From Cloacibacterium sp. TD35 (GTDB lineage Bacteria > Bacteroidota > Bacteroidia > Flavobacteriales > Weeksellaceae): a stretch of DNA of 64,000 bases. Location of the stretch: positions 2,114,001 to 2,178,000 of the forward strand of contig NZ_CP104850.1 of assembly GCF_028864635.1 (NCBI RefSeq). The letters run 5' to 3'. A program made the translations under genes and the position numbers. Below the pieces are notes generated by a model. It made no database searches, was not told the origin of the DNA, and was given only the letters and a program-made list of their open reading frames with translations. Shown piece after piece: positions 1 through 64,000 of the stretch (positions within the stretch are counted from its first letter, which is position 1; every line of letters starts with the position of its first letter).

Positions 1-331
1 GATTTACTTTTTCTTTTTTAGCATCATTTTTAGAAGACAATAGTAAGGATTGTAATTCTGTTTTTTTCTGATTAAGCACTTTAAATTTAGAATCTAATCT
101 CTCTTTTTTAACAAAATTGAGTTCAAATTTTTCATCTAAATCTTTCATTTCGCTAGATTTACTTGCTTTAGCACTAGCTTCCATTTGACTCAAAGCTCTT
201 TCTCTTTGATAATTTGATACTTGATTATTATAAGTTTGCTGAGAAACTCTACTACTGTTAATACTTTCTGCTGTTTGAGAAAAAATAGCAATTCCAGAGA
301 ATGAAAGTGCTAAAGTTAAATATTTTACCAT
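1..331 (-). CDS. Exported coiled-coil protein, C-terminus cut by window edge
   Basis: The frame opens with ATG at 331 and runs off the left edge, leaving about 110 codons. The N-terminus (MVKYLTLALSFSGIAIFSQT) is a signal peptide with a likely cut after the Ser/Gln region. The rest is rich in Lys, Glu, Gln and Ser and looks like a long coiled coil. No family is recognised. It lies 66 bases beyond the end of hisIE on the same strand. A TTG with TATGTTTA 17 bases on, inside that gap, could be its own promoter, so it need not belong to the his operon. Confidence 0.6.
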   Translation of the reverse strand, partial: MVKYLTLALSFSGIAIFSQTAESINSSRVSQQTYNNQVSNYQRERALSQMEASAKASKSSEMKDLDEKFELNFVKKERLDSKFKVLNQKKTELQSLLLSSKNDAKKEKVN

Positions 332-397
332 TATTAATTTTTCTAGTAAAGGTAAACATATTCTTAATACTTTTTTACAAGAAAATTACATTTCAAA

Positions 398-982
398 TTA
401 ATGTCTTCCTCTCAAAACTTCTTCAATGTCTTTTAATTTGAAATTTTTAGCCTTCAATAAAATTAAAAAGTGATACAATAAATCTGCTGCTTCGTTTTTG
501 AACAAGTCATCGTTATTATCTTTCGCCTCAATTACCAATTCTACTGCTTCCTCTCCTACTTTTTGAGCTACTTTATTGATGCCTCTTTGATAAAGTTTTG
601 AAGTATAAGAACCTTCTACATTTTCATCAATTCTTTGGTTGATAATCGATTCTAATTCATACAGAAAACCTTTGGTATCTTTTTCTCCAAAACAACTGAA
701 ATTACCAGTATGACAAACCACATTCGTAGGCTTTACTTTAATCAGTAAAGTATCATCATCACAGTCTTTTTCGATGCTTTTTACATATAAATAATTTTCA
801 GAAGATTCTCCTTTTAACCAAATTCTATCTTTGGTTCTGCTAAAAAAGTGAACTTTCCCCGTTTCTTCTGTTAATTTTAGAGCTTCTTCATTCATAAAAC
901 CTAGCATTAACACTTGTAATGTGGTTTCGTCTTGTATGATTGCAGGAATTAAACCTCCTGATTTTTCGTAATCTAAATTCAT
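398..982 (-). CDS. hisIE: Bifunctional phosphoribosyl-AMP cyclohydrolase / phosphoribosyl-ATP pyrophosphatase
   Basis: Carries out histidine steps 2 and 3: hydrolysis of PR-ATP to PR-AMP, then opening of the adenine ring to ProFAR. At 194 aa it is a normal fused enzyme. Residues 1-~105 are the HisI half, with the zinc/metal segments around DCDDDT and [11 protein letters not shown]. Residues ~108-194 are the all-helical HisE half ([26 protein letters not shown]). It is the last gene of the his operon. Its ATG overlaps the hisF stop codon by 4 bases, which suggests translational coupling. Confidence 0.96.
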
Positions 983-1731
983 CTTATGGCAATATTTTGT
1001 TGTTTTAAAACTTGTTTTAAATCGTTTATTTTAATTTCTCCAAAGTGGAAAATACTTGCTGCTAAAGCTCCTGTAGCTTTGGTTTCATTAAAAACTTCTG
1101 TGAAATCTTCAATTTTTCCTGCACCTCCAGAAGCGATAATGGGAATATTGACGATTTGTGAAATTTCATTGAGCAATCTCACATCGAAACCTTGTTTGGT
1201 TCCATCAAAATCCATGGAAGTCAACAGAATTTCGCCTGCGCCTAATTCTTCTACTTTTTTCGCCCAATTGTGGGTTTTATAGTCTGTTTTTATTCTTCCG
1301 CCATTCACAAAAACGTAATCTTCGTCTCCAAATTGTTTAGAATCTATCGCCACCACTACGCATTGACTCCCGAATTTATCTGCAAAAGTTTTAATTAAAT
1401 TAGGATTTTTCACCGCCGAAGAATTGATGCTGATTTTATCTGCACCCGCTTTCAAAAGATTGTCAACATCAGAAATTTCTGAAATACCACCACCAACAGT
1501 AAACGGAATATTGATTTCCTCTGCAATTTTTTCCACCAATTGCACTAGGGTTTTACGGTTTTCGTGAGTTGCCGTAATATCCAGAAAAACCAATTCATCT
1601 GCACCTTCATCTACATATCTTTTTGCCAATTCCACAGGGTTTCCTGCATCAATCAACCCCACAAAATTAACGCCTTTTACCGTTCTTCCGTCTTTTATAT
1701 CCAAACAAGGAATAATTCTTTTCTTGAGCAT
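979..1731 (-). CDS. hisF: Imidazole glycerol phosphate synthase, cyclase subunit
   Basis: HisF closes the imidazole ring, using ammonia delivered by HisH, and yields IGP plus AICAR. The 250-aa (beta/alpha)8 barrel shows the conserved start [20 protein letters not shown] with the first catalytic Asp (D11), the second Asp in VAIDSK (about residue 130), and the phosphate-binding glycines VGGGI and IASGGAG. Length is normal for the family. It lies 4 bases after hisA and overlaps hisIE by 4, within a tight operon. Confidence 0.97.
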
Positions 1732-1735
1732 TTTT

Positions 1736-2446
1736 TTAAATTTTTGACAGTTGTTCTAAAGAAATTCTTCCTTCATAAATCGCTTTACCAATAATGGTTC
1801 CAGCACAACCAATTTCTTTCATTTTTTGTACATCATCTATGTTCGAAATTCCACCACTTGCAATGAGTTCAATCGTTGAATTATCTATAATTTCTTGATA
1901 CAATGCTGTGGATGGACCTTGTAGCATTCCGTCTTTTGAAATATCGGTACAAACCACTTCTCTGAAGCCTTTCTTCTGATATTCTTTGATGAAATTTACC
2001 ACATCTGTTTCAGAATTTTCTAACCAACCCGAAGTTTTGATTTTTCTATCCAAACAATCTGCTCCCAAAATCAATTTTTCAGCACCAAATTGCTCTAACC
2101 AAGCCAAACACAACTCTGGATTTACCACAGCAATACTTCCTAAAGTTACCTTTTTTGCACCACTATCAAAAGCTTTTTGCAAATCTTCTTCAGAACGAAT
2201 TCCGCCTCCGAAATCGATGATAAGATTGGTATTTTTAGCGATGTTTTCAATTACTTTTTGATTGATGATTTTCTTAGCTTTTGCACCGTCTAAATCTACT
2301 AAATGCAAATATTGAATCCCGAAGTCTTCAAATTCTTTGGCTACTTCAACAGGATTTTCGTTGTATATTTTTTTGGTATCATAATCACCTTTAGAAAGTC
2401 TTACACACTTTCCGTCGATGATATCTATTGCAGGAATAATTCTCAT
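1736..2446 (-). CDS. hisA: ProFAR isomerase (phosphoribosylformimino-5-aminoimidazole carboxamide ribotide isomerase)
   Basis: Catalyses the Amadori isomerisation of ProFAR to PRFAR, histidine step 4. The 236-aa beta/alpha barrel is related to HisF. The N-terminal [20 protein letters not shown] contains the catalytic Asp of the first strand, the second catalytic Asp lies in [10 protein letters not shown], and DFGGGIRS and IASGGIS form the phosphate sites. It sits 4 bases after hisH and 4 before hisF. Confidence 0.96.
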
Positions 2447-2450
2447 TTTT

Positions 2451-3029
2451 TTAGATTTTCAAAAAGTTTTCTAATAGTTTAAAACCAGCATCTCCAGATT
2501 TTTCTGGATGAAATTGAGCTGCGTAGAAATTGTCTTTTTCCAAAGTAGCACTGAATGGAGTAATGTAATCACAAACCGATGTTGTACTTTCTCCCACTTC
2601 CGCATAATAACTGTGTACAAAGTAAAAATTATCATTTTCTGAGATGTTTTCTAGCAATTTCCCTTTAATTCCCGAAACATTATTCCAGCCCATATGTGGA
2701 ACGATGTCTGAATTAGGGAACAATTTCACTTCGCAATCAAAAATCCCAAGTGCTTTTGTATTGCCCTCTTCCGAAGCATTGCACATCAATTGCATTCCGA
2801 GACAAATTCCCAAAACAGGCTGTTTCAAATTTGGAATTACTACATCTAAACCTCTTTCCTGAAGTTTTTTCATCGCCGAAGAAGCTTCTCCTACTCCTGG
2901 AAAAATAACTTTATCAGCGTTTTTTATCGTTTCAATGTCAGATGTAATCTCCGCTTCAAAGCCTAATTTTTTCAAGGCATTTTGAACGGATTTTACATTT
3001 CCTGCATCATAGTCTATAATGGCTATCAT
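2451..3029 (-). CDS. hisH: Imidazole glycerol phosphate synthase, glutamine amidotransferase subunit
   Basis: HisH hydrolyses glutamine and channels ammonia into HisF. The class I amidotransferase triad is visible: Cys76 in GICLGMQ, and His174 and Glu176 in QFHPEKS. Its 192 aa is the usual size. The start overlaps the end of hisB by 4 bases. hisH and hisF are separated by hisA, the common order in Bacteroidetes his operons. Confidence 0.96.
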
Positions 3030-4123
3030 AGTGTTCCTTTTGTACTTGGAAGGTTAAAATTTTGGTCGGTTTGTGCCACTGCATTTCTTAAAACTTTCGC
3101 AAAAGCTTTGAAAATGCTTTCGATTTTGTGGTGTTCATTCTCTCCTTCCACAGAAATATTCAAGTTACATTTTGCACTGTCTGAAAACGATTTGAAGAAA
3201 TGATAAAACATTTCCGTTGGCAATTCTCCAATTTTTTCACGCTTAAATTCTGCGTTCCAAACAATCCAAGGTCTTCCACCGAAATCAATCGCAACTTGTG
3301 CCAAACAATCATCCATCGGTAAAACAAAAGCATATCTTTCGATGCCTTTTTTGTTCCCTAAAGCTTGTAAAAAACAATCTCCCAAAACTATGGCAGTATC
3401 TTCAATCGTATGATGTTCATCTACTTCTAAATCACCATCTACTTTTACAAATAAATCAAAATTTCCGTGTTTCGAAATTTGTTCTAACATGTGATCAAAG
3501 AACTTCAAACCTGTATCAATACTAGATTTTCCACTTCCATCAAGATTCAACTCTACAGCAATATCTGTTTCTTTGGTTGTTCTTTTTACTTTGGCTTTTC
3601 GTGGAACTTGTTTAAGATATTGATAGATTTCGTCCCAACTTTTTACAGAGAAAGTCGCTTCATCATTGCTTTCATCAGAAATGAAAAAAGATTTAGTCCC
3701 TAAATTTTTCGCCAATTCTACATCAGTTTTTCTATCGCCAATCACGAATGAATTTTCTAAATCGTAATTTCCAAAAATGTATTTCTGAAGCATTCCCGTT
3801 CTTGGTTTTCTATTTGGAGAATTTTCATGCTCAAAACTGTCATCTACACAAACTTCAGAGAAGAAAATCCCTTCATTTTCGAAAGCCTTCATCATTTTTT
3901 CTTGTGGTTTAATGAAATCTTCATACGGAAAGCTCTCGGTTCCCAAACCGTCTTGATTGGTCACCATTACCAATTCATAATCCAATTCTTTTGCAATTTT
4001 GGATAAATTCTGAAAAACTCTCGGATAAAATTCCAATTTTTCTAAAGAATCAACCTGAAAATCAATGGGTGGTTCTATAATTAAAGTTCCGTCTCTATCG
4101 ATGAATAATACTTTTTTCTTCAT
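3026..4123 (-). CDS. hisB: Bifunctional histidinol-phosphatase / imidazoleglycerol-phosphate dehydratase
   Basis: A fusion carrying histidine steps 6 and 8. Residues 1-~165 are a HAD-type histidinol-phosphate phosphatase, with the nucleophile motif FIDRDGTL near the N-terminus and a zinc-loop region before GMLQKYIF. Residues ~180-365 are the IGP dehydratase, with its paired metal-binding histidine motifs [22 protein letters not shown] and EHHKIES. At 365 aa it matches the enterobacterial-type fusion. It is separated from hisC by one base. Confidence 0.96.
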
Positions 4124-4124
4124 T

Positions 4125-5153
4125 TTACTTTTTATAATTTTTCAAGGTTTCTATTAATTTTTGATTTTCTTCTTTTGAGCCTACGTTTATTCTCAACGCA
4201 TTTTCAATTTGAGGATGTCTCAGACTGGTCAAAATATTCTGAGCGAGCAAAAATTCATATATTTCTATTGGATTTTCTACTTTGATTAAGAAAAAATTGG
4301 CTTCTGTAGGATAGATTTTTTTTACACAATCAAATTGATCTAATTGAGCTCTTAAAAATGCTCTTTCTGCTAAAATTTGTTCAATATTTTCATTAAACAG
4401 TTTTTCATCATTGAGTTGTTGCAAAGCTATTTTTTGACTTAAAGAATTCACGTTATATGGTCCTTTTATGGTATTAATCAAAGTAGCGATTTCTGTAGAA
4501 GCTGCGCCAATTCCAATTCTCAAACCTGCCATTCCATAAGCTTTAGAAAGGGTTTGCAATACTATAAGATTTGGATATTTCGCTAACCAAGAAATAGCTG
4601 ATTTTCTAGAAGAAAATTCTATATAAGCCTCATCTAAAACCACAATCCCTGAGAAATTTTCAATGAAGAACTCTAAATCATCCACTTCATTTCCTGTAGG
4701 ATTATTGGGCGAACAAAGAAATAAAACCTTCAAATTTTCATTCTGAATCTTTTGTAAAAAATCTTCTTTATTGATTTGAAAATTTTCATCTAATTCTAGT
4801 GTATTAACTTTATTATCATTGATTTTAGCATAAAAAGAATACATCACAAATGATGGATTCATTACCAAGATTTCATCTTTTTTGGGCTCACAAAAAGCTT
4901 TGATAATTAAGTCTATCAATTCATCACTTCCATTCCCGATGAAGAGATTCTTTGAGTTGATATTTTTAAGTTCACTTAATTTTTCCTTCAGTTTCTTTTG
5001 TGTAGAATCTGGATAACGATTGTACTCACCAAAAGGATTTTCGTTGGCTTCTAAAAAAACAGGCGATTCAAAATTTTGACTATCACGAAGCGAAGTATAG
5101 GGTTTTAAATTTCTAAGATTTTCTCTTACTAAATTTTCGAGTTTAAATTCCAT
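4125..5153 (-). CDS. hisC: Histidinol-phosphate aminotransferase
   Basis: PLP-dependent class I/II aminotransferase that converts imidazole-acetol phosphate to histidinol phosphate (step 7). Visible features are the N-terminal LEANENPFG, the Asn-Pro-Thr-Gly turn near residue 152, the cofactor Asp in [10 protein letters not shown], and the Schiff-base Lys204 in [14 protein letters not shown]. Its 342 aa is normal. Its first 11 bases overlap the end of hisD, so the two are probably translationally coupled. Confidence 0.96.
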
Positions 5154-6435
5154 TTTCTAAATTTTTTAAGCGTAATGTAACTGCATTTTTATGTGCAAAA
5201 AGTCCTTCTTCTGCAGCCATTTTTTCAATGGTTTTCCCTAAATTTTGAATTCCTTTTTCAGAAATTCTCTGAATGGTAATTTTCTTCACAAAACTATCTA
5301 AAGAAACACCACTGTAAGCTCTCGCATTTCCGTTGGTTGGTAAAGTGTGATTAGTTCCGCTTGCATAATCACCTGCACTTTCTGGCGTATAATTTCCTAA
5401 GAAAATAGAACCTGCATTGGTAATTTCTGATAATACATTTTCAGGATTTTCAATGGAAAGAATTAAGTGTTCTGGAGCATATTCATTGCTGAATTCAATA
5501 CATTCTTCTATGGAATTTAAGAGGATAAAACTACTGTTTTCAAGGGCTTTTTCGGCGATATCTTTTCTAGGTAAATCTTGTAATTGTGCTTCAGTTTCTT
5601 GTTTTACTTTTTTTAAAATTTCTTTAGAAGTCGTCAAGAAAACCACCTGAGAATCAACACCATGTTCTGCCTGAGAAAGTAAATCAGCTGCTACAAAACT
5701 TGGATTAGCGGTTTCATCTGCAATTACTAAAACTTCACTCGGTCCAGCTGGCATATCAATCGCAATTCCTAATTTTTGAGCAAAAATCTTGGCTTCGGTT
5801 ACAAATTGATTTCCTGGCCCGAAAATTTTATAAACTTTCGGAACTGTTTCGGTTCCCAAACTCATTGCAGCAATGGCTTGAGCTCCACCAACTTTAAAAA
5901 TTTTAGAAACTCCGCAAAGATTCGCAACATATAAAATAATAGGATTTATTTTTCCGTTTTTTTGAGGGGGCGAACAGAGAATAATCTCTTTACAACCCGC
6001 AATTTGTGCTGGAACAGCCAACATTAAAACCGTAGAAAAAAGAGGTGCTGTTCCTCCCGGAATGTATAGACCTACCTTATCAATTGCTCTGCTTTCTCGC
6101 CAACAAACCACGCCTTCCGTTGTCTCTATTTGCTGAGGAACTTCTTTTTGAGACTGGTGGAATTTTTCAATATTGTTTTTTGCTGTATTGATGGCAATTT
6201 TCAGTTCTTCATCTACCAAACTAATGGCTTCTGCAATTTCTTGCTGAGAAACTTCAATCGTATCTAAAACTTGATTGTCAAATTTTTCAGCGTAAAATTT
6301 CAAAGCATTATCGCCTTCATTTTCTACTCTTTCGAAAATTCCTTTGATGAGATTTTCGATGTCATTTTTTTCAAAAACAGGTCTTTTGGTAAGGCTGCTG
6401 AATGTATTTTTAGATGGAAATTCTATTGTTTTCAT
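5143..6435 (-). CDS. hisD: Histidinol dehydrogenase
   Basis: Zinc enzyme that performs the last two oxidations, L-histidinol to L-histidine, with NAD. The 430-aa protein has the family motifs VPGGTAPLFSTVLM (here GLYIPGGTAPL), the catalytic Glu/His stretch AEHGVDSQ and the C-terminal EHLIL and NHTLPTNGNARAYSGV segments. It follows hisG after 46 bases. That spacer holds short imperfect GTTGA/GTAAA repeats but no terminator. Confidence 0.96.
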   Translation of the reverse strand: MKTIEFPSKNTFSSLTKRPVFEKNDIENLIKGIFERVENEGDNALKFYAEKFDNQVLDTIEVSQQEIAEAISLVDEELKIAINTAKNNIEKFHQSQKEVPQQIETTEGVVCWRESRAIDKVGLYIPGGTAPLFSTVLMLAVPAQIAGCKEIILCSPPQKNGKINPIILYVANLCGVSKIFKVGGAQAIAAMSLGTETVPKVYKIFGPGNQFVTEAKIFAQKLGIAIDMPAGPSEVLVIADETANPSFVAADLLSQAEHGVDSQVVFLTTSKEILKKVKQETEAQLQDLPRKDIAEKALENSSFILLNSIEECIEFSNEYAPEHLILSIENPENVLSEITNAGSIFLGNYTPESAGDYASGTNHTLPTNGNARAYSGVSLDSFVKKITIQRISEKGIQNLGKTIEKMAAEEGLFAHKNAVTLRLKNLENGI

Positions 6436-6481
6436 TTTTTATTCGTAAAACTGTAAAGTTGAAGAGTCGTTGAGTTGTAAA

Positions 6482-7339
6482 TTATAGAATCATTTTTTCT
6501 ATTGGAATGATGAGAATGCCTTCTGCACCAGCTTTTTTAAGTTGGTCTATTACTTCCCAAAATCTTTTTTCTTCGATCACAGAGTGCAAACTGCTCCAAC
6601 CTTCTTCTACCAAAGGTACGATTGTAGGACTTTTCAACACTGGCAAAATGCTAGAAACTTCTTGAATTTTTTCATTAGGAACGTTCATCAAGATGTATTT
6701 GGTGTTCTTAGATTTCAAAACTGCCTGAATTCTAAACAAAAGTCTATCTAAAATTTCTAATTTCTCAGCAGAAAGATTTTTATTTTTCGCCAAAACTGCC
6801 TCAGATTTAAGAATAGTTACGGTTTCTCTAAGACCATTTTTAAAAAGAGTACTTCCTGAGCTTACAATATCACAAATTCCGTCTGCTAATCCCATGTTTG
6901 GAGCAATTTCTACGGAACCAGAAATCACGTGAATTTCTGCTTCAATATTGTTTTCGGATAAGAATTTTTTAACCGTGTTTGGATATGAAGTAGCTATTTT
7001 TTTTCCTTGAAAAAAAGCTAAATCATCAGTTTCTACTTCTTTCGGAACGGCTAGAGAAACTCTACATTTAGAAAAACCTAATTTCTGTACAATTTCGATG
7101 TCTTTTTGTTTCTCTATAAGTAAATTTTCGCCAACGATGGCTACATCTACCACGCCATCTTCTACATATTGAGGAATATCTGAATTTCTAAGAAAATAGA
7201 TTTCGATAGGGAAATTTTCTACCTGAACTTTTAATTGGTCTTTGCCATTATCATAAGAAATTCCGCAATCTTTGAGAAGTTTAATAGAATCTTCGAAAAG
7301 TCTTCCGCTTTTTTGAACTGCAATTTTAAGTGAACTCAT
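6482..7339 (-). CDS. hisG: ATP phosphoribosyltransferase (long form)
   Basis: Catalyses the committed step of histidine synthesis, ATP + PRPP to PR-ATP. At 285 aa it is the long, hexameric HisG. It has a catalytic core (residues 1-~210; AVQKSGRL at the N-terminus, PRPP loop around SSGSTLFKNGLRE) and a C-terminal ferredoxin-like regulatory domain (~212-285) that binds histidine for feedback inhibition. It is the first structural gene after the attenuator and so is controlled both allosterically and, by inference, by attenuation. Confidence 0.95.
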   Translation of the reverse strand: MSSLKIAVQKSGRLFEDSIKLLKDCGISYDNGKDQLKVQVENFPIEIYFLRNSDIPQYVEDGVVDVAIVGENLLIEKQKDIEIVQKLGFSKCRVSLAVPKEVETDDLAFFQGKKIATSYPNTVKKFLSENNIEAEIHVISGSVEIAPNMGLADGICDIVSSGSTLFKNGLRETVTILKSEAVLAKNKNLSAEKLEILDRLLFRIQAVLKSKNTKYILMNVPNEKIQEVSSILPVLKSPTIVPLVEEGWSSLHSVIEEKRFWEVIDQLKKAGAEGILIIPIEKMIL

Positions 7340-7381
7340 TTTTTAGATTTTTATTTTTTAAGCCTCGAGTTCTGCAGTGAT

Positions 7382-7419
7382 GAAAAAGAAAAATCCGCCT
7401 GAAAAACTCAAGGCGGATT
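7382..7419 (-). terminator. Intrinsic terminator of the his attenuator
   Basis: On the minus strand a perfect 9-bp stem AATCCGCCT/AGGCGGATT with a 10-base loop is followed by a U-rich tail. It stands between the His leader peptide and hisG, so it must be read through for operon expression. The left arm (CGCCTT) can instead pair with AAGGCG at 7464-7469, which overlaps the leader-peptide stop codon. That gives a competing antiterminator. Confidence 0.88.
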
Positions 7420-7467
7420 GTAAATATTGTTTTTAACTATAATACATGATACATTATCAACTCGCCT

Positions 7468-7512
7468 TTAGATGAGATGATGATGATGATGGATTAAGTT
7501 TAAATTTTTCAT
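7468..7512 (-). CDS. hisL: his operon leader peptide with five consecutive His codons
   Basis: A 14-codon frame encodes MKNLNLIHHHHHLI and stops at 7468-7470. Five uninterrupted CAT codons at 7477-7491 make it a histidine sensor. If charged tRNA-His is scarce, a ribosome stalls on the CAT run and leaves AAGGCG (7464-7469) free to pair with the terminator's left arm. A ribosome that reaches the stop covers AAGGCG and lets the terminator fold. The frame and the base pairing are seen; the regulatory logic is taken from classical his attenuation. Confidence 0.92.
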   Translation of the reverse strand: MKNLNLIHHHHHLI

Positions 7513-7531
7513 TTTTTGTCTAATTCTTTTG

Positions 7532-7539
7532 CAAATATA
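7532..7539 (-). promoter_or_regulatory. his operon promoter -7 box
   Basis: TATATTTG on the minus strand matches the Bacteroidetes -7 consensus TAnnTTTG. It lies 19 bases before the leader-peptide ATG, so transcription would start near 7525. No good TTG is seen at the usual -33 position. Confidence 0.7.
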
Positions 7540-7608
7540 GAGATTTTTTTGAAAATGGATATTATTTTTCAATTTTTTGAACGTAACAAATATCGTTCTG
7601 CGGAATTT

Positions 7609-7637
7609 TTGAATATTAGGCTAAAAAAGTATCTTTG
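7609..7637 (+). promoter_or_regulatory. Promoter of the glycosyltransferase pair
   Basis: TTG at 7609-7611 and TATCTTTG at 7630-7637 are separated by 18 bases, a good Bacteroidetes promoter. The start codon follows 18 bases after the -7 box. The his promoter points the other way about 90 bases to the left. Confidence 0.8.
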
Positions 7638-7655
7638 TGACGAAATATAAAAAAT

Positions 7656-8471
7656 ATGAAAGCATCGGTAATTTTTAGTACCTATAATTCGGAAGAATGG
7701 CTAGAAAAAGTTATTTGGGGATTTAGCGTACAAACTACTAAAGACTTCGAAATTATTATTGCTGATGATGGCTCTAGAGAAGCCACAAAAAACCTGATTG
7801 AGAAATACAAAACTGAACTAGATATTCCTATTATTCATGTTTGGCAAGAAGACAATGGTTTTCAGAAATCTCAGATTCTAAACAAAGCCATACTTGCTTC
7901 CACTACGGATTATTTGATTTTCACCGATGGAGACTGTATTCCCAGAAAAGATTTTGTAGAAACACACCTTAACAATAGAGAATCGGGTAGATTTTTATCT
8001 GGCGGATATTTCATGTTACCTATGAATATTTCAAAACTCATCAGTAGAGAAGATATTCTTTCACAAAATTGTTTTGATGTAAAATGGTTGACCCAAAATG
8101 GATTAAAAAAATCTTTTAAAAATAATAAACTGACTTCTAAAGCTTTCAAAGCGAAACTTCTCAATTTTTTAACACCAACTAAGCCTTCTTGGAATGGTCA
8201 TAATGCTTCTGGCTGGAAAAAAGATTTGGTTAAAATCAATGGATTCAACCAAGAAATGCAATATGGCGGACAAGACCGAGAATTAGGAGAAAGGCTGGAA
8301 AATCTAGGAATTAAAGGAAAACAAATAAGATACAGCGCAATTTGTGTACATCTAGACCATGCAAGAGGCTATGTAAATCCTGAAACTTGGGCAAAAAACA
8401 ATGCCATCAGAAAAAACACAAGAGACCAAAAACTCATTTGGACTGAAAAAGGAATCACCACCAATTTATAA
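7656..8471 (+). CDS. Family 2 glycosyltransferase
   Basis: A 271-aa cytoplasmic GT-A fold enzyme that probably adds a sugar to a cell-surface glycan. The N-terminus MKASVIFSTYNSEEWL is the nucleotide-binding strand, IIIADDGS holds the first Asp, and FTDGDCIPRKDF is the DxD metal motif near residue 92. WNGHNASGWKKDLVKINGF with the later GGQDRELGERL is the C-terminal acceptor region of the galactosyltransferase-C type. No membrane segment is present. It is transcribed with a second GT2 gene downstream. Donor and acceptor cannot be told. Confidence 0.85.
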   Translation: MKASVIFSTYNSEEWLEKVIWGFSVQTTKDFEIIIADDGSREATKNLIEKYKTELDIPIIHVWQEDNGFQKSQILNKAILASTTDYLIFTDGDCIPRKDFVETHLNNRESGRFLSGGYFMLPMNISKLISREDILSQNCFDVKWLTQNGLKKSFKNNKLTSKAFKAKLLNFLTPTKPSWNGHNASGWKKDLVKINGFNQEMQYGGQDRELGERLENLGIKGKQIRYSAICVHLDHARGYVNPETWAKNNAIRKNTRDQKLIWTEKGITTNL

Positions 8472-8473
8472 GT

Positions 8474-8559
8474 ATGAAATCGCCATAATTAGCAAACACA
8501 AACGCTAATGAAGAATCAGCGATTGCATATGACCCTTAAAAAACAATAAATAACTACAT
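8474..8559 (+). promoter_or_regulatory. Structured leader element, copy A (shared with 32017-32105)
   Basis: Begins ATGAAATCGCC just after the preceding stop codon. A basal stem AATCGC (8478-8483)/GCGATT (8519-8524) encloses a hairpin ATTAGC (8488-8493)/GCTAAT (8504-8509). CATATGACC follows, then an A-rich stretch and CTACATATGAAA at the main start. A mini-frame ATG-ACC-CTT-AAA-AAA-CAA-TAA lies at 8529-8549. A copy with the same order, a different inner-stem sequence and similar length (86 against 89 nt) precedes the RND adaptor gene. No known riboswitch is recognised. Confidence 0.6.
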
Positions 8560-9381
8560 ATGAAATCAGCACTTATTATTTCTGTATATAAAAATACTGC
8601 CGATTTAGCCATCGTTTTAAAATCTGTAGAACAGCAAAGTGTTTCTGACTTTATGACTGTGATTTCCGAGGATGGAAACAGTACAGAAATGGCTGATTTT
8701 GTCAAAAATTACAGTGGGAAATTAGATTTAATTCACTTAACTCAAGAAGATCTAGGTTGGCAAAAAAATAAAGCGCTCAACAATACCATCAAAACGATTG
8801 ATGCTGATTATTTTATTTTTATAGATGGCGACTGTGTTTTACACCCAAATTTTATAGAAAATCACTTAAAATTTGCTCGAGAAGATAGAATTTTAGCGGG
8901 TAAAAGAATCAAGCTAGGTCCTAACTATTCTGACCAATTAAGAAATGCAAAAACTGTTTCTGAGTTTGCAAAACTGATTCTCCCCGAGATAAAATCCATC
9001 AAAAAAGATGGTGCAAAATTCTATGAAGAAGGAATTTATATTTCACCAAAATCTATATTTTCTTTCATTGCGTACCTTAGAAAAATGAGCCAAATAAAAG
9101 GTTGTAATTTTTCTTGTTATAAGTCAGCATTGGAAAAAATAAATGGTTTTAATGAAGATTATGTTTTGCCCGCAATTGGTGAAGACATTGACTTAACTTG
9201 GCGTTTTGAAGGAATGGGTTATCACTTATATTCGCTTAGAAATTTTGCAGTACAATATCACCTTTATCACAAAGAAAATTGGAGCGACCAAAGTGTAAAT
9301 GAAGCCATTATGAAAGAAAATCAAAGGCTAAAAAGATACGTTACGCTTAATGGTTTGAAAAAATTAGAAGAAAATACATAA
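8560..9381 (+). CDS. Family 2 glycosyltransferase
   Basis: A 273-aa GT2 enzyme distantly related to the preceding one. MKSALIISVYKNTADL opens the fold, SEDGNS carries the first Asp, FIDGDCVLHPNF is the DxD motif near residue 93, and NGFNEDYVLPAIGEDIDLTWR holds the ED motif typical of the acceptor side. It follows the first GT2 gene after 88 bases filled by a structured leader element. Both genes end at a strong bidirectional terminator. Probably surface polysaccharide or LPS core synthesis; the substrate is unknown. Confidence 0.85.
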   Translation: MKSALIISVYKNTADLAIVLKSVEQQSVSDFMTVISEDGNSTEMADFVKNYSGKLDLIHLTQEDLGWQKNKALNNTIKTIDADYFIFIDGDCVLHPNFIENHLKFAREDRILAGKRIKLGPNYSDQLRNAKTVSEFAKLILPEIKSIKKDGAKFYEEGIYISPKSIFSFIAYLRKMSQIKGCNFSCYKSALEKINGFNEDYVLPAIGEDIDLTWRFEGMGYHLYSLRNFAVQYHLYHKENWSDQSVNEAIMKENQRLKRYVTLNGLKKLEENT

Positions 9382-9383
9382 AT

Positions 9384-9414
9384 AAAAAATCTACTCTTTT
9401 CGAGTAGATTTTTT
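9384..9414. terminator. Bidirectional terminator
   Basis: AAAAAATCTACTC (9384-9396) pairs with GAGTAGATTTTTT across a five-base loop. A-run and T-run flanks let it work for the GT2 pair on the plus strand and for the gene converging from the right. Confidence 0.9.
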
Positions 9415-10167
9415 TTATGAGTTAAGACCTAAAAATCTTTTGATTTTATATTTCCATAAGTCTTTAGCAATATTACTTTTATGCTTCCCAAGAAGGTAAA
9501 CGTAATCATTTTTCTTTCTGATGTCTCCTGGAATTACATTGTATTTAAAATGATGTTTCCAAGCGACATAATTGAAACTCAATTGGTCTCTTTTAGAAAA
9601 ATTCTTCACGAAATACCACCATTCTTCCATGACTTTGATGAGCTTTTCGTCTGTATGTTTTCTCACCAAAACCCCACCAGAAATAAGGCCATTGTTTTCA
9701 GGATAATTTTCAGATTTTAGAAAGTCAATATGTTTTTTGATGACTTCTAAATCGTCTTTTACCTTATTTTCAGTTTCGGCTAATGCTACTATGGCTTCAT
9801 ATTCTTGATAAACGCAATTTCTGGGGTCCATAATGGTTTGATTATGATCAAAACATGCCATAGAAAGTTCTTCATTCAAGAAATTTTCAATCAACAAATG
9901 TGGATTTTTTTTAATGATAAAATTACCATCAATATAAATGCTGTATTGATAATCCTGCAAATGAAGATGTGGTAAAATTTTGTAGTATCTGTTATTTCGG
10001 GTATTGTCCTCGCCAACTGGTGGCTCTGAAACCACTACCATCTTCCAACCAGAAGATGATAGATTACGGTCTGTAAAACAAATATAATCTACATTTTCAA
10101 ACTGAGGTTGTTCAATAAGCTCATTATACCCTCCAAAAATAGCAGTGTATACTACAATTTTCTCCAT
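9415..10167 (-). CDS. TOD1/MUCI70-like (DUF616) putative glycosyltransferase
   Basis: A 250-aa soluble protein. Its N-terminus (VVYTAIFGGYNELIEQP), the FTDRN segment and the YSIYIDGNFIIKKNP stretch, with an IDGN in place of a DxD, are the hallmarks of the DUF616 (TOD1/MUCI70) glycosyltransferase-like family. It converges on the GT2 pair across a shared terminator and directly abuts dapD upstream (dapD stop next to its ATG). The cluster suggests surface glycan work, but no substrate can be given. Confidence 0.75.
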   Translation of the reverse strand: MEKIVVYTAIFGGYNELIEQPQFENVDYICFTDRNLSSSGWKMVVVSEPPVGEDNTRNNRYYKILPHLHLQDYQYSIYIDGNFIIKKNPHLLIENFLNEELSMACFDHNQTIMDPRNCVYQEYEAIVALAETENKVKDDLEVIKKHIDFLKSENYPENNGLISGGVLVRKHTDEKLIKVMEEWWYFVKNFSKRDQLSFNYVAWKHHFKYNVIPGDIRKKNDYVYLLGKHKSNIAKDLWKYKIKRFLGLNS

Positions 10168-10983
10168 TTACACAGCTACGTTATTTTCTCTTAAAGCATC
10201 GTTAAGTGAGGTTTTCTTATCTGTGGATTCTTTTCTTTTACCGATAATTAAAGCACAAGGAACTTGAAATTCGCCTGCAGGGAATTGCTTCGTATAACTT
10301 CCCGGAATCACCACAGAACGCGCAGGAACTCTTCCTTTTAATTCTACTGGAGTATCACCCGTAACGTCTATAATTTTAGTAGAAGCTGTAAGCACTACGT
10401 TTGCACCTAAAACCGCTTCTTTTTCTACATGCACTCCTTCTACTACGATACATCTAGAACCTACGAAACAATCATCTTCAATGATTACTGGAGCTGCTTG
10501 TAATGGTTCGAGAACTCCACCAATTCCTACTCCACCGCTTAAGTGAACGTTTTTACCAATTTGAGCACAAGAACCTACCGTTGCCCAAGTATCTACCATA
10601 GTTCCGAAATCTACATACGCCCCGATGTTTACATAAGAAGGCATTAAGATTACTCCCGGTGAAATGTAAGCACCTTCTCTAGCCACAGCATGAGGAACTA
10701 CTCTCACCCCTTTTTCTGCATAATTTCTTTTCAAAGGAATTTTATCATGGAATTCAAAAGGACCTACTTCTATGGTTTCCATTTTCTGAATAGGGAAATA
10801 CATTACTACTGCTTTTTTCACCCATTCATTTACTTGCCAACCGTTTTCTGTAGGTTCTGCAACACGCAATTCGCCTTTATCTAAAAGAGCGATTACTTCT
10901 CTAATGGCAGTTTTGCTCTCTTCGTTTTGTAATAAATCTCTGTTATCCCAAATGTTCTCAATGGTTTGTTGTAAAGACATCAT
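10168..10983 (-). CDS. dapD: 2,3,4,5-tetrahydropyridine-2,6-dicarboxylate N-succinyltransferase
   Basis: Transfers succinate to tetrahydrodipicolinate in the succinylase branch of lysine and diaminopimelate synthesis. The 271-aa protein has a short helical N-terminal domain and a left-handed beta helix made of hexapeptide repeats (from about residue 100: GVRVVPHAVAREGAYISPG, GAYVDFGTMVDTWATVGSCAQIG). The family signature GGVGIGGVLEPLQAAPVIIED is present. Two ATGs stand side by side at 10983 and 10980; either could be used. Confidence 0.95.
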   Translation of the reverse strand: MMSLQQTIENIWDNRDLLQNEESKTAIREVIALLDKGELRVAEPTENGWQVNEWVKKAVVMYFPIQKMETIEVGPFEFHDKIPLKRNYAEKGVRVVPHAVAREGAYISPGVILMPSYVNIGAYVDFGTMVDTWATVGSCAQIGKNVHLSGGVGIGGVLEPLQAAPVIIEDDCFVGSRCIVVEGVHVEKEAVLGANVVLTASTKIIDVTGDTPVELKGRVPARSVVIPGSYTKQFPAGEFQVPCALIIGKRKESTDKKTSLNDALRENNVAV

Positions 10984-11001
10984 ATTATTTTAATTTTTTA
11001 T

Positions 11002-11466
11002 TTAAAATTGAAAATTCTCCAGCAATTCGGCCTCTGGAAAATACTCTGCAAAGGTATTAGATAATTTTGAATTTTTTAATTTTATTACACTATAACTGCC
11101 ATCGTAAGCATAAATCTCTATTTCGGCGTCATCTCTTAATAAATTACTTTCCCAAATTTCTGGATTCCCTTCTACATAAGGTAAATTCTCTAGGTCTAAA
11201 ACAATCTCTTTATCCTTTGGGATTGCTGCAAAATATCCATAATTAAACTTGATATCTCTTTGTATTAATTCTAAAAATTTTTCAGCATTGAAGATTTCAT
11301 AATTGTTGGAAAAATTCTGAATCGGCAAGTCCTTTTCAGGAGAGAGGAAAAGGTAATCTGTTATTAAAAATTGATACTCTTTCAGGTCATTCTCTATTGG
11401 TTTTAAGAGTGAACCTAAGTGTGTATGGTAAGTTAAATTTTTAAGTTTTTGGATAATATAATTCAT
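11002..11466 (-). CDS. Hypothetical protein, acidic, no recognised family
   Basis: A 154-aa soluble protein with no signal peptide or membrane segment and few cysteines or histidines. It alternates predicted helices and strands, and the second half (YGYFAAIPKDKEIVLDLENLPYVEGNPEIWESNLLRD) is strongly acidic. It lies 3 bases after the NlpC/P60 gene and 18 before dapD, so it is probably co-transcribed with both. It could be an immunity-like or scaffold protein, but nothing in the sequence decides this. Confidence 0.6.
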   Translation of the reverse strand: MNYIIQKLKNLTYHTHLGSLLKPIENDLKEYQFLITDYLFLSPEKDLPIQNFSNNYEIFNAEKFLELIQRDIKFNYGYFAAIPKDKEIVLDLENLPYVEGNPEIWESNLLRDDAEIEIYAYDGSYSVIKLKNSKLSNTFAEYFPEAELLENFQF

Positions 11467-11469
11467 TAT

Positions 11470-11994
11470 TTAGAGTACTCTTTTGGCAAAGAGAAAAGCT
11501 TTGTTCCAATATTTTTCGTTCAGCGAAGATACGATTACTCCTTTAGAAGTAGAAGCATGAATGAAGGTAATTTCTCCTCTGTTTTTAATTTCTTTTACGA
11601 TGCCTACATGCGAAACCACTCTATTTCCATTAGTGGCAAAAAACAACAAATCTCCGGGTTTTGCCTCCCAAATTTCTATTTTTTTTCCTTGTTGTGCTTG
11701 GTCTATGGAACGTCTTGGCATTTTCACCTTGTTTTCATTGTATACATTAATGACCAACCCGCTGCAATCTAATCCAGACTTGCTGGTTCCGCCTAGTTTA
11801 TAAGGAGCTCCTAAGAAATCTTCAGCATCATTTAGGATTTTTTTGACTTGATAAGAATTTTGACCTTCAAATTTGGAGGTTAGGTTTCTAAGGTTCTCTG
11901 TGGAAGTGTTAGGTTTGTGAGACACCGTTTTACGAGAACCACAAGAAATTACCGTGAGTATCAATACGACTAGAAAAAGTATTCTTTTATTCAT
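11470..11994 (-). CDS. NlpC/P60 family lipoprotein, putative peptidoglycan endopeptidase
   Basis: A 174-aa exported hydrolase probably cleaving within peptidoglycan peptides. The N-terminus has a lipoprotein signal ending in VISC (Cys18), after which the protein would be lipid-anchored. The NlpC/P60 domain fills residues ~50-174, with catalytic Cys77 in LDCSGL, His129 in SHVGIV and a third polar residue His146 in FIHAST. It is the first gene of the minus-strand group that continues to dapD, which makes diaminopimelate-pathway precursors, so a cell-wall link is plausible. Confidence 0.9.
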   Translation of the reverse strand: MNKRILFLVVLILTVISCGSRKTVSHKPNTSTENLRNLTSKFEGQNSYQVKKILNDAEDFLGAPYKLGGTSKSGLDCSGLVINVYNENKVKMPRRSIDQAQQGKKIEIWEAKPGDLLFFATNGNRVVSHVGIVKEIKNRGEITFIHASTSKGVIVSSLNEKYWNKAFLFAKRVL

Positions 11995-12112
11995 GATTCA
12001 GTTTTCCCTCTTTTTTGGATATTACAGTGATTTATTCATTATTAGAATACATCGCTTATAACACCCTTTGTTTACTACTTTTATACAAATATAACATTAA
12101 TTATTTATATAT

Positions 12113-12145
12113 CAACTATACTATAACTATACTACAACTATACAT
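12113..12145. repeat. Three 11-bp direct repeats upstream of a promoter
   Basis: CAACTATACTA, TAACTATACTA and CAACTATACAT follow head to tail with a period of one helical turn. They end 5 bases before the -33 TTG (12151) of the next promoter, a typical place for an activator that binds direct repeats, such as LytTR-type regulators. Confidence 0.75.
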
Positions 12146-12150
12146 TAAAG

Positions 12151-12181
12151 TTGTGCATGTCATGAGTATTCCTTACTTTTG
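12151..12181 (+). promoter_or_regulatory. Promoter of the MARYKSIL gene
   Basis: TTG at 12151-12153 and TACTTTTG at 12174-12181 are separated by 20 bases. The start codon is 19 bases further on. The 11-bp repeats lie immediately upstream. Confidence 0.72.
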
Positions 12182-12200
12182 ATATTCATTTGATTAACCC

Positions 12201-12845
12201 ATGGCAAGATACAAGAGCATTTTACAATTTCAGGGGTCTATAGATGGTTTGGTTTTTTATGAACTGAACGGAGTTTCTGTGGTGCGCAAGAAAAGTGGTT
12301 TTAATCGAGATGATTTTAAAACCAAGGAAAACTATGCTCGAGTAAGAGAAAACAGCAGTGAGTTTGGGCATTGTTCTAAAACGGGGAAAATGCTCAGAAA
12401 TGCAATTTATCCTTACTATAAAAAATGTGGAGACCGATATCTATATCAGAAATTCGCACAATTGATGACCGCGATTAAAGATTTGGACAACGTTTCTGAA
12501 CGTGGAAAAAGGACTGTTTACCAAGGTTTGAAAACCACAGAAGGGAAAAAATTACTATCTTCTTTTGTATTTGGGAAGATTCCTTCGGCGAAGGATTTTA
12601 TTAAAAAAACAAGTTATGATGAGGGGATTTCTGTACAGCTCAATACACCACTCACTCTACCCTCTCTGCATTTGGTTTCTATTTTACCGAATTACGAAAG
12701 TTACCATTTTGAAGTTCAAGAGGAAAAAGTTAGTGTTGATAATGGTATTTTCACCTTTGGTTCTTATTTCCAAGAGGAGGAAGCTTTGCAGTTTGTTGCT
12801 ATTTATGATGGCGAGGAGATTCTTGGGATGGGGTTTTTAACCTAA
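12201..12845 (+). CDS. Conserved flavobacterial protein of unknown function ('MARYKSIL' type)
   Basis: A 214-aa basic protein that begins MARYKSILQFQGSIDGLVFYE, a start I recognise from many uncharacterised flavobacterial proteins (often several per genome) whose role is unknown. There is no signal peptide or membrane segment. A middle helical region (residues ~55-120, rich in Lys, Arg and Tyr) is followed by a beta-rich C-terminal half that could be a small sandwich domain. It stands alone between a well-formed promoter and a repeat-filled region. Confidence 0.75.
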   Translation: MARYKSILQFQGSIDGLVFYELNGVSVVRKKSGFNRDDFKTKENYARVRENSSEFGHCSKTGKMLRNAIYPYYKKCGDRYLYQKFAQLMTAIKDLDNVSERGKRTVYQGLKTTEGKKLLSSFVFGKIPSAKDFIKKTSYDEGISVQLNTPLTLPSLHLVSILPNYESYHFEVQEEKVSVDNGIFTFGSYFQEEEALQFVAIYDGEEILGMGFLT

Positions 12846-12953
12846 ATGGTTTTACACGCAAAGATTTTTTTTATTCTCATTATGTTTTTAAGGGAGCAAA
12901 GTTGGCGAAATTCATTCGCTTTGAAGTGGGGTGGAAAGTCTGCTTATTTTCTT

Positions 12954-13076
12954 TCACAAAGTTCACTGAGATGGGGTGAAATGATTGCGTTTTTGAGCAC
13001 ACTGAGGAACATCAGAGATGTTCTGTGAAGCCCTCTATAATTTGAGATTCCTAGGGAATGACAAAGTGGCTTCGAC
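12954..13076. repeat. Long direct repeat, copy 1
   Basis: About 123 bp, nearly the same as 13168-13289 (roughly 88% by eye). Each copy starts TCACAAAGTTCAC and contains the palindrome GAACATCnGAGATGTTC (here 13007-13023) and a TTCCTanGGAATGACAAA stretch. Each ends in GTGGCTTCGAC, the front of a REP-like motif. The 446 bases between the MARYKSIL gene and the insertion sequence hold these repeats and no convincing gene. Confidence 0.85.
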
Positions 13077-13114
13077 GCCGCTCAGCCACCGGGCTTCGAT
13101 AACAATCAGCCACC
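13070..13114. repeat. REP-like motifs (TTCGAC..GCTCAGCCACC)
   Basis: Two degenerate copies in tandem: GCTTCGACGCCGCTCAGCC, then GCTTCGATAACAATCAGCC. Related motifs stand at 14604-14655 and 35296-35326, and one at 13281 is split by the insertion sequence. Short motifs of this kind are common between flavobacterial genes. Confidence 0.75.
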
Positions 13115-13167
13115 AGGAAAAGTGGTGAGAGGTAAGAGATGCGAGTTAAGAAGTGCAAGTATTTCTA

Positions 13168-13289
13168 TCACAAAGTTCACGGAGATGGGGTGAAATGATG
13201 GCGTTTTTGAGGGCTCTAAGGAACATCGGAGATGTTCTGGAAACCTTCTATAATTTGAGATTCCTACGGAATGACAAAGTGGCTTCGAC
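13168..13289. repeat. Long direct repeat, copy 2
   Basis: Second copy of the ~122-bp repeat, with the palindrome GAACATC/GATGTTC at 13221-13237. Its terminal REP-like motif is interrupted after GACAGGCT by the IS110-family element; the rest of the motif resumes at 14534. Confidence 0.85.
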
Positions 13290-13296
13290 AGGCTAT

Positions 13297-13304
13297 TAGA
13301 TTTG
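13297..13304 (+). promoter_or_regulatory. -7 box that pairs with a -33 TTG only in the circular form
   Basis: TAGATTTG fits TAnnTTTG. In the inserted form no TTG stands at the right distance. If the element ends are joined (14533 to 13293), the TTG at 14515-14517 lies 20 bases upstream, the same spacing as a linear promoter in this window. Transcription would start near 13311, at the beginning of the folded RNA. Confidence 0.7.
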
Positions 13305-13310
13305 CAAAAG

Positions 13311-13490
13311 AAAAAGTAACTTTAAATATTAATTTAAGTTATACTGATACCAGAGGCGCTATGGTGAACTAGTTCGACTAATAAATAAGACTTATACTGA
13401 GCATTAGACCTTAGCGCCTTTTAGGTTCTTGAACCATTTAGAATTTTAAGTTTCTAGACTTAGTAATAGCGTTAGTTAGAACCTTGCTGG
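13311..13490 (+). ncRNA. Putative IS110 bridge RNA
   Basis: Three elements in order. First, a 5' hairpin at 13316-13342. Second, a hairpin with stem AGGCGCTA (13354-13361)/TAGCGCCT (13412-13419), whose loop carries TTCGAC (13373-13378), identical to the left target arm, and CTGAGC (13397-13402), complementary to GCTCAG of the right target arm. Third, a hairpin with stem AGGTTCT (13423-13429)/AGAACCT (13478-13484), whose loop carries TTAGAAT (13438-13444), identical to the right end of the element, and TAATAGC (13464-13470), complementary to GCTATTA across the joined ends. This matches the target- and donor-binding loops known from IS621. Ends are estimated. Confidence 0.85.
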
Positions 13491-13520
13491 AAATCAGAAT
13501 GACCTTTCAATTGTAAATTT

Positions 13521-14510
13521 ATGAAAAATCTATTTATTGGAATTGATATTTCCAAAGAGGTATTTGATTATTGTGCTATTGATGAGCAAAACCAAATAAT
13601 CATCAATAAACAAGTTGCCCCAAATTCCAAAGATGGAATTGAAAAATTTTGTCAAAAACTTGACCAATTAAAAGAGTATTCTATCTGGATTGCCATGGAA
13701 CACACTGGGCATTATGGAAGTTTACTATGTTATGAGTTCTCTATTCGTCAACTTTGTTATTCCTTAATCAATCCTTTAGAAATGAAACATGCTACTGGAA
13801 TTAGCAGAGGAAAAACTGATGCAGTAGATGCTTGGAGAATCGCAAGTTATGCTTTAGCTAATAAACATAAACTAAAACCATACATATTACCAGCAAAAGA
13901 ACTTAGAAAACTCAAAATATTAATGAGTTCTAGAGAACGTTTGGTTAAAGTCCATGTACAAATGAAAAACGGTTTAAAAAGCTTAGAAATAGAAGCAAAA
14001 ATAATCTCTCTAAAGTCTCACACTCAAGAAATGGAGCGAATCATTCTTCAAATAGAAAAATCTATATTGTCTACGGAAAAACAAATGAGAGAAATTATTA
14101 TACAAAACGATGAATTGAAAAACAACTTTCAGAAAATAACTTCTGTTATTGGTGTAGGAGAGATTACTGCTATAAAATGCATTCTTGAAACGGATAATTT
14201 TACCAAATTCAACAACCCAAGAAAGTTCAGTTGTCACTGCGGTTTAGCCCCTTTTAAATATCAATCTGGAAGCAGTATTAGAGGGAAAACTAAAACAAGT
14301 TCGCTCTGTGACAAATCCCTTAAAAGCATCCTTTTTAAAGCTGCTTGCTCAGCTATACAGCATGACCCTCAACTGAAAAATTATTACTTAAGAAAAACTT
14401 CTGAGGGAAAACACAAATTATCTGTAATAAACGCTGTAGCAAGTAAAATTGTGCTAAGAATTTTTGCCGTATCTAAAAGAAAACAAAATTTTGTAAAACT
14501 TTTTAACTAA
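13521..14510 (+). CDS. IS110-family transposase (bridge-RNA-guided recombinase)
   Basis: A 329-aa enzyme expected to cut and rejoin target and donor DNA under guidance of the bridge RNA. Residues 1-~160 form the RuvC-like DEDD domain: Asp9 in GIDISK, Glu60 in AMEHTGHY, and Asp100 and Asp103 in GKTDAVDAWR. Residues ~205-295 form the Transposase_20 domain (ITSVIGVGEITA, FNNPRKFSCHCGLAPFKYQSGSS), with the likely serine nucleophile within Ser249-Ser252. A coiled-coil linker lies between. The frame is intact and of full family length. A five-codon frame at 13499-13516 ends just before its ATG. Confidence 0.95.
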   Translation: MKNLFIGIDISKEVFDYCAIDEQNQIIINKQVAPNSKDGIEKFCQKLDQLKEYSIWIAMEHTGHYGSLLCYEFSIRQLCYSLINPLEMKHATGISRGKTDAVDAWRIASYALANKHKLKPYILPAKELRKLKILMSSRERLVKVHVQMKNGLKSLEIEAKIISLKSHTQEMERIILQIEKSILSTEKQMREIIIQNDELKNNFQKITSVIGVGEITAIKCILETDNFTKFNNPRKFSCHCGLAPFKYQSGSSIRGKTKTSSLCDKSLKSILFKAACSAIQHDPQLKNYYLRKTSEGKHKLSVINAVASKIVLRIFAVSKRKQNFVKLFN

Positions 14511-14603
14511 ACTCTTGTTTTTATCTTAGAATGCTCAGCCACCAATTAAAGTTATGAAGTTATGAGGTGATAAGGTTATGAGGTGATTAAAGGCCATTAA
14601 AAA

Positions 14604-14655
14604 AATGGCTTCGACAGGCTCAGCCACCGGAATTCGACAGGCTCAGTCACCAGGA
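14604..14655. repeat. REP-like motif pair, one copy intact
   Basis: ATGGCTTCGACAGGCTCAGC followed by CACC is an uninterrupted version of the sequence into which the IS110 element inserted. A second, degenerate copy (GAATTCGACAGGCTCAGTC) runs into the 3' end of topB and supplies its stop codon. The stretch 14536-14600 before it has short GTTATGAGGTGAT-type repeats. Confidence 0.8.
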
Positions 14656-16496
14656 TTGGTGTCTTTTTTCTTTTTGGATTTGGTTTTGGTGGATTTTTCT
14701 TCTTGAAAAGAGATGACTTTTCCTTTGCTGTCGATGACTTTTTTGGTGAGTTGGGTTACCATTTCGATGAGTTCTTCTTTGAATTTTTGTGCCTCGTATT
14801 CGCCTTTTTCAATTTTTCTGAGTTTTTGTTCCCACTCTCCTGTTAGTTCGGCACTTTTTAATAATTCATCTTCTATGGTATCAATTAAATCAATACCCGT
14901 TTGAGTCGCGAAAAGATTTTTCCTTTTCTTTTCGATGTATTTTCTTTTAAAAAGTGTTTCTATGATGTTTGCTCTGGTAGAAGGTCTACCGATGCCGTTG
15001 TTTTTCAAAAGTTCACGCAGTTCTTCGTCTTCCACTTGTCTTCCTGCGGTTTCCATGGCTCTTAGCAATGTAGCTTCTGTGTATGGTTTTGGCGGAGAAG
15101 TTCTTCCCTGATGCACGAAAGGTTCGTGTTCGCCTTTTTCGCCTACTGTAAATTCGGGAATAAGTTGTTCTTCGTTTTTTTCTTCTTTTTCAGCCGTTTC
15201 TTTTTGGTCTTTGGCATAGACTAAACGCCAACCTGGCTCGAGAATTTGTTTTCCCGATGCTTTGAAATTGATGGTTCCTACCTGACCTTCTACCAAAGTA
15301 TTGGAAATTTTACATTCTGGATAAAAAACCGCTATAAAACGCTTTGCCACCAAATCATAGACTAATTTTTCTTCTCTGGTCAAATTGGAAGTTGGCGGAA
15401 TTTCCGTAGGAATAATTGCATGGTGGTCTGTGACTTTGGCATCATCAAAAACGGCTTTTGACATTGGAATTGGCGCTTCTAAAAGAGGAGCTGTTAAGTC
15501 TGAATAAAAATTCATGCTTCTGAGAATTCCAGAAATTTTTGGATATAAGTTCTCCGAAAGGTAGGTGGTATCTACTCTAGGATAAGTGGTGTGTTTTTTT
15601 TCGTAGAGGCTTTGGATATAATTCAGCGTGCTTTCTGCTGAAAATCCGTATTTTTTATTGGCTTCTACCTGAAGTCCAGTTAAGTCGAACAATCGTGGAT
15701 TTTTTTCTTTTCCTTCTTTGATTTCAAAAGCTATGATTTCAAAAAGATTTTGTTTGAGATATTCCAAACCTTTTTCTGCTCTTTCTGCCGATTGTAAACG
15801 GTCAATTGCCGCAGTGAAAACCACTTCTCGGTATTTGGTTTTGAGTTCCCAATAGTCTTTTTGCACGAAGGCGTCTATTTCTTTCTGACGTTTCACGAGC
15901 ATTGCCAAAGTAGGTGTTTGCACTCTCCCAATGGATAAAACGGCTTTGTTTCCGCCAAATTTTTTGGTGAATAAACGGGTGGCATTGATTCCTAAAAGCC
16001 AATCTCCTATTGCTCTGGCGTTACCTGCTAAGTAGAGATTTTTGTAATCTTCGGCAGATTTTAATTTTTCAAAACCTTCTTTTATGGCATCTTCCGTCAA
16101 AGAAGAAATCCAGAGTCTTTTTACGGGTTTATCACATTTGGCTTTTTGTAAAACCCATCGCTGAATGAGTTCTCCTTCTTGACCAGCATCCCCACAATTG
16201 ATGACCTCCTCACATTCTTTGACCAAAGATTCAATAACTTTGAACTGTCTTTCAACTCCAGTATTGTTGATTAATTTAATTCCGAAATTTTTAGGAATTA
16301 TGGGCAGTAAGAAGAGATTCCATGCTTTGTATTCGGGTGCGTAATCGTGAGGTTCTTTCAAGGTGCACAGATGTCCAAAAGTCCACGTTACGCAGTAACC
16401 ATTGCCTTCCATATAGCCACTTTTAGGAGTGATGGCTCCCAAAACTTTAGCGATATCTCTTGCTACACTTGGTTTTTCAGCAATACAAAGTTTCAT
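14643..16496 (-). CDS. topB: DNA topoisomerase III (type IA)
   Basis: Single-strand passage topoisomerase of 617 aa that resolves replication and recombination intermediates. The Toprim domain begins LCIAEKPSVARDIAKVLG. Its acidic motif reads CGDAGQEGELIQ (Asp103, Glu107), with Gly where other family members have the second Asp. The catalytic tyrosine is Tyr305 in TYPRVDTTYL. The C-terminus is a short Lys-rich tail without zinc fingers, and its last codons and stop lie in a REP-like repeat. A conjugative-element origin is possible, but the full-length gene and lack of transfer genes favour a chromosomal copy. Confidence 0.92.
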   Translation of the reverse strand: MKLCIAEKPSVARDIAKVLGAITPKSGYMEGNGYCVTWTFGHLCTLKEPHDYAPEYKAWNLFLLPIIPKNFGIKLINNTGVERQFKVIESLVKECEEVINCGDAGQEGELIQRWVLQKAKCDKPVKRLWISSLTEDAIKEGFEKLKSAEDYKNLYLAGNARAIGDWLLGINATRLFTKKFGGNKAVLSIGRVQTPTLAMLVKRQKEIDAFVQKDYWELKTKYREVVFTAAIDRLQSAERAEKGLEYLKQNLFEIIAFEIKEGKEKNPRLFDLTGLQVEANKKYGFSAESTLNYIQSLYEKKHTTYPRVDTTYLSENLYPKISGILRSMNFYSDLTAPLLEAPIPMSKAVFDDAKVTDHHAIIPTEIPPTSNLTREEKLVYDLVAKRFIAVFYPECKISNTLVEGQVGTINFKASGKQILEPGWRLVYAKDQKETAEKEEKNEEQLIPEFTVGEKGEHEPFVHQGRTSPPKPYTEATLLRAMETAGRQVEDEELRELLKNNGIGRPSTRANIIETLFKRKYIEKKRKNLFATQTGIDLIDTIEDELLKSAELTGEWEQKLRKIEKGEYEAQKFKEELIEMVTQLTKKVIDSKGKVISFQEEKSTKTKSKKKKDTNPGD

Positions 16497-16599
16497 GATT
16501 GAATTCTAAAAGGGCTGCAAAAATGCATTTTTTTTATTTTAAAAAAGAAATAAATTTACAAAAATATGCTTTAAGGAATGCGTTTTGAAAGTTAAATAA

Positions 16600-16658
16600 T
16601 ATACCTTTTCGGGTATAAAAATAGATTTAATTGCATAGATTATATCTTTTCGGGTACA
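16600..16658. promoter_or_regulatory. Two operator-like palindromes upstream of topB
   Basis: TATACCTTTTCGGGTATA (16600-16617) is a perfect 6-bp inverted repeat around a 6-base centre. TATATCTTTTCGGGTACA (16641-16658) is a close copy 41 bases away (about four helical turns). They lie about 105-160 bases upstream of topB. The regulator is unknown. Confidence 0.55.
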
Positions 16659-16674
16659 AAATTTATTATAAACT

Positions 16675-16704
16675 AAAAAACACTTACAAAATTGCAAGTG
16701 TTTT
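16675..16704 (-). terminator. Terminator after tRNA-Ala
   Basis: AAAACACTT (16677-16685) pairs with AAGTGTTTT (16696-16704). On the minus strand the stem is followed by a run of T. It ends the transcript carrying tRNA-Ala. Confidence 0.85.
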
Positions 16705-16716
16705 ACCGTTTATTTG

Positions 16717-16790
16717 TGGAGAATATGGGACTCGAACCCACCACCTTTAGACTGCCAGTCTAACGCTCTAGCCAGATGAGCTAATTCCCC
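16717..16790 (-). tRNA. tRNA-Ala (anticodon GGC)
   Basis: A 74-nt cloverleaf on the minus strand. The acceptor stem GGGGAAT/ATTCTCC carries the G3:U70 pair that marks alanine tRNAs. The anticodon loop CTGGCAG gives GGC, reading GCC and GCU. GGTTCGAGTCC is the T arm. CCA is not encoded. It lies 14 bases downstream of the DUF2007 gene on the same strand, with no room for an independent promoter outside that gene. Confidence 0.96.
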
Positions 16791-16804
16791 ATAAAAAAGA
16801 AAAC

Positions 16805-17038
16805 TTAGTTTTCTTTTTCTGCCAAATAATGGTCTATAATTTCAAAAGCTTTTTGCTCGTCATGAATGTTTACCTCTAGTTTTAAAGCGGTAGCGGTAGG
16901 TGTAGAAAGCAAATTATTAAGGTATTTATTGCTCACTGAACAAGCGATTCCTGCATCTTCTAATTTCTTTTTCACGATTTGTATTTGAACCATTTCATCT
17001 GCTTCAAATACCGAAACTCTTGGTAATTCTGCTCCCAT
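16805..17038 (-). CDS. DUF2007-type small protein
   Basis: A 77-aa soluble protein with the ferredoxin-like beta-alpha-beta pattern of DUF2007 proteins (putative signal-transducing): RVSVFEADEMVQIQIVKKKLEDAGI, then LKLEVNIHDEQKAFEIIDHYL. Function is unknown. A -7 box (TAAATTTG, 17055-17062) stands 17 bases before the ATG. The gene reads into tRNA-Ala and then a terminator, so the mRNA and tRNA probably share a transcript. Confidence 0.8.
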   Translation of the reverse strand: MGAELPRVSVFEADEMVQIQIVKKKLEDAGIACSVSNKYLNNLLSTPTATALKLEVNIHDEQKAFEIIDHYLAEKEN

Positions 17039-17068
17039 ATTTCTAATTTTAACACAAATTTATAAAAA

Positions 17069-18337
17069 TTACTGATTTAATCGATACTTCTCTTGATATG
17101 TTTTGTAAAGTTCTTTCTGCTGATTGTCCAGATTAATTTTTCTACCATCTATGAAGGCTTCAGTAACATTATTGGTCAATTGATCCAGTGCATCGCCCTC
17201 AGAAATGAAGAGTGTAGCGCTTTTTCCTACTTCTAAAGTTCCGTAGTTTTTATCAATTCCCAACATTTTGGCTAGGTTAATGGTAATGCTTTGTAAGGCT
17301 TTCTCTTTTTCTACACCATACGCAACGGTAGTTCCAGCCAAAAACGGAAGATTTCTAGAATTTTGGTATTCCATATCTCCGCTGTAATCTAACCCGTAGA
17401 GAATGCCTTTATCTTGCACCAATTTTGCAAATTCGTAAGGTAATCTAGGAGAATCCGAACTGTTGACCGGCAAGCTGTGAACTCTCTTGATGATGAGTGG
17501 GAAATTGCTCTTTTTAATATCATCTAAAACCCCTACCAAATTGCTTTCACCAATCAAAACTACATTTTTAAGGTTTAGTTTATTGGCCCAAGCAATCACT
17601 TCTAGCGTTTCATTCGCTCCTGCTACTTCTACAAATAGTTTTCTGTTTTCAAAGACTGGTTTTATAGCATTCAGTTTATAATCTTTCACTTGCTGGTTGT
17701 CATATTGCTTTGCTCTCTGAAACAGGGAAGTCAGTTCTTTAATTTTTTCTGTTCTTCTGGTTTGAAATTCTTTATTACGTTTTTCATCGTCTATTCTATA
17801 AATTTCAGGCCAAGAAAGATGCAAAACATTATCCGTCGCTACCACCGCATCTTCCCAATTCCAAGCGTCTAGTTGCATGATGGAAGAGGTACAAGACAAT
17901 GTGCCGTGTTTCAGAACTGGCTGAGTCAATAAAACGCCATTGCTTCTAATCACGGGAATGACATGAGAGTCTGTATTGAAAGAGATGAGCGAACGTACTT
18001 CTGGCGAAATATCATTGGCTTCTCTGTAATCTACCGTGGCATTGGTTGCGGAAATTTCTACCAATCCTAATGTATTGTTCACCAAAATAAAACCTGGATA
18101 TACGTGTTTATTTTGGGCATTGATGACTTCTGCATTGCTCGGAATGCTTCCATTAATCTGGGTGATTTTCCCGTTTTCAAAAACGATAGAAGCATTATTT
18201 AAAACCGTTCCTGTAGCGGTGTGAATGGTGGCATTGGTAATCGCAATTGGATTTTTTTGTGCAGGTGCAGGATTTGGTCTTTGTGCCAAAACCATTGCTG
18301 AAACCAAAATATATAAAGTGAAAAATATTTTTTTCAT
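17069..18337 (-). CDS. Exported amidohydrolase-like protein lacking metal ligands
   Basis: A 422-aa secreted protein with a signal peptide (MKKIFFTLYILVSAMVLAQ) and the composite fold of imidazolonepropionase/dihydroorotase-like amidohydrolases. Where active members read PGFID-HTH, this one reads YPGFILVNNTLGLVEI, without the His-x-His pair, and the later His and Asp ligands are not evident. It is 12 bases downstream of a larger amidohydrolase and likely co-expressed. It may be a non-catalytic partner of that protein rather than a hydrolase. Confidence 0.82.
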   Translation of the reverse strand: MKKIFFTLYILVSAMVLAQRPNPAPAQKNPIAITNATIHTATGTVLNNASIVFENGKITQINGSIPSNAEVINAQNKHVYPGFILVNNTLGLVEISATNATVDYREANDISPEVRSLISFNTDSHVIPVIRSNGVLLTQPVLKHGTLSCTSSIMQLDAWNWEDAVVATDNVLHLSWPEIYRIDDEKRNKEFQTRRTEKIKELTSLFQRAKQYDNQQVKDYKLNAIKPVFENRKLFVEVAGANETLEVIAWANKLNLKNVVLIGESNLVGVLDDIKKSNFPLIIKRVHSLPVNSSDSPRLPYEFAKLVQDKGILYGLDYSGDMEYQNSRNLPFLAGTTVAYGVEKEKALQSITINLAKMLGIDKNYGTLEVGKSATLFISEGDALDQLTNNVTEAFIDGRKINLDNQQKELYKTYQEKYRLNQ

Positions 18338-18349
18338 GAAATTTAATTT

Positions 18350-21316
18350 TTAGTGTTGATGAAAATCTTCTTCTAAAGTGTCACAGTGGTACAATTTCTT
18401 TTGCTCTGTTTTTACCGATTGGGTATTTCCTTTTTTGGCATCGTCTGAGAATAGCATTTTTTGAATAATTCTGTTTTTCTCGTTCTTCACCATTTCATCT
18501 TTTTCGGCTTGTTTTTGTGCATCAAAAATGAGTTTTCCGTCTACAAAAGTTTTGTTTACTGTGGCATAAATACTCAATGGATTGTCCGTCCACAATACCA
18601 AATCAGCATCTTTACCTACTTCTATCGTTCCTAATTTATAGTCTAGTTTCAGCATTTTGGCAGGATTCAATGTTACGGTTTTCCAAGCTTCTTCTTGAGA
18701 AATGTTTCCGTATTTTACCAATTTACCAGCTTCCTGATTCAGTCTTCTCGCCATTTCGGCATCATCTGAATTGATGGCGGTATTGACTCCAGATTTTAAC
18801 AAAATCGCAGCATTGTAAGGAATCGCTTCTCTCACTTCTTCTTTATAACCCCACCAATCTGAGAATGTAGAAGCGTTTGCTCCGTGCAATTTCATTTTGT
18901 CTGCTACTTTGTAGCCTTCTAAGATGTGTGTGAATGTGTTTACTTTGAAATTAAATTTCTCTGCAATTTTCATAAACATGTTGATTTCGCTCTGCACATA
19001 AGAGTGACACGTGATGTAGCGTTTAGATTTTAAAATTTCTAAATGCGTTTCCAGTCTTAAATCTTTTCTGTAATTTTTATTGGTCAGTTTTTCTTTTTCG
19101 TATTCGAGAGCTCTGGTGAACCAAAAATCAAATGCCTGTTCTACTCCACCTCTCGACTGAGGAAAACGATTAGGATTATTGCCCCAATTAGACTGTTTCA
19201 CGTTTTCTCCCAAAGCAAATTTGATGAACTGAGGTGCATTTGGGAACTTCATATTTTCGGCATTTTCTCCCCAAGCAAATTTCACAATGGAAGACTGTCC
19301 GCCAATTGGATTTGCAGAACCGTGTAATTGTTGTGCCGAAGTTACACCTCCTACAATTTGTCTGTAGAAATTCACATCATCAGGATTGATTACATCGCTC
19401 ATTCTCACCTCCGCAGAAGAATTGCTTCCCGCTTCATTTACGCCTCTAGAAAGTCCGATATGCGTGTGTTCATCAATAATTCCGTTGGTTAAGTGTAAAT
19501 TGGTTCCATCAATTTCTTCAGCGTTTCCTTTGCTTAATTGACTTCCAACTTCTACGATTTTTCCTTTAGAAATTTTGACATCGTAATTTTTTACAATTCC
19601 TTTTGAGGTATTGGTCCAAACCGTAGCATTTCTAATGATATAGTCTTTTTGAGTCGGTACATTTTCGCTTCCAAAAGCTGCAAAAGGATACCAAATTTTA
19701 CCGATTTCTTTTGGCGTTTCTTCTTCTTTTTTGGTTTCAGCTTCATTATTTTTTACAAAGGTGATGCTGTAAGGCACTTTGTTTCCTTGTTTGTTCAGGG
19801 CAAAACCATTGGTATTTTTATAGTCTGCTAGCGGATAAAGAATTCTGTAATTCTGTACAGAATCTTTCGGTAAAACCAGTTCCAGAGCCATTTTATAGTC
19901 GCTCACGTTTAATTTTACTTTTCCGTCTTTTTTCTCCTGACTTACTTTGGCTTCAGGCTTCAGAAGAGAGCCTGCAATTTTTAAATCATAGTTCTGATTG
20001 TTGATGGTGAGTTGATACACTCCTCTAATGTCTTGGTCTAACAATTTATTTACCACGAAATTTTTACCTGCCACCCAATTTTCTTGTAAAACGGCATCTT
20101 TGCTGAATAAATCTTCTGTAAATAATAAGAAATTGGCATAACTTCCTTTTCTTAAATTCCCCAAATTTGCTTCAGATTTTACAATTTTTGCAGGATTTTC
20201 GGTCAAAGATTTCAGAATTGCTTCTTTAGACAAACCATTTTTATAGAGTTCTCTAATTTTTCCTAAGAATGAAGATTTGTCTTTCAACTTGTTCATCGTG
20301 AAGGCAAAGTCTACATTTTCTTTTTGAAGAAATAGGGCATTATAAGGCGCTAATTCCCAATGCTTTAATTCAGCAACATTGGCATTTTCCACATCTAAAG
20401 CATCATTAATCTGATACGGTTTCGGATATTCTAATGGCAATAAGAAGAAACCGCCTGTAGATTTCATTTCTTTGGCTCTTTGGTATTCATTTCCAGAACC
20501 CATGAAAACGAATTGTTGTAGGGCTTCGTCCCCAATTTTATCCGCTCTTAAAACGTCCCATTTTTCGGTAGTTTCTATGATGGTTGGTAATTTTTTATAT
20601 TGATTGAATGCTTCTAAATTTAGATTTTTCTCTACTGCATTTCCTCCTTTTTCATACCAATCTGCATCTAAATAAAACTGTCTCAACAAGGCAATAGAAC
20701 CCGCCAAAGAAGTAGGATAAGACTGTCTAGAACTGCCTTTGTCAAAAGAAAGCATGAGTGCAGCATCTTCTTTGATGATTTTTTCTGCAGGTTTTCCGTT
20801 TCCTAAATTGTACAGCACCGCAGAACCTCTCACGATTCCATCCTGGTTGAAACTTAATACCGTACCGAAGCCTTGATTTAAGTATTCTTCGTAATCTTTT
20901 CCTTGATTGGTGAATTGATCAACTGCTCTAGAATAGGCTTTTACAGCATCATTATACGCTGCTGCAGAAGCGGTATTTGGAAGATAGATGCTTTTGGAAT
21001 CTGCTTGTTTCGCTTCAGATTTTTCTACGCCAATATTGGTATACAAATCAATAAAAGATGGATAGACAAACTTTCCTTTTCCATCAATTACCACTGCATT
21101 TTTAGGGATTGCCACTTTACCTGACTCTACCACTTTGCCGTTCTGAATCACCAAAACAGCATCTGTAATAACCGTTTTGTAATCCTGATACAAGGTAATG
21201 TTTTTAATTGCATAAATGCTTTGGTCTTTGGCAGAGGTATCATTTTGCCAATACCCTAACTGTGCTTGCATCCAACTGAAAAGAACGCAAGAAAAGAGAA
21301 TAAATACTTTCTTCAT
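18350..21316 (-). CDS. Exported two-part amidohydrolase
   Basis: A 988-aa secreted protein with signal peptide (MKKVFILFSCVLFSWMQAQ). The N-terminal ~430 residues form one amidohydrolase-like module without the His-x-His (YPSFIDLYTNIG). The C-terminal half is a canonical module with GIIDEHTHIGLSRG near residue 615, the substrate-loop GSANPIGGQSS, His in CHSYVQSEI and FTHILEGYK, and the Asp in NSDDAEMARR. Such large proteins occur in many Bacteroidetes; the substrate is unknown, perhaps a peptide or cyclic amide. The first gene of a two-gene operon. Confidence 0.85.
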   Translation of the reverse strand: MKKVFILFSCVLFSWMQAQLGYWQNDTSAKDQSIYAIKNITLYQDYKTVITDAVLVIQNGKVVESGKVAIPKNAVVIDGKGKFVYPSFIDLYTNIGVEKSEAKQADSKSIYLPNTASAAAYNDAVKAYSRAVDQFTNQGKDYEEYLNQGFGTVLSFNQDGIVRGSAVLYNLGNGKPAEKIIKEDAALMLSFDKGSSRQSYPTSLAGSIALLRQFYLDADWYEKGGNAVEKNLNLEAFNQYKKLPTIIETTEKWDVLRADKIGDEALQQFVFMGSGNEYQRAKEMKSTGGFFLLPLEYPKPYQINDALDVENANVAELKHWELAPYNALFLQKENVDFAFTMNKLKDKSSFLGKIRELYKNGLSKEAILKSLTENPAKIVKSEANLGNLRKGSYANFLLFTEDLFSKDAVLQENWVAGKNFVVNKLLDQDIRGVYQLTINNQNYDLKIAGSLLKPEAKVSQEKKDGKVKLNVSDYKMALELVLPKDSVQNYRILYPLADYKNTNGFALNKQGNKVPYSITFVKNNEAETKKEEETPKEIGKIWYPFAAFGSENVPTQKDYIIRNATVWTNTSKGIVKNYDVKISKGKIVEVGSQLSKGNAEEIDGTNLHLTNGIIDEHTHIGLSRGVNEAGSNSSAEVRMSDVINPDDVNFYRQIVGGVTSAQQLHGSANPIGGQSSIVKFAWGENAENMKFPNAPQFIKFALGENVKQSNWGNNPNRFPQSRGGVEQAFDFWFTRALEYEKEKLTNKNYRKDLRLETHLEILKSKRYITCHSYVQSEINMFMKIAEKFNFKVNTFTHILEGYKVADKMKLHGANASTFSDWWGYKEEVREAIPYNAAILLKSGVNTAINSDDAEMARRLNQEAGKLVKYGNISQEEAWKTVTLNPAKMLKLDYKLGTIEVGKDADLVLWTDNPLSIYATVNKTFVDGKLIFDAQKQAEKDEMVKNEKNRIIQKMLFSDDAKKGNTQSVKTEQKKLYHCDTLEEDFHQH

Positions 21317-21331
21317 ATCAATAATAATGAA

Positions 21332-21356
21332 CTATTTTTAGATTTTCTAAAAATAG
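21332..21356. promoter_or_regulatory. Perfect inverted repeat upstream of the amidohydrolase operon
   Basis: CTATTTTTAGA and TCTAAAAATAG flank three bases, 16 bases before the start codon. It could be an operator or an mRNA hairpin at the 5' end; without a U-run on the correct side it is unlikely to be a terminator. Confidence 0.5.
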
Positions 21357-21383
21357 GAATATTTTTTGAAATGAAAAGAAGAT

Positions 21384-21420
21384 TAAAAAAAATCGCCCAA
21401 TTATAAAAAATTGAACGATT
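21384..21420 (-). terminator. Terminator after lat
   Basis: On the minus strand AATCGTTCAATT pairs imperfectly with AATTGGGCGATT and is followed by eight T residues. It separates the lysine-degradation genes from the amidohydrolase operon. Confidence 0.75.
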
Positions 21421-21448
21421 GTGAGAAATATAATAAATGTTAATAGTT

Positions 21449-22786
21449 TTAGTAGTTTGATGCAATTTTTTCTATTTTATCCAAGGCAAATTGCAGGCCT
21501 TCTTGCGTCACATTCAGGTGCGGACGGAATCTGATAGATTTTTCGCCGCAAATGAGCACAATTACGTGTTCTTCAAAAAGTCTTTCTTGGAAATCTGCTC
21601 TTGCTTTTCCATCTGGTAAATCAAAAGCACACATTAATCCTCTTCCTCTTGCATTAGAAATCAGGTGTGGAAACTTCTCTTGAAGTTTTTGTAAACCTTC
21701 CAATAAAAACTCACCTTGTTTCTGCACATTTTCCAAAAGATTTTCTTTTTCGATGATTTCTAAAACCAATTGGAATCTTAGCATATCGATGAAATTTCCT
21801 CCGAAAGTAGAGTTGATTCTAGAACTTTCAGCAAAAACGTGGTGTTCTACCTCATCTAGCTTGGTTTTACTTGCTAAAATACCACAAACCTGTGCTTTTT
21901 TCCCGAAAGAAATCACGTCTGGAACTACGCTGTAATTTTGGAACGCCCACATTTTACCTGTAATCCCGATTCCTGTTTGTACCTCATCAAAAATGAGCAG
22001 CATTTCGTTTTCGTCACAGATTCTACGCAATTCTCTTAAAAATTCATCACGGAAATGATTATCTCCACCTTCTGCTTGAATGGTTTCTATAATGATACAA
22101 GCTGCTTTATCTTGATTAGACAAAATGGCTTCTTCAATCTGTACCAAAGCTAATTGTTCATTCTTGATGGTTTCCTGTAAATTTTCTTCGGTGATTGGGA
22201 AATGCAATTTCGGATTGATGATTCTTGGCCAATCAAACAATGGAAAATATTGGTATTTTCTTGGGTCGTTGGTATTGGTTAAACTCAGTGTATAACCACT
22301 TCTTCCATGGAAAGCCTGTTTAAAGTGAATTGCTACAGAACCTTCTGTTTTACTTCCTTTGAGCCAATTTTTTCTGGTTTTCCAGTCGAAAGCTGTTTTC
22401 AAAGCATTTTCTACAGCTAGAGCTCCTCCTTCTACAAAGAAACAATACGGCAATTCTTCTGGAATCGCTACTCTGCTAAAGGTTTCTACAAAATCGGCAT
22501 ATTCCTGCAAATACACGTCAGACATGGTAGGTTTGTAGACAGCCATTTTGCCTAACCAAGCAGATTTCCCTACGATATAAGGATGATTATAACCCACCGA
22601 AGCAGAACCGAACATAGAAAACATATCCAGAAATTCTGTTCCTGTTAAACGGTCATGAATCCAAGAGCCATGAGATTTTTCGTAATCCATAACGAAATCA
22701 AAACCATCTGCTAAAATATGTTTTCCTAAAGTTGCTTTTACCTTATTGCTTACAACTTCGTGGCTTAATTCTATTGTTTTGTTCAT
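21449..22786 (-). CDS. lat: L-lysine 6-transaminase
   Basis: PLP-dependent class III aminotransferase moving the epsilon amino group of lysine to 2-oxoglutarate, giving aminoadipate semialdehyde and glutamate. The 445-aa sequence has the lysine-transaminase N-terminus (MDYEKSHGSWIHDRLTG), FFVEGGALAVENALK, the cofactor Asp267 in LLIFDEVQTGIG, and the Schiff-base lysine in VISFGKKAQVCG (Lys296/297). The aldehyde dehydrogenase further upstream would oxidise its product, so together they convert lysine to 2-aminoadipate. Confidence 0.92.
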   Translation of the reverse strand: MNKTIELSHEVVSNKVKATLGKHILADGFDFVMDYEKSHGSWIHDRLTGTEFLDMFSMFGSASVGYNHPYIVGKSAWLGKMAVYKPTMSDVYLQEYADFVETFSRVAIPEELPYCFFVEGGALAVENALKTAFDWKTRKNWLKGSKTEGSVAIHFKQAFHGRSGYTLSLTNTNDPRKYQYFPLFDWPRIINPKLHFPITEENLQETIKNEQLALVQIEEAILSNQDKAACIIIETIQAEGGDNHFRDEFLRELRRICDENEMLLIFDEVQTGIGITGKMWAFQNYSVVPDVISFGKKAQVCGILASKTKLDEVEHHVFAESSRINSTFGGNFIDMLRFQLVLEIIEKENLLENVQKQGEFLLEGLQKLQEKFPHLISNARGRGLMCAFDLPDGKARADFQERLFEEHVIVLICGEKSIRFRPHLNVTQEGLQFALDKIEKIASNY

Positions 22787-22799
22787 AATTTTTATTTTA

Positions 22800-22848
22800 G
22801 ATGTGAGATACTAGAATCAAGAGCCGAGATTCTAGATTCTAGATTTTG
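22800..22848. repeat. Short AGAT/GATTCTA repeats beside the four-helix-bundle gene
   Basis: TAGATGTGAGATACTAGAATC and GATTCTAGATTCTAGATT repeats fill the gap between lat and the small gene. Read on the other strand they contain TCTTGATTCTAG, which also occurs in the repeat on the other side of that gene. Similar AGATGnnAGAT tracts lie at 30840-30925, 35277-35293 and 45089-45112. Confidence 0.7.
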
Positions 22849-22849
22849 G

Positions 22850-23203
22850 TTATTTGTTAAGAGTATTTTTAAAACTATAAATCATCTTTTGAATTTCTAT
22901 GGTATCATTTATTAATTCTAATGCTTTTTCCTCTTTTAAAATTTCCAATTCTTTGATAAGAATTAATTGTGTTTGTAATTCAAAAGCAGAACCTAGAGAA
23001 ATTGCAAGAAAATGAGAAAACTCTTTATTGCTATTTCTTCCTGAACCTTCTGCAATATTTGAAGGAATTGATACAGAAGCTCTTTTCATTTGTGAAATCA
23101 AGCCAAATTTTTCATCAGAAGAAATTTCTGTAGAAACTAAATAAATCTTTTTAGCAAGCTCAATAGATTTTTTCCAAAAATTTAACTTTTCAAAATGATG
23201 CAT
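22850..23203 (-). CDS. Four-helix-bundle protein (23S rRNA intervening-sequence / Avd-like family)
   Basis: A 117-aa protein with the family signature HHFEKLNFWKKSIELAKKIY, FGLISQMKRASVSIPSNIAEGSGR and a C-terminal helix EIQKMIYSFKNTL. Relatives occur in intervening sequences of 23S rRNA genes, as accessory proteins of diversity-generating retroelements, and as isolated genes in Bacteroidetes. They form oligomers that bind nucleic acid. Here it sits between two lysine-degradation genes with short tandem repeats on both sides, which suggests insertion. Its own role is unknown. Confidence 0.9.
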   Translation of the reverse strand: MHHFEKLNFWKKSIELAKKIYLVSTEISSDEKFGLISQMKRASVSIPSNIAEGSGRNSNKEFSHFLAISLGSAFELQTQLILIKELEILKEEKALELINDTIEIQKMIYSFKNTLNK

Positions 23204-23209
23204 AATTTA

Positions 23210-23251
23210 TTCTTGATTCTTGGTTCTTGGTTCTTGATTCTTGATTCTAAG
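23210..23251. repeat. Six tandem 7-bp repeats (TTCTTGR)
   Basis: TTCTTGA, TTCTTGG, TTCTTGG, TTCTTGA, TTCTTGA and TTCTAAG run head to tail directly upstream of the four-helix-bundle start codon. Together with the repeats at 22800-22848, which hold the same TCTTGATTCTA in the opposite orientation, they bracket that gene. Confidence 0.85.
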
Positions 23252-23265
23252 CTCTTATATCAATT

Positions 23266-24819
23266 CTATAAATCAAACTTAATTCCTTGTGCTAAAGGTA
23301 GATTAGTAGTGTAATTAATGGTATTGGTTTGTCTTCTCATATAGACTTTCCAAGCGTCTGAACCAGACTCTCTACCGCCGCCAGTTTCTTTTTCGCCACC
23401 AAAAGCACCACCAATTTCTGCACCAGAAGTTCCGATGTTTACATTGGCAATTCCACAGTCTGAACCTGCATGAGAAAGGAATTTTTCTGCTTCTCTTAAA
23501 TTATTGGTCATAATCGCAGAAGATAAACCCTGCATTACTCCATTCTGTATTTCGATAGCATTTTCTACTTCTCCTGAATATTTTAACAGATATAAAATTG
23601 GTGCGAAAGTTTCGTGCTGTACAATTTCAAAATGGTTTTCGGCTTCTGCAATGGCTGGTTTTACATAGCAACCGCTTTCGTAACCTTTTCCTTTTAAAAC
23701 ACCGCCTTCTACAATCAATTTACCACCTTCTTTTTTCACTTTTTTCAATGCCTCTTCGTACATTTTCACTGCATCTGCATCGATAAGCGGACCTACGTGA
23801 TTATTCTGATCAAGAGGATTTCCTATTTTTAATTGTCCGTAAGCTGCTACAATAGCATCTTTTACTTTATCATAAATGCTTTCGTGAATGATGAGTCTTC
23901 TGGTAGAAGTACAACGTTGACCTGCTGTACCTACCGCTCCGAAAACCGCCCCAATTACCGTCATTTTAATGTCTGCATCTGGTGTTACGATAATCGCATT
24001 GTTTCCTCCTAATTCCAGAAGTGATTTTCCTAATCTAGCTGCTACATTTTGGGCAACAATTTTTCCCATTCTAGTAGAACCTGTTGCAGAAATTAGAGGA
24101 ACTCTAGTATCATTTGCCATTAAATCCCCAATTTCAGCATCTCCGATGACTAGATTTGAAATCCCTAAAGGAAGATTATTCTCTTGAAGCACTTCGGTGA
24201 TGATATTTTGACAAGCAATTCCGCACAATGGTGTTTTTTCTGAAGGTTTCCACACGCAAACATCTCCACAAATCCAAGCTAACGCTGTGTTCCAAGACCA
24301 AACTGCTACTGGAAAATTGAATGCAGAGATAATCCCTACAATTCCTAATGGATGATACTGGTCGTACATTCTGTGACCTGGGCGCTCTGAATGCATGGTA
24401 AAACCATTTAACTGACGAGATAAACCTACTGCAAAATCACAGATATCTATCATTTCCTGAACTTCGCCAAGACCTTCCTGTAGCGATTTCCCCATTTCGT
24501 ATGAAACCAATTTTCCTAAATCTTCTTTATGCTTTCTGAGCTTTTCGCCAAACTGTCTCACGATTTCTCCACGTTTTGGAGCTGGCATCAGCCTGAATTC
24601 TTTGAATGCTTTTTCTGCTTCTGCGATTACTTTTTCGTAGTCTTTTTTAGAAGTAGAAGTGACTTTAGCAATTAAGTTTCCATCTACTGGTGAGTAACTT
24701 TCTATCACTTTTCCTGTAGCAAACCATTTTCCTCCAGTAGAAGTGCCTTTATTCTCTGCTTTAATTCCTAAATTTTTTAAAACTTTTTCAATCCCGAAAT
24801 CTTTATTTTTCTTTGACAT
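23266..24819 (-). CDS. amaB: Aldehyde dehydrogenase, probable L-aminoadipate-semialdehyde dehydrogenase
   Basis: A 517-aa NAD(P)-dependent dehydrogenase of the ALDH7 (antiquitin) type that would oxidise aminoadipate semialdehyde to 2-aminoadipate. Visible are FNFPVAVWSWN (Asn168), Glu269 in LLELGGNN, the catalytic Cys303 in GQRCTSTRR, and the C-terminal GSDAWKVYMRRQTNT typical of ALDH7. The start is the ATG at 24819 (MSKKNKDFGI); an in-frame TTG 33 bases upstream is less likely. The pairing with lat supports the substrate. Confidence 0.9.
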   Translation of the reverse strand: MSKKNKDFGIEKVLKNLGIKAENKGTSTGGKWFATGKVIESYSPVDGNLIAKVTSTSKKDYEKVIAEAEKAFKEFRLMPAPKRGEIVRQFGEKLRKHKEDLGKLVSYEMGKSLQEGLGEVQEMIDICDFAVGLSRQLNGFTMHSERPGHRMYDQYHPLGIVGIISAFNFPVAVWSWNTALAWICGDVCVWKPSEKTPLCGIACQNIITEVLQENNLPLGISNLVIGDAEIGDLMANDTRVPLISATGSTRMGKIVAQNVAARLGKSLLELGGNNAIIVTPDADIKMTVIGAVFGAVGTAGQRCTSTRRLIIHESIYDKVKDAIVAAYGQLKIGNPLDQNNHVGPLIDADAVKMYEEALKKVKKEGGKLIVEGGVLKGKGYESGCYVKPAIAEAENHFEIVQHETFAPILYLLKYSGEVENAIEIQNGVMQGLSSAIMTNNLREAEKFLSHAGSDCGIANVNIGTSGAEIGGAFGGEKETGGGRESGSDAWKVYMRRQTNTINYTTNLPLAQGIKFDL

Positions 24820-25024
24820 TATGTTGAATTTGAATTTTGGTAAATATATCAAATTTTAAAGAATCAATAAAAAAAATCGCATTTTGTTAAATATTTTTCA
24901 AAATTAAAGGTTAAATAAATTTATTTTTTACAATAAAAGAATTTGAAAGATAAAATATCTATTATATTAAAAATTTCAGAAAAGAAAATGAAAGTTAGTG
25001 AAAGGGATTTTTGCAGAAATTGTG

Positions 25025-25032
25025 TATTTTTG
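25025..25032 (+). promoter_or_regulatory. serB promoter -7 box
   Basis: TATTTTTG lies 14 bases before the ATG at 25047. Because the box lies downstream of the in-frame TTG at 25011, that earlier codon cannot be the main start. Confidence 0.7.
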
Positions 25033-25046
25033 GGCAAAGAATTGCT

Positions 25047-26273
25047 ATGACCAAACATGAAATTGTATTAATGAGTATTACCGGAGAAGACAAACCCGGG
25101 GTAACCTCATCTCTCACTGAAATTTTAAGTAAACACAATGCAACGATTCTAGATATTGGTCAGGCAAACATTCATCAATCCCTTTCCCTAGGCATTTTGT
25201 TTCGATTAGACCCACAAATGCAAGGCAATATTCTAAAAGACTTGCTTTTTAAATCATACGAACTCGGTGTACAAGCCAAATTTACACCTATAGAAAGAGA
25301 AGATTATGACCAATGGGTTTCTAGACAAGGTAAAGAAAGTTATGTGATTACCGTTCTTGGCCAAAAAATAGAAGCCAACCAATTGGCTCACGTAACGAAA
25401 GTTATTGCAGAGCAAGGATTAAACATAGACACCATTAAAAGGTTGACGGGAAGAATTCCGCTAGATTCTGAAGACGATAGTCAAAACAGGTCTTGTATAG
25501 AATTTTCGGTGCGTGGAACTCCTCAAAATGTGAATTTGATTCACGAAAAATTTGTGACTTTAAGTGGAGCATTAGACATTGATATTTCTTTCCAAAAAGA
25601 TAATATTTACCGCAGAAACAGACGATTAATCTGTTTTGATATGGATTCTACGCTCATTAAAACTGAAGTTATCGATGAATTGGCAGAAAGAGCTGGAGCT
25701 GGTGAAGAAGTAAGAGCCATCACCGAAGCAGCAATGCGTGGTGAAATAGATTTTAGCGAAAGTTTTAAAAAACGTGTTTCTCTTTTGGAAGGTTTAGAGG
25801 AATCTGTATTGCAAGAAATTGCAGAAAATCTTCCGATTATGGATGGTGCAGACAGACTGATGCATATTTTAAAAAAATGTGGTTATAAAATTGCTATTCT
25901 ATCGGGTGGGTTTACCTTTTTCGGGAAATATCTTAAAAAACGTTTTGGGGTAGATTATTTATACGCCAACGAATTAGAAATAAAAGACGGAAAACTTACG
26001 GGGAAACATCTTGGAGATATTGTAGACGGAAACAGAAAAGCAGAACTTTTGAAATTTTTGGCTCAAGTAGAAAATATAGAATTAGATCAAGTGATTGCTG
26101 TAGGAGACGGTGCCAATGATTTACCGATGCTGAACATTGCTGGTTTAGGAATTGCCTTTCACGCCAAACCAAAGGTTAAAGAAAATGCCAGACAATCTAT
26201 CTCTTCAATAGGTTTAGACGGGGTTTTATACTTTTTAGGATTTAGAGACAAACATATCAACGAAGATTTTTAA
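25047..26273 (+). CDS. serB: Phosphoserine phosphatase with N-terminal ACT domains
   Basis: Last step of serine synthesis, phosphoserine to serine. The 408-aa protein starts with two ACT-like regions (residues ~1-85 and ~95-180: MSITGEDKPGVTSSLTEIL, ITVLGQKIEANQLAHVTKVI), probably sensing serine. A HAD phosphatase follows: Asp198 and Asp200 in FDMDSTLIKTE, Ser/Gly in ILSGGFTFFGKYL, and GDGANDLPML. The start at 25047 is set by a -7 box 14 bases upstream. serA in this window supplies the first step of the same pathway. Confidence 0.95.
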   Translation: MTKHEIVLMSITGEDKPGVTSSLTEILSKHNATILDIGQANIHQSLSLGILFRLDPQMQGNILKDLLFKSYELGVQAKFTPIEREDYDQWVSRQGKESYVITVLGQKIEANQLAHVTKVIAEQGLNIDTIKRLTGRIPLDSEDDSQNRSCIEFSVRGTPQNVNLIHEKFVTLSGALDIDISFQKDNIYRRNRRLICFDMDSTLIKTEVIDELAERAGAGEEVRAITEAAMRGEIDFSESFKKRVSLLEGLEESVLQEIAENLPIMDGADRLMHILKKCGYKIAILSGGFTFFGKYLKKRFGVDYLYANELEIKDGKLTGKHLGDIVDGNRKAELLKFLAQVENIELDQVIAVGDGANDLPMLNIAGLGIAFHAKPKVKENARQSISSIGLDGVLYFLGFRDKHINEDF

Positions 26274-26296
26274 CATTTTAATTAAAAAATATATTC

Positions 26297-26437
26297 ATGG
26301 AAGAAAAAAAGACTCCAAAATGGAAAACCCTTCTTAAAAAATACGGTTGGCTAGGCATTTTATTTTTCTCAGTAAAAGGTACGCTTTCTCTTATTGCGAT
26401 AATATGGGGTGCCAATGCTCTAAAAGGCTGTATGTAA
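26297..26437 (+). CDS. Small membrane protein, 46 aa
   Basis: A short frame downstream of serB encodes MEEKKTPKWKTLLKKYGWLG followed by a single hydrophobic segment (ILFFSVKGTLSLIAIIWGA) and a short tail ending GCM. The charged N-terminus and one helix fit a small inner-membrane protein. It is 23 bases from serB, and its stop codon is immediately followed by the stop codon of the converging acetyltransferase. Many flavobacteria carry similar tiny proteins; function unknown. Confidence 0.75.
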   Translation: MEEKKTPKWKTLLKKYGWLGILFFSVKGTLSLIAIIWGANALKGCM

Positions 26438-26965
26438 CTATTTCCAGTTTTCTTTTTTAATCCAATATTCTACGTTTTGTTTGGTAGATTCGCCGTGATA
26501 CGCTACCATTACTTCGCCTTTCAATTCGGCTCCTAATTTTTCCATGGCTTTTCTTGAACGCCAATTTTCTGCGCCTACATGAAACTTCACCAAATCTACA
26601 TACTGGAAAATGTAATCTAGCATCATTTTTTTTACAATAGGATTCAACTGACCTCCCCAAAATTTTCTACCATAAAAAGTATAGCCTATAAAAATAGAGT
26701 TTTCATCTTCGTCATAACTGTAAAATCTGGTACTTCCAGCCACTTCATTGCTTACTTTATCAATGATTATAAAAGCGCCTTCAGAAATAAGGGCTCCATC
26801 AAAAAAATTTCTAAAAATATCTCTTTGAAAACGGTTTTTATTCGGATGCTGTTCCCAAACCAAAGGGTCTGAAGCTACTTGATACAATCTTTCGAAATCT
26901 GATTCCTGAAGCGGAATCAATCTTACTTTATTCGTTTCTAAAATGGGTTGTATGCTGAAATCCAT
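26438..26965 (-). CDS. GNAT-family N-acetyltransferase
   Basis: A 175-aa acetyl-CoA-dependent acetyltransferase of the RimJ/RimL-like group. It opens ILETNKVRLIPLQESDFERLYQVASDPLVWEQHP, has strand-turn EVAGSTRFYSYDEDENSIFIGYTFYGRKFWG, and the acetyl-CoA and helix region VGAENWRSRKAMEKLGAELKGE. The substrate is unknown; relatives act on proteins or small amines. The ATG at 26965 (MDFSIQ) is preferred because the upstream extension starts inside the terminator of the efflux operon. Confidence 0.88.
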   Translation of the reverse strand: MDFSIQPILETNKVRLIPLQESDFERLYQVASDPLVWEQHPNKNRFQRDIFRNFFDGALISEGAFIIIDKVSNEVAGSTRFYSYDEDENSIFIGYTFYGRKFWGGQLNPIVKKMMLDYIFQYVDLVKFHVGAENWRSRKAMEKLGAELKGEVMVAYHGESTKQNVEYWIKKENWK

Positions 26966-26990
26966 GACTTTATTTTTAACAAATGTAATA

Positions 26991-27024
26991 AAAAAGGCTC
27001 CACTTGTAAAACACAAATGAAGCC
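26991..27024 (-). terminator. Terminator of the RND efflux operon
   Basis: Read on the minus strand, GGCTTCATTTGT pairs with ACAAGTGGAGCC over 12 positions, two of them G-U, and is followed by six T. The G-U pairs favour the minus-strand RNA, so the terminator is directional. Confidence 0.85.
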
Positions 27025-27047
27025 TAAAAACACAAATGAAAAAAAAT

Positions 27048-27254
27048 TTAGTTACAACAAGTGTCTTTTTCGTCTTTTAAGCCCAATTTTTCTAAAATGG
27101 TACTTAATAAACACCAGTTGGTAAAAGCGTTTTGAAACAAATTAGCACCTACGAAACCTGTTAACCAAAACCAATTTTGATGTACAAAAATTCCCAGTAA
27201 TAAACTTGTTAATATCATGGTTCCTGCGAACCCGTGGATTACTCTTGTCTTCAT
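27048..27254 (-). CDS. DUF2892-type small membrane protein
   Basis: A 68-aa protein with two membrane helices (RVIHGFAGTMILTSLLLGIFV and FWLTGFVGANLFQNAFTNW), a loop WCLLSTILEKLGL and a Cys-Cys tail, the pattern of the YgaP-type DUF2892 domain often linked to rhodaneses. It is the last gene of the efflux operon. A rhodanese gene just upstream of the operon shares its apparent regulator, so the two may work together in sulfur or thiol handling. Confidence 0.85.
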   Translation of the reverse strand: MKTRVIHGFAGTMILTSLLLGIFVHQNWFWLTGFVGANLFQNAFTNWCLLSTILEKLGLKDEKDTCCN

Positions 27255-27264
27255 ATTTTTATTG

Positions 27265-27567
27265 TTATATTGATTTTTCTATATTCATTGTAGCCACGTG
27301 GATTTTAGAAAGGGATTTTTGTTTCCCATTGAAAAATTCCACTTTTCTATACACTTCTTCAGTAAAATTCTCGTCGATAAAAACTGCAAATAGTACAGAA
27401 TCTATCTCTGTATGCGAAGCTCCGAACCAGTTTTCTGAACTGCCATCGCTTTCATTTTTGTAACCTTTTACATAGTGATATGAAAAAGATTTTACTCCAG
27501 AATGATTGAGAATGTCTTTTACATTTTTCTCAAATTCTCTAATCGCTGTAATCATTAAAAGTTTCAT
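27265..27567 (-). CDS. Small PII-like (ferredoxin-fold) protein, putative
   Basis: A 100-aa protein with the beta-alpha-beta-beta-alpha-beta order of PII-like proteins: MKLLMITAIREFEKNVKDILNHSG, then KSFSYHYVKGYK, then SVLFAVFIDENFTEEVYRKVEFFN. It lies 15 bases after the RND permease gene. PII-like proteins with this placement are thought to sense ligands or metals and modulate the neighbouring transporter; that role here is inferred only from fold and position. Confidence 0.6.
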   Translation of the reverse strand: MKLLMITAIREFEKNVKDILNHSGVKSFSYHYVKGYKNESDGSSENWFGASHTEIDSVLFAVFIDENFTEEVYRKVEFFNGKQKSLSKIHVATMNIEKSI

Positions 27568-27582
27568 AATGAATAAATTTTT

Positions 27583-30500
27583 TTATAGGTTATCATCTGA
27601 AGAAATCTCACCATATTCACTTTTTTCATCTGCGTGTATTTTCTCCCATTTTTTCTTTTCGGTCATGTAATAAATCAACGGAATTACAATCAGTGTTAAT
27701 AAAGTAGAAACAATTGCTCCAAAAACCAATGAAATGGCTAATCCTTGGAAAATAGGGTCGAATAAAATGATTACCGCTCCTATAACTACTGCACCCGTTG
27801 TTAATAAAATTGGTGTAGTTCTTACCGCTCCTGCTTCTATAATCGCTTGTTTAATTGGAATTCCTTCATTAAGTCGAATTTCTATAAAGTCAATGAGCAA
27901 TACCGAGTTTCTTACCATGACTCCCGCTAAAGCAATCATCCCGATGAATGAAGTTGCGGTGAAGAAAGCTCCTAATAACCAGTGTCCTAATACTATCCCA
28001 ATCAAAGAAAGCGGAATGGCAACCATCATGACCATTGGCGTTTTAAAATTCTGGAACCAACCAACAATTAGCATGTAGATAATGATAATTACCACTGCAA
28101 AAGCAGCCCCTAAATCACGGAAAACTTCTAAAGTAATCTGCCATTCTCCATCCCATTTTACGGTATAATCGTCTTCATTGCTTGGTTGATTCATGTATAA
28201 TTCATTGATAGAATATCCTTTTGGAAGTTCCATTTTTTTCAATTTTTCTTCCATTCCAAGAATTGCATACGCTGGACTTTCTAAACCTCCTGCCATATCT
28301 GCTAATACATACACTACTCTTTTCTGGTCTTTTCTGTATATTGTCTTCTGTAATTCTTCGCGCTGAACTTTCACCAAATCACTTACGGGAACCATATTAC
28401 CCATTTGTCCTTTGATTTTTACATCAGTAATGTCTGTAATTGATGTTTTATCCGCATCATTCAATTTCATGACAATGTCTACTGCATCATTTGATTTCTC
28501 ATCATACAAATTCCCGATAGGGTGTTCGCCCATCAAATACGTAAGATTTCCTACAATTTGCGCTGGTGCAACACCGTTCAACATTGCTTTTTCTTTATCA
28601 GCAACCAGTTTGAATTCTGTTTGTGGTGCTTCAACCATCCAATCTACATCTACCACATCATCTGTATTGTTCAGAATATTTTGAACTTGATTAGCTACTT
28701 TAATTTGCTCATCGTAATCAGGACCATAAATTTCTGCTACAATGGTTGATAAAACTGGCGGACCAGGTGGAACCTCTACGATTTTCACATTAGCATTGTA
28801 TTTTTTCGCAATTTTCTGAATTTCAGGACGAATGTTTTTTGCTACATCGTGGCTTTGGTTATCTCTGTCTTCTTTGTGCAATAAATTCACTTGAATATCA
28901 GCGGTATTGCTTTGTCCACGCATATCATAGTGACGAACCAAACCATTGAAAGTAATTGGTGCTGATGAACCTACATACGATTGATAATTTACCACTTCTG
29001 GAACTGTTTTCAGGTACTGCGCAATTTCCTGAGAAACTGATGCCGTTCTTTCCAGAGTCGTTCCTTCTGGCATATCAATCACCACTTGGATTTCATTTTT
29101 ATTATCAAAAGGAAGCATTTTTACCGCTACCCATTTTGTACCGAAAGCCAACATAGAAATCAATAGCAACACTACGGTAATCCCCATCATGGTCCAACGT
29201 TTTTTACCGCTGTCTAAGAATGGCTGCTCTATTTTTTTGTAAATTTTATAGATTTTGCTGGTTTCCATACCCTGTTCTTCCTTGTGCTCTTCGTCATCTT
29301 TCACTTTCAATAAATGATAACCCAGATAAGGGGTAACGGTTAACGCTACGAACAATGAAAGCATCATGGCAATAGAAGCACCAATTGGCATTGGAGACAT
29401 ATAAGGTCCCATCATTCCGCTTACGAAAGCCATCGGTAAAATAGCTGCAATTACGGTGAACGTAGCCAAAATGGTTGGGTTTCCTACTTCATTAATCGCA
29501 TAAATAGCCGCTTGTTTGAATGGCAATTTCTTCATGTGGAAGTGTCGGTGCATATTTTCAGCAATAATAATACTGTCGTCAACCACAATTCCCACTACGA
29601 AAACTAGAGCGAAAAGCGTAATTCTGTTCAGCGTGTAACCCAGCATATAATAACTGAAAAGCGTTAGTGCAAACGTTAAAGGAACTGAGAAGAAAACGAC
29701 TAATCCGCCTCTCCAACCCATTGCCAACATTACCAGAACGGTAACTGCTAAAATCGCGACACCTAAGTGCATCAATAATTCTGAAACTTTATGAGAAGCT
29801 GTTTCCCCATAGTTTCTGGTTACTTCTACATGAACATCATTCGGAATTAAAGTTTTCTTTAAATCTTCTACTTTATCCAAAATTTGCTCAGAAATTTTCA
29901 TCGCATCTGCTCCTTTCACTTTAGAAACAGAAAGCGTAACCGCAGGATATTCTGACTTAAATTTTTTACCATTTTCTACTGCATTACCATAACCGAAACT
30001 CACATAATTCACTGGAGATTGCGCTCCATCTTCTACTTTTGCAATTTGTTTCAGGTAAACGGGCATATTTTGCGAAGTTCCTACTACCAAATTTTCTACA
30101 TCCTCTGCAGAACTTAAAAACTGTCCTGTAGTCAATAGATATTCAGTATCATTAGAATCAAAGCTTCCTGATTGTGAACTTCCGTTATTGGCTTGAATCA
30201 TTTGCATCACGTTTAATGCGTCAATGCTTAATTCCGCCATTTTATCTTTATCTAATTCGACTTTTAACTGGCGGTTTCTACCCCCAATCACTTTAGTTAA
30301 AGAAACATCTTTAATTTTTTTGATTTCCGAAGACAATTCTTCTGTCATCTGACGAAGTTCGTAATCGTTGTATTTTTCACTCCAAAGTGTTAAACCCAGC
30401 ATCGGAACATCGTCAATAGAACGAGTTTTCACCATCGGTTCATACACTCCTTTCGGAAAAATATTTTTATTTTTCATGAGTTCGTCATATAGTTTCACGT

Positions 30501-30828
30501 AAGAACGCTCTGTATCTTCGCCTACGTAAAACTGAACGATAATCATGGCTTGTCCGTTCATTGCCATAGAATGAACGTGCTCTACTCCTTTTATGTTTGA
30601 GATGATTTTTTCTAATGGTTTCACCACTCTGCTTTCTACCTCTTTAGGTGAAGCACCGGGATAACCTACCATTACGTCTGCCATCGGAACGATAATCTGT
30701 GGCTCTTCTTCTCTTGGTATCAATGTGGAACTGTACACCCCAATAATCATCAATGCAATCATCAACAAAATTGTTAATTTTGAATTGATAAAAAACTCGG
30801 CGATGCGTCCTGCAAATCCTTTTTCCAT
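27583..30828 (-). CDS. RND efflux permease
   Basis: A 1081-aa inner-membrane proton-driven pump of the AcrB/HAE superfamily. The N-terminal helix (TILLMIALMIIGVYSS), the porter domains, the conserved GIVVDDSIIIAENMHRH in TM4-TM5, and a second membrane half ending VFGAIVSTLLTLIVIPLIYYM give the usual 12-helix plan. It works with the adaptor and TolC-like genes upstream. The substrate cannot be fixed: the protein lacks an obvious heavy-metal signature but sits with PII-like and DUF2892 proteins unusual for simple drug pumps. Confidence 0.93.
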   Translation of the reverse strand: MEKGFAGRIAEFFINSKLTILLMIALMIIGVYSSTLIPREEEPQIIVPMADVMVGYPGASPKEVESRVVKPLEKIISNIKGVEHVHSMAMNGQAMIIVQFYVGEDTERSYVKLYDELMKNKNIFPKGVYEPMVKTRSIDDVPMLGLTLWSEKYNDYELRQMTEELSSEIKKIKDVSLTKVIGGRNRQLKVELDKDKMAELSIDALNVMQMIQANNGSSQSGSFDSNDTEYLLTTGQFLSSAEDVENLVVGTSQNMPVYLKQIAKVEDGAQSPVNYVSFGYGNAVENGKKFKSEYPAVTLSVSKVKGADAMKISEQILDKVEDLKKTLIPNDVHVEVTRNYGETASHKVSELLMHLGVAILAVTVLVMLAMGWRGGLVVFFSVPLTFALTLFSYYMLGYTLNRITLFALVFVVGIVVDDSIIIAENMHRHFHMKKLPFKQAAIYAINEVGNPTILATFTVIAAILPMAFVSGMMGPYMSPMPIGASIAMMLSLFVALTVTPYLGYHLLKVKDDEEHKEEQGMETSKIYKIYKKIEQPFLDSGKKRWTMMGITVVLLLISMLAFGTKWVAVKMLPFDNKNEIQVVIDMPEGTTLERTASVSQEIAQYLKTVPEVVNYQSYVGSSAPITFNGLVRHYDMRGQSNTADIQVNLLHKEDRDNQSHDVAKNIRPEIQKIAKKYNANVKIVEVPPGPPVLSTIVAEIYGPDYDEQIKVANQVQNILNNTDDVVDVDWMVEAPQTEFKLVADKEKAMLNGVAPAQIVGNLTYLMGEHPIGNLYDEKSNDAVDIVMKLNDADKTSITDITDVKIKGQMGNMVPVSDLVKVQREELQKTIYRKDQKRVVYVLADMAGGLESPAYAILGMEEKLKKMELPKGYSINELYMNQPSNEDDYTVKWDGEWQITLEVFRDLGAAFAVVIIIIYMLIVGWFQNFKTPMVMMVAIPLSLIGIVLGHWLLGAFFTATSFIGMIALAGVMVRNSVLLIDFIEIRLNEGIPIKQAIIEAGAVRTTPILLTTGAVVIGAVIILFDPIFQGLAISLVFGAIVSTLLTLIVIPLIYYMTEKKKWEKIHADEKSEYGEISSDDNL

Positions 30829-30927
30829 AATATATTTTTAGATGTTAGATTTTAGATTTCAGATGCTAGACTGACCTTTCAACATTTAAAGTAAATGGTC
30901 TCATTTCTAGTATCTTGTGTCTAGTCT

Positions 30928-32016
30928 CTATTTTAAAGTAACTTTTGCACCGTTAAACAATTTTCCTTCTGCTGAAATGATGTACTGGTCATTAGCGTTA
31001 AGACCTGATAAAATTTCTACTTGATTACCGAAAGTTTTACCCACTTTTACCCATCTTAGAACTGCGGTATTTTGTGAACTTATGGTGTAAACTCCTGTTA
31101 ACTGTCCGTTTTCTACAATTGCAGACTTCGGAATCATTACGCCATCTTGAAAATCCTGATTCACATTTCCAGAATTTTTGAAAGGAAACTGAACATTCAC
31201 AAACATCCCTGGTAATAAATCTTTAGAAGCAGGAACATTGATTTTCACTAAGTATTGTCCACCTGTATTTGTTGAAGATTTGCTGATTTCTGAAACCGTA
31301 CCCGAAACTTCTTTATTGGTAGATTTTAAAGTTACTTTTACAGGCATTCCAGATTTTAAAAGGGTTATATTCTGTTCAGAAACTAAAACTTGTGCCTGTA
31401 AAGCTCCTGGAGATTCTATAGTTAACAAAGGCATTCCTGGACTTGCCATATCACCTTGACTGGCATATTTCGCAGTAACTGTACCAGAAATAGGTGCCGT
31501 AACATTGGTATATCTGTACTGAGCGTTTACTTCATTTTTCATTTGCTGAGCAGCTTGTAAACCAGCTTGAGCCATTTCGTAACGCGCTCTCATATCATCT
31601 AATTCTTTTTGAGAAGCTGATTGATTTTTGTATAAATTTTGAAATCTTTCAAAATCTTTTTTCGCAATATTATAATTGGCTTGTGCTTGAGCTATGTTCG
31701 CAGAAGCCTGTCCGCCTTTTGCTTGAATATCTGTACTATTGATGCTTACTAAAAGTTGACCTGCATTTACATACTGACCTACTTCTACCTGCATCGCTGT
31801 AATGTACCCCATCATTCTAGTAGAAACATTTACAGAATTTTTAGCTACTAATTTTCCACTTGCTGTGGCATTAGAACCTACTGCATTGGTCGCAGATTTA
31901 TTTACGGTAACCGCGATAGATTTGTCATTTAATTCTGCAGATTTATTTTCGTCTGAAGAACAACTTGCAAGGAATACGCTTCCTAAAAATAATGCTGAAT
32001 AAATATATGTTTTCAT
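30928..32016 (-). CDS. RND efflux periplasmic adaptor, lipoprotein
   Basis: A 362-aa membrane-fusion protein. The signal ends in LASC (Cys19), so it is lipid-anchored. The order is barrel-sandwich half (KNSVNVSTRMMGYITAMQVEVGQYVNAGQLL), a coiled-coil hairpin (residues ~100-165), second lipoyl half (TNVTAPISGTVTAKYASQGD), beta-barrel, and membrane-proximal domain. It bridges the permease and the TolC-like channel. Its start is preceded by a structured leader shared with a glycosyltransferase gene. AGAT-type repeats fill the gap to the permease. Confidence 0.93.
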   Translation of the reverse strand: MKTYIYSALFLGSVFLASCSSDENKSAELNDKSIAVTVNKSATNAVGSNATASGKLVAKNSVNVSTRMMGYITAMQVEVGQYVNAGQLLVSINSTDIQAKGGQASANIAQAQANYNIAKKDFERFQNLYKNQSASQKELDDMRARYEMAQAGLQAAQQMKNEVNAQYRYTNVTAPISGTVTAKYASQGDMASPGMPLLTIESPGALQAQVLVSEQNITLLKSGMPVKVTLKSTNKEVSGTVSEISKSSTNTGGQYLVKINVPASKDLLPGMFVNVQFPFKNSGNVNQDFQDGVMIPKSAIVENGQLTGVYTISSQNTAVLRWVKVGKTFGNQVEILSGLNANDQYIISAEGKLFNGAKVTLK

Positions 32017-32105
32017 ATGTAGATTTTATTTTTATTTAAAGGTCATATGTAATCGCCTAACCTTCTTTGAAGTTTATGTTTCAACTTTAATATTGGCGAT
32101 TTCAT
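32017..32105 (-). promoter_or_regulatory. Structured leader element, copy B (shared with 8474-8559)
   Basis: On the minus strand ATGAAATCGCC opens a basal stem AATCGCC/GGCGATT (32095-32101 with 32051-32057), enclosing an inner hairpin with AAGTT/AACTT arms. CATATGACC follows, then an A-rich stretch and CTACATATGAAA at the start codon. The mini-frame ATG-ACC-TTT-AAA-TAA lies at 32032-32046. It fills the gap between the TolC-like gene and the adaptor gene, as copy A fills the gap between two GT2 genes. Confidence 0.6.
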
Positions 32106-32121
32106 AAGAAGATTTTTATTG

Positions 32122-33429
32122 TTATTGTTTTAAATATTTATAGTATTCTAAAGCGACATTGTATTCAAAAATAGCTTGTTGGTATTCCAAATCTTTTTGA
32201 GACATGGTGGTTTCGCTCATTAATAAGTCTGAAGATTTCTCTAAACCTTGGTCATATCTGTTTTTACGAATTCTATACGCTTCTTTGCTTTGTTCAAGTG
32301 CTAGTTTGGTAAGGTTTACCTTGTTTTCTGCATCTTGAACTTGGCGATTTGCTTTATTGAGTTCTAACTGACTCTGCTTATTGTATTGAGTTATTTCTGT
32401 TTGAACTTTAGTCAATTCTGCTTTGTATTTTTCTTGTTCAGATTTTGCTTTTAATCCATCAAATACATTCCAAGAAAGCTGAAATCCTGCCAAATAACCA
32501 TTTGCACCAAACTGTGCGAATTTGTTATCATACAATTCAAAACTGCCGAAAGCATTTAATCTTGGCAAAAACTTGGCTTTGGTAGATTTAATCAGATAAT
32601 CGTACGCTTCTAGAGATTTTTGATATGCTTGCAAGTCTTTTCTTCCCACATTCAGCATAACAGTATTTTCTAAAATTTGGTCTTGAAATTCTAATTGTTC
32701 TGTAGGTTTTAAGACCTTATTGAAGGACTCTTCGTCTAGCAAGAAATAAAGGTAATCTGAAGCATTTTTTATGTTAGATTGAGCATAAGCAATCTGATTT
32801 TCTATTTCTTTTACACGAACATCTATGTATAACACTTCCGTTTTCTGAATCATTCCGTTTTTGAAATAATTGTCGATTACTTTTTTGTTGGCTAGCGTAG
32901 TTGCTTTTGCATTTTCAAGTGTTTCGAGCATTCTATAAGCTAATTGCAATTGCATATATGCTTTTTTGAACTCAAACTGAATGTATTCTTTGGTTCTTTC
33001 TGCTTTAATTTTTAAAACTTCAGATTTTACTTGTCCTGCTTTTTTAAGATACACCGCATCCATATTGATGATGGGTTGTTGCACCTCAATTTTAGTAGCG
33101 AAATTAGAAATCGCATCTGGAGCATTTAATTTAGCTGGGTCAAAATCCATTTGCGTAATACGCTCCTGATTCAATTTAGAACCGAAAGCATACAGAGGAT
33201 TATTGGTATTCGAAAAGGTGTAAGAAGCATTTACGTTTGGTAAATACATTGCTCTCGTTCCCAATAGTTCTGCCTGTGCTAATTTGGCTTCGTCATTAGC
33301 CAATTTCACTTGAAGATTTTGGTCTACCATTCTTTGTTCTAATTCTGCTCTAGAAATTCTGATGGTATCTTGTGAGAAACCTTTCAGAATGAGCGAAAAA
33401 ACAAAAACTACAGTAAAAAATTTTCTCAT
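32122..33429 (-). CDS. TolC-family outer-membrane efflux channel
   Basis: A 435-aa exported protein (signal peptide MRKFFTVVFVFSLILKGFSQ) with the two-fold repeated long helices of TolC (residues ~25-215 and ~240-435), rich in Gln, Ala and Lys, and the GFQLSWNVFDGLKAKSEQEK segment typical of the second repeat. It forms the outer-membrane exit for the RND pump encoded downstream. It is the first gene of the operon, behind a -7 box and a Crp/Fnr-like palindrome. Confidence 0.93.
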   Translation of the reverse strand: MRKFFTVVFVFSLILKGFSQDTIRISRAELEQRMVDQNLQVKLANDEAKLAQAELLGTRAMYLPNVNASYTFSNTNNPLYAFGSKLNQERITQMDFDPAKLNAPDAISNFATKIEVQQPIINMDAVYLKKAGQVKSEVLKIKAERTKEYIQFEFKKAYMQLQLAYRMLETLENAKATTLANKKVIDNYFKNGMIQKTEVLYIDVRVKEIENQIAYAQSNIKNASDYLYFLLDEESFNKVLKPTEQLEFQDQILENTVMLNVGRKDLQAYQKSLEAYDYLIKSTKAKFLPRLNAFGSFELYDNKFAQFGANGYLAGFQLSWNVFDGLKAKSEQEKYKAELTKVQTEITQYNKQSQLELNKANRQVQDAENKVNLTKLALEQSKEAYRIRKNRYDQGLEKSSDLLMSETTMSQKDLEYQQAIFEYNVALEYYKYLKQ

Positions 33430-33508
33430 TGTATTTAAATTTTTCTTTTTTTAATTTATTTTAATTATTGAAATTGAGATTTTTGATACACGTTCTCTAT
33501 TTCTTCGG

Positions 33509-33553
33509 CAAAAATATTGGTGATAAAAATCATATGCAGTAACTTATGTTACA
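33509..33553 (-). promoter_or_regulatory. Efflux operon promoter with Crp/Fnr-like operator
   Basis: AGTAACTTATGTTACA (33538-33553) is a GTAAC-N4-GTTAC palindrome. TATTTTTG (33509-33516, minus strand) is the -7 box. The centres are 33 bases apart, exactly as at the rhodanese promoter, so the operator centre falls near -41, the usual place for a Crp/Fnr activator. A further half-site GTTACA lies at 33570-33575. Confidence 0.7.
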
Positions 33554-33579
33554 TTAAGAAAATTCTTTTGTTACAAAGA

Positions 33580-33607
33580 AAAAACGCCAGAAAAATTCTG
33601 ACGTTTA
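33580..33607 (-). terminator. Terminator after the rhodanese gene
   Basis: On the minus strand AAACGTCAGAA pairs with TTCTGGCGTTT (one bulge) and is followed by a T-run. It separates the rhodanese gene from the efflux promoter. Confidence 0.75.
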
Positions 33608-33629
33608 AAAAGGGGTAATCTTCAATATA

Positions 33630-33995
33630 TTAACTGCCGCATTCCGCAGTTTTAGAAAGGGAATGTGAAATGATTTCTGGTGGATTTCCAAGAAGTGGTA
33701 AATCATTTTGTTGCCATTTTACCAAACCACCTTCTAAATAGTAAATCTGGTTAAAGTCTCTATCTTCCAAATATTTGGCAACACTTTTACTTCTCACACT
33801 ATTATTACAAACCAAAACGATTTTTTTATCTGCATCAAAATGTGTCAATAATTCTTCTATCTCGCTGAAGGGAAGATTTTCTACGATAGGAAGTCCCATT
33901 TTATACAATTCAAATTCATAGCGTTCTCTAACGTCTACCAATTGAATGGTTTCGTTTATCATCGTTTGAAAGGTACTAGGACAAATGCTTTTCAT
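33630..33995 (-). CDS. Single-domain rhodanese-like protein
   Basis: A 121-aa cytoplasmic rhodanese. VDVRERYEFELYKMG is the N-terminal motif and VCNNSVRS carries the active-site cysteine with its loop, followed by YLEGGLVKWQQ. It probably moves sulfane sulfur to a thiol acceptor. The ATG at 33995 is chosen; an in-frame TTG 12 bases upstream is not needed. The same operator sequence and spacing as at the efflux promoter suggests joint control with the pump and its DUF2892 protein. Confidence 0.9.
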   Translation of the reverse strand: MKSICPSTFQTMINETIQLVDVRERYEFELYKMGLPIVENLPFSEIEELLTHFDADKKIVLVCNNSVRSKSVAKYLEDRDFNQIYYLEGGLVKWQQNDLPLLGNPPEIISHSLSKTAECGS

Positions 33996-34047
33996 GGAAA
34001 TTTTCAATTTATTGGGTTAAAAAGACTCTGTTTATCTTTGTTCATTG

Positions 34048-34092
34048 CAAAATTGAATTTTTCTGAAAAACCGCTTTGTAACAAGTGTTACA
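34048..34092 (-). promoter_or_regulatory. Rhodanese promoter with Crp/Fnr-like operator
   Basis: TGTAACAAGTGTTACA (34077-34092) is a perfect palindrome with TGTAA-N6-TTACA spacing, as for Crp/Fnr-family sites. CAATTTTG (34048-34055, minus strand) is a weak -7 box whose centre is 33 bases away. Confidence 0.68.
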
Positions 34093-34154
34093 GAAATCAA
34101 AAGAATTGATACTATCTATTTAAAATCAAAGTTTTAATTGGAAAATATAAATAA

Positions 34155-35198
34155 TTAGAATAAAATAGCGCCTTCTAATTCTAATAGTTTTTGTTTTCGC
34201 CAAATTCCACCGCCATAACCCGTGAGATTTCCATCGCTGCCAATCACTCTGTGACATGGAACCAAGATGGATATTTTATTCATTCCGTTAGCATTTGCAA
34301 CTGCTCTCACTTTTTTTACATCTCCCAAAATTTCAGATTGTTGGGCATAACTCCATTTTTCTCCATAGGGAATTTTCATCAACACTTCCCAAACTGATTT
34401 CTGAAAATCTGAACCTACAAAATGTAGCGGAACGCTAAATTCTTTTCTTTTTCCTTCAAAATATTCGGTAAGTTGTTCTTCTAAAATTTTAAAATGAGGA
34501 CTCTCTCCTTGAATAATATTGGCATTTAAGGATTTTGAAAGTTGTTTGAGTTCGGTTTCCAGCATTTTTCTGTCTGTAAATTCTAGCATACAAATTCCTT
34601 CATCCGTTGCAGCGGTATACATGGTTCCGAGTGGAGTTTCGATGCGTTTTAAATCAATTATTTTCTGATTTTTAGAATTTTTAGGAGACACGCCGAAAAC
34701 ATTTTTAAAACTTTCGGTAAAACCACTTAAACTTTCGTAGCCACTTTCCAGAGCGGTTTCCGTTACGGTTTCGCCTTGTTGAATTTTCTTAAATGCAGAA
34801 TTAATTCTGAACATTCTTTGATACGCCTGAAACGTGATTCCGTGATTTTTCAGAAACCAACGTCTCATGGTTGCAGGTTCTATTCCGCGTTTTACCAAGT
34901 CGTAATCTTTGAACTTCAAAGAAGGATTTTCTGCTAATTCTGTGATGATTTCCTGAATATATTTCGGGGTTTCGTTCAGTTTTTCTAATGGTTTACAAAC
35001 CTTACAAGGGCGATATCCTTTTAGAATCGCATCTTTCGTATTGCTGAAAAATTCTACATTTTCGGGTTTTGGTTTTCGCGCAGTACAAGTTGGTCTACAA
35101 AAAATTCCCGTAGTTTTTACGCCCAACCAAAAAACGCCTTCGAAACTTGCATCTTTATTGAAAGAAGCATTATACATGATATCGTTAGGTAAGTTCAT
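34155..35198 (-). CDS. ada: Ada: methylated-DNA repair protein and AraC-type activator
   Basis: Repairs methylphosphotriesters and O6-methylguanine and, once methylated, activates transcription. The 347-aa protein has the zinc-binding N-terminal domain with four cysteines (Cys34, Cys38, Cys65, Cys68; GIFCRPTC and RPCKVC), an AraC-type helix-turn-helix region (~90-175), and the methyltransferase domain with acceptor Cys315 in PCHRVIG. The start at 35198 follows a -7 box at 35218-35225; the ATG at 35177 is the alternative. Confidence 0.93.
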   Translation of the reverse strand: MNLPNDIMYNASFNKDASFEGVFWLGVKTTGIFCRPTCTARKPKPENVEFFSNTKDAILKGYRPCKVCKPLEKLNETPKYIQEIITELAENPSLKFKDYDLVKRGIEPATMRRWFLKNHGITFQAYQRMFRINSAFKKIQQGETVTETALESGYESLSGFTESFKNVFGVSPKNSKNQKIIDLKRIETPLGTMYTAATDEGICMLEFTDRKMLETELKQLSKSLNANIIQGESPHFKILEEQLTEYFEGKRKEFSVPLHFVGSDFQKSVWEVLMKIPYGEKWSYAQQSEILGDVKKVRAVANANGMNKISILVPCHRVIGSDGNLTGYGGGIWRKQKLLELEGAILF

Positions 35199-35217
35199 AA
35201 AGTCAATATATGTAATG

Positions 35218-35225
35218 CAAATGTA
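35218..35225 (-). promoter_or_regulatory. ada promoter -7 box
   Basis: TACATTTG on the minus strand, about 20 bases before the ATG at 35198. It excludes a start further upstream. Confidence 0.65.
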
Positions 35226-35276
35226 GATTTTTAGGAATTGATGATACAACCGAAAAATGAACAAGTATTTTTTAGT

Positions 35277-35330
35277 TCTAGATGTGTGATGCTAGATGCG
35301 ACTCTTCGACTACCGCTCAGAGTGACAATT
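35277..35330. repeat. AGATG tract and REP-like motif
   Basis: TCTAGATGTGTGATGCTAGA is followed by CTCTTCGACTACCGCTCAGA and GTGACAA, a variant of the REP-like family also found around 13070-14655. The rest of the gap (35331-35450) holds A/T-rich inverted repeats and no gene. Confidence 0.7.
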
Positions 35331-35450
35331 ATTTAAAATTTTTTCTTTTTTTGCGCGAGGGCGAAGTGTATTATTGGAGCTCTTTTTAATTTTTTTTCAA
35401 AAAAATTAAAAAAGCGACTACACGAAGACCGACCTTTTTTCGGTGGATGA

Positions 35451-35485
35451 AAAAACGCTTTTAGAAAATTTCTAAAAGCGTTTTT
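35451..35485 (-). terminator. Terminator after the DUF2911 gene
   Basis: A 17-base arm AAAAACGCTTTTAGAAA is matched perfectly by TTTCTAAAAGCGTTTTT with one base between. T-runs exist on both strands, so it can act both ways, but only minus-strand genes flank it. Confidence 0.85.
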
Positions 35486-35517
35486 AGCGTTGGTAAAAAA
35501 AAGGACGCGCCCAAAAA

Positions 35518-36132
35518 TTACTTTTTCGGTTCGTTTTTCTTTTTGATGTCGCTTTCTATTTTTTTGATGGCTTTCAGATTGTCAATAATCTGTAGCGTTT
35601 CTTCTACATTTAGAATTTCTACAGGAACATCTGCTCTGGTTTTGTCCCACTCGAAAACTAAATTTAATTTTTCGTCTGTAATATCTTCGAAATTAATGGT
35701 GAAACGTTCCATTTTTTCGTTCATCATTTTTACAGGAACGGTAGTTGTTGCTACATCTTCTTTTGCATCATACGTATAAGCTCCCCAATTGTTAACCCCT
35801 CTGTTTAAAATGATTTTCCATTCTTTTTCTTGAGGAATCACATACAAAGCGTAGGTTCCTTTTTTCACTTTTTGACCGCCAAAAAGCACTTCTTGACCAA
35901 AAGTAATTCTGGTGGCTTCATTCGCTCCAGCTCTCCAAACTTGACCGAAAGGAACCAATTCTCCGAAGATTTTTCTTCCTTTTACCGCAGGTCTACCATA
36001 TTCTATAGAAATTTTGGTCACCGAAAATTGCTGTTCTACGGTTTGTCTCGGGCTTACAGCCGGAATGTTATATTGTTGAGCAAAAGCGTGTACACTTACT
36101 GCCAATGCTAAAGAAAATATCAGTTTTTTCAT
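35518..36132 (-). CDS. Exported DUF2911 protein
   Basis: A 204-aa protein with signal peptide (MKKLIFSLALAVSVHAFAQ). It is a beta-rich DUF2911 domain: SVTKISIEYGRPAVKGRKIFGELVPFGQVWRAGANEATRITF is the family hallmark. A Lys-rich C-terminal tail follows. It is widespread in Bacteroidetes with unknown function. It stands alone between the carAB terminator and its own strong terminator. Confidence 0.88.
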   Translation of the reverse strand: MKKLIFSLALAVSVHAFAQQYNIPAVSPRQTVEQQFSVTKISIEYGRPAVKGRKIFGELVPFGQVWRAGANEATRITFGQEVLFGGQKVKKGTYALYVIPQEKEWKIILNRGVNNWGAYTYDAKEDVATTTVPVKMMNEKMERFTINFEDITDEKLNLVFEWDKTRADVPVEILNVEETLQIIDNLKAIKKIESDIKKKNEPKK

Positions 36133-36173
36133 ATTTTTTATTTTTGATAAAGATAAAAAAAATCCTTAAAGAC

Positions 36174-36212
36174 AAAAAAAATCCTTCAAAGTTTTAAAAA
36201 CCTTGAAGGATT
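36174..36212 (-). terminator. Terminator of the pyrB-carAB operon
   Basis: On the minus strand AATCCTTCAA (36203-36212) pairs with TTGAAGGATT (36180-36189) and a T-run follows. Confidence 0.85.
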
Positions 36213-36232
36213 GATATATCTAGAGAAAATTT

Positions 36233-39200
36233 TTACATTTTTTCCATTTTGAAAGTCATGCTTTCGATTACTTTGAGCATTGCTTCTACGGTATCCATAC
36301 TGGTAAGACAAGGAACACCATTTTCTACCGAAGTTCTACGGATTAAGAACCCGTCATTCATCGACTGTTTTCCTTTTGTAGTGGTATTCACTACATATTG
36401 TACTTTTCCTTTCTGGATTAAACTGATTAAGTTCTCTGTTTCTTCTTCTATTTTATATCCAATTTTGGTTGGGATATTGAGTTCGTTAAAATATCTAGAA
36501 GTTCCTCTGGTTGCCCAAATTTTGAAACCTATATCGTAGAATCTTTTTGCTAATCTTGCAGCTTCTGGCTTATTTACATCATCTATGGTGAATAAGATAG
36601 AACCATGTAAAGGAACTTTTCTACCTGCACCAATTAAACCTTTGTACAAGGCTTTTTCAAGCGTAGAATCTTTGCCCATTACTTCTCCTGTAGATTTCAT
36701 TTCTGGTCCCAGTGTTACATCTACTCTTGTTAATTTACTGAACGAGAATACTGGTACTTTTACAAAAATTCCTTCTTTATTTGGAACCAATCCATCTTGA
36801 TAGCCTAAATCTTTCAGATTTGCTCCGAGAATTGCTTTGGTCGCTAAATTTGCCATCGGAACTTCTGTGATTTTTGACAAGAAAGGAACGGTTCTCGATG
36901 AACGCGGATTTACTTCAATCACATATACATTTCCATCAGAAATTACATACTGAATATTCATTAAACCTACTACTTTCAAACCTTTTGCTAAACGTTTGGT
37001 GTAATCTTCCAGTGTTGCAATTTGGTCTTGAGTAAGTGTTTGTGGAGGATATACTGCAATAGAATCTCCTGAGTGAACTCCCGCTCTTTCGATGTGTTCC
37101 ATAATTCCTGGAATTACAGTCGTTTCGCCATCGCAAATTGCGTCTACTTCTACTTCTTTTCCGGTGAGGTAACGGTCTACTAAAACTGGGTGTTCTGGAC
37201 TTGCATCTACCGCATGTTCCATGTAATGATCCAGTTCGGCATCGTTGTATACGATTTCCATGGCTCTTCCTCCCAGAACGTAACTTGGTCTCACTAAAAC
37301 TGGGAATCCAATTTCATTGGCAATTTTAATTGCTTCTTCTTTAGAGAAACATGTTTTACCAAGAGGTTGTGGAATGCCCAATTCCTGAAGTGCTTGTTCA
37401 AATTTATCTCTGTTTTCGGCTCTGTCTAAATCTTCTAGAGAAGTCCCTAGAATTTCTACTCCATGAGCGGCCAATTTATCGGCAAGGTTGATTGCAGTTT
37501 GTCCGCCAAACTGTACAATCACTCCTTTTGGTTTTTCGAGTTCTATGATGTTCATTACATCTTCCTCTGTTAAAGGCTCGAAATATAGTTTATCTGAAAT
37601 CGAGAAATCTGTAGAAACTGTTTCTGGGTTATTATTGATGATAATCGCTTCGTATCCCATTTGCTTAATTGCCCAAACGGAGTGAACGGTAGCGTAATCA
37701 AATTCTACTCCTTGACCAATTCTGATAGGACCAGAACCTAAAACGATGATTTTTTCTTTATCAGAAGGGATGCTCTCGTTTTCTTCTTCGTAAGTTCCAT
37801 AGAAATAAGGGGTTTCAGATTCAAATTCTGCAGCACAAGTATCTACCATTTTGTAAACTGGCATCACTCCGTTTTCTTTTCTGAATTTGAAGATTTCTCT
37901 ATAATCTGTTTCCCAAAGGTGTGCAATATTAATATCTGAGAAGCCTAATCTTTTCGCTTCCAGTAATATTTCTTTGTTGAATTTATCCTCCGCAATGGTT
38001 TTTTCAAAATCAATCAGTTTTTTGAATTTCCAAACGAAGAATTTATCTATTTTACTCCATTCTACAATGGTTTCCCAATCATAACCTCTTCTTAAAGCTT
38101 CGCCGATGATGAATAATCTTTCGTCATCACACACTCTAATTCTGCGTTCGATATCTTCATCCGTTAAGGCAAGTGATTGCTTTGTTTTTAATCCTAAATG
38201 CTGAATTCCTGTTTCTAAAGAACGAATGGCTTTCATTAATGATTCCTCAAAACTTCTACCAATCGCCATCACTTCACCCGTTGCTTTCATCTGGGTAGAA
38301 AGTCTTCTGTCTGCAGTTTCGAATTTATCAAAAGGGAATCTAGGAATTTTTGTCACTACATAATCTAGAGCAGGCTCGAAACAAGCGTATGTTTTTCCTG
38401 TAACTGGATTAAGCATTTCGTCTAGAGTAAGTCCTACTGCAATTTTAGCGGCTAATTTAGCAATAGGATAACCCGTTGCTTTACTTGCTAAAGCCGAGCT
38501 TCTAGAAACTCTAGGATTTACTTCGATGATATAATAGTTGAAAGAATGAGGGTCTAAAGCCAACTGTACGTTACAACCTCCTTCTATTCCGAGTGCTCTA
38601 ATAATTTTGAGTGAAGCATTTCTGAGCATTTGATATTCTCTGTCAGAAAGCGTTTGCGAAGGCGCTACTACGATAGAATCTCCAGTGTGAACACCAACTG
38701 GATCTATGTTTTCCATGTTACAAACCACGATTGCATTATCGTTTTTGTCTCGCATTACTTCGTATTCAATCTCCTTAAATCCTGCAATTGATTTTTCAAT
38801 TAAACATTGGGTAACAGGAGAATATTTAAGTCCAAGTTCTGCAATTTCTGTCAGTTGGTATTCATCATGAGCAATTCCACCACCTGTTCCACCCATGGTA
38901 AAAGCAGGACGAACAATTACTGGATAACCTATTTTTTCTGCAAAAGCTAACGCGCCTTCTACTGTATTTACAATATCAGAATCTGGAACGGGCTCGTTTA
39001 ATTCTCTCATTAATTCACGGAACAAGTCTCTGTCTTCTGCTCTATTGATGGCAGAAAGTTTAGTTCCTAGAACTTCTACTCCACATTCTTCTAAAATTCC
39101 AGAATTCTGTAATTCTACCGCCATGTTCAATCCAGTTTGTCCACCCAAAGTTGGCAAAAGTGCATCTGGACGTTCTTTTCTGATGATATGACTTACAAAT

Positions 39201-39412
39201 GGAAGAGAAATAGGCTCTATATAAACTTTGTCTGCAATTTCTACATCGGTCATGATGGTTGCAGGATTAGAATTGATGAGGATTACTTTGTAACCTTCTT
39301 CTTTTAATGCAAGGCAAGCTTGAGTTCCTGCATAGTCAAATTCTGCAGCTTGCCCGATGATAATTGGGCCGCTTCCTATTACTAAAATGGTTTTAATATC
39401 TGTTCTTTTCAT
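36233..39412 (-). CDS. carB: Carbamoyl-phosphate synthase, large subunit
   Basis: Makes carbamoyl phosphate from bicarbonate, ATP and glutamine-derived ammonia for pyrimidine and arginine synthesis. The 1059-aa chain has two homologous ATP-grasp halves (first from [26 protein letters not shown], second from [24 protein letters not shown] near residue 545) and a C-terminal MGS-like allosteric domain (~930-1059; [19 protein letters not shown]). Full length. It is last in the pyrB-carA-carB operon, which points to pyrimidine rather than arginine control. Confidence 0.97.
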
Positions 39413-39438
39413 TTTTTCTTTTTACAAATTTTTAGTAA

Positions 39439-40518
39439 TTAGTTCTTAATTTTAAACTCTTCCATCATTTCCACAAACTCATCAAAAAGATAATTGGCAT
39501 CTTCTGGACCTGGACTTGCTTCTGGGTGATATTGTACCGAAAAACATGGATATTTCTTATGACGAACCCCTTCGTTTGTTTTATCATTCAGAGCGATGTG
39601 TGTTACTTCTAAATCGGTATTTTCTAGAGATTCTTCGTCTATAGCATAACCGTGATTCTGAGAAGTAATCGCTACTTTTCCTGTTTTTAAATCTAGAACT
39701 GGGTGATTTCCACCTCTGTGACCGAATTTTAATTTATATGTTTTTGCTCCACAAGCCAAACCAATTAACTGGTGACCTAAACAAATTCCGAAGATTGGAA
39801 CTTTACCCAGTAAACCATTGATTAATTCTGAAGCACCTTTTACATCTTGTGGATCACCAGGACCGTTAGAAAGCATTACTCCATCTGGATTCATTAATAG
39901 AATCTCATCTGCTGTAGTATCTTGAGACACCACAATGATGTCGCAATCTCTCTGAGAAAGTTCTCTGATAATGCCTAATTTAGAACCAAAGTCCACTAAA
40001 ACCACTTTGAAACCTCTTCCTGGACTTGCATAAGGTGTTTTGGTAGAAACCTGCTCTACTTGATTAATTGGGAAATCTTTAGCTTTCAGTTCAGCAATTA
40101 CTGCTGTTTCATCTGCATTTTCATCTACAATTTTTCCTTTTAAAACCCCGTGATTTCTGATAATTCTAGTCAGTTTTCTGGTATCAATTCCTGAAATTCC
40201 TGATAGCTTTTTTTTGGCAAAAAATTCATCTAAAGACAATTGACTTCTGAAATTAGAAGGAAAATCACACAATTCCCTCACGATTAAGCCTTTAATAGCT
40301 GGTTCAATACTTTCGAAATCATCTCTATTAATTCCGTAATTACCAATTAATGGATAGGTCATGGTCACAATTTGACCGCAATATGAAGGATCTGAAATGA
40401 GTTCTTGGTAACCAGTCATCCCGGTATTGAACACCACTTCTCCATCAGTATCGGTATTTGCACCAAAACCTTGTCCGTGAAAAACTTCACCTGATTCTAA
40501 AATTAATTTCTTTTTCAT
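39439..40518 (-). CDS. carA: Carbamoyl-phosphate synthase, small (glutaminase) subunit
   Basis: Hydrolyses glutamine and feeds ammonia to CarB. The 359-aa protein has the CPSase N-terminal domain ([21 protein letters not shown]) and a class I amidotransferase domain (~170-355) with the nucleophile in [13 protein letters not shown] and the His/Glu pair in [10 protein letters not shown]. It lies 26 bases before carB and 61 after pyrB. Confidence 0.97.
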
Positions 40519-40579
40519 TCCTTTTTAATAGATTTTCAGAGCAGTATTACTCTGACTTTTGACTTTTATCTGTAATAAT

Positions 40580-41470
40580 TTATTCAAATTCAAAACCTCT
40601 TTCTTCTAAAACTTTTTTAAGGATTGCCATCCTTGCAAATACTCCATTTTGCATTTGCTTAAAGATTCTAGAACGTTCGCTTTCTACCAAATCATTGTCT
40701 ATTTCTACCCCTCTGTTTATTGGAGCTGGGTGCATGATAATGGCATTTGGTTTCATTTTTTGCTCACGCTCTTTGGTAAGACCGTATTTTTTGAGATAAT
40801 CTTGAGGCGTCAATTTCATTTTTTCATCATGTCTTTCGTGCTGAATTCTTAATAGAATAAGCACATCTACATCTGTAATCATTGCGTCTAAATCTCTGTA
40901 GGTTCCATTCATTATACTTCCTTCGTCAAACCATTCTCTTGGTCCAGAGAAATATACTTTCGCACCTAATCTTCTCAGCGTATCTGCATCAGAATTTGCA
41001 ACTCTACTGTGTTTAATATCCCCTACAATTCCAACTTTCAAATCTTTAAAATCACCAAATTCCTGTTTGATGGTCATTAAATCCAGTAACGCTTGACTTG
41101 GGTGATGCCCAATTCCGTCTCCTGCATTTACTACCCCCATTTTTACTCCTTTTAATTCGTCATAAAATCTGGTTTTTTGGTGTCTAATCACTGAGAGGTT
41201 TATCCCAATTGATTCTAGAGTTTTAATAGTATCTAAAAGACTTTCGCCTTTATTGATTGAACTTTTTGACTCATCAAAATGCACTACATGCAATCCTAAT
41301 TTTTTTTCGGCAACCTCAAAACTAATTTTAGTTCTGGTACTGTCTTCAAAAAAAAGATTCGCAACAAAAATGTCTGATTTGGCCTTTACTGTTTTGCCGT
41401 TTGCAAATTCTAGAGCTTGATTTAATAGTTTTTCAACACTCTCTAATGACAATCTGGATAATTTAATCAT
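40580..41470 (-). CDS. pyrB: Aspartate carbamoyltransferase, catalytic subunit
   Basis: Condenses carbamoyl phosphate with aspartate, the committed pyrimidine step. The 296-aa protein shows the carbamoyl-phosphate loop FFEDSTRTKISFEVAEKKLG, the KGESLLDT loop, HHPSQALLDLMTI and the C-terminal MHPAPINRGVEI. No pyrI regulatory subunit gene is adjacent, so it is probably the unregulated trimeric type. It is preceded by a leader with an intrinsic terminator, so regulation is probably at transcription. Confidence 0.96.
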   Translation of the reverse strand: MIKLSRLSLESVEKLLNQALEFANGKTVKAKSDIFVANLFFEDSTRTKISFEVAEKKLGLHVVHFDESKSSINKGESLLDTIKTLESIGINLSVIRHQKTRFYDELKGVKMGVVNAGDGIGHHPSQALLDLMTIKQEFGDFKDLKVGIVGDIKHSRVANSDADTLRRLGAKVYFSGPREWFDEGSIMNGTYRDLDAMITDVDVLILLRIQHERHDEKMKLTPQDYLKKYGLTKEREQKMKPNAIIMHPAPINRGVEIDNDLVESERSRIFKQMQNGVFARMAILKKVLEERGFEFE

Positions 41471-41490
41471 GATTCAATGGTTTTTAAGCA

Positions 41491-41518
41491 AAAAAAACGA
41501 AGCCCCAACAGCTTCGTT
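41491..41518 (-). terminator. Intrinsic terminator in the pyrB leader (attenuator)
   Basis: On the minus strand AACGAAGC (41511-41518) pairs with GCTTCGTT (41496-41503) across a 7-base loop and is followed by T residues. It lies 20 bases before pyrB, after the promoter, so the operon is expressed only by read-through. Confidence 0.88.
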
Positions 41519-41519
41519 T

Positions 41520-41594
41520 TCAATAAATAAAAATATTTTTTCTGTCGGATTGAAGTCCGATGTTTATATTCAATAAAAAGTTTATCGTTTTCAT
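41520..41594 (-). CDS. pyrL: pyr operon leader peptide, 24 aa
   Basis: A 25-codon frame from ATG 41594 to TGA 41520 begins MKTINFLLNI and ends RKNIFIY. The stop is one base upstream of the terminator's first arm. The frame contains a small hairpin (TCGGA/TCCGA, 41545-41560) followed by an A/U-rich stretch (41523-41543). Promoter, leader frame, pause-type hairpin, U-rich tract and terminator come in the same order as in the E. coli pyrBI attenuator, where slow transcription at low UTP lets the ribosome block the terminator. The frame is seen; the mechanism is inferred. Confidence 0.75.
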   Translation of the reverse strand: MKTINFLLNINIGLQSDRKNIFIY

Positions 41595-41600
41595 TGACTG

Positions 41601-41630
41601 CAAATATACATATTAACTTTTTGCCCTCAA
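41601..41630 (-). promoter_or_regulatory. pyrB operon promoter
   Basis: On the minus strand TTG (41628-41630), 19 bases, then TATATTTG (41601-41608): a consensus Bacteroidetes promoter. The leader-peptide ATG is only 6 bases beyond the -7 box, so the leader frame starts at or near the transcript's 5' end. Confidence 0.85.
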
Positions 41631-41681
41631 AATTTTTAGAAAAAATTAATTTTATTTAACATTATTATTGCAAAATTAGTA

Positions 41682-41689
41682 TATCTTTG
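41682..41689 (+). promoter_or_regulatory. -7 box of the zinc-ribbon/HTH gene
   Basis: TATCTTTG lies 14 bases before the ATG at 41704. The nearest TTG (41668) is too close for a normal -33. Confidence 0.6.
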
Positions 41690-41703
41690 CTAAAAACGTA
41701 TAT

Positions 41704-42123
41704 ATGAAAATAAATTGTTGCCCAAAATGCGAAAACTCAGAAATCGTTAAAAGTGGTATTGTTAAAGGAAAACAGCGCTATTTTTGCCGAGATTGCAATT
41801 ACTATTTTACGGTAAACAAAATTGGCAAAAAGATAGATGATTACTATGTTACCAAAGCCTTACAACTGTATCTAGAAGGCTTAAGTTTAAGAGAAATAGA
41901 GCGTATTTTGGGCATTTCTCATGTCACCATCAGTTCTTGGATTAAGGAATACAATATTAAGAAACCACCACATTCTGATTTTCATGCTACTTATAAGGTT
42001 TTCAAACAAATAGAACTTGCAGAATACATCAAAAATGAAGAAAACCTAAAGGGTTCTGGACTCATCATTACCGAATTCGGAGATAAGTTTATGATGATAA
42101 AATGGGAACGTTTTAAAAAGTAA
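41704..42123 (+). CDS. Zinc-ribbon/HTH protein derived from an IS1-type transposase N-terminus
   Basis: A 139-aa protein with a treble-cysteine zinc ribbon (Cys5, Cys6, Cys9, Cys28, Cys31; CCPKCENSEIVKSG, RYFCRDCNYYF) and a helix-turn-helix (LSLREIERILGISHVTISSWIKEY, ~60-85), as in the InsA-like N-terminus of IS1/IS1595 transposases. The catalytic domain is absent; instead there is an unrelated ~50-residue C-terminal tail. The frame is clean, has its own promoter, and no insertion-sequence ends are seen. It looks like a domesticated DNA-binding protein, possibly regulating the carboxylate genes that follow. Confidence 0.72.
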   Translation: MKINCCPKCENSEIVKSGIVKGKQRYFCRDCNYYFTVNKIGKKIDDYYVTKALQLYLEGLSLREIERILGISHVTISSWIKEYNIKKPPHSDFHATYKVFKQIELAEYIKNEENLKGSGLIITEFGDKFMMIKWERFKK

Positions 42124-42218
42124 CTATACTTATTAACAAAAATATATACAAAATTTTTATAGAGTTTTTTTTATTATCAGTTTAGCGATGTTAAAATCAC
42201 AAAAAACTGTTTAATATT

Positions 42219-43460
42219 ATGAAGAAAACTCAACTAATCTTCGCTGGTATTGCTAGTTTATTATTTAGCAATACACTATTCTCTCAAGAGAAACCAAAAG
42301 AATGGGATGTAAGTCTCTATGGTTTTGCAAGAGCAGATTATATTTTCGACACGAGACAGTCTGCACAGGTGAGAGAATACCATCTCAACCTTTATCCTTT
42401 AGACAAAAAATTAGATGCAAATGGAAATGATATTAATGCTACTGGTGCAAGTAATTTTTTATCAGTAGTTTCTAGACTGGGGGTAAATTTCAAAGGTCCC
42501 AATGTTTGGGGAGCTAAAGCGAGTGGAAAATTAGAAGGTGACTTCTTTGGAAACACTCAAGAAAGCATTGGTCTTTTTAGATTAAGACATGCTTATGCAC
42601 AATTAGCTTGGGAAAAATCTTCTATTACTTTAGGACAGACTTGGTATCCTTCTTTTGTTCCTGAAGTTTTCCCGGGAGTTGCCAATTTCAGCACGGGAAT
42701 TATGTTTAATCCTTTTGGCTGGGTGGGTCAAATTAGATTCAGACAAAGTTTAACTCCACATCTTTCTTTAGATTTAGTCGCTTACAAAGACCGAGAATTT
42801 CAAGCTCCTGTAGTTTCTGGAAACGCTAATAACTCTCCTACTTTTAATTCTACCACCCCTACTTTACACGCACAATTACAATATAAAACTAAAAATGTAA
42901 TTGCAGGTGTAGGGGCAGAATATCAATCTCTAAAACCTGTCATTACAAGTGGAGGATTGGCTTCTGATGAAAAACTAAATTCTACAATGCTCATGGGATA
43001 TTTTAAATATTCTAATGAGAACGTAGTTGCAAAATTATACGGTATTACTGGTGGAAATTTGCACCACATGGTTATGCTTGGCGGTTATGCTTCTTATGCT
43101 GAAACCAACGGGATAGACTCTTACAAACCTACTAAAACCTCTGCTTTTTGGGTAGATATTGCAAGCAATAAACCTAATGTAGCCCCTGGAGTTTTCTTTG
43201 GATATACTAAAAACGCTGGTTTAGAAGATGCTAATTACAAATCACTATACGTAAGAGGTGTTTCTGGAACTAGAGTGGTAGATAATGTTTGGAGAGCTTC
43301 AGCTAGAGTAGATTTCAAGCAAAATAAATTTAAAATTTCTCCAGAATTAGAATACACTGCAGCAACTTGGGGCGATCTAAAAACTGATGCCACATCTGGA
43401 ACCAATGAAACCAATGTAGGAAATTTCCGCGCACTGGTAAGTGCCTCTTATTCTTTCTAA
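42219..43460 (+). CDS. Outer-membrane porin-like beta-barrel protein
   Basis: A 413-aa exported protein with signal peptide ending ...FSQEK. Alternating strands with aromatic girdles (WDVSLYGFARADYIF, VSRLGVNFKGPNVWGAKASGKLEGDFFG, FRLRHAYAQLAWEKSSITLGQTWYPSF) and a final strand ending in Phe (VSASYSF) mark an outer-membrane barrel of the OprP/DcaP-like kind. It lies 44 bases upstream of an MFS transporter and probably admits the same small acids through the outer membrane. Confidence 0.85.
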   Translation: MKKTQLIFAGIASLLFSNTLFSQEKPKEWDVSLYGFARADYIFDTRQSAQVREYHLNLYPLDKKLDANGNDINATGASNFLSVVSRLGVNFKGPNVWGAKASGKLEGDFFGNTQESIGLFRLRHAYAQLAWEKSSITLGQTWYPSFVPEVFPGVANFSTGIMFNPFGWVGQIRFRQSLTPHLSLDLVAYKDREFQAPVVSGNANNSPTFNSTTPTLHAQLQYKTKNVIAGVGAEYQSLKPVITSGGLASDEKLNSTMLMGYFKYSNENVVAKLYGITGGNLHHMVMLGGYASYAETNGIDSYKPTKTSAFWVDIASNKPNVAPGVFFGYTKNAGLEDANYKSLYVRGVSGTRVVDNVWRASARVDFKQNKFKISPELEYTAATWGDLKTDATSGTNETNVGNFRALVSASYSF

Positions 43461-43504
43461 AAACACTTTTCAATAAATTATTAACAAAACTAAAAAATAA
43501 ACAC

Positions 43505-45088
43505 ATGAGTCATCAATTTAACACACAAGCAGAGCATGATGCTTACGTAGATGAACGTAAAAAATCTTCAACTCTTTGGAGTATTATCATGGCGTCTTCT
43601 CTAGGAACGCTTATAGAATGGTATGATTTCTATATATTCGGGAGTTTAGCTGTAGTTTTATCTACTAAATTCTTCCCAGCAGATAATCCTACTGCTGCAT
43701 TTTTATCTACACTAGCTACTTTTGCAGCTGGATTCGTAGTAAGACCTTTCGGAGCTTTATTTTTCGGAAGATTAGGAGATATTATTGGTAGAAAGTATAC
43801 TTTCTTAGTTACTTTATTAATTATGGGGTTCTCTACTTTCTTAATCGGGTGTATCCCAAGTTATGAAACCATTGGTTTTATGGCTCCTGTTTTGGTATTA
43901 ATTCTTCGTTTATTACAAGGTTTAGCCCTTGGTGGTGAATACGGAGGCGCTGCAACTTATGTAGCAGAATACGCAGAACATAACAGACGTGGCTACTGGA
44001 CTTCTTGGATTCAAACCACCGCAACCTCTGGTTTATTCATTTCACTCATCGTGATTTTAGTAACTAAAAGTTCATTAACTGCTGAAGAATTTGACAATTG
44101 GGGATGGAGAGTTCCTTTCTGGATTTCTATTTTAATGGTGGGGGTTTCTTACATCATTAGACGCAATATGAAAGAATCTCCTCTTTTTGCAAAAGCTAAA
44201 AAAGAAGGAAAAACATCTACTAATCCACTTAAAGAATCTTTCGGAAATAAATACAACTTTAAATATGTTTTATTAGCATTATTCGGTGCTGTAATGGGAC
44301 AAGGTGTGGTTTGGTACACTGGTCAGTTCTATGCCATGTCATTCATGCAAAAAGTAATGAATATAGACTCTGCTCAAGTAGACTCTTTGATGGCTGCAGC
44401 ATTATTTGTAGGAACACCATTATTTGTATTATTTGGTTGGTTATCCGATAAAGTAGGAAGAAAATCAATTATGATGCTTGGTCTTTTACTTGCCATTTTT
44501 GCTTACAGACCTATTTACAACCAAATGTTTAAACTAGGAGATTTCTCTCAAAAACAAGAATTAAAAGACAAGTTTACTTCTGAAGCAACAACTAAAATTC
44601 TAGAAGGGACTAAAGTAGACTCTATCTACACTACTCAAAAATTCTATGCAGACGGAAGCAATGTAAAAGAAGTAGTAACTAAACATCTAGAAAACGGAAA
44701 AGTTTTACAAGACGAAAAAGGAAAAGATAAAGTAGAAACTAAAATCACTAAAACGATTGATAGTAATACAAAATGGACACTTGCTTTCTGGGTTTTCTTA
44801 CAAGTGATTTTTGTAACGATGGTATATGGCCCTATTGCTGCTTTCTTAGTAGAAATGTTCCCTATCAGAATCAGATACACCTCTATGTCACTTCCTTATC
44901 ACATTGGTAATGGTGTATTCGGAGGTTTATTGCCTGCAGTGGCTACTTATTTGGTAACCTCTGCTAAAGACGCTGGAAACCCAGAGTATTACTTACAAGG
45001 TCTTTGGTACCCAATCATTGTAGCGGCAGTGAGTTTAATCATTGGGGTGATTTACCTAGACGGAAAAGATAGAAATGTAGAGGATTAA
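43505..45088 (+). CDS. MFS transporter, metabolite:H+ symporter type
   Basis: A 527-aa inner-membrane symporter. IEWYDFYIFGSLAVVL, RPFGALFFGRLGDIIGRKYTF and LQGLALGGEYGGAATYVAEYA are the signatures of the ProP/KgtP/ShiA metabolite:H+ symporter group. An unusual hydrophilic insertion of about 80 residues (338-421, with TKILEGTKVDSIYTTQKFYADG) separates two helices in the second half. Its neighbours suggest uptake of acetate, propionate or similar acids. Confidence 0.88.
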   Translation: MSHQFNTQAEHDAYVDERKKSSTLWSIIMASSLGTLIEWYDFYIFGSLAVVLSTKFFPADNPTAAFLSTLATFAAGFVVRPFGALFFGRLGDIIGRKYTFLVTLLIMGFSTFLIGCIPSYETIGFMAPVLVLILRLLQGLALGGEYGGAATYVAEYAEHNRRGYWTSWIQTTATSGLFISLIVILVTKSSLTAEEFDNWGWRVPFWISILMVGVSYIIRRNMKESPLFAKAKKEGKTSTNPLKESFGNKYNFKYVLLALFGAVMGQGVVWYTGQFYAMSFMQKVMNIDSAQVDSLMAAALFVGTPLFVLFGWLSDKVGRKSIMMLGLLLAIFAYRPIYNQMFKLGDFSQKQELKDKFTSEATTKILEGTKVDSIYTTQKFYADGSNVKEVVTKHLENGKVLQDEKGKDKVETKITKTIDSNTKWTLAFWVFLQVIFVTMVYGPIAAFLVEMFPIRIRYTSMSLPYHIGNGVFGGLLPAVATYLVTSAKDAGNPEYYLQGLWYPIIVAAVSLIIGVIYLDGKDRNVED

Positions 45089-45203
45089 TGATGGATGTGA
45101 GATGATGGATGCAGGAAGTTACACAAAAAAACAGCGCCCTGCATCTGACTTCTATCACCCAACAAAATTTTAAAAATTTTTACTAACTTTAAAAAACAAA
45201 AAA

Positions 45204-45431
45204 ATGGACGCAATAAAAAAAATATTAGGTATCGTTTGGCTAGCTCTAGCAGCATTGGTAGCTTACCTTGGATTGACGGTTTTAGGAATTCCAAAATTAA
45301 CTTCAGGTAAACAAGAAGACTTGGTTTTCGGTGGAATCATCGTATTTCTTCTTATGCCAATAATAGTTGGCGGGCTTGGAATATTTGGTTATTATGCATT
45401 AAAAGGCGAATATTCAGCCGATAAAAAATAA
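45204..45431 (+). CDS. Small two-helix membrane protein (DUF6814-like)
   Basis: A 75-aa protein with two hydrophobic helices (ILGIVWLALAALVAYLGLTV and GGIIVFLLMPIIVGGLGIFG) and the ending YYALKGEY that I associate with the small DUF6814 proteins placed beside MFS transporters in Bacteroidetes. It may be an accessory subunit of the symporter encoded upstream. It is followed by a strong hairpin that probably ends or attenuates the transporter transcript. Confidence 0.7.
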   Translation: MDAIKKILGIVWLALAALVAYLGLTVLGIPKLTSGKQEDLVFGGIIVFLLMPIIVGGLGIFGYYALKGEYSADKK

Positions 45432-45449
45432 TTTTTGGTATCAGAAAAA

Positions 45450-45489
45450 GAGATTTCAGCTTTTCCAAATTTTGGAAAACTGAAATCTC
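45450..45489 (+). terminator. Terminator between transport and sensor genes
   Basis: GAGATTTCAG/CTGAAATCTC continued by TTTTCCAAA/TTTGGAAAA forms a 19-bp stem with one bulge. A further TCAGA/TCTGA pair can extend it, and ATTTTTATAT follows. It could separate the porin-transporter operon from the sensor-kinase operon. Confidence 0.75.
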
Positions 45490-45519
45490 CATCTGATTTT
45501 TATATAACCCTTCTGAAAA

Positions 45520-45714
45520 ATGAAAAAAAGACACGAGCAAAAATTGGTGATTCTAAGTATGGTGCTTTTTGTATTATTCAATGCACCTATTTTGCTTTTG
45601 TTTAATCAGGTAAAAGAATATTTCGGGCTTCCGTTTATTTACATTTACATTTTCGGAATTTGGTTCGCTTCTAGTATCATTTCTTTTGTAATATTTAAAA
45701 AATTTGATGAATAA
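45520..45714 (+). CDS. Small inner-membrane protein upstream of the sensor kinase
   Basis: A 64-aa protein with two membrane helices (LVILSMVLFVLFNAPILLLF and FIYIYIFGIWFASSIISFVIF) and a charged tail. It overlaps the sensor-kinase start by 8 bases, so the two are translationally coupled. Size, topology and position recall the small subunits found beside sodium:solute symporters (as yjcH with actP). No family is firmly recognised. Confidence 0.75.
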   Translation: MKKRHEQKLVILSMVLFVLFNAPILLLFNQVKEYFGLPFIYIYIFGIWFASSIISFVIFKKFDE

Positions 45715-48361
45715 TTTACAGTTATTTGCCATCATCATGCTTTATTTAGCGCTTTTGTTCTTCATTGCTTACTGGGCAGAGAAGAAGAAGAGTAATTTTT
45801 GGGCGAATAATCCTTACATTTATTCCCTTTCATTAGCGGTATATTGCACCGCTTGGACGTATTACGGAAGTATTGGTGTAGCTGCTAATCAAGGTTTAGA
45901 ATATCTGGCAATTTACATCGGTCCTATTATCATTATTCCCGCCTGGATTGTCATCAATAATAAAATCATTAGAATTTCCAGAGTCAATAAAATCAGTTCT
46001 ATTGCAGATTTTATTTCATTGAGATACGGAAACAGCAGATCTTTTGGAGCCCTAATCTCTATCGTTTGTATTCTAGCGATTATTCCATACATAGGCATCC
46101 AGATTAAAGCAATTTCAGACACCTTCCATCAGATTACCAATTCTGATAATTCTGACAATATTTTTACGGATACCGCTACGTATGTGGTGATTCTCATTGC
46201 TATTTTTTCATCTTATTACGGAACCAGATATGTAGATGCTTCAGAAAAAAGATTGGGAATTATTTCTGCTGTGGCTGTAGAAAGTTTCTTAAAACTCATC
46301 TTTTTTGTAGTTCTAGGGTTATTTGTAACGTATGGCGTTTTCAATGGTTTTGAAGACATCTATCAACAGGTCCAAAAATTTGAAGATTTTGCCGCTAAAA
46401 ATACTTTTAATGGATTAGAAGGAAGCATTAATTTCGCAATTACGTCTCTCCTTTCTATGTCTGCAATTTTTCTATTGCCAAGACAGTTTCACACGACAAT
46501 TGTAGAAAACAGAAAGGAAAAACACTTAAAAACAGCCATTTGGTTATTCCCGCTTTATCTTTTGATTTTTAATTTTTTTGTATTCCCAATTGCATGGGGC
46601 GGAAGAATTCTCTTTGAAGGTCAAAATGTAAATCCAGAACTTTTCCCTATTCTTATTCCTCAAAAATTTGGGAATATATTGGTTTCTGTAATGGTATTCT
46701 TAGGTGGTTTGAGCGCCAGCGTTTCTATGATTATCATTTCGAGTATTACGCTTTCTGTCATGCTCTCCAACAACGTGATTATTCCTTACGGCTGGATAGA
46801 TACTTTCAAGAAAAATCCGGAAAATTTCAATACGAAGAATATTGTGAGCATCAGAAAAGTAAGCATTTTCATGTTGATTATTTCTGCATTTTTATTCTAT
46901 AAATACCTCATCATCAAATCCAGTTTATTCTCTGTAGGTTTGGTCTCATTTGTGCTCATTGCACAATTAGCACCTTCTTTTTTTGGGGCGATATTTTGGA
47001 GAAGAGGCAGTTATTATGGTGCCGTAACAGGAATTATCGCGGGAGTTATTATTTGTTATGTAAATTTGATTATTCCCCAATATATCCAGACCATTAACCC
47101 AGAATTTTCATTGGAAAATTATAAAATTCTTGATTTTTTTAGAATTCCTTATCTGTCTACCCTTGCTCAAGTTTTTTTCTGGAGCTTATTGGTTAACACT
47201 TTCCTTTTTGCAGTGATTTCTGTAAGTGTAAAAGGCAATTACAGAGAGCGAAACTTTGCAGAAATTTATATTGATATAGACCATTACATTCAAAATCATG
47301 AAGGAGCTTATATCTGGAAAGGAAAAGCTAATATTTCTGATATTGAAAAAATTTTGGTGAGATTTTTAGGTGAGAAAAAAACCACTCAAGCCTTGAAAAT
47401 CTTTAATATGAAATACAATATTACAGATGAAACAGATACTGCTGACTCGCGTTTGATTAAATTTTCAGAAAACCTTTTGGCGGGAAGAATTGGTACTGCT
47501 TCTGCAAAAATTTTGGTGGAAGGTGTAACCAAAGAAGATAAAATTTCTTTGCCAGAAGTGCTCAATATTTTAGAAGAATCTAAAGAAAATATCACCCTCA
47601 ATAGAAAACTTACCGAACAGTCTAAGCAACTGAGAAAACTTTCTGAAGATTTACAAATTGCCAATACCAATTTGATTGAAAAAGACAAACAAAAAGATGA
47701 TTTTCTAGATTCTGTAGCCCACGAACTCAGAACGCCAATTACCGCGATTAGAGCTGCCAGTGAAATTCTGTTAGATGATGACGAAATCCCTACAGATATT
47801 AAAAAAGAATTTTTAGGAAACATCATTTCTGAGTCTGACCGATTAAACGAAATCATCAATGATATTCTGTATTTAGACAAACTGGAAACAGGGATTATTC
47901 AACTCAATATTCAGAAAAATAATATTGTAGAGACTTATCACAAAGCATTGAAACCTATTCAGCATTTGATTCAACAGAAAAACATTCACCATTCTGAAAT
48001 TGATTTATTAAACCAAAAAGAATACGAATATGATGAAGCCAGAATGATTCAAGTTTTTCAGAATATTTTAGGTAACGCTTATAAATTCACGGATGAAAGT
48101 GGAATAATTCAAACTAAATTTATTGAAAAAGAAGACCAACTGAACATTAGCATTTTCAACACGGGTAAAAAAATCCCTGAAGAAGACATAGAACTTATTT
48201 TCGATAAGTTTTATCAATCCAAAAATCAAAACATTAGAAAACCCATAGGAACAGGATTAGGATTAGCCATTTGTAAAAAAATTATTGAAGCGCACAAAGG
48301 CGAAATCTCCGCAGAAAATAAAGAAATTGGTGTGGTTTTTAACATTAAACTCAATTCGTAA
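45707..48361 (+). CDS. Symporter-linked sensor histidine kinase (CrbS/CbrA-like)
   Basis: An 884-aa inner-membrane protein. Residues ~1-510 are a sodium:solute symporter (SSS) domain with about 13 helices. Residues ~540-625 are a STAC-type linker (NISDIEKILVRFLG, LLAGRIGTASAKILVEGV). A coiled coil and a kinase core follow: His672 in DSVAHELRTPITAIR, the N box near NILGNAYKF, and GTGLGLAICKKI. There is no PAS domain. CrbS-type proteins sense acetate-like substrates and turn on acs in Vibrio and Pseudomonas; prpE- and acs-like genes follow here. The start is the ATG at 45707. Confidence 0.9.
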   Translation: MNNLQLFAIIMLYLALLFFIAYWAEKKKSNFWANNPYIYSLSLAVYCTAWTYYGSIGVAANQGLEYLAIYIGPIIIIPAWIVINNKIIRISRVNKISSIADFISLRYGNSRSFGALISIVCILAIIPYIGIQIKAISDTFHQITNSDNSDNIFTDTATYVVILIAIFSSYYGTRYVDASEKRLGIISAVAVESFLKLIFFVVLGLFVTYGVFNGFEDIYQQVQKFEDFAAKNTFNGLEGSINFAITSLLSMSAIFLLPRQFHTTIVENRKEKHLKTAIWLFPLYLLIFNFFVFPIAWGGRILFEGQNVNPELFPILIPQKFGNILVSVMVFLGGLSASVSMIIISSITLSVMLSNNVIIPYGWIDTFKKNPENFNTKNIVSIRKVSIFMLIISAFLFYKYLIIKSSLFSVGLVSFVLIAQLAPSFFGAIFWRRGSYYGAVTGIIAGVIICYVNLIIPQYIQTINPEFSLENYKILDFFRIPYLSTLAQVFFWSLLVNTFLFAVISVSVKGNYRERNFAEIYIDIDHYIQNHEGAYIWKGKANISDIEKILVRFLGEKKTTQALKIFNMKYNITDETDTADSRLIKFSENLLAGRIGTASAKILVEGVTKEDKISLPEVLNILEESKENITLNRKLTEQSKQLRKLSEDLQIANTNLIEKDKQKDDFLDSVAHELRTPITAIRAASEILLDDDEIPTDIKKEFLGNIISESDRLNEIINDILYLDKLETGIIQLNIQKNNIVETYHKALKPIQHLIQQKNIHHSEIDLLNQKEYEYDEARMIQVFQNILGNAYKFTDESGIIQTKFIEKEDQLNISIFNTGKKIPEEDIELIFDKFYQSKNQNIRKPIGTGLGLAICKKIIEAHKGEISAENKEIGVVFNIKLNS

Positions 48362-48363
48362 AA

Positions 48364-48726
48364 ATGAAAAAGATACTTATAGCAGACGACGAACACAAAA
48401 TCATCATGACCTTAGAGTACACCTTCCGAAAAGCGGGTTATGAAGTCTTCATCGCAAGAGATGGCTCGGAAGTTTTAGAATTATTAAAGGAGGAAACACC
48501 AGATATCATTTTACTCGATATCATGATGCCCAATGTAGATGGTTACACCACGTTGCAAGAAATAAAAAAACAAGAAAAACTTAATCAGTGTAAAGTCATT
48601 TTCTTATCTGCAAAAACCAACCCAGCAGACATAGAAAAAGGATTGAGTTTAGGAGCTGATGCTTATGTTACCAAGCCTTACTCTATCAAGAAATTGGTAC
48701 AGCAGGTAGAAGAATTGTTAGCATAA
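48364..48726 (+). CDS. Single-domain response regulator
   Basis: A 120-aa receiver domain only: acidic pocket IADDEH (Asp8, Asp9), phosphoacceptor Asp52 in LLDIMMPNVDG, Ser82 and Lys104 in VTKPYS. No DNA-binding or enzymatic output domain is attached. It lies 2 bases after the sensor kinase and is surely its partner. Known CrbR regulators carry a LuxR-type HTH; here the output must pass through another protein. Confidence 0.92.
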   Translation: MKKILIADDEHKIIMTLEYTFRKAGYEVFIARDGSEVLELLKEETPDIILLDIMMPNVDGYTTLQEIKKQEKLNQCKVIFLSAKTNPADIEKGLSLGADAYVTKPYSIKKLVQQVEELLA

Positions 48727-48802
48727 AAAGTAAAAATAAAATCTACAAAATATTAATTGTTTCAGCATAAAATCTGAAATCTAAATTCAAAAATCTAATG
48801 TT

Positions 48803-50695
48803 ATGAAAGCGCATGAAATGTTCTTGAACAGTATTGAAAACAAGGAACAATTTTGGGCAGAACAAGCCGACCAAATTCATTGGTTTAAAAAACCCCAAAC
48901 GATTCTTTCACAAGGAGAAAACAACTATCCTGTGTGGTTTGCAGATGGAGAGTTGAACGCATGTTATCTCGCCATAGACAAGCACATAGAAGATGGTTAT
49001 GGTGACCAAGTTGCCTACATTTACGACTCACCTGTTACTGACACAAAACAAAAAATTACTTTTAACGAATTAAAAGAAAATGTTTCAAAATTCGCTGGAG
49101 GTTTGCAATCGTTAGGGTTAAAGAAAGGCGACAATGCCATTATTTACATGCCTATGATTCCTCAAGCTGCCTATGCTATGTTAGCTTGTGCCAGATTAGG
49201 AATCACTCATTCTGTGGTTTTTGGAGGTTTTGCGCCTCATGAATTGGCAATTAGAATAGAAGATTGTAATCCAAAAGCAATTATTACGGCAAGTGCTGGT
49301 GTAGAAGTAAAAAAGAGAATTCCTTATTTGCCTTTCGTGAAAGAAGCTTATGAAATGTCTTCCCATAAACCTGAACATATTGTGGTTTTTGACCGTCAAC
49401 TTTGGGGCAATAAAGTAGATTGGGAAAACGAACCTCAACTGACCAATTTTCAAGAATTGTTAGAAAAATCAGAACCTGCAGACTGCGTTCCTGTAAAATC
49501 TACTCACCCTCTTTATATTCTTTATACCTCAGGAACTACAGGAAAACCTAAAGGTGTAGTTCGTGATACGGGAGGTTATGCCACCGCACTTAAATTTTCC
49601 ATTGAAAAAATTTATGGAGCAAAACCCGGCGAAGTTTTCTGGGCTGCTTCAGATATTGGTTGGGTAGTAGGTCATAGTTACATTATTTACGGACCGCTTA
49701 TTAATAGAAATACCTCTATTATCTTCGAAGGAAAACCAATTATGACTCCAGATGCAGGAACTACTTGGAGAATTCTCTCTGAACATAAAGTTTCTGTTAT
49801 GTTTACCGCTCCTACCGCTATTAGAGCCATTAAAAAAGAAGATCCAGATGGTGAATTCATCAAAAAATACGATTTATCACATTTCAGAACCCAGTTTTTA
49901 GCGGGTGAAAGATGTGATGTAGCCACGTTAGACTGGTATGAAGAAAAAGTAGGCATCACTCCTATTGACCATTGGTGGCAAACAGAATCTGGTTGGCCTA
50001 TGTTATCACTGATGCGAGGCGTAGAAGACGATGACGTAAAACGTGCTTCCGCTGGTAAACCAATCCCGGGTTATGACATTAAAATCTTTGACGAAGAAGG
50101 TTACGAACTAGAAGCACACCATGAAGGTTACTTGGTGATAAAACTACCGCTTCCTCCAGGAGCTTTAATGGGAATCTGGGGAGATTACGAAAGATTCCAC
50201 TATGGCTATTTAGCAAAATTCCCTGGATATTATTTTTCTGGAGATGGCGCCATCAGAGATGAAGACGGATATATTTTCATCACAGGAAGAGTAGATGACA
50301 TCATCAATGTAGCAGGACACCGACTTTCTACTGCAGAAATGGAAGAAGCCGTTTCTGGGCACAAAGATGTTGCAGAATGCTGTGTAGTAGGAATAGAAGA
50401 CGATTTAAAAGGTCAAATTCCTTTCGGATTGGTGGTTTTAAAATCTGGAACTCAATTTTCTGAAGCCGAAGTTGAAAAAGAAGTCGTAGCATTGGTTAGA
50501 GAAAAAATTGGAGCAGTTGCCGCATTGAGAAACATTGTCGTGGTAAAACGTTTACCAAAAACCCGAAGTGGAAAAATTTTGAGAAAACTCATCAGAACTA
50601 TGTTAGACGGAAAAGAGTTCCAAATTCCTTCTACTATAGATGATGAAGTTATTATTACTGAACTCCAAGAAAAATTCGAAGAATATAGAAAATAA
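48803..50695 (+). CDS. prpE: Propionyl-CoA synthetase-like acyl-CoA ligase
   Basis: A 630-aa AMP-forming ligase that activates a short-chain acid, probably propionate, to its CoA ester. YTSGTTGKPKGVVRDTGG is the P-loop, EVFWAASDIGWVVGHSYIIYGPL and KPIMTPDAGTTWRIL are typical of PrpE rather than Acs, WWQTESGWP is the adenylate motif, and the C-terminal LPKTRSGKILRKLIR carries the regulatory lysine. It is followed by acs after 45 bases. PrpE versus ACSS3-type is not resolvable by eye. Confidence 0.88.
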   Translation: MKAHEMFLNSIENKEQFWAEQADQIHWFKKPQTILSQGENNYPVWFADGELNACYLAIDKHIEDGYGDQVAYIYDSPVTDTKQKITFNELKENVSKFAGGLQSLGLKKGDNAIIYMPMIPQAAYAMLACARLGITHSVVFGGFAPHELAIRIEDCNPKAIITASAGVEVKKRIPYLPFVKEAYEMSSHKPEHIVVFDRQLWGNKVDWENEPQLTNFQELLEKSEPADCVPVKSTHPLYILYTSGTTGKPKGVVRDTGGYATALKFSIEKIYGAKPGEVFWAASDIGWVVGHSYIIYGPLINRNTSIIFEGKPIMTPDAGTTWRILSEHKVSVMFTAPTAIRAIKKEDPDGEFIKKYDLSHFRTQFLAGERCDVATLDWYEEKVGITPIDHWWQTESGWPMLSLMRGVEDDDVKRASAGKPIPGYDIKIFDEEGYELEAHHEGYLVIKLPLPPGALMGIWGDYERFHYGYLAKFPGYYFSGDGAIRDEDGYIFITGRVDDIINVAGHRLSTAEMEEAVSGHKDVAECCVVGIEDDLKGQIPFGLVVLKSGTQFSEAEVEKEVVALVREKIGAVAALRNIVVVKRLPKTRSGKILRKLIRTMLDGKEFQIPSTIDDEVIITELQEKFEEYRK

Positions 50696-50740
50696 AGATA
50701 CTTTCCTTACAAAAGGAATATAAAAAAATTAAAATTTGAT

Positions 50741-52651
50741 ATGAAAAATTATGTAATTCACGATTTGCCTGATTATTTCAAGCAGTACAAAAAATCAATC
50801 AAGAATCCAAAAAAATTCTGGGACAAAATTGCAGATGAAAACTTTGTTTGGTATCAGCGCTGGAACAAAGTAGTGAAATTTGACATGGAAGAAGCAAAAA
50901 TTGAATGGTTTAAAGGTGCAAAACTCAATATTACCAAAAACTGTTTAGACAGACATTTGTCAGAAAGAGGTGATAAAACCGCTATCATCTGGGAACCAAA
51001 TGACCCCGCTGAAAAAGCACAATACATTTCTTACAAAGAACTTCATGAAAGAGTTTGTAAAATGGCTAATGTTCTTACAGAATTAGGTGTAAAAAAAGGC
51101 GACAGAGTTTGTATCTATCTACCGATGATTCCAGAATTAGCGGTTACCATGTTGGCATGTGCTAAAATGGGCGCTGTACATTCTGTTATTTTCGCTGGAT
51201 TTTCTGCTTCTGCTGTAACTTCTAGAGTGAATGACTGTGAAGCAAAAATGATTATCACTTCAGACGGAAGTTACAGAGGAAACAAAGCTATTGACCTAAA
51301 AGGAATCATCGATGAAGCCGTAGAAAAAACACCTACTGTTGAAAAAGTTTTGGTGGTAAAAAGAACCAACACCGAAGTAAAAATGAAAGAAGGAAGAGAT
51401 GTTTGGTTAGATGATTACTATCAAAAAGCATCTGCTGATTTCGTTACTAAAATTATGGATGCAGAAGATCCATTATTCATTCTTTATACTTCTGGCTCTA
51501 CGGGTAAACCAAAGGGAATGTTGCACACCACTGCTGGTTATATGGTTTACACTGGTTATACCTTTAAAAATGTTTTCAATTATAAAGAAAATGATATTTA
51601 CTGGTGTACTGCAGATATTGGTTGGATTACAGGTCACTCTTACATTCTTTATGGACCTCTAACTAACGGAGCTACTACCGTTATTTTTGAAGGCGTTCCT
51701 ACTTATCCAGAACCAGACCGTTTCTGGGCAGTAATTGAAAAACACAAAGTAACACAATTCTACACCGCTCCTACTGCGATTCGTTCTTTGGCTAAAGAAT
51801 CTTCTTCTTGGGTAGAAAAACATGATTTATCAAGTCTTAGAGTTATTGGTTCAGTTGGTGAGCCTATTAATGACGAAGCTTGGCACTGGTATAATGACCA
51901 TGTTGGCAAGAAAAAATGCCCAATTGTAGATACTTGGTGGCAAACTGAAACAGGCGGAATTATGATTTCTCCACTTCCGTTTGTTACGCCAACTAAGCCA
52001 ACTTACGCTACGCTTCCACTTCCGGGAATTCAGCCTGTTTTAATGGATGAAAAACGAAATGAAATTACAGGAAATCAAGTAGATGGAAACCTTTGCATCC
52101 GTTTTCCTTGGCCTGGAATTGCCAGAACAATTTGGGGAGACCATCAAAGATATAAAGAAACGTATTTCACTGCTTTCCCTGGTAAATATTTCACAGGAGA
52201 TGGTGCATTGAGAGACGAAACAGGATATTATAGAATTACAGGTCGTGTAGATGATGTGATTATTGTTTCTGGTCATAATTTAGGAACTGCACCTATTGAA
52301 GACAGCATCAACTTACACCCTGCTGTTGCAGAATCTGCTATTGTAGGTTTCCCTCATGATATTAAAGGAAATGCATTGTACGGATTTGTCATTCTAAAAG
52401 AAACTGGTGAAAGCAGAGACAAAGACCACTTGAGAAAAGAAATCAATATGCTGATTTCTGACACCATCGGTCCTATTGCTAAATTAGATAAAATACAGTT
52501 TGTTTCTGGCTTACCAAAAACACGTTCTGGAAAAATTATGCGTAGAATTTTAAGAAAAATTGCCGAAGGAGATTTCAGCAACTTCGGAGATATTTCTACC
52601 CTACTCAATCCAGAAATTGTAGACGAAATAAAAGATGGAAGGATCAACTAA
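50741..52651 (+). CDS. acs: Acetyl-CoA synthetase
   Basis: A 636-aa AMP-forming enzyme that makes acetyl-CoA from acetate. It has the Acs N-terminus (NPKKFWDKIADENFVWYQRWNKVV), P-loop YTSGSTGKPKGMLHTTAGY, DTWWQTETGGIMISPLP, hinge RVDDVIIVSGHNLGTAPIED and the C-terminal LPKTRSGKIMRRILRKIAEG with the lysine that is acetylated in other bacteria. It is the last gene of the carboxylate locus and ends at a terminator. Confidence 0.96.
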   Translation: MKNYVIHDLPDYFKQYKKSIKNPKKFWDKIADENFVWYQRWNKVVKFDMEEAKIEWFKGAKLNITKNCLDRHLSERGDKTAIIWEPNDPAEKAQYISYKELHERVCKMANVLTELGVKKGDRVCIYLPMIPELAVTMLACAKMGAVHSVIFAGFSASAVTSRVNDCEAKMIITSDGSYRGNKAIDLKGIIDEAVEKTPTVEKVLVVKRTNTEVKMKEGRDVWLDDYYQKASADFVTKIMDAEDPLFILYTSGSTGKPKGMLHTTAGYMVYTGYTFKNVFNYKENDIYWCTADIGWITGHSYILYGPLTNGATTVIFEGVPTYPEPDRFWAVIEKHKVTQFYTAPTAIRSLAKESSSWVEKHDLSSLRVIGSVGEPINDEAWHWYNDHVGKKKCPIVDTWWQTETGGIMISPLPFVTPTKPTYATLPLPGIQPVLMDEKRNEITGNQVDGNLCIRFPWPGIARTIWGDHQRYKETYFTAFPGKYFTGDGALRDETGYYRITGRVDDVIIVSGHNLGTAPIEDSINLHPAVAESAIVGFPHDIKGNALYGFVILKETGESRDKDHLRKEINMLISDTIGPIAKLDKIQFVSGLPKTRSGKIMRRILRKIAEGDFSNFGDISTLLNPEIVDEIKDGRIN

Positions 52652-52680
52652 TGATTATTGTTAATTTTTGGTCACACGAA

Positions 52681-52708
52681 AACCTCTCATTTTTGGGAGG
52701 TTTTTATT
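52681..52708 (+). terminator. Terminator after acs
   Basis: AACCTCTCA pairs with TGGGAGGTT (one G-U) across a short loop and is followed by TTTTATTTT. Confidence 0.82.
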
Positions 52709-52724
52709 TTCCATTCAAAATTTT

Positions 52725-52732
52725 TACATTTG
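52725..52732 (+). promoter_or_regulatory. pheA promoter -7 box
   Basis: TACATTTG ends 4 bases before the pheA ATG. The transcript would start at or next to the start codon, so the mRNA would be leaderless or nearly so. Confidence 0.65.
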
Positions 52733-52736
52733 TTCT

Positions 52737-53576
52737 ATGAAAATCGCTTTCCTCGGACCACAAGCTAGTTTTACACAGCTTGCTACTTCACAAATTTTCC
52801 CCAATGAAGAACTCTTGCCACAGTCTAATATTTTAGACTGTTTCAAAGCGGTACAAAATGATTTGGTAGAAAAAGCCGTAGTTCCACTAGAAAATTCTAT
52901 TGAAGGAACTGTTTCTATGACGCTTGATTATCTTTATGATTTTGACGAAATTTTTGTAGAAACAGAAGTAGTGATGCCGATTGCTCACCAACTGATGATT
53001 CACCCAGAAAACCATGATTTTGAAAAGGTTTTATCTCATCCTCAGGCTCTGGCACAATGTTTCCATTTTTTACAAGAAAATTATCAAGGTATTGCTAAGC
53101 AAGATTTTAACTCTACTTCTGCTTCAGCAAAATTAATTGCAGAAAACCCTCAAGAAAAATGGGCAGCCATTGCCAATTCTTATGCCGCAAAATTATACGG
53201 GCTTAAAATCATAAACCATAATATTCAGGATTTTGAGCAAAATCACACCAAGTTTATTGTCATTTCAAAAAAACAAAACCAATTGACTCTTGATTTTCAA
53301 AAGTCTGGAGAAAAAACATCTTTACTCATTACCCTTCCTGAAGATCAAGCTGGAGGTTTACATCAAGTGCTTTCGGTTTTTGCGTGGAGAAAAATGAACC
53401 TTTCTAAAATTGAAAGCAGGACTTTAAAAACAGGACTAGGAAATTATTTTTTCTTCATTAATGTAGCAAATGAATGGCACTCTGTCTTGTCTAATAACGC
53501 CTTGGAAGAACTCAAATCTCTCGGTACAGACGTGAAATTCCTAGGTCACTATAACGAATACATAATAGAAAGTTAA
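52737..53576 (+). CDS. pheA: Prephenate dehydratase
   Basis: Converts prephenate to phenylpyruvate for phenylalanine synthesis. The 279-aa protein has the dehydratase domain (MKIAFLGPQASFTQLATSQ, VPLENSIEGTVSMTLDYL, NSTSASAKLIAEN; the usual Thr-Arg-Phe is NHTKFIV here) and a C-terminal ACT domain (~195-275: LLITLPEDQAGGLHQVLSVFAWRKMNLSKIESRTLKTGLGNYFFFI) for feedback by phenylalanine. No chorismate mutase is fused. An upstream in-frame extension is rejected because it lies before the promoter. Confidence 0.94.
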   Translation: MKIAFLGPQASFTQLATSQIFPNEELLPQSNILDCFKAVQNDLVEKAVVPLENSIEGTVSMTLDYLYDFDEIFVETEVVMPIAHQLMIHPENHDFEKVLSHPQALAQCFHFLQENYQGIAKQDFNSTSASAKLIAENPQEKWAAIANSYAAKLYGLKIINHNIQDFEQNHTKFIVISKKQNQLTLDFQKSGEKTSLLITLPEDQAGGLHQVLSVFAWRKMNLSKIESRTLKTGLGNYFFFINVANEWHSVLSNNALEELKSLGTDVKFLGHYNEYIIES

Positions 53577-53742
53577 ACTATTGATTTTTAGAATATTATA
53601 ACTATATTTTATAGAAAATTTCAATCTAAATTTATCTAAAAATACTTTCAATACTATTTAAATCGCTGTAATTTTGTATAGAAAATTCAGCGATTTTTTA
53701 TTGCTGTTTCATCACGGAAGTTTAACCTTAAAACTTAAAAAA

Positions 53743-54192
53743 ATGTCAACTTTAATGAAAAGAAATCCAGTGACAGGGTTAAATAGTTTCTTTGATGATT
53801 TTTTTACCAAAGATTTATTTAACTGGAATGAAAAAAACCTTACAGAAATGGGCTTTACTATGCCTTCTGTAAACGTGAAAGAAACCGATAACCATTACGA
53901 AATTGAAATGGCGGTTCCAGGATTGAAAAAAGAAGATTTTAAAATTAACATCGATCGAAATATTCTCACCATTTCTTCGGAATCTCAAACCGAAAACGAA
54001 GAAAGAGATGAGAAGAAAAACTATACCAGAAGAGAATTTAATTATCAATCATTCACCCGTTCATTTACCATGCCTTCTGATATTGTAGATGTAGAACACA
54101 TCGAAGCAAAATATGACAACGGCATTCTGAAATTGGCAGTTCCTAAAAGAGAAAATGCCAAAAAAGAAGTGAAATCCATAGAGATTAAATAA
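53743..54192 (+). CDS. hsp20: Small heat-shock protein (Hsp20/alpha-crystallin)
   Basis: A 149-aa ATP-independent chaperone. The alpha-crystallin domain spans ~40-140 (MPSVNVKETDNHYEIEMAVPGLKKEDFKINIDRNILTISSE ... RREFNYQSFTRSFTMP ... YDNGILKLAVPKRE). The start at 53743 (MSTLMKRN) lies downstream of a TAATTTTG box at 53669-53676, giving a leader of roughly 60 bases. It is a single-gene unit ending at a bidirectional terminator. Confidence 0.93.
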   Translation: MSTLMKRNPVTGLNSFFDDFFTKDLFNWNEKNLTEMGFTMPSVNVKETDNHYEIEMAVPGLKKEDFKINIDRNILTISSESQTENEERDEKKNYTRREFNYQSFTRSFTMPSDIVDVEHIEAKYDNGILKLAVPKRENAKKEVKSIEIK

Positions 54193-54198
54193 CACATG

Positions 54199-54230
54199 AA
54201 AACGGTGAGAAATTTTCTCACCGTTTTTTT
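54199..54230. terminator. Bidirectional terminator
   Basis: AAAACGGTGAGAA (54199-54211) pairs perfectly with TTCTCACCGTTTT (54215-54227), with T-runs on both strands. It serves the converging hsp20 and SCO1 genes. Confidence 0.9.
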
Positions 54231-54918
54231 ATTCTTCTAGAAGTTTCTGAATATCTTCTATTAATAATTTTCTATCTGGCTGGAATTTGCCTTTTAAACT
54301 CGCATTTTTTCCTTCTTTATCATCATAATTAAGTCCAGAATAATAAAGAATCGGCAAACCATCTTTTCCAAATCTGCATCTCACATTGCCTTCTTTATCT
54401 ACCAGAGCCAGCATTCCGCTATGATTAAGACTCTCTGACTGATCATCTTTATCTCCTACATAAATATCAAATTCATTGGCTAAATCACCGATGTAATCTC
54501 TATTTCCTGTCAAAAAATGCCAATTGGGATTTGTAACGCCTAGTTTTTTAGCATGTGCTTTTAAAAATTCTGGCGTGTCATTTTCTGGATCTATAGAAAT
54601 AGAAATTATTCCAAAATCCTTATTGCTAATCGCTTGATCTACGAATTTCAAATTGTTATTCATAATCGGACAAATTGTAGGACATCTCGCGTAGAAAAAC
54701 TCTACTACATAGACTTTTCCCAGCATATCTGTATTCGAAATTCTACGATTATTTTGGTCGATTAATTCAAAATTCGGAGCCTTCATTACCGTATGAAGAC
54801 TTTTCTTGAAAAAGTAATTTCCTGCGATAAATGCTAGAACAATAGCCACTAGAGCTATCATTTGGTACACCAGCATTTTATTCATTCCAAAACCAGACGC
54901 TTTTTTAGGTTTCGTCAT
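54229..54918 (-). CDS. SCO1/SenC family copper chaperone
   Basis: A 229-aa membrane-anchored thioredoxin-fold protein acting on the periplasmic side, where it delivers copper to cytochrome oxidase or acts as a thiol reductase. There is one N-terminal helix (~19-36), the copper site Cys79-x3-Cys83 in RCPTICP, and the conserved His166 in NHSGMLALVD. It is 9 bases downstream of a YHS-domain lipoprotein gene, giving a small copper/redox operon. Confidence 0.92.
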   Translation of the reverse strand: MTKPKKASGFGMNKMLVYQMIALVAIVLAFIAGNYFFKKSLHTVMKAPNFELIDQNNRRISNTDMLGKVYVVEFFYARCPTICPIMNNNLKFVDQAISNKDFGIISISIDPENDTPEFLKAHAKKLGVTNPNWHFLTGNRDYIGDLANEFDIYVGDKDDQSESLNHSGMLALVDKEGNVRCRFGKDGLPILYYSGLNYDDKEGKNASLKGKFQPDRKLLIEDIQKLLEE

Positions 54919-54927
54919 GTTTAGAAA

Positions 54928-55194
54928 TTATTTTGCGTATTTTTTAGGGTCTTTTTTGAATTCTTCTTTACAAAGTTTATTGCAGAAACCATAGGTTTTT
55001 CCTTTATAAACAGCAGTATCTTTTAAAAACTGAGCCGTTTTCATTCCGCAAATTGGGTCTTCTTCGTTCACCACTTTTACGTCAAGTTTTTGTGTCGTTT
55101 TTTTATGGTCGTGAACTTTTTTAGTTTCTGGAGTCTGTTGACAAGAAGATAATATAGAAATTGCTACAAAAGCAACGGTTAATATAGATTTCAT
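54928..55194 (-). CDS. YHS-domain lipoprotein
   Basis: An 88-aa protein with a lipoprotein signal ending ILSSC (Cys18). A YHS domain follows: DPICGMKTAQFLKDTAVYKGKTYGFCNKLCKEEFKKDPKKY, with Cys residues placed as in metal-binding YHS domains. A His/Lys stretch (VHDHKK) links the two. It probably binds copper at the outer or inner membrane beside SCO1. Confidence 0.87.
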   Translation of the reverse strand: MKSILTVAFVAISILSSCQQTPETKKVHDHKKTTQKLDVKVVNEEDPICGMKTAQFLKDTAVYKGKTYGFCNKLCKEEFKKDPKKYAK

Positions 55195-55247
55195 TTTTTG
55201 ATTTTTTTAAAGTTAAAATTTATTGAATAAAAGTACGAAAATTAATT

Positions 55248-55607
55248 TCAAACTAAAGGTGGATGAAAAAAATCAGGATAAAAATCTTGAAAAGTAAAAT
55301 TAAAGAAATGGATAAAAACTTTCGTTTTTGAAAAATCCTGATGCTCTTGCTCTTCTACCGTTAAACTTTCTGTAGGAAGAAATAGCTGTAAAAATTCCAC
55401 TTTCTGAATTTTATTCGATTGATTTTCAGAAGATTTTGCCATTTCGTGTTTCACGTAGCATTTTCCGTTGCATCGCAAATCAGGCTCAGATTGGTTTTCA
55501 CAAAGTTGAGTAGAAATGTAGTTGTAATTCACCGCATAATCTAGTAATGGCAGCACAGAACGCACCGACATCACCAAAAATAAAAATATGGCAATTACAA
55601 TTCTCAT
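55248..55607 (-). CDS. Short exported or membrane-anchored protein, unknown function
   Basis: A 119-aa protein with one N-terminal hydrophobic segment (MRIVIAIFLFLVMSVRSVLPLL), then NYNYISTQLCENQSEPDLRCNGKCYVKHEM with three cysteines, and a C-terminal aromatic stretch rich in Phe, His and Pro (FTFQDFYPDFFHPP). I recognise this as a type common in flavobacteria near copper or TonB genes but know no function. A -7 box TAATTTTG lies at 55622-55629, 14 bases before the ATG. It is probably the first gene of the group leading to the YHS and SCO1 genes. Confidence 0.7.
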   Translation of the reverse strand: MRIVIAIFLFLVMSVRSVLPLLDYAVNYNYISTQLCENQSEPDLRCNGKCYVKHEMAKSSENQSNKIQKVEFLQLFLPTESLTVEEQEHQDFSKTKVFIHFFNFTFQDFYPDFFHPPLV

Positions 55608-55674
55608 TTTTTAAAGATGGACAAAATTAAAGAAAAATAATGATGAATTAGAATGGATAATAAAAATTATCAAA

Positions 55675-56952
55675 TTAATATTTTCCCTTCCATTTTTTCT
55701 GCAATTCTTCGCGGATTTTTCTTTCTGTAGCGTTTTCGCCAGGAACATAAAATTGAGTTCCTGAAATTTCATCGGGTAAGAATTCTTGGTTTACAAAATT
55801 TCCTTCGTAAGAATGTGCATATTGATATTCTTTGCCATAATCTAGGTCTTTCATCAGTTTTGTAGGTGCATTTCTCAGATGTAACGGAACTGGCAAATTT
55901 CCGGTTTGTTTCACCACAGCAAGAGCAGCATCAATCGCTTTATAAGTAGAGTTAGATTTAGGTGAACAAGCCAAATAAACCGCTGTTTCACTCAAAATAA
56001 TTCTAGATTCAGGATTTCCAATGACATTTACCGCTTGAAAGCAATTATTGGCAACCGTCAAAGCATTTGGATTGGCCAAACCGATGTCTTCAGCTGCTAA
56101 AATAAGCATCCTACGAGCTATAAATTTCACATCTTCACCACCTGCAATCATTCTGGCAAGCCAATATACCGCTCCATTTGGGTCAGAACCGCGCATGGAT
56201 TTGATAAACGCCGAAATAATATCATAGTGCTGTTCTCCATTTTTATCATAAAGCGCCATCGTTTCTTGCAAAACCGAAAGTACATCTTCGTTGATGATTT
56301 CTTTTTCTTTTACATTTTTGAATTGATTAAGAACTAATTCTATAGAATTAATGAGCTTTCGAGCATCACCACCAGAATATTGAATCAGCGCTTCCTTTTC
56401 TTTGAGTGTAAAATGCGTTTGTTCTTCTTCATTATATTTAGCCAGAGCTATTTCTGCAAGTTCTTCTAATTTTTCAAAACCTAATGATTTCAATACATAC
56501 ACTTGTGAACGAGAAAGCAACGCCGAAACCACCTCGAAACTAGGATTTTCTGTAGTTGCTCCAATTAAGACTACCCAACCTTTTTCTACGGCATGAAGCA
56601 ATGAATCTTGTTGAGATTTATTGAAACGGTGAATCTCGTCTATGAACAAAATCGGTGATTTTCCTGAAAAGAGGTTTTGTTTTTTGGCATCTTCTATCAC
56701 TTCTCTCACTTCTTTTACCCCAGAAGAAACCGCCGAAAGTTTGAAAAATTTTCTTCCTGAAGTAGTAGATATAATCTCTGCCAAAGTGGTTTTCCCTGTT
56801 CCTGGAGGCCCCCAAAAAATGAGAGAATTGAGTGTGTCATTTTCCAGCATTTTACGGATGGTTCCACGTTCTCCAGTAAGATGTTCTTGCCCTAAAACAT
56901 CGTTGAGTGTTTTAGGTCTTAATTTTTCGGCTAAAGGTATGTTTGGGTTCAA
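55675..56952 (-). CDS. rarA: Replication-associated recombination protein A (MgsA/WRNIP1 family AAA+ ATPase)
   Basis: A 425-aa clamp-loader-like ATPase acting at stalled forks. It has PLAEKLRPKTLNDVLGQEHL, Walker A GPPGTGKTT (~49-57), Walker B ILFIDEIHRFNKSQQD, sensor 1 IGATTENPSFEV, and the C-terminal tetramerisation domain (YWLARMIAGGEDVKFIARRM). No ATG precedes the conserved N-terminus in frame: the codon at 56952 is TTG, and upstream the frame reads through TTAACC repeats to a stop at 57004. The start is therefore TTG or another non-ATG codon. Confidence 0.92.
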   Translation of the reverse strand: MNPNIPLAEKLRPKTLNDVLGQEHLTGERGTIRKMLENDTLNSLIFWGPPGTGKTTLAEIISTTSGRKFFKLSAVSSGVKEVREVIEDAKKQNLFSGKSPILFIDEIHRFNKSQQDSLLHAVEKGWVVLIGATTENPSFEVVSALLSRSQVYVLKSLGFEKLEELAEIALAKYNEEEQTHFTLKEKEALIQYSGGDARKLINSIELVLNQFKNVKEKEIINEDVLSVLQETMALYDKNGEQHYDIISAFIKSMRGSDPNGAVYWLARMIAGGEDVKFIARRMLILAAEDIGLANPNALTVANNCFQAVNVIGNPESRIILSETAVYLACSPKSNSTYKAIDAALAVVKQTGNLPVPLHLRNAPTKLMKDLDYGKEYQYAHSYEGNFVNQEFLPDEISGTQFYVPGENATERKIREELQKKWKGKY

Positions 56953-56958
56953 AATTGA

Positions 56959-56988
56959 GGTTAAGGTTAAGGTTAAGGTTAAGGTTAA
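56959..56988. repeat. Five perfect 6-bp tandem repeats (GGTTAA / TTAACC)
   Basis: Five exact copies lie between the stop codon of the upstream gene and the TTG start of rarA. Copy-number change would alter spacing by 6 bases without shifting a frame. Confidence 0.9.
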
Positions 56989-57389
56989 GATTGAGATGAA
57001 TTTTCAAAAGTAGATTTTACTTCATTCCACATATTTTCAAAATCTTCTAATTGATTTTTATCTATTTGCGACTTGACAATGGTAATGCTTTGATTTCTAT
57101 CTTTCACTATATAATCTCCAGCAAAATATTTTATTTCCACTAAATCTTTAAAAGCTATCTTTTTATTTTTTAGTCCAAACAAAACTATTTCTTGAGAGGT
57201 AATTTTAAAATATTTTTTGAAAAATTCAAATAAGAAAGTTGACAAATAAAGTAATCCGACAACTAGAAATCCATAATGATGCCACATCAGCTTTTCTTCG
57301 CCAAATAAATAATTGGCGCCAATAAAAAACCAAAGAATTCCTAAAAATAAATTGAAAAAAAGTCTCTTTTTGCTGTAATTAACTGTCAT
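56985..57389 (-). CDS. Two-helix membrane protein with PH-like domain
   Basis: A 134-aa protein with two N-terminal helices (LFFNLFLGILWFFIGANYLF and HYGFLVVGLLYLSTFLFEFF), then a small beta-rich domain (FKITSQEIVLFGLKNKKIAFKDLVEIKYFAGDYIVK) like bacterial PH domains, and a Ser-rich end that runs into the GGTTAA repeats. A -7 box lies at 57416-57423. Function unknown. It is probably transcribed together with rarA. Confidence 0.72.
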   Translation of the reverse strand: MTVNYSKKRLFFNLFLGILWFFIGANYLFGEEKLMWHHYGFLVVGLLYLSTFLFEFFKKYFKITSQEIVLFGLKNKKIAFKDLVEIKYFAGDYIVKDRNQSITIVKSQIDKNQLEDFENMWNEVKSTFENSSQS

Positions 57390-57415
57390 GGAGAATATTT
57401 TGAATTCTTAAATTT

Positions 57416-57444
57416 CAAATTTATCAATTATTATCCTATTTTTG
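57416..57444. promoter_or_regulatory. Divergent -7 boxes
   Basis: TAAATTTG on the minus strand (57416-57423) serves the PH-like gene. TATTTTTG on the plus strand (57437-57444) ends 7 bases before the yidD ATG, so the yidD message is close to leaderless. The two promoters are separated by only 13 bases. Confidence 0.7.
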
Positions 57445-57451
57445 CAAGGTA

Positions 57452-57697
57452 ATGCTCAATAAAATTCTCATATTTCCGCTCATTGTATTGATAAAAATTT
57501 ATCAATATGGAATTTCTCCATGGCTGGGAAAAAATTGCAGATATGAACCTACTTGTTCGCATTATACCTTGGAAGCACTAAAAGTTCACGGACTTTTTAA
57601 AGGAATTTATCTAAGTGCAAAGAGAATTTCTAGCTGTCATCCTTGGGGTGGAAGCGGTTACGATCCTGTACCGCCCAAAAAAGAGCATCAACATTAA
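57452..57697 (+). CDS. yidD: Membrane protein insertion efficiency factor
   Basis: An 81-aa peripheral membrane protein that helps YidC-dependent insertion. The whole length is the YidD domain: [32 protein letters not shown] and [15 protein letters not shown] with three conserved cysteines. It lies 28 bases upstream of lgt and is likely co-transcribed. Confidence 0.95.
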
Positions 57698-57725
57698 AAA
57701 AATACTAACAAATCAATAAAAATAT

Positions 57726-58583
57726 ATGAATTTAGCTACGCTATTATATTTCACTTGGGATCCTTCTAAAGGAATAGAAATCGGGACTTTTACCTTACAT
57801 TATTACAGTTTAATGTTTGTTTTAGCCTTCGGAATTGGTTACTATTTATTTGTAAAAATGTTTAAAATAGACCATGAAAGTGAAAAAAGTTTAGACACCA
57901 TTTTCACCTGGACTTTAATCGGAACGATTCTCGGCGCAAGATTTGGACACGTTATTTTCTATCAACCAGAATTATTTAAACAAGATTTCTGGAGTGTTTT
58001 CTTGCCTATACAAACCGTTCCAGAATTTAAATTCACAGGATTTTCAGGTCTTGCAAGTCATGGTGCAGCCATCGTTTTAGTAGCTTCTACCATTATATTA
58101 GCTATAAAAGTATTAAAGAAAAATCCGCTTTGGTTATTAGACAGATTGGCGATTACAGTGGCATTAGCTGGATTTTTCATCAGAATGGGAAATTTTTTCA
58201 ACTCAGAAATCGTAGGAAAACCAGCACCAGATTCACCATTTGCTGTATTATTTCCTCAACAAAGTATGGAATATGGAGAAATTGTTCCTCGCTATCCTAC
58301 TCAGCTTTTCGAAGCATTTTCATATTTGGCATTATTTTTTGTAATGTGGGGAATTTATCTTTACACTAAGAAAAAATATAGTCAAGGTTGGCTTTTCGGG
58401 TTTTTCTTTGCTGTACTTTGGAGCATCAGATTTTTAGTAGAGTTCTTAAAAGAACCTCAAGGAGAAGAAAAAATTACCCTCGGAATTCTAAATACAGGTC
58501 AGGTTTTATCCATTCCATTAGTCATTATAGGATTAGCGGTAATGCTTTATTCTAAAAATTTCAAATACGAAGACAAATTCTAA
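57726..58583 (+). CDS. lgt: Prolipoprotein diacylglyceryl transferase
   Basis: A 285-aa inner-membrane enzyme with about seven helices that attaches diacylglycerol to the lipobox cysteine, the first step in lipoprotein maturation. Motifs include HYYSLMFVLAFGIGYYL, GARFGHVIFYQPE, GLASHGAAI and the signature FIRMGNFFNSEIVGKP. Several lipoproteins encoded in this window would be substrates. Confidence 0.95.
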   Translation: MNLATLLYFTWDPSKGIEIGTFTLHYYSLMFVLAFGIGYYLFVKMFKIDHESEKSLDTIFTWTLIGTILGARFGHVIFYQPELFKQDFWSVFLPIQTVPEFKFTGFSGLASHGAAIVLVASTIILAIKVLKKNPLWLLDRLAITVALAGFFIRMGNFFNSEIVGKPAPDSPFAVLFPQQSMEYGEIVPRYPTQLFEAFSYLALFFVMWGIYLYTKKKYSQGWLFGFFFAVLWSIRFLVEFLKEPQGEEKITLGILNTGQVLSIPLVIIGLAVMLYSKNFKYEDKF

Positions 58584-58592
58584 CATCATAAA

Positions 58593-58620
58593 AAAGGGAA
58601 ACAGTAAATTGTTTCCCTTT
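58593..58620. terminator. Bidirectional terminator
   Basis: AAAGGGAAAC (58593-58602) pairs with GTTTCCCTTT (58611-58620). A-run and T-run flanks serve the converging lgt and nnr genes, and it overlaps the stop codon of the latter. Confidence 0.87.
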
Positions 58621-60118
58621 ATTTTTGTAAATATTTAAATACTTCCCCAATATGCTGAATAACATCTGAAGCAAGCATCGCTTCTTTAGAATATTTTTCG
58701 GCGGTGAAATCTGCCGCTTTGCCATGAAGCCAAACTCCAAAACTCGCAGCATTTCCTGAAGTATATCCTTGTGCTAAAAATGAGGTGATGATTCCCAATA
58801 AAACATCTCCACTTCCACCTTTTGCCAAACCTGAGTTACCCGTAATATTGTAAAAAACATAGCCTTCAGGGGTGATGATTTGGGTATGATGACCTTTGAG
58901 TACAATATAAATTTTCAATTCCTGAGCCTTTAGCTTTGCTAATTCTAATTGTTCAAAAGAATCCTTAGTTTCTCCAAAAAGTCTAGAAAACTCTTTAGGA
59001 TGAGGTGTAATAATAGAATTTTTTGGAATTAACTTTAAATTTTCCAGATTTTTAGAAATCAAATTCAAAGCATCTGCATCAAGAACCAAAGGTTCATTAT
59101 AATTTTGGAGAAAATGCATTAATTTTTCTTCTGTTTCGTAATCCGTTCCCAATCCAGGACCTACTCCATACGTGAAATCATTCTCTACTGTAAAATTTTT
59201 AATAAAATCTTCTCCTCCATATAAATACATGGCTTCTGGACAAGTTGTTTGCAAAATTTCGTATCCACATTTAGGTGCCAAAATATAAGTTAGGCCACTC
59301 CCAGAGTACAAGGCTGCTTTCGTGGCCAAAACCGCAGCTCCAATTTTACCAAAACTACCTGCTATAATGCATGTTTTACCATAATTTCCTTTATGAGAAG
59401 TGTCTTTTCTTTTTTTATAAACTTTACGGATAAACTCTTCGTCTATTATATAATAAGGAGTTTCAGTATTTTCTATATATTTTTTACTGATTCCTATTTC
59501 TAATATGTGAATTTTTCCACAATACAGATTGATTTCTGGATGTAAAAAAGATTGCTTACAAAACTGCAAAGACAAAGTTTCATCTGCCTTGAAAATAACT
59601 CCATTTTCTGGAATATTCTTATCTGCAAAAACACCCGATGGAATGTCAATAGCAATTTTATGAGCTTGAATTTGGTTGAGAATAGAAATCAATTGCCCCA
59701 TTTTGCCTTCGATTTTTCTATTCAATCCTGTTCCGAATAGAGCATCAATAATAATGGTGTCTTCATTGGTAAAACTTTCATCAAAATCTGTAAAATCTAA
59801 AATTCTGATTCCTAAAAATTCTTTTAATCTATGGTAATTGATTTCTGCATCTTTTGAAAAATCTTTCTTATTTTTATCGATGAATACATCTACGTCAAAA
59901 CCTTTTTGGTAAAGTAGTCTGGCCATTGCCAAACCATCTCCTCCATTATTTCCGTTTCCACAAAAAATAAGAATATTCTGGGTTTTCAGATATCTGTGAT
60001 GAATGAATTCTGTGCAAGCTATAGCTGCTTTTTCCATTAAATGGACAAAAGCAATCGGTTCATTTTTTATGGTAAACAAATCACCATTTTTAATTTGTGC
60101 TGCAGAAAATATTTTCAT
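58619..60118 (-). CDS. nnr: Bifunctional NAD(P)H-hydrate epimerase / ADP-dependent dehydratase
   Basis: Repairs hydrated NAD(P)H. The 499-aa fusion has an N-terminal YjeF_N epimerase (MKIFSAAQIKNGD, FCGNGNNGGDGLAMARLL, DALFGTGLNRKIEG) and a C-terminal ribokinase-like dehydratase (~225-499; GSFGKIGAAVLATKAALYSGSG, VLDADALNLIS, TPHPKEFSRLFG, GSGDVLLGIITSFLAQG). The ATG at 60118 is chosen because the in-frame TTG at 60139 overlaps the -7 box. Confidence 0.93.
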   Translation of the reverse strand: MKIFSAAQIKNGDLFTIKNEPIAFVHLMEKAAIACTEFIHHRYLKTQNILIFCGNGNNGGDGLAMARLLYQKGFDVDVFIDKNKKDFSKDAEINYHRLKEFLGIRILDFTDFDESFTNEDTIIIDALFGTGLNRKIEGKMGQLISILNQIQAHKIAIDIPSGVFADKNIPENGVIFKADETLSLQFCKQSFLHPEINLYCGKIHILEIGISKKYIENTETPYYIIDEEFIRKVYKKRKDTSHKGNYGKTCIIAGSFGKIGAAVLATKAALYSGSGLTYILAPKCGYEILQTTCPEAMYLYGGEDFIKNFTVENDFTYGVGPGLGTDYETEEKLMHFLQNYNEPLVLDADALNLISKNLENLKLIPKNSIITPHPKEFSRLFGETKDSFEQLELAKLKAQELKIYIVLKGHHTQIITPEGYVFYNITGNSGLAKGGSGDVLLGIITSFLAQGYTSGNAASFGVWLHGKAADFTAEKYSKEAMLASDVIQHIGEVFKYLQK

Positions 60119-60136
60119 AAAATGAAATGTCTTATA

Positions 60137-60165
60137 CAAATTTACAACAAAAATCCTTCAATCAA
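60137..60165 (-). promoter_or_regulatory. nnr promoter
   Basis: On the minus strand TTG (60163-60165), 18 bases, TAAATTTG (60137-60144), then ATG 18 bases later. Confidence 0.78.
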
Positions 60166-60223
60166 GCGTATCGTTTTTGTTAAAAAAAACTGAGCTAATA
60201 AAGCATTATTAACATTTTATTTC

Positions 60224-60231
60224 TAAATTTG
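60224..60231 (+). promoter_or_regulatory. mscL promoter -7 box
   Basis: TAAATTTG lies 22 bases before the mscL ATG and points away from the nnr promoter. Confidence 0.65.
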
Positions 60232-60253
60232 TTAAAACCTAAATCATAAAAAT

Positions 60254-60637
60254 ATGGGCTTAATAAAAGAATTTAAAGAGTTTATTGCTAAAGGAAATGC
60301 AATGGATTTAGCTGTAGGAGTAATCATAGGTGCAGCTTTCGGAAAAATAGTGAGTTCACTGGTAGATGATGTAATTACTCCTGCATTACTTACCCCAGCT
60401 TTAAAGGCTGCAAATTTGGAAAAAATTCAAGAATTAAAAACTGATGGAGGAATTTTATACGGCAATTTTCTAGCTGCCGTGCTTAGTTTCTTGATTATTT
60501 CTTTTGTAATCTTTTTATTAATAAAAGGAATTAATGGGCTGAAAAAGAAAGAAGAACCTGCTCCAGCTGCACCTTCAGGACCTACACAAGAACAACTTTT
60601 GGCAGAAATAAGAGATTTATTAAAAAATAAATCATAA
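60254..60637 (+). CDS. mscL: Large-conductance mechanosensitive channel
   Basis: A 127-aa homopentameric channel that opens under membrane tension during hypo-osmotic shock. The N-terminal amphipathic helix KEFKEFIAKGNAMDLAVGVIIGAAFGKIVSSLVDDVITP holds the pore constriction. A periplasmic loop (~50-72) and the second helix (FLAAVLSFLIISFVIFLLIKGI) follow, then a Pro/Ala linker and C-terminal helix. Full length, single-gene unit. Confidence 0.96.
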   Translation: MGLIKEFKEFIAKGNAMDLAVGVIIGAAFGKIVSSLVDDVITPALLTPALKAANLEKIQELKTDGGILYGNFLAAVLSFLIISFVIFLLIKGINGLKKKEEPAPAAPSGPTQEQLLAEIRDLLKNKS

Positions 60638-60644
60638 TTTATAA

Positions 60645-60672
60645 AAAAACTCCGAAAATTTTCGGAGTTTTT
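60645..60672. terminator. Bidirectional terminator
   Basis: AAAAACTCCGAAAA is immediately followed by its perfect complement TTTTCGGAGTTTTT. It serves the converging mscL and serA genes. Confidence 0.9.
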
Positions 60673-60675
60673 ATT

Positions 60676-61632
60676 TTATTGAATTTTTAAAATACTAGCA
60701 ACCTGCATCGCCAGTTCTTCGCCAATTCTGTCTTGGGCTTCTAAAGTAGACGCTCCAGTGTGAGGCGTTAAAGAAATTTTAGGATGAGTAAGAATTTTTT
60801 CTGATGGTGTAGGCTCATTCACAAAAACATCTAATCCCGCAAAAGATACTTTACCAGCATCTAATGCTTCTATTAAGGCTTCTTCATCTATTACGCCACC
60901 TCTTGCACAATTGATTAAAGCCACTCCATCTTTCATTTTAGCAATTTCCTCTTTGCCTATAATCGCAGATTTTTGGGCAGGAACGTGAAGTGTTATAAAG
61001 TTTGCTTTTTTTATCACTTCTTCGAAAGGTTCAGTAATTATTTCTATATCTAGGTATTGATCGTTATAGAAATCTACTCTCACACTTGTTTTATCTATCA
61101 TTACATCAGAAGCGATGACGTTCATTCCTAATCCTAGTGCGATTCTTGCTACTTCTTGACCAATTCTACCTAATCCAACAATACCAATAGTTTTTCCTCT
61201 TAATTCTAACCCTTTTTCGTAAGATTTTTTAAATTTTGCAAATTCTGTTTGCCCCGAAACTGGCATTTTTCTATTAGAATCTTGTAAAAATCTGCACCCT
61301 GTAAATAAATGTGCAAAAACTAATTCTGCCACGCTTTCAGATGAAGCAGCTGGTGTATTGATTACATAAAGTCCTTTTTCTCTAGCGTATGCTACTTCTA
61401 TGTTATCCATTCCTACTCCACCTCTTCCTATGATTTGTAGAGATGGGCAGTTGTCTATGATTTCCTTAGTCACCTTAGTTGCACTTCTCACTAAAAGTGT
61501 TCTAATTTTTTCTGCATTGATGTAAGAAATAAGCTCTTCTTGAGGAACTTTCTCTGTAATTACAGTGAAACCTTTTTCTTCTAAAGCATTGATTCCTGAT
61601 AGTGTCAATCCATCATTTGCTAATACCTTCAT
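60676..61632 (-). CDS. serA: D-3-phosphoglycerate dehydrogenase
   Basis: First step of serine synthesis, oxidising 3-phosphoglycerate with NAD. The 318-aa protein is the short form without a C-terminal ACT domain. The Rossmann motif is GIVGLGRIGQEVARIA (~153-168), and the catalytic Arg, Glu and His lie in NCARGGVID, DVFVNEPTPS and TPHTGAST. The missing ACT domain means feedback by serine at this enzyme is not expected from the sequence. It is preceded by a ~125-nt leader. Confidence 0.9.
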   Translation of the reverse strand: MKVLANDGLTLSGINALEEKGFTVITEKVPQEELISYINAEKIRTLLVRSATKVTKEIIDNCPSLQIIGRGGVGMDNIEVAYAREKGLYVINTPAASSESVAELVFAHLFTGCRFLQDSNRKMPVSGQTEFAKFKKSYEKGLELRGKTIGIVGLGRIGQEVARIALGLGMNVIASDVMIDKTSVRVDFYNDQYLDIEIITEPFEEVIKKANFITLHVPAQKSAIIGKEEIAKMKDGVALINCARGGVIDEEALIEALDAGKVSFAGLDVFVNEPTPSEKILTHPKISLTPHTGASTLEAQDRIGEELAMQVASILKIQ

Positions 61633-61771
61633 TTATATTTTTTTTAGATTAATCGTTAAAAATTTAGAATCTATAAATTCTTGTTGCTCAAAAATTTTGT
61701 CTTTAACCTGATTTTCAGAAGCATCATTTGTATTAAATGCTCCAATATCTGATTTTCAAGTTGCAAAGTTA
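61633..61771 (-). promoter_or_regulatory. serA promoter and leader
   Basis: TAACTTTG (61764-61771, minus strand) is the -7 box. The leader of about 125 nt has no terminator. It is open in the serA frame from about 61752 down to a TAA that touches the serA ATG, but this stretch has no ATG, so it may be chance or the remnant of a lost start. The plus-strand half of the gap (61772-61898) shows nothing else. Confidence 0.5.
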
Positions 61772-61898
61772 GAGAAAAATAAACATAATAAATTCCTAAT
61801 TAATAAAGGTTTTTTAAAATATTTATGCACAAAAAAGCTATGTAAAGTATAAAAAATTCAAATTTCTAAAATCAATTCTTTATCTCGTAGATTATCAT

Positions 61899-61906
61899 TA
61901 AATTTG
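61899..61906 (+). promoter_or_regulatory. idi promoter -7 box
   Basis: TAAATTTG lies 15 bases before the ATG at 61922 and overlaps the in-frame TTG at 61904, which rules out that codon as start. Confidence 0.65.
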
Positions 61907-61921
61907 AGAAGTCGAACAATT

Positions 61922-62431
61922 ATGGAAGAAAAAGTAGTTTTAGTTACCGAAAATGATGAAGTTCTGGGCTTGATGGAAAAACAACAAGCACATATCAATG
62001 GTTTGTTGCATAGAGCATTTTCTGTATTTTTATTTAATTCACAAGGCGAAATGCTACTCCAGAAAAGAGCTGCAGAAAAATACCATTCTCCTAATCAATG
62101 GACGAATGCTTGTTGCTCCCATCCTAGAGCGAATGAAACCTATGAAGAAGCAGCCAAAAGAAGGTTAAAAGAAGAAATGGGAATAGATACCGAAATTTCG
62201 GAAAAATTCTCTTTTATATATAAAGCAGATGTAGGTGGAAATCTCTGGGAACACGAATTAGACCATGTTTTTGTAGGGAATTACGAGGGAGATTTTCAAC
62301 TCAATTTAGAAGAAGTAGCCGAAGTAAGATACATTTCTATGGAAGATTTAGACCAAGAAATGAAACAAAATCCTGAGCATTTTACTGAATGGTTTAAAAT
62401 AATTCTAGAAGAATACAAACATCATCTTTAA
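61922..62431 (+). CDS. idi: Isopentenyl-diphosphate delta-isomerase, type I
   Basis: Interconverts IPP and DMAPP for isoprenoid synthesis. The 169-aa Nudix-fold enzyme has the catalytic Cys in NACCSHPRANE (~60-70), the Nudix-like EEAAKRRLKEEMGI, and the metal-binding Glu in WEHELDHVFVG. The length matches bacterial type I Idi. It lies 48 bases before gcvT with no terminator between, so they may be co-transcribed although functionally unrelated. Confidence 0.95.
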   Translation: MEEKVVLVTENDEVLGLMEKQQAHINGLLHRAFSVFLFNSQGEMLLQKRAAEKYHSPNQWTNACCSHPRANETYEEAAKRRLKEEMGIDTEISEKFSFIYKADVGGNLWEHELDHVFVGNYEGDFQLNLEEVAEVRYISMEDLDQEMKQNPEHFTEWFKIILEEYKHHL

Positions 62432-62479
62432 GGTTAAGCAATTAAAAAAATATCTTTTATCAAGTTAAAAAAATAAAAA

Positions 62480-63562
62480 ATGGATAAAAAAACAGCGCTT
62501 TATAACAAGCACGTTTCTTTAGGAGCTAAAATGGTTCCTTTTGCAGGTTTCGAAATGCCTGTACAATATTCTGGTGTTACAGAAGAACATTTTGCTGTAC
62601 GAGAAAAAGTAGGAATTTTTGATGTTTCACACATGGGACAGTTTTATGTAGAAGGTCCAGAAGCTAAAAACTTACTCCAATTTATCACTTCTAACAATGT
62701 AGAAAAACTGACTAATGGACAAGCGCAATATTCTTGTCTACCGAATGGAAAAGGCGGAATAGTAGACGATTTAATCGTTTATAAAATGAATGACGAAAAG
62801 TATTTTGTAGTGGTAAATGCTTCTAACATCGAAAAAGATTGGAATCATTTTTCTCATTATAATGAAAAATTCGGAGCTCAATTAAGTAATATTTCAGATG
62901 AAACTTCTCTCATTGCGATTCAAGGTCCGAAAGCCGTAGAAACCCTTCAAAAACTTACCGACTCCAATCTTTCTGAAATCCCTTACTACCATTTTACAAT
63001 GGGAACTATAGCAGGTGTAGAAAACGTTATTATTTCTAATACCGGTTATACAGGAAGTGGCGGTTTTGAAATTTATTTCGGAAACGAAAGTGCAGAAAAA
63101 CTTTGGGACGAACTTACAAAAGCAGGTGAAGAATTTGGACTTATACCTTGTGGATTAGCGTCTAGAGATACTTTAAGACTAGAAAAAGGATTCTGTCTTT
63201 ACGGTAATGATATTGATGATACTACTTCTCCATTAGAAGCTGGATTAGGCTGGATTACTAAATTCGACAAAGAATTTGTAGATAAAGAATTCCTATTGAA
63301 ACAAAAAGAAGAAGGAGTTTCTAGAAAATTAGTAGGCTTCGAAATGCAAGAAAAAGCTATTCCTAGACATGATTACTTGGTGGTAGATGCAGAAGGAAAT
63401 GAAATAGGGAAAGTAACTTCTGGAACCATGAGTCCTTTGAAAAAAGTGGGAGTAGGTCTTGCTTATGTAGCTAAGCCTTACTTTAAATTAGATTCTGAGA
63501 TCTTTATTCAAATCAGAAATAAAAATATCCCTGCTAAAGTGGTAAAATTACCATTTGTATAA
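62480..63562 (+). CDS. gcvT: Aminomethyltransferase, glycine cleavage system T protein
   Basis: Takes the aminomethyl group from lipoylated H protein and makes methylene-tetrahydrofolate and ammonia. The 360-aa protein has [16 protein letters not shown] with the catalytic Asp of the family near residue 100 ([11 protein letters not shown]), [34 protein letters not shown], and the C-terminal barrel (GEVTSG-like [10 protein letters not shown]). No gcvH or gcvP is adjacent. It ends at a strong terminator. Confidence 0.96.
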
Positions 63563-63584
63563 GGAAATTCTTAAAACATACTAC

Positions 63585-63617
63585 AAAAGCAGTTCTTTCC
63601 GAACTGCTTTTTTTATT
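63585..63617. terminator. Bidirectional terminator
   Basis: AAAAGCAGTTC (63585-63595) pairs with GAACTGCTTTT (63601-63611) and is followed by a T-run. It separates gcvT from the converging DUF5763 gene. Confidence 0.9.
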
Positions 63618-63624
63618 TTAATTT

Positions 63625-63963
63625 TTATGGTTGGTGCTGATAGCAATAATCATTTCCTATTCTAGTGAAATGTTTACATCTTTTTCCCGCTTTGGTAATT
63701 CCTTTGCACTGATTTTTAGAATTTACTCCATTAACCTTCTTAGGTTTAGAAACTAAATGGTAAACAGATGAAATTGGAGGTTTACAAATTTTACATGGAG
63801 ATAATCCAAGTTCTATTGCTTTGCTCAAAGAAACTCCAGAAGATACATTTTTCACCATTCTGCATGATGATATATGATATTTACTTCCTGAAGGCGTTTT
63901 GTAAACCGTTTGAGCTTTCAGATTTAAGCTAAAGAATAATATTAATAAAAGAATTTTATTCAT
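63625..63963 (-). CDS. Exported DUF5763-type zinc-binding protein
   Basis: A 112-aa exported protein with signal peptide (MNKILLLILFFSLNLKAQ). A first Cys-containing part (KTPSGSKYHISSCRMVKNVSSGV ... LGLSPCKICKPP) resembles small Ada-like metal-binding modules. The C-terminal part QCKGITKAGKRCKHFTRIGNDYCYQHQ is the Cys/His zinc motif of DUF5763. Function unknown; such proteins are common in Bacteroidetes, some linked to nucleases. The last 37 bases of the window contain nothing else recognisable. Confidence 0.8.
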   Translation of the reverse strand: MNKILLLILFFSLNLKAQTVYKTPSGSKYHISSCRMVKNVSSGVSLSKAIELGLSPCKICKPPISSVYHLVSKPKKVNGVNSKNQCKGITKAGKRCKHFTRIGNDYCYQHQP

Positions 63964-64000
63964 TTTTATTTTAAAGAAATATTTAATTCTTCAATATTTT

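What the first reader, a model, noticed from the sequence alone, without database searches (positions are those of the whole stretch)
8474..8559. An ~87-nt structured leader shared by two unrelated genes (copy A)
Copy A (before a GT2 gene) and copy B (32017-32105, before an RND adaptor) share ATGAAATCGCC, an inner hairpin of different sequence but similar loop, GAAG...GCGATT, CATATGACC and CTACATATGAAA at the start codon. The basal stem is kept (AATCGC/GCGATT and AATCGCC/GGCGATT), as is the distance from first ATG to main ATG (86 and 89). Preserved pairing with changed sequence in the inner stem suggests selection for RNA shape. Both lie inside operons.
Basis: partly seen in the sequence, partly recalled or inferred. 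Interest (0 to 1): 0.72.

Follow-up and report, generated by a model that had tools for sequence, protein, structure and literature searches.

The report
Tiny mobile elements targeting start codons
The two look-alike leaders are copies of a roughly 90-base mobile DNA element that, in flavobacteria, inserts itself exactly at the start codon of a gene and puts a new start codon back, apparently choosing the site with a short built-in guide sequence.

Summary
In detail: A and B share a structured element with no Rfam match. The genome has a third copy and two of a second sequence type; 108 of 197 sampled genomes of the family have at least one. Both stems covary. The leader-RNA reading does not hold as the primary explanation. 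Sister species lack the element exactly at the same genes: six clean empty/filled sites, and copy B nearly clean. Empty NNATG|AAA becomes NNATG|AAATCGC-loop-GCGATT-n-CATNNG-ACC-(A-rich)-CNNATG|AAA. It is thus a small mobile element inserted between the start ATG and the AAA codon, and its own last three bases restore the start codon. Downstream genes share no theme; tandem, nested and non-genic copies exist. CATNNG covaries with the element's right end (CATATG/CATATG, CATCTG/CAGATG, CATAAG/CTTATG, CATTTG/CAAATG, CATGTG/CACATG), and its CAT is complementary to the target ATG. A variant with guide GCC sits at GGC. I infer guide-directed insertion by an enzyme acting in trans. No enzyme was found: Y1, IS110 and reverse-transcriptase genes do not track the element.

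The parts
8474..8476 (+). Copy A: left-flank ATG, inferred to be the old start codon / target triplet
   Evidence: Left ATG in empty and filled orthologous sites at other genes; copy A itself has no empty partner here
8477..8562 (+). Copy A: inserted unit, 86 bp, from AAATCGCC to the new start codon ATG (8560-8562)
   Evidence: limits by comparison with empty sites of other copies
8478..8483 (+). Copy A: basal stem, 5' arm AATCGC (pairs with 8519-8524)
   Evidence: fold; covariation
8488..8509 (+). Copy A: inner hairpin ATTAGC/GCTAAT; variable between copies and missing in the shortest ones
8519..8531 (+). Copy A: GCGATT-g-CATATG, the proposed 13-base guide (3' stem arm, one free base, CATATG)
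   Evidence: CATATG segment covaries with the right end; guide function inferred
8557..8562 (+). Copy A: right end CATATG, containing the present start codon of the GT2 gene 8560-9381
32103..32105 (-). Copy B: left-flank ATG (target triplet)
32014..32102 (-). Copy B: inserted unit, 89 bp; present only in G000 among seven genomes of the genus
32044..32057 (-). Copy B: GGCGATT-a-CATATG, proposed guide
   Evidence: covariation
32014..32019 (-). Copy B: right end CATATG, containing the start codon of the RND adaptor gene 30928-32016

Best explanation
A family of non-autonomous mobile DNA elements, usually 83-90 bp (about 50 to 120 bp seen), inserts between the ATG and the following AAA of genes that start ATGAAA. 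The right end of the element is itself ...CNNATG, so the gene gets back a start codon, with an A-rich leader from the element in front of it. Shown: exact presence/absence at start codons, tandem and nested copies, covariation of the hairpin, and covariation of the segment after the hairpin (CATNNG) with the right end (CNNATG). Inferred: the 13-base segment GCGATT-n-CATNNG acts as a guide. It is complementary, except at the free base, to the junction made when the element's ends are joined (CNNATG-A-AATCGC) and in part to the target (NATG-A-AA), so that an enzyme supplied in trans can align donor and target on one guide. Which enzyme, which strand, and DNA or RNA pairing are not settled. The favoured but unproven form is single-strand transposition in the manner of IS200/IS605 elements, with the guide on the other side of the hairpin.
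For: Exact empty sites at six genes: KIW, LLF, NLF, MKY, M13 and ETF, with left flanks of 39-40/40 (ETF 14/15, with an indel further left) and right flanks of 23-25/25 after removing the element. Copy B is filled only in G000; G003 and G005 match its excised sequence with one 1-base gap and three substitutions. 26 near-identical right ends in one genome, G009. Four short units in tandem in L093, and tandem copies in L037, L075, L076 and L088. Covariation of the guide with the right end: 137 of 174 letters pair at positions 4-5, shuffled mean 88.7 and maximum 107; score 0.191 vs 0.075, 0 of 500 shuffles. The base before the left ATG pairs with guide position 4 in 46 of 87 sites vs 31.4 expected. 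A scan that fixed neither target nor guide found 66 elements, 64 at ATG and 2 at GGC with guide GCC, against 0, 0, 0, 0 and 1 in five shuffles. Downstream genes have no theme.
Against: No mobilising enzyme was identified, no element with its own enzyme gene was found, and current movement is not shown. In one search, two of five covariation measures do not exceed shuffles. In the less strict blind scan 16 of 112 hits have other guides, more than the 2-5 of the shuffles, mostly A/T-rich. The left-flank pairing beyond ATG is modest. The best model (R1) contains ATGAAA, so its hits are biased towards such sites. At PYI, SDR and four of the six other-genome alleles of site B, flanks differ too much for an exact comparison. 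Loss by recombination between the ATATGAAA-like repeats could explain some absences, though sites filled in only one genome (B, LLF, PYI) argue for gains.
Confidence: 0.8

Rival explanations
1. A cis-regulatory leader RNA: two exclusive folds (basal stem, or guide paired with the start codon) switch translation of the downstream gene, and the copies were kept for that purpose.
For: Covarying stems and a covarying alternative pairing that covers the start codon; 50 of 55 sites outside G009 precede an ORF; the ETF-beta site is occupied in another genus too (G014, L034).
Against: No gene theme; exact absence at orthologous genes; tandem, nested and non-genic copies; the inner domain is dispensable (L046, L072). 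Predicted folds: basal stem in 56 of 71, start codon fully free in 22, paired with the guide in 17, so there is no uniform switch.
Confidence: 0.08
2. The same elements are moved specifically by a Y1 HUH transposase (IS200/IS605 or REP-associated type) acting in trans. This is the favoured sub-form of the best explanation rather than an alternative to mobility.
For: Hairpin plus short guide that pairs with both end sites; no terminal inverted repeats seen; the rule resembles that described for IS200/IS605 (PMC6006769, passages). Y1 genes occur in 6 of 7 genus genomes and 8 of 9 other genomes searched.
Against: No Y1 match in G000 or G025, which both carry the element. No R1 match at E <= 0.7 within 1.5 kb of the Y1 genes in the 50 loci scanned (one weak match, 19.6 bits, E 0.72, near a broken copy in L169). 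Ten RAYT-like and 18 other Y1 genes whose flanks I read have different palindromes or none of this type beside them. The guide lies 3' of the hairpin on the gene's strand.
Confidence: 0.35
3. An RNA-guided recombinase (bridge-RNA logic as in IS110) or a reverse transcriptase moves the element.
For: A guide complementary to both the joined ends and the target is the logic of bridge RNAs (recalled).
Against: PF01548 in 3 of 10 genomes, PF00078 in 1 of 10; G002, G012, G015, G025, G056, G059 and G152 have neither.
Confidence: 0.1
4. No dedicated enzyme: copies arise and vanish by replication slippage or recombination between short repeats.
For: Short direct repeats at both ends; tandem arrays.
Against: Dispersed, exact insertions at unrelated genes and 26 near-identical right ends in one genome; right end and guide covary, which slippage does not require.
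Confidence: 0.05

Closest known systems
IS200/IS605 elements (IS608, ISDra2; Y1 HUH transposase) and their miniature derivatives
   Same: Subterminal hairpin; short guide that pairs with a target flanking the left end and with the last bases of the right end; insertion 3' of a short target (description from passages of PMC6006769).
   Different: There the guide is 5' of the hairpin foot and each end has its own hairpin; here one hairpin has the guide on its 3' side and serves both ends. No Y1 gene in G000 or G025.
REP / REPIN elements with RAYT transposases
   Same: Small dispersed palindromes; Bacteroidetes have a RAYT subclass (2.6) with 'atypical secondary structures' of its own (PMC6006769, passages).
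   Different: No GT(A/G)G head; RAYT-like genes here are flanked by other palindromes; insertion at ATG|AAA restores a start codon.
IS110/IS1111 with bridge RNA / seekRNA
   Same: A non-coding guide that recognises both donor junction and target (recalled; PMC11187229 seen only as a listing).
   Different: Those encode a DEDD recombinase; these elements are too short, and IS110 genes are absent from 7 of 10 genomes.
Rickettsia palindromic elements (recalled)
   Same: Small palindromic elements that insert into genes without destroying them.
   Different: Those are translated inside ORFs; these sit at the start codon and leave the protein unchanged.

Membership tests
IS200/IS605-type miniature element / REP | Subterminal hairpin recognised as a structure | tested here: met
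   Conserved, covarying hairpin; recognition itself not testable here
IS200/IS605-type miniature element / REP | Short guide complementary to both end sites and target | tested here: met
   Covariation of guide and right end; left flank complementary at ATG
IS200/IS605-type miniature element / REP | Guide lies 5' of the hairpin foot | tested here: inconclusive
   It is 3' on the gene's strand and 5' on the other; the active strand is unknown
IS200/IS605-type miniature element / REP | A Y1 transposase gene in the same genome | tested here: not met
   None in G000 or G025
REP / RAYT | Element copies flank the transposase gene | tested here: not met
   No credible R1 match in 50 Y1 loci; other palindromes there
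REP / RAYT | GT(A/G)G head at the hairpin | tested here: not met
   No such tetranucleotide at the hairpin foot of the copies read
MITE of a DDE transposon | Terminal inverted repeats | tested here: not met
   Left AAATCGCC..., right ...CTACATATG are not inverted repeats; read by eye
MITE of a DDE transposon | Target-site duplication | tested here: inconclusive
   ATGAAA at both ends, but ATG (right) and AAA (left) can belong to the element
Cis-regulatory leader RNA | Covarying structure | tested here: met
Cis-regulatory leader RNA | Common function of the controlled genes | tested here: not met
   ten proteins, ten different functions
Cis-regulatory leader RNA | Conserved at orthologous genes in close relatives | tested here: not met
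   Presence/absence at six clean sites and at B; some sites (A, DUF2807) are kept in five genomes
IS110 / bridge RNA | DEDD recombinase in genomes that carry the element | tested here: not met
   PF01548 in 3 of 10 genomes

The most novel reading that the evidence does not exclude
A new class of guide-programmed mobile element. A 13-base internal segment is complementary to the joined ends of the element and to the target, so that the target can change by changing the guide (several ATG types and a GGC type are seen). It is moved by an enzyme outside the Y1, IS110 and reverse-transcriptase families. The start-codon version has become harmless by giving the gene back its ATG and a leader.
Probability: 0.4. 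Interest if true: 0.9.

Novelty: new variant of a known kind. Interest (0 to 1): 0.78.

Why it matters
If right, about half of the sampled genomes of a large flavobacterial family (108 of 197) carry elements of roughly 50-120 bp that replace the leaders of unrelated genes right at the start codon without touching the protein. They would be among the smallest guide-bearing mobile elements. They make target choice directly testable, because the guide, the right end and the target can each be changed. They also explain a class of shared leaders that would otherwise be read as regulatory RNAs.

Tried and rejected
Rfam at gathering and relaxed thresholds gave nothing useful. Two exact patterns gave no viral contig, and blastn of copy A gave no plasmid or phage match. 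Eight paper searches listed no description of such elements. PMC2817692 and PMC6006769 were read in passages only; all other papers were seen as listings.

Y1 transposases as the mobiliser: tested, not supported for G000 and G025. IS110 and reverse transcriptase: not shared. A copy with its own enzyme gene was looked for among the 26 right ends in G009; the odd one (L156) has only ordinary neighbours in the 3 kb held. Self-primed copying of the right end to make the left arm was considered and rejected: the base next to the stem is A on the left but mostly C, G or A on the right, so it is not a copy (spacer C 37, G 28, A 12, T 10 of 87). Whether the two copies in L081 interrupt a gene could not be decided.

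Rows dropped or special: 16 of 87 distinct sites were left out because the stem did not begin AATC or AACAC, or the tail was outside 18-30 bases. None was dropped, which therefore includes some chance hits. In one search the G002 row of site NLF was cut at the wrong place by my search expression (it reads 100 bp) and is not used; by eye it is filled like G003. Two of the five 'short ORF' sites outside G009 (L191, L258) are cut by the end of the locus, and one (L283) is a tandem copy. One search used stricter filters and misses G009 entirely.

Full report
What was seen. The two stretches exist as described and fold better than shuffles; the shared stem pattern has a chance expectation of 0.02 per window. 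The window lies in a 2.6 Mb single-contig genome, G000. One genome of the same genus, G001, has a contig of the same length (790,081 bases) as the Cloacibacterium rupense contig carrying the same copy before an SDR gene. The window is therefore most likely from Cloacibacterium, Weeksellaceae (taxonomy; the identity of the two contigs is inferred from length and sequence).

More copies. A near-match search found a third copy before a DUF2807 (head GIN domain) gene. A covariance model from these three (R1) found two more in G000, with stem AACACC/GGTGTT in place of AATCGC/GCGATT. It found matches in 16 of 40 relatives at E <= 0.1, including all seven genomes of the genus counting G000. In a sample of 197 genomes of the family, 108 have a match at E <= 0.01, in 10 of 33 genera (stricter filters). 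One exact pattern also hit 18 named loci, in Chryseobacterium, Epilithonimonas, Cloacibacterium, Flavobacterium and Aquimarina genomes and an unclassified Bacteroidetes MAG.

Anatomy. Read 5' to 3' on the gene's strand: left flank NATG; A; stem (AATCGC, AACACC, AATCCCC and others); a loop of variable length, often with an inner hairpin; the stem complement; one free base; CATNNG; usually ACC; an A-rich stretch (guide to right end 23-25 bases in 59 of 87 sites); CNNATG; then AAA. The shortest forms lack the inner part (L046, L072; L076, L093). The stems covary: 14 of 15 pairs have double changes (the alignment was fitted to this structure). The pairing CATNNG / CNNATG was not part of the model. 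It covaries (score 0.191 vs 0.075; 0 of 500 shuffles; slid versions 0.005-0.048), although two of the five measures there do not exceed shuffles. In one search, 137 of 174 letters at guide positions 4-5 pair with the right end, against a shuffled mean of 88.7 and maximum of 107 in 10,000.

It is a mobile element. Sister species give the unoccupied state of the same genes. KIW: G000 lacks it; G002, G003 and G006 have it; flanks 40/40 left and 24-25/25 right. LLF: only G002 has it; G003 and G005 are empty with 40/40 and 25/25. NLF: G000 empty, 40/40 and 24/25 against G003. MKY (AACACC type): G000 and G006 filled; G002 empty with 40/40 and 23/25 against G000. M13 peptidase: G000 empty, 39/40 and 23/25. 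ETF-beta: G000 empty, 14/15 and 25/25, with an indel further left. Copy B of the finding is filled only in G000 among seven genomes; G003 and G005 match the excised sequence with one 1-base gap and three substitutions, and the other four differ too much upstream to align. PYI is filled only in G000 of seven, with flanks that allow only a partial comparison; SDR is filled only in G001 and its flanks do not align. Copy A is present in all five genomes where its GT2 gene was matched, so it has no empty partner here.

In the six clean cases ...ATG|AAA... corresponds to ...ATG|[element ending in ATG]|AAA... with nothing else gained or lost at the junction. The protein keeps its sequence and an ATG, while its leader is now the element. 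The downstream genes have no theme: ten that I scanned are a DUF2807 protein, ETF, a short-chain dehydrogenase, a UvrD-type helicase, a ribosome-hibernation (S30AE) protein, an acyl transferase, a RpiB isomerase, an RND pump, an M28 peptidase and a cytochrome c.

It is not tied to genes. In G009, 26 right ends are near-identical (the pattern allowed 3 mismatches). 12 of the 26 precede a reading frame of at least 80 aa, or 6 of the 16 distinct sites passing the stricter count; outside G009 the figure there is 50 of 55. Of 137 ATGAAA in the window, 20 are ORF starts, so target choice or selection favours starts. In a recount of 25 distinct G009 copies, AAA follows the right end in all 25 and the right end is always CAGATG. 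Of the 24 with a recognisable left end, 19 have ATG before it and 5 have ACG, ACG, AAG, AAG or TTG. This suggests that the left triplet is target and the right one belongs to the element; later mutation of the left triplet is the other possibility. Tandem arrays share the ATGAAA junction, with four short units in a row in L093. Eight of 25 G009 loops carry another element of the same plan, with guide GCC and ends at GGC (two of these pass the blind scan).

How it may work. GCGATT-n-CATNNG is complementary, except at the one free base, to CNNATG-A-AATCGC, the sequence that arises when right and left ends are joined, as in tandem copies. The same segment fits the target NATG-A-AA, which would explain why AAA follows ATG. 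The base before ATG also tends to pair with the guide (46 of 87; 31.4 expected; 1 of 10,000 shuffles). I therefore propose that donor ends and target are brought together on this segment. This step is inference. Whether pairing is in DNA or RNA, and which enzyme cuts, is open. Y1 transposases are missing from G000 and G025 and elsewhere have other palindromes around them, with no credible element match within 1.5 kb of them. IS110 and reverse transcriptases are not shared either. Absence of a Y1 gene in G000 could mean only that its copies no longer move.

Regulation. Predicted folds of 71 sites form the basal stem in 56, leave the start codon fully free in 22 and pair it with the guide in 17. 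Effects on translation are possible, but nothing points to a switch with a ligand or a gene theme.

Known or new. The plan resembles IS200/IS605 ends and REPs, in which a short guide beside a hairpin pairs with the cleavage sites. One defining feature, a Y1 gene in the same genome, was tested and not met, and the guide lies on the unexpected side of the hairpin on the gene's strand. I do not file it under these families; it works like them as far as the sequence shows. The paper searches named in Tried and rejected found no report of elements that insert at start codons and restore them; that library lacks most subscription journals.

Noticed in passing
window 13521-14510 (+): An IS110-family transposase gene (PF01548 and PF02371); three more equally scoring matches elsewhere in G000 and none in G002, so a recently spread insertion sequence in this genome.
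   Followed up: partly
L134, L135, L136, L139, L146, L150, L151, L154 (G009): A second element family, guide GCC and ends at GGC|AA, nested in the loop of the ATG element, in tandem in L136 and L151.
   Followed up: partly
L093 (G012), L075 and L076 (G015), L037 and L088 (G025), L283 (G059): Head-to-tail tandem copies sharing the ATGAAA junction, including four units of about 50 bp before a dehydrogenase-like gene in L093.
   Followed up: partly
L188 and L199 (named Aquimarina and Bacteroidetes MAG loci): Element loops hold what look like further A-rich nested inserts with a GACTCC motif.
   Followed up: no
L098, L105, L158, L167, L180 and others: Y1 transposase genes with the NQxxHH motif are flanked by small palindromes of their own such as CTCCGTAGGAGCG, although that subclass is described as generally lacking terminal structures (PMC6006769 passages).
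   Followed up: no
L120 and L121 (G002, G006), upstream of the adaptor gene of site B: A different palindrome-containing stretch (CTCTGTGAACGC...TTCTCTGTG) sits where G000 carries copy B.
   Followed up: no
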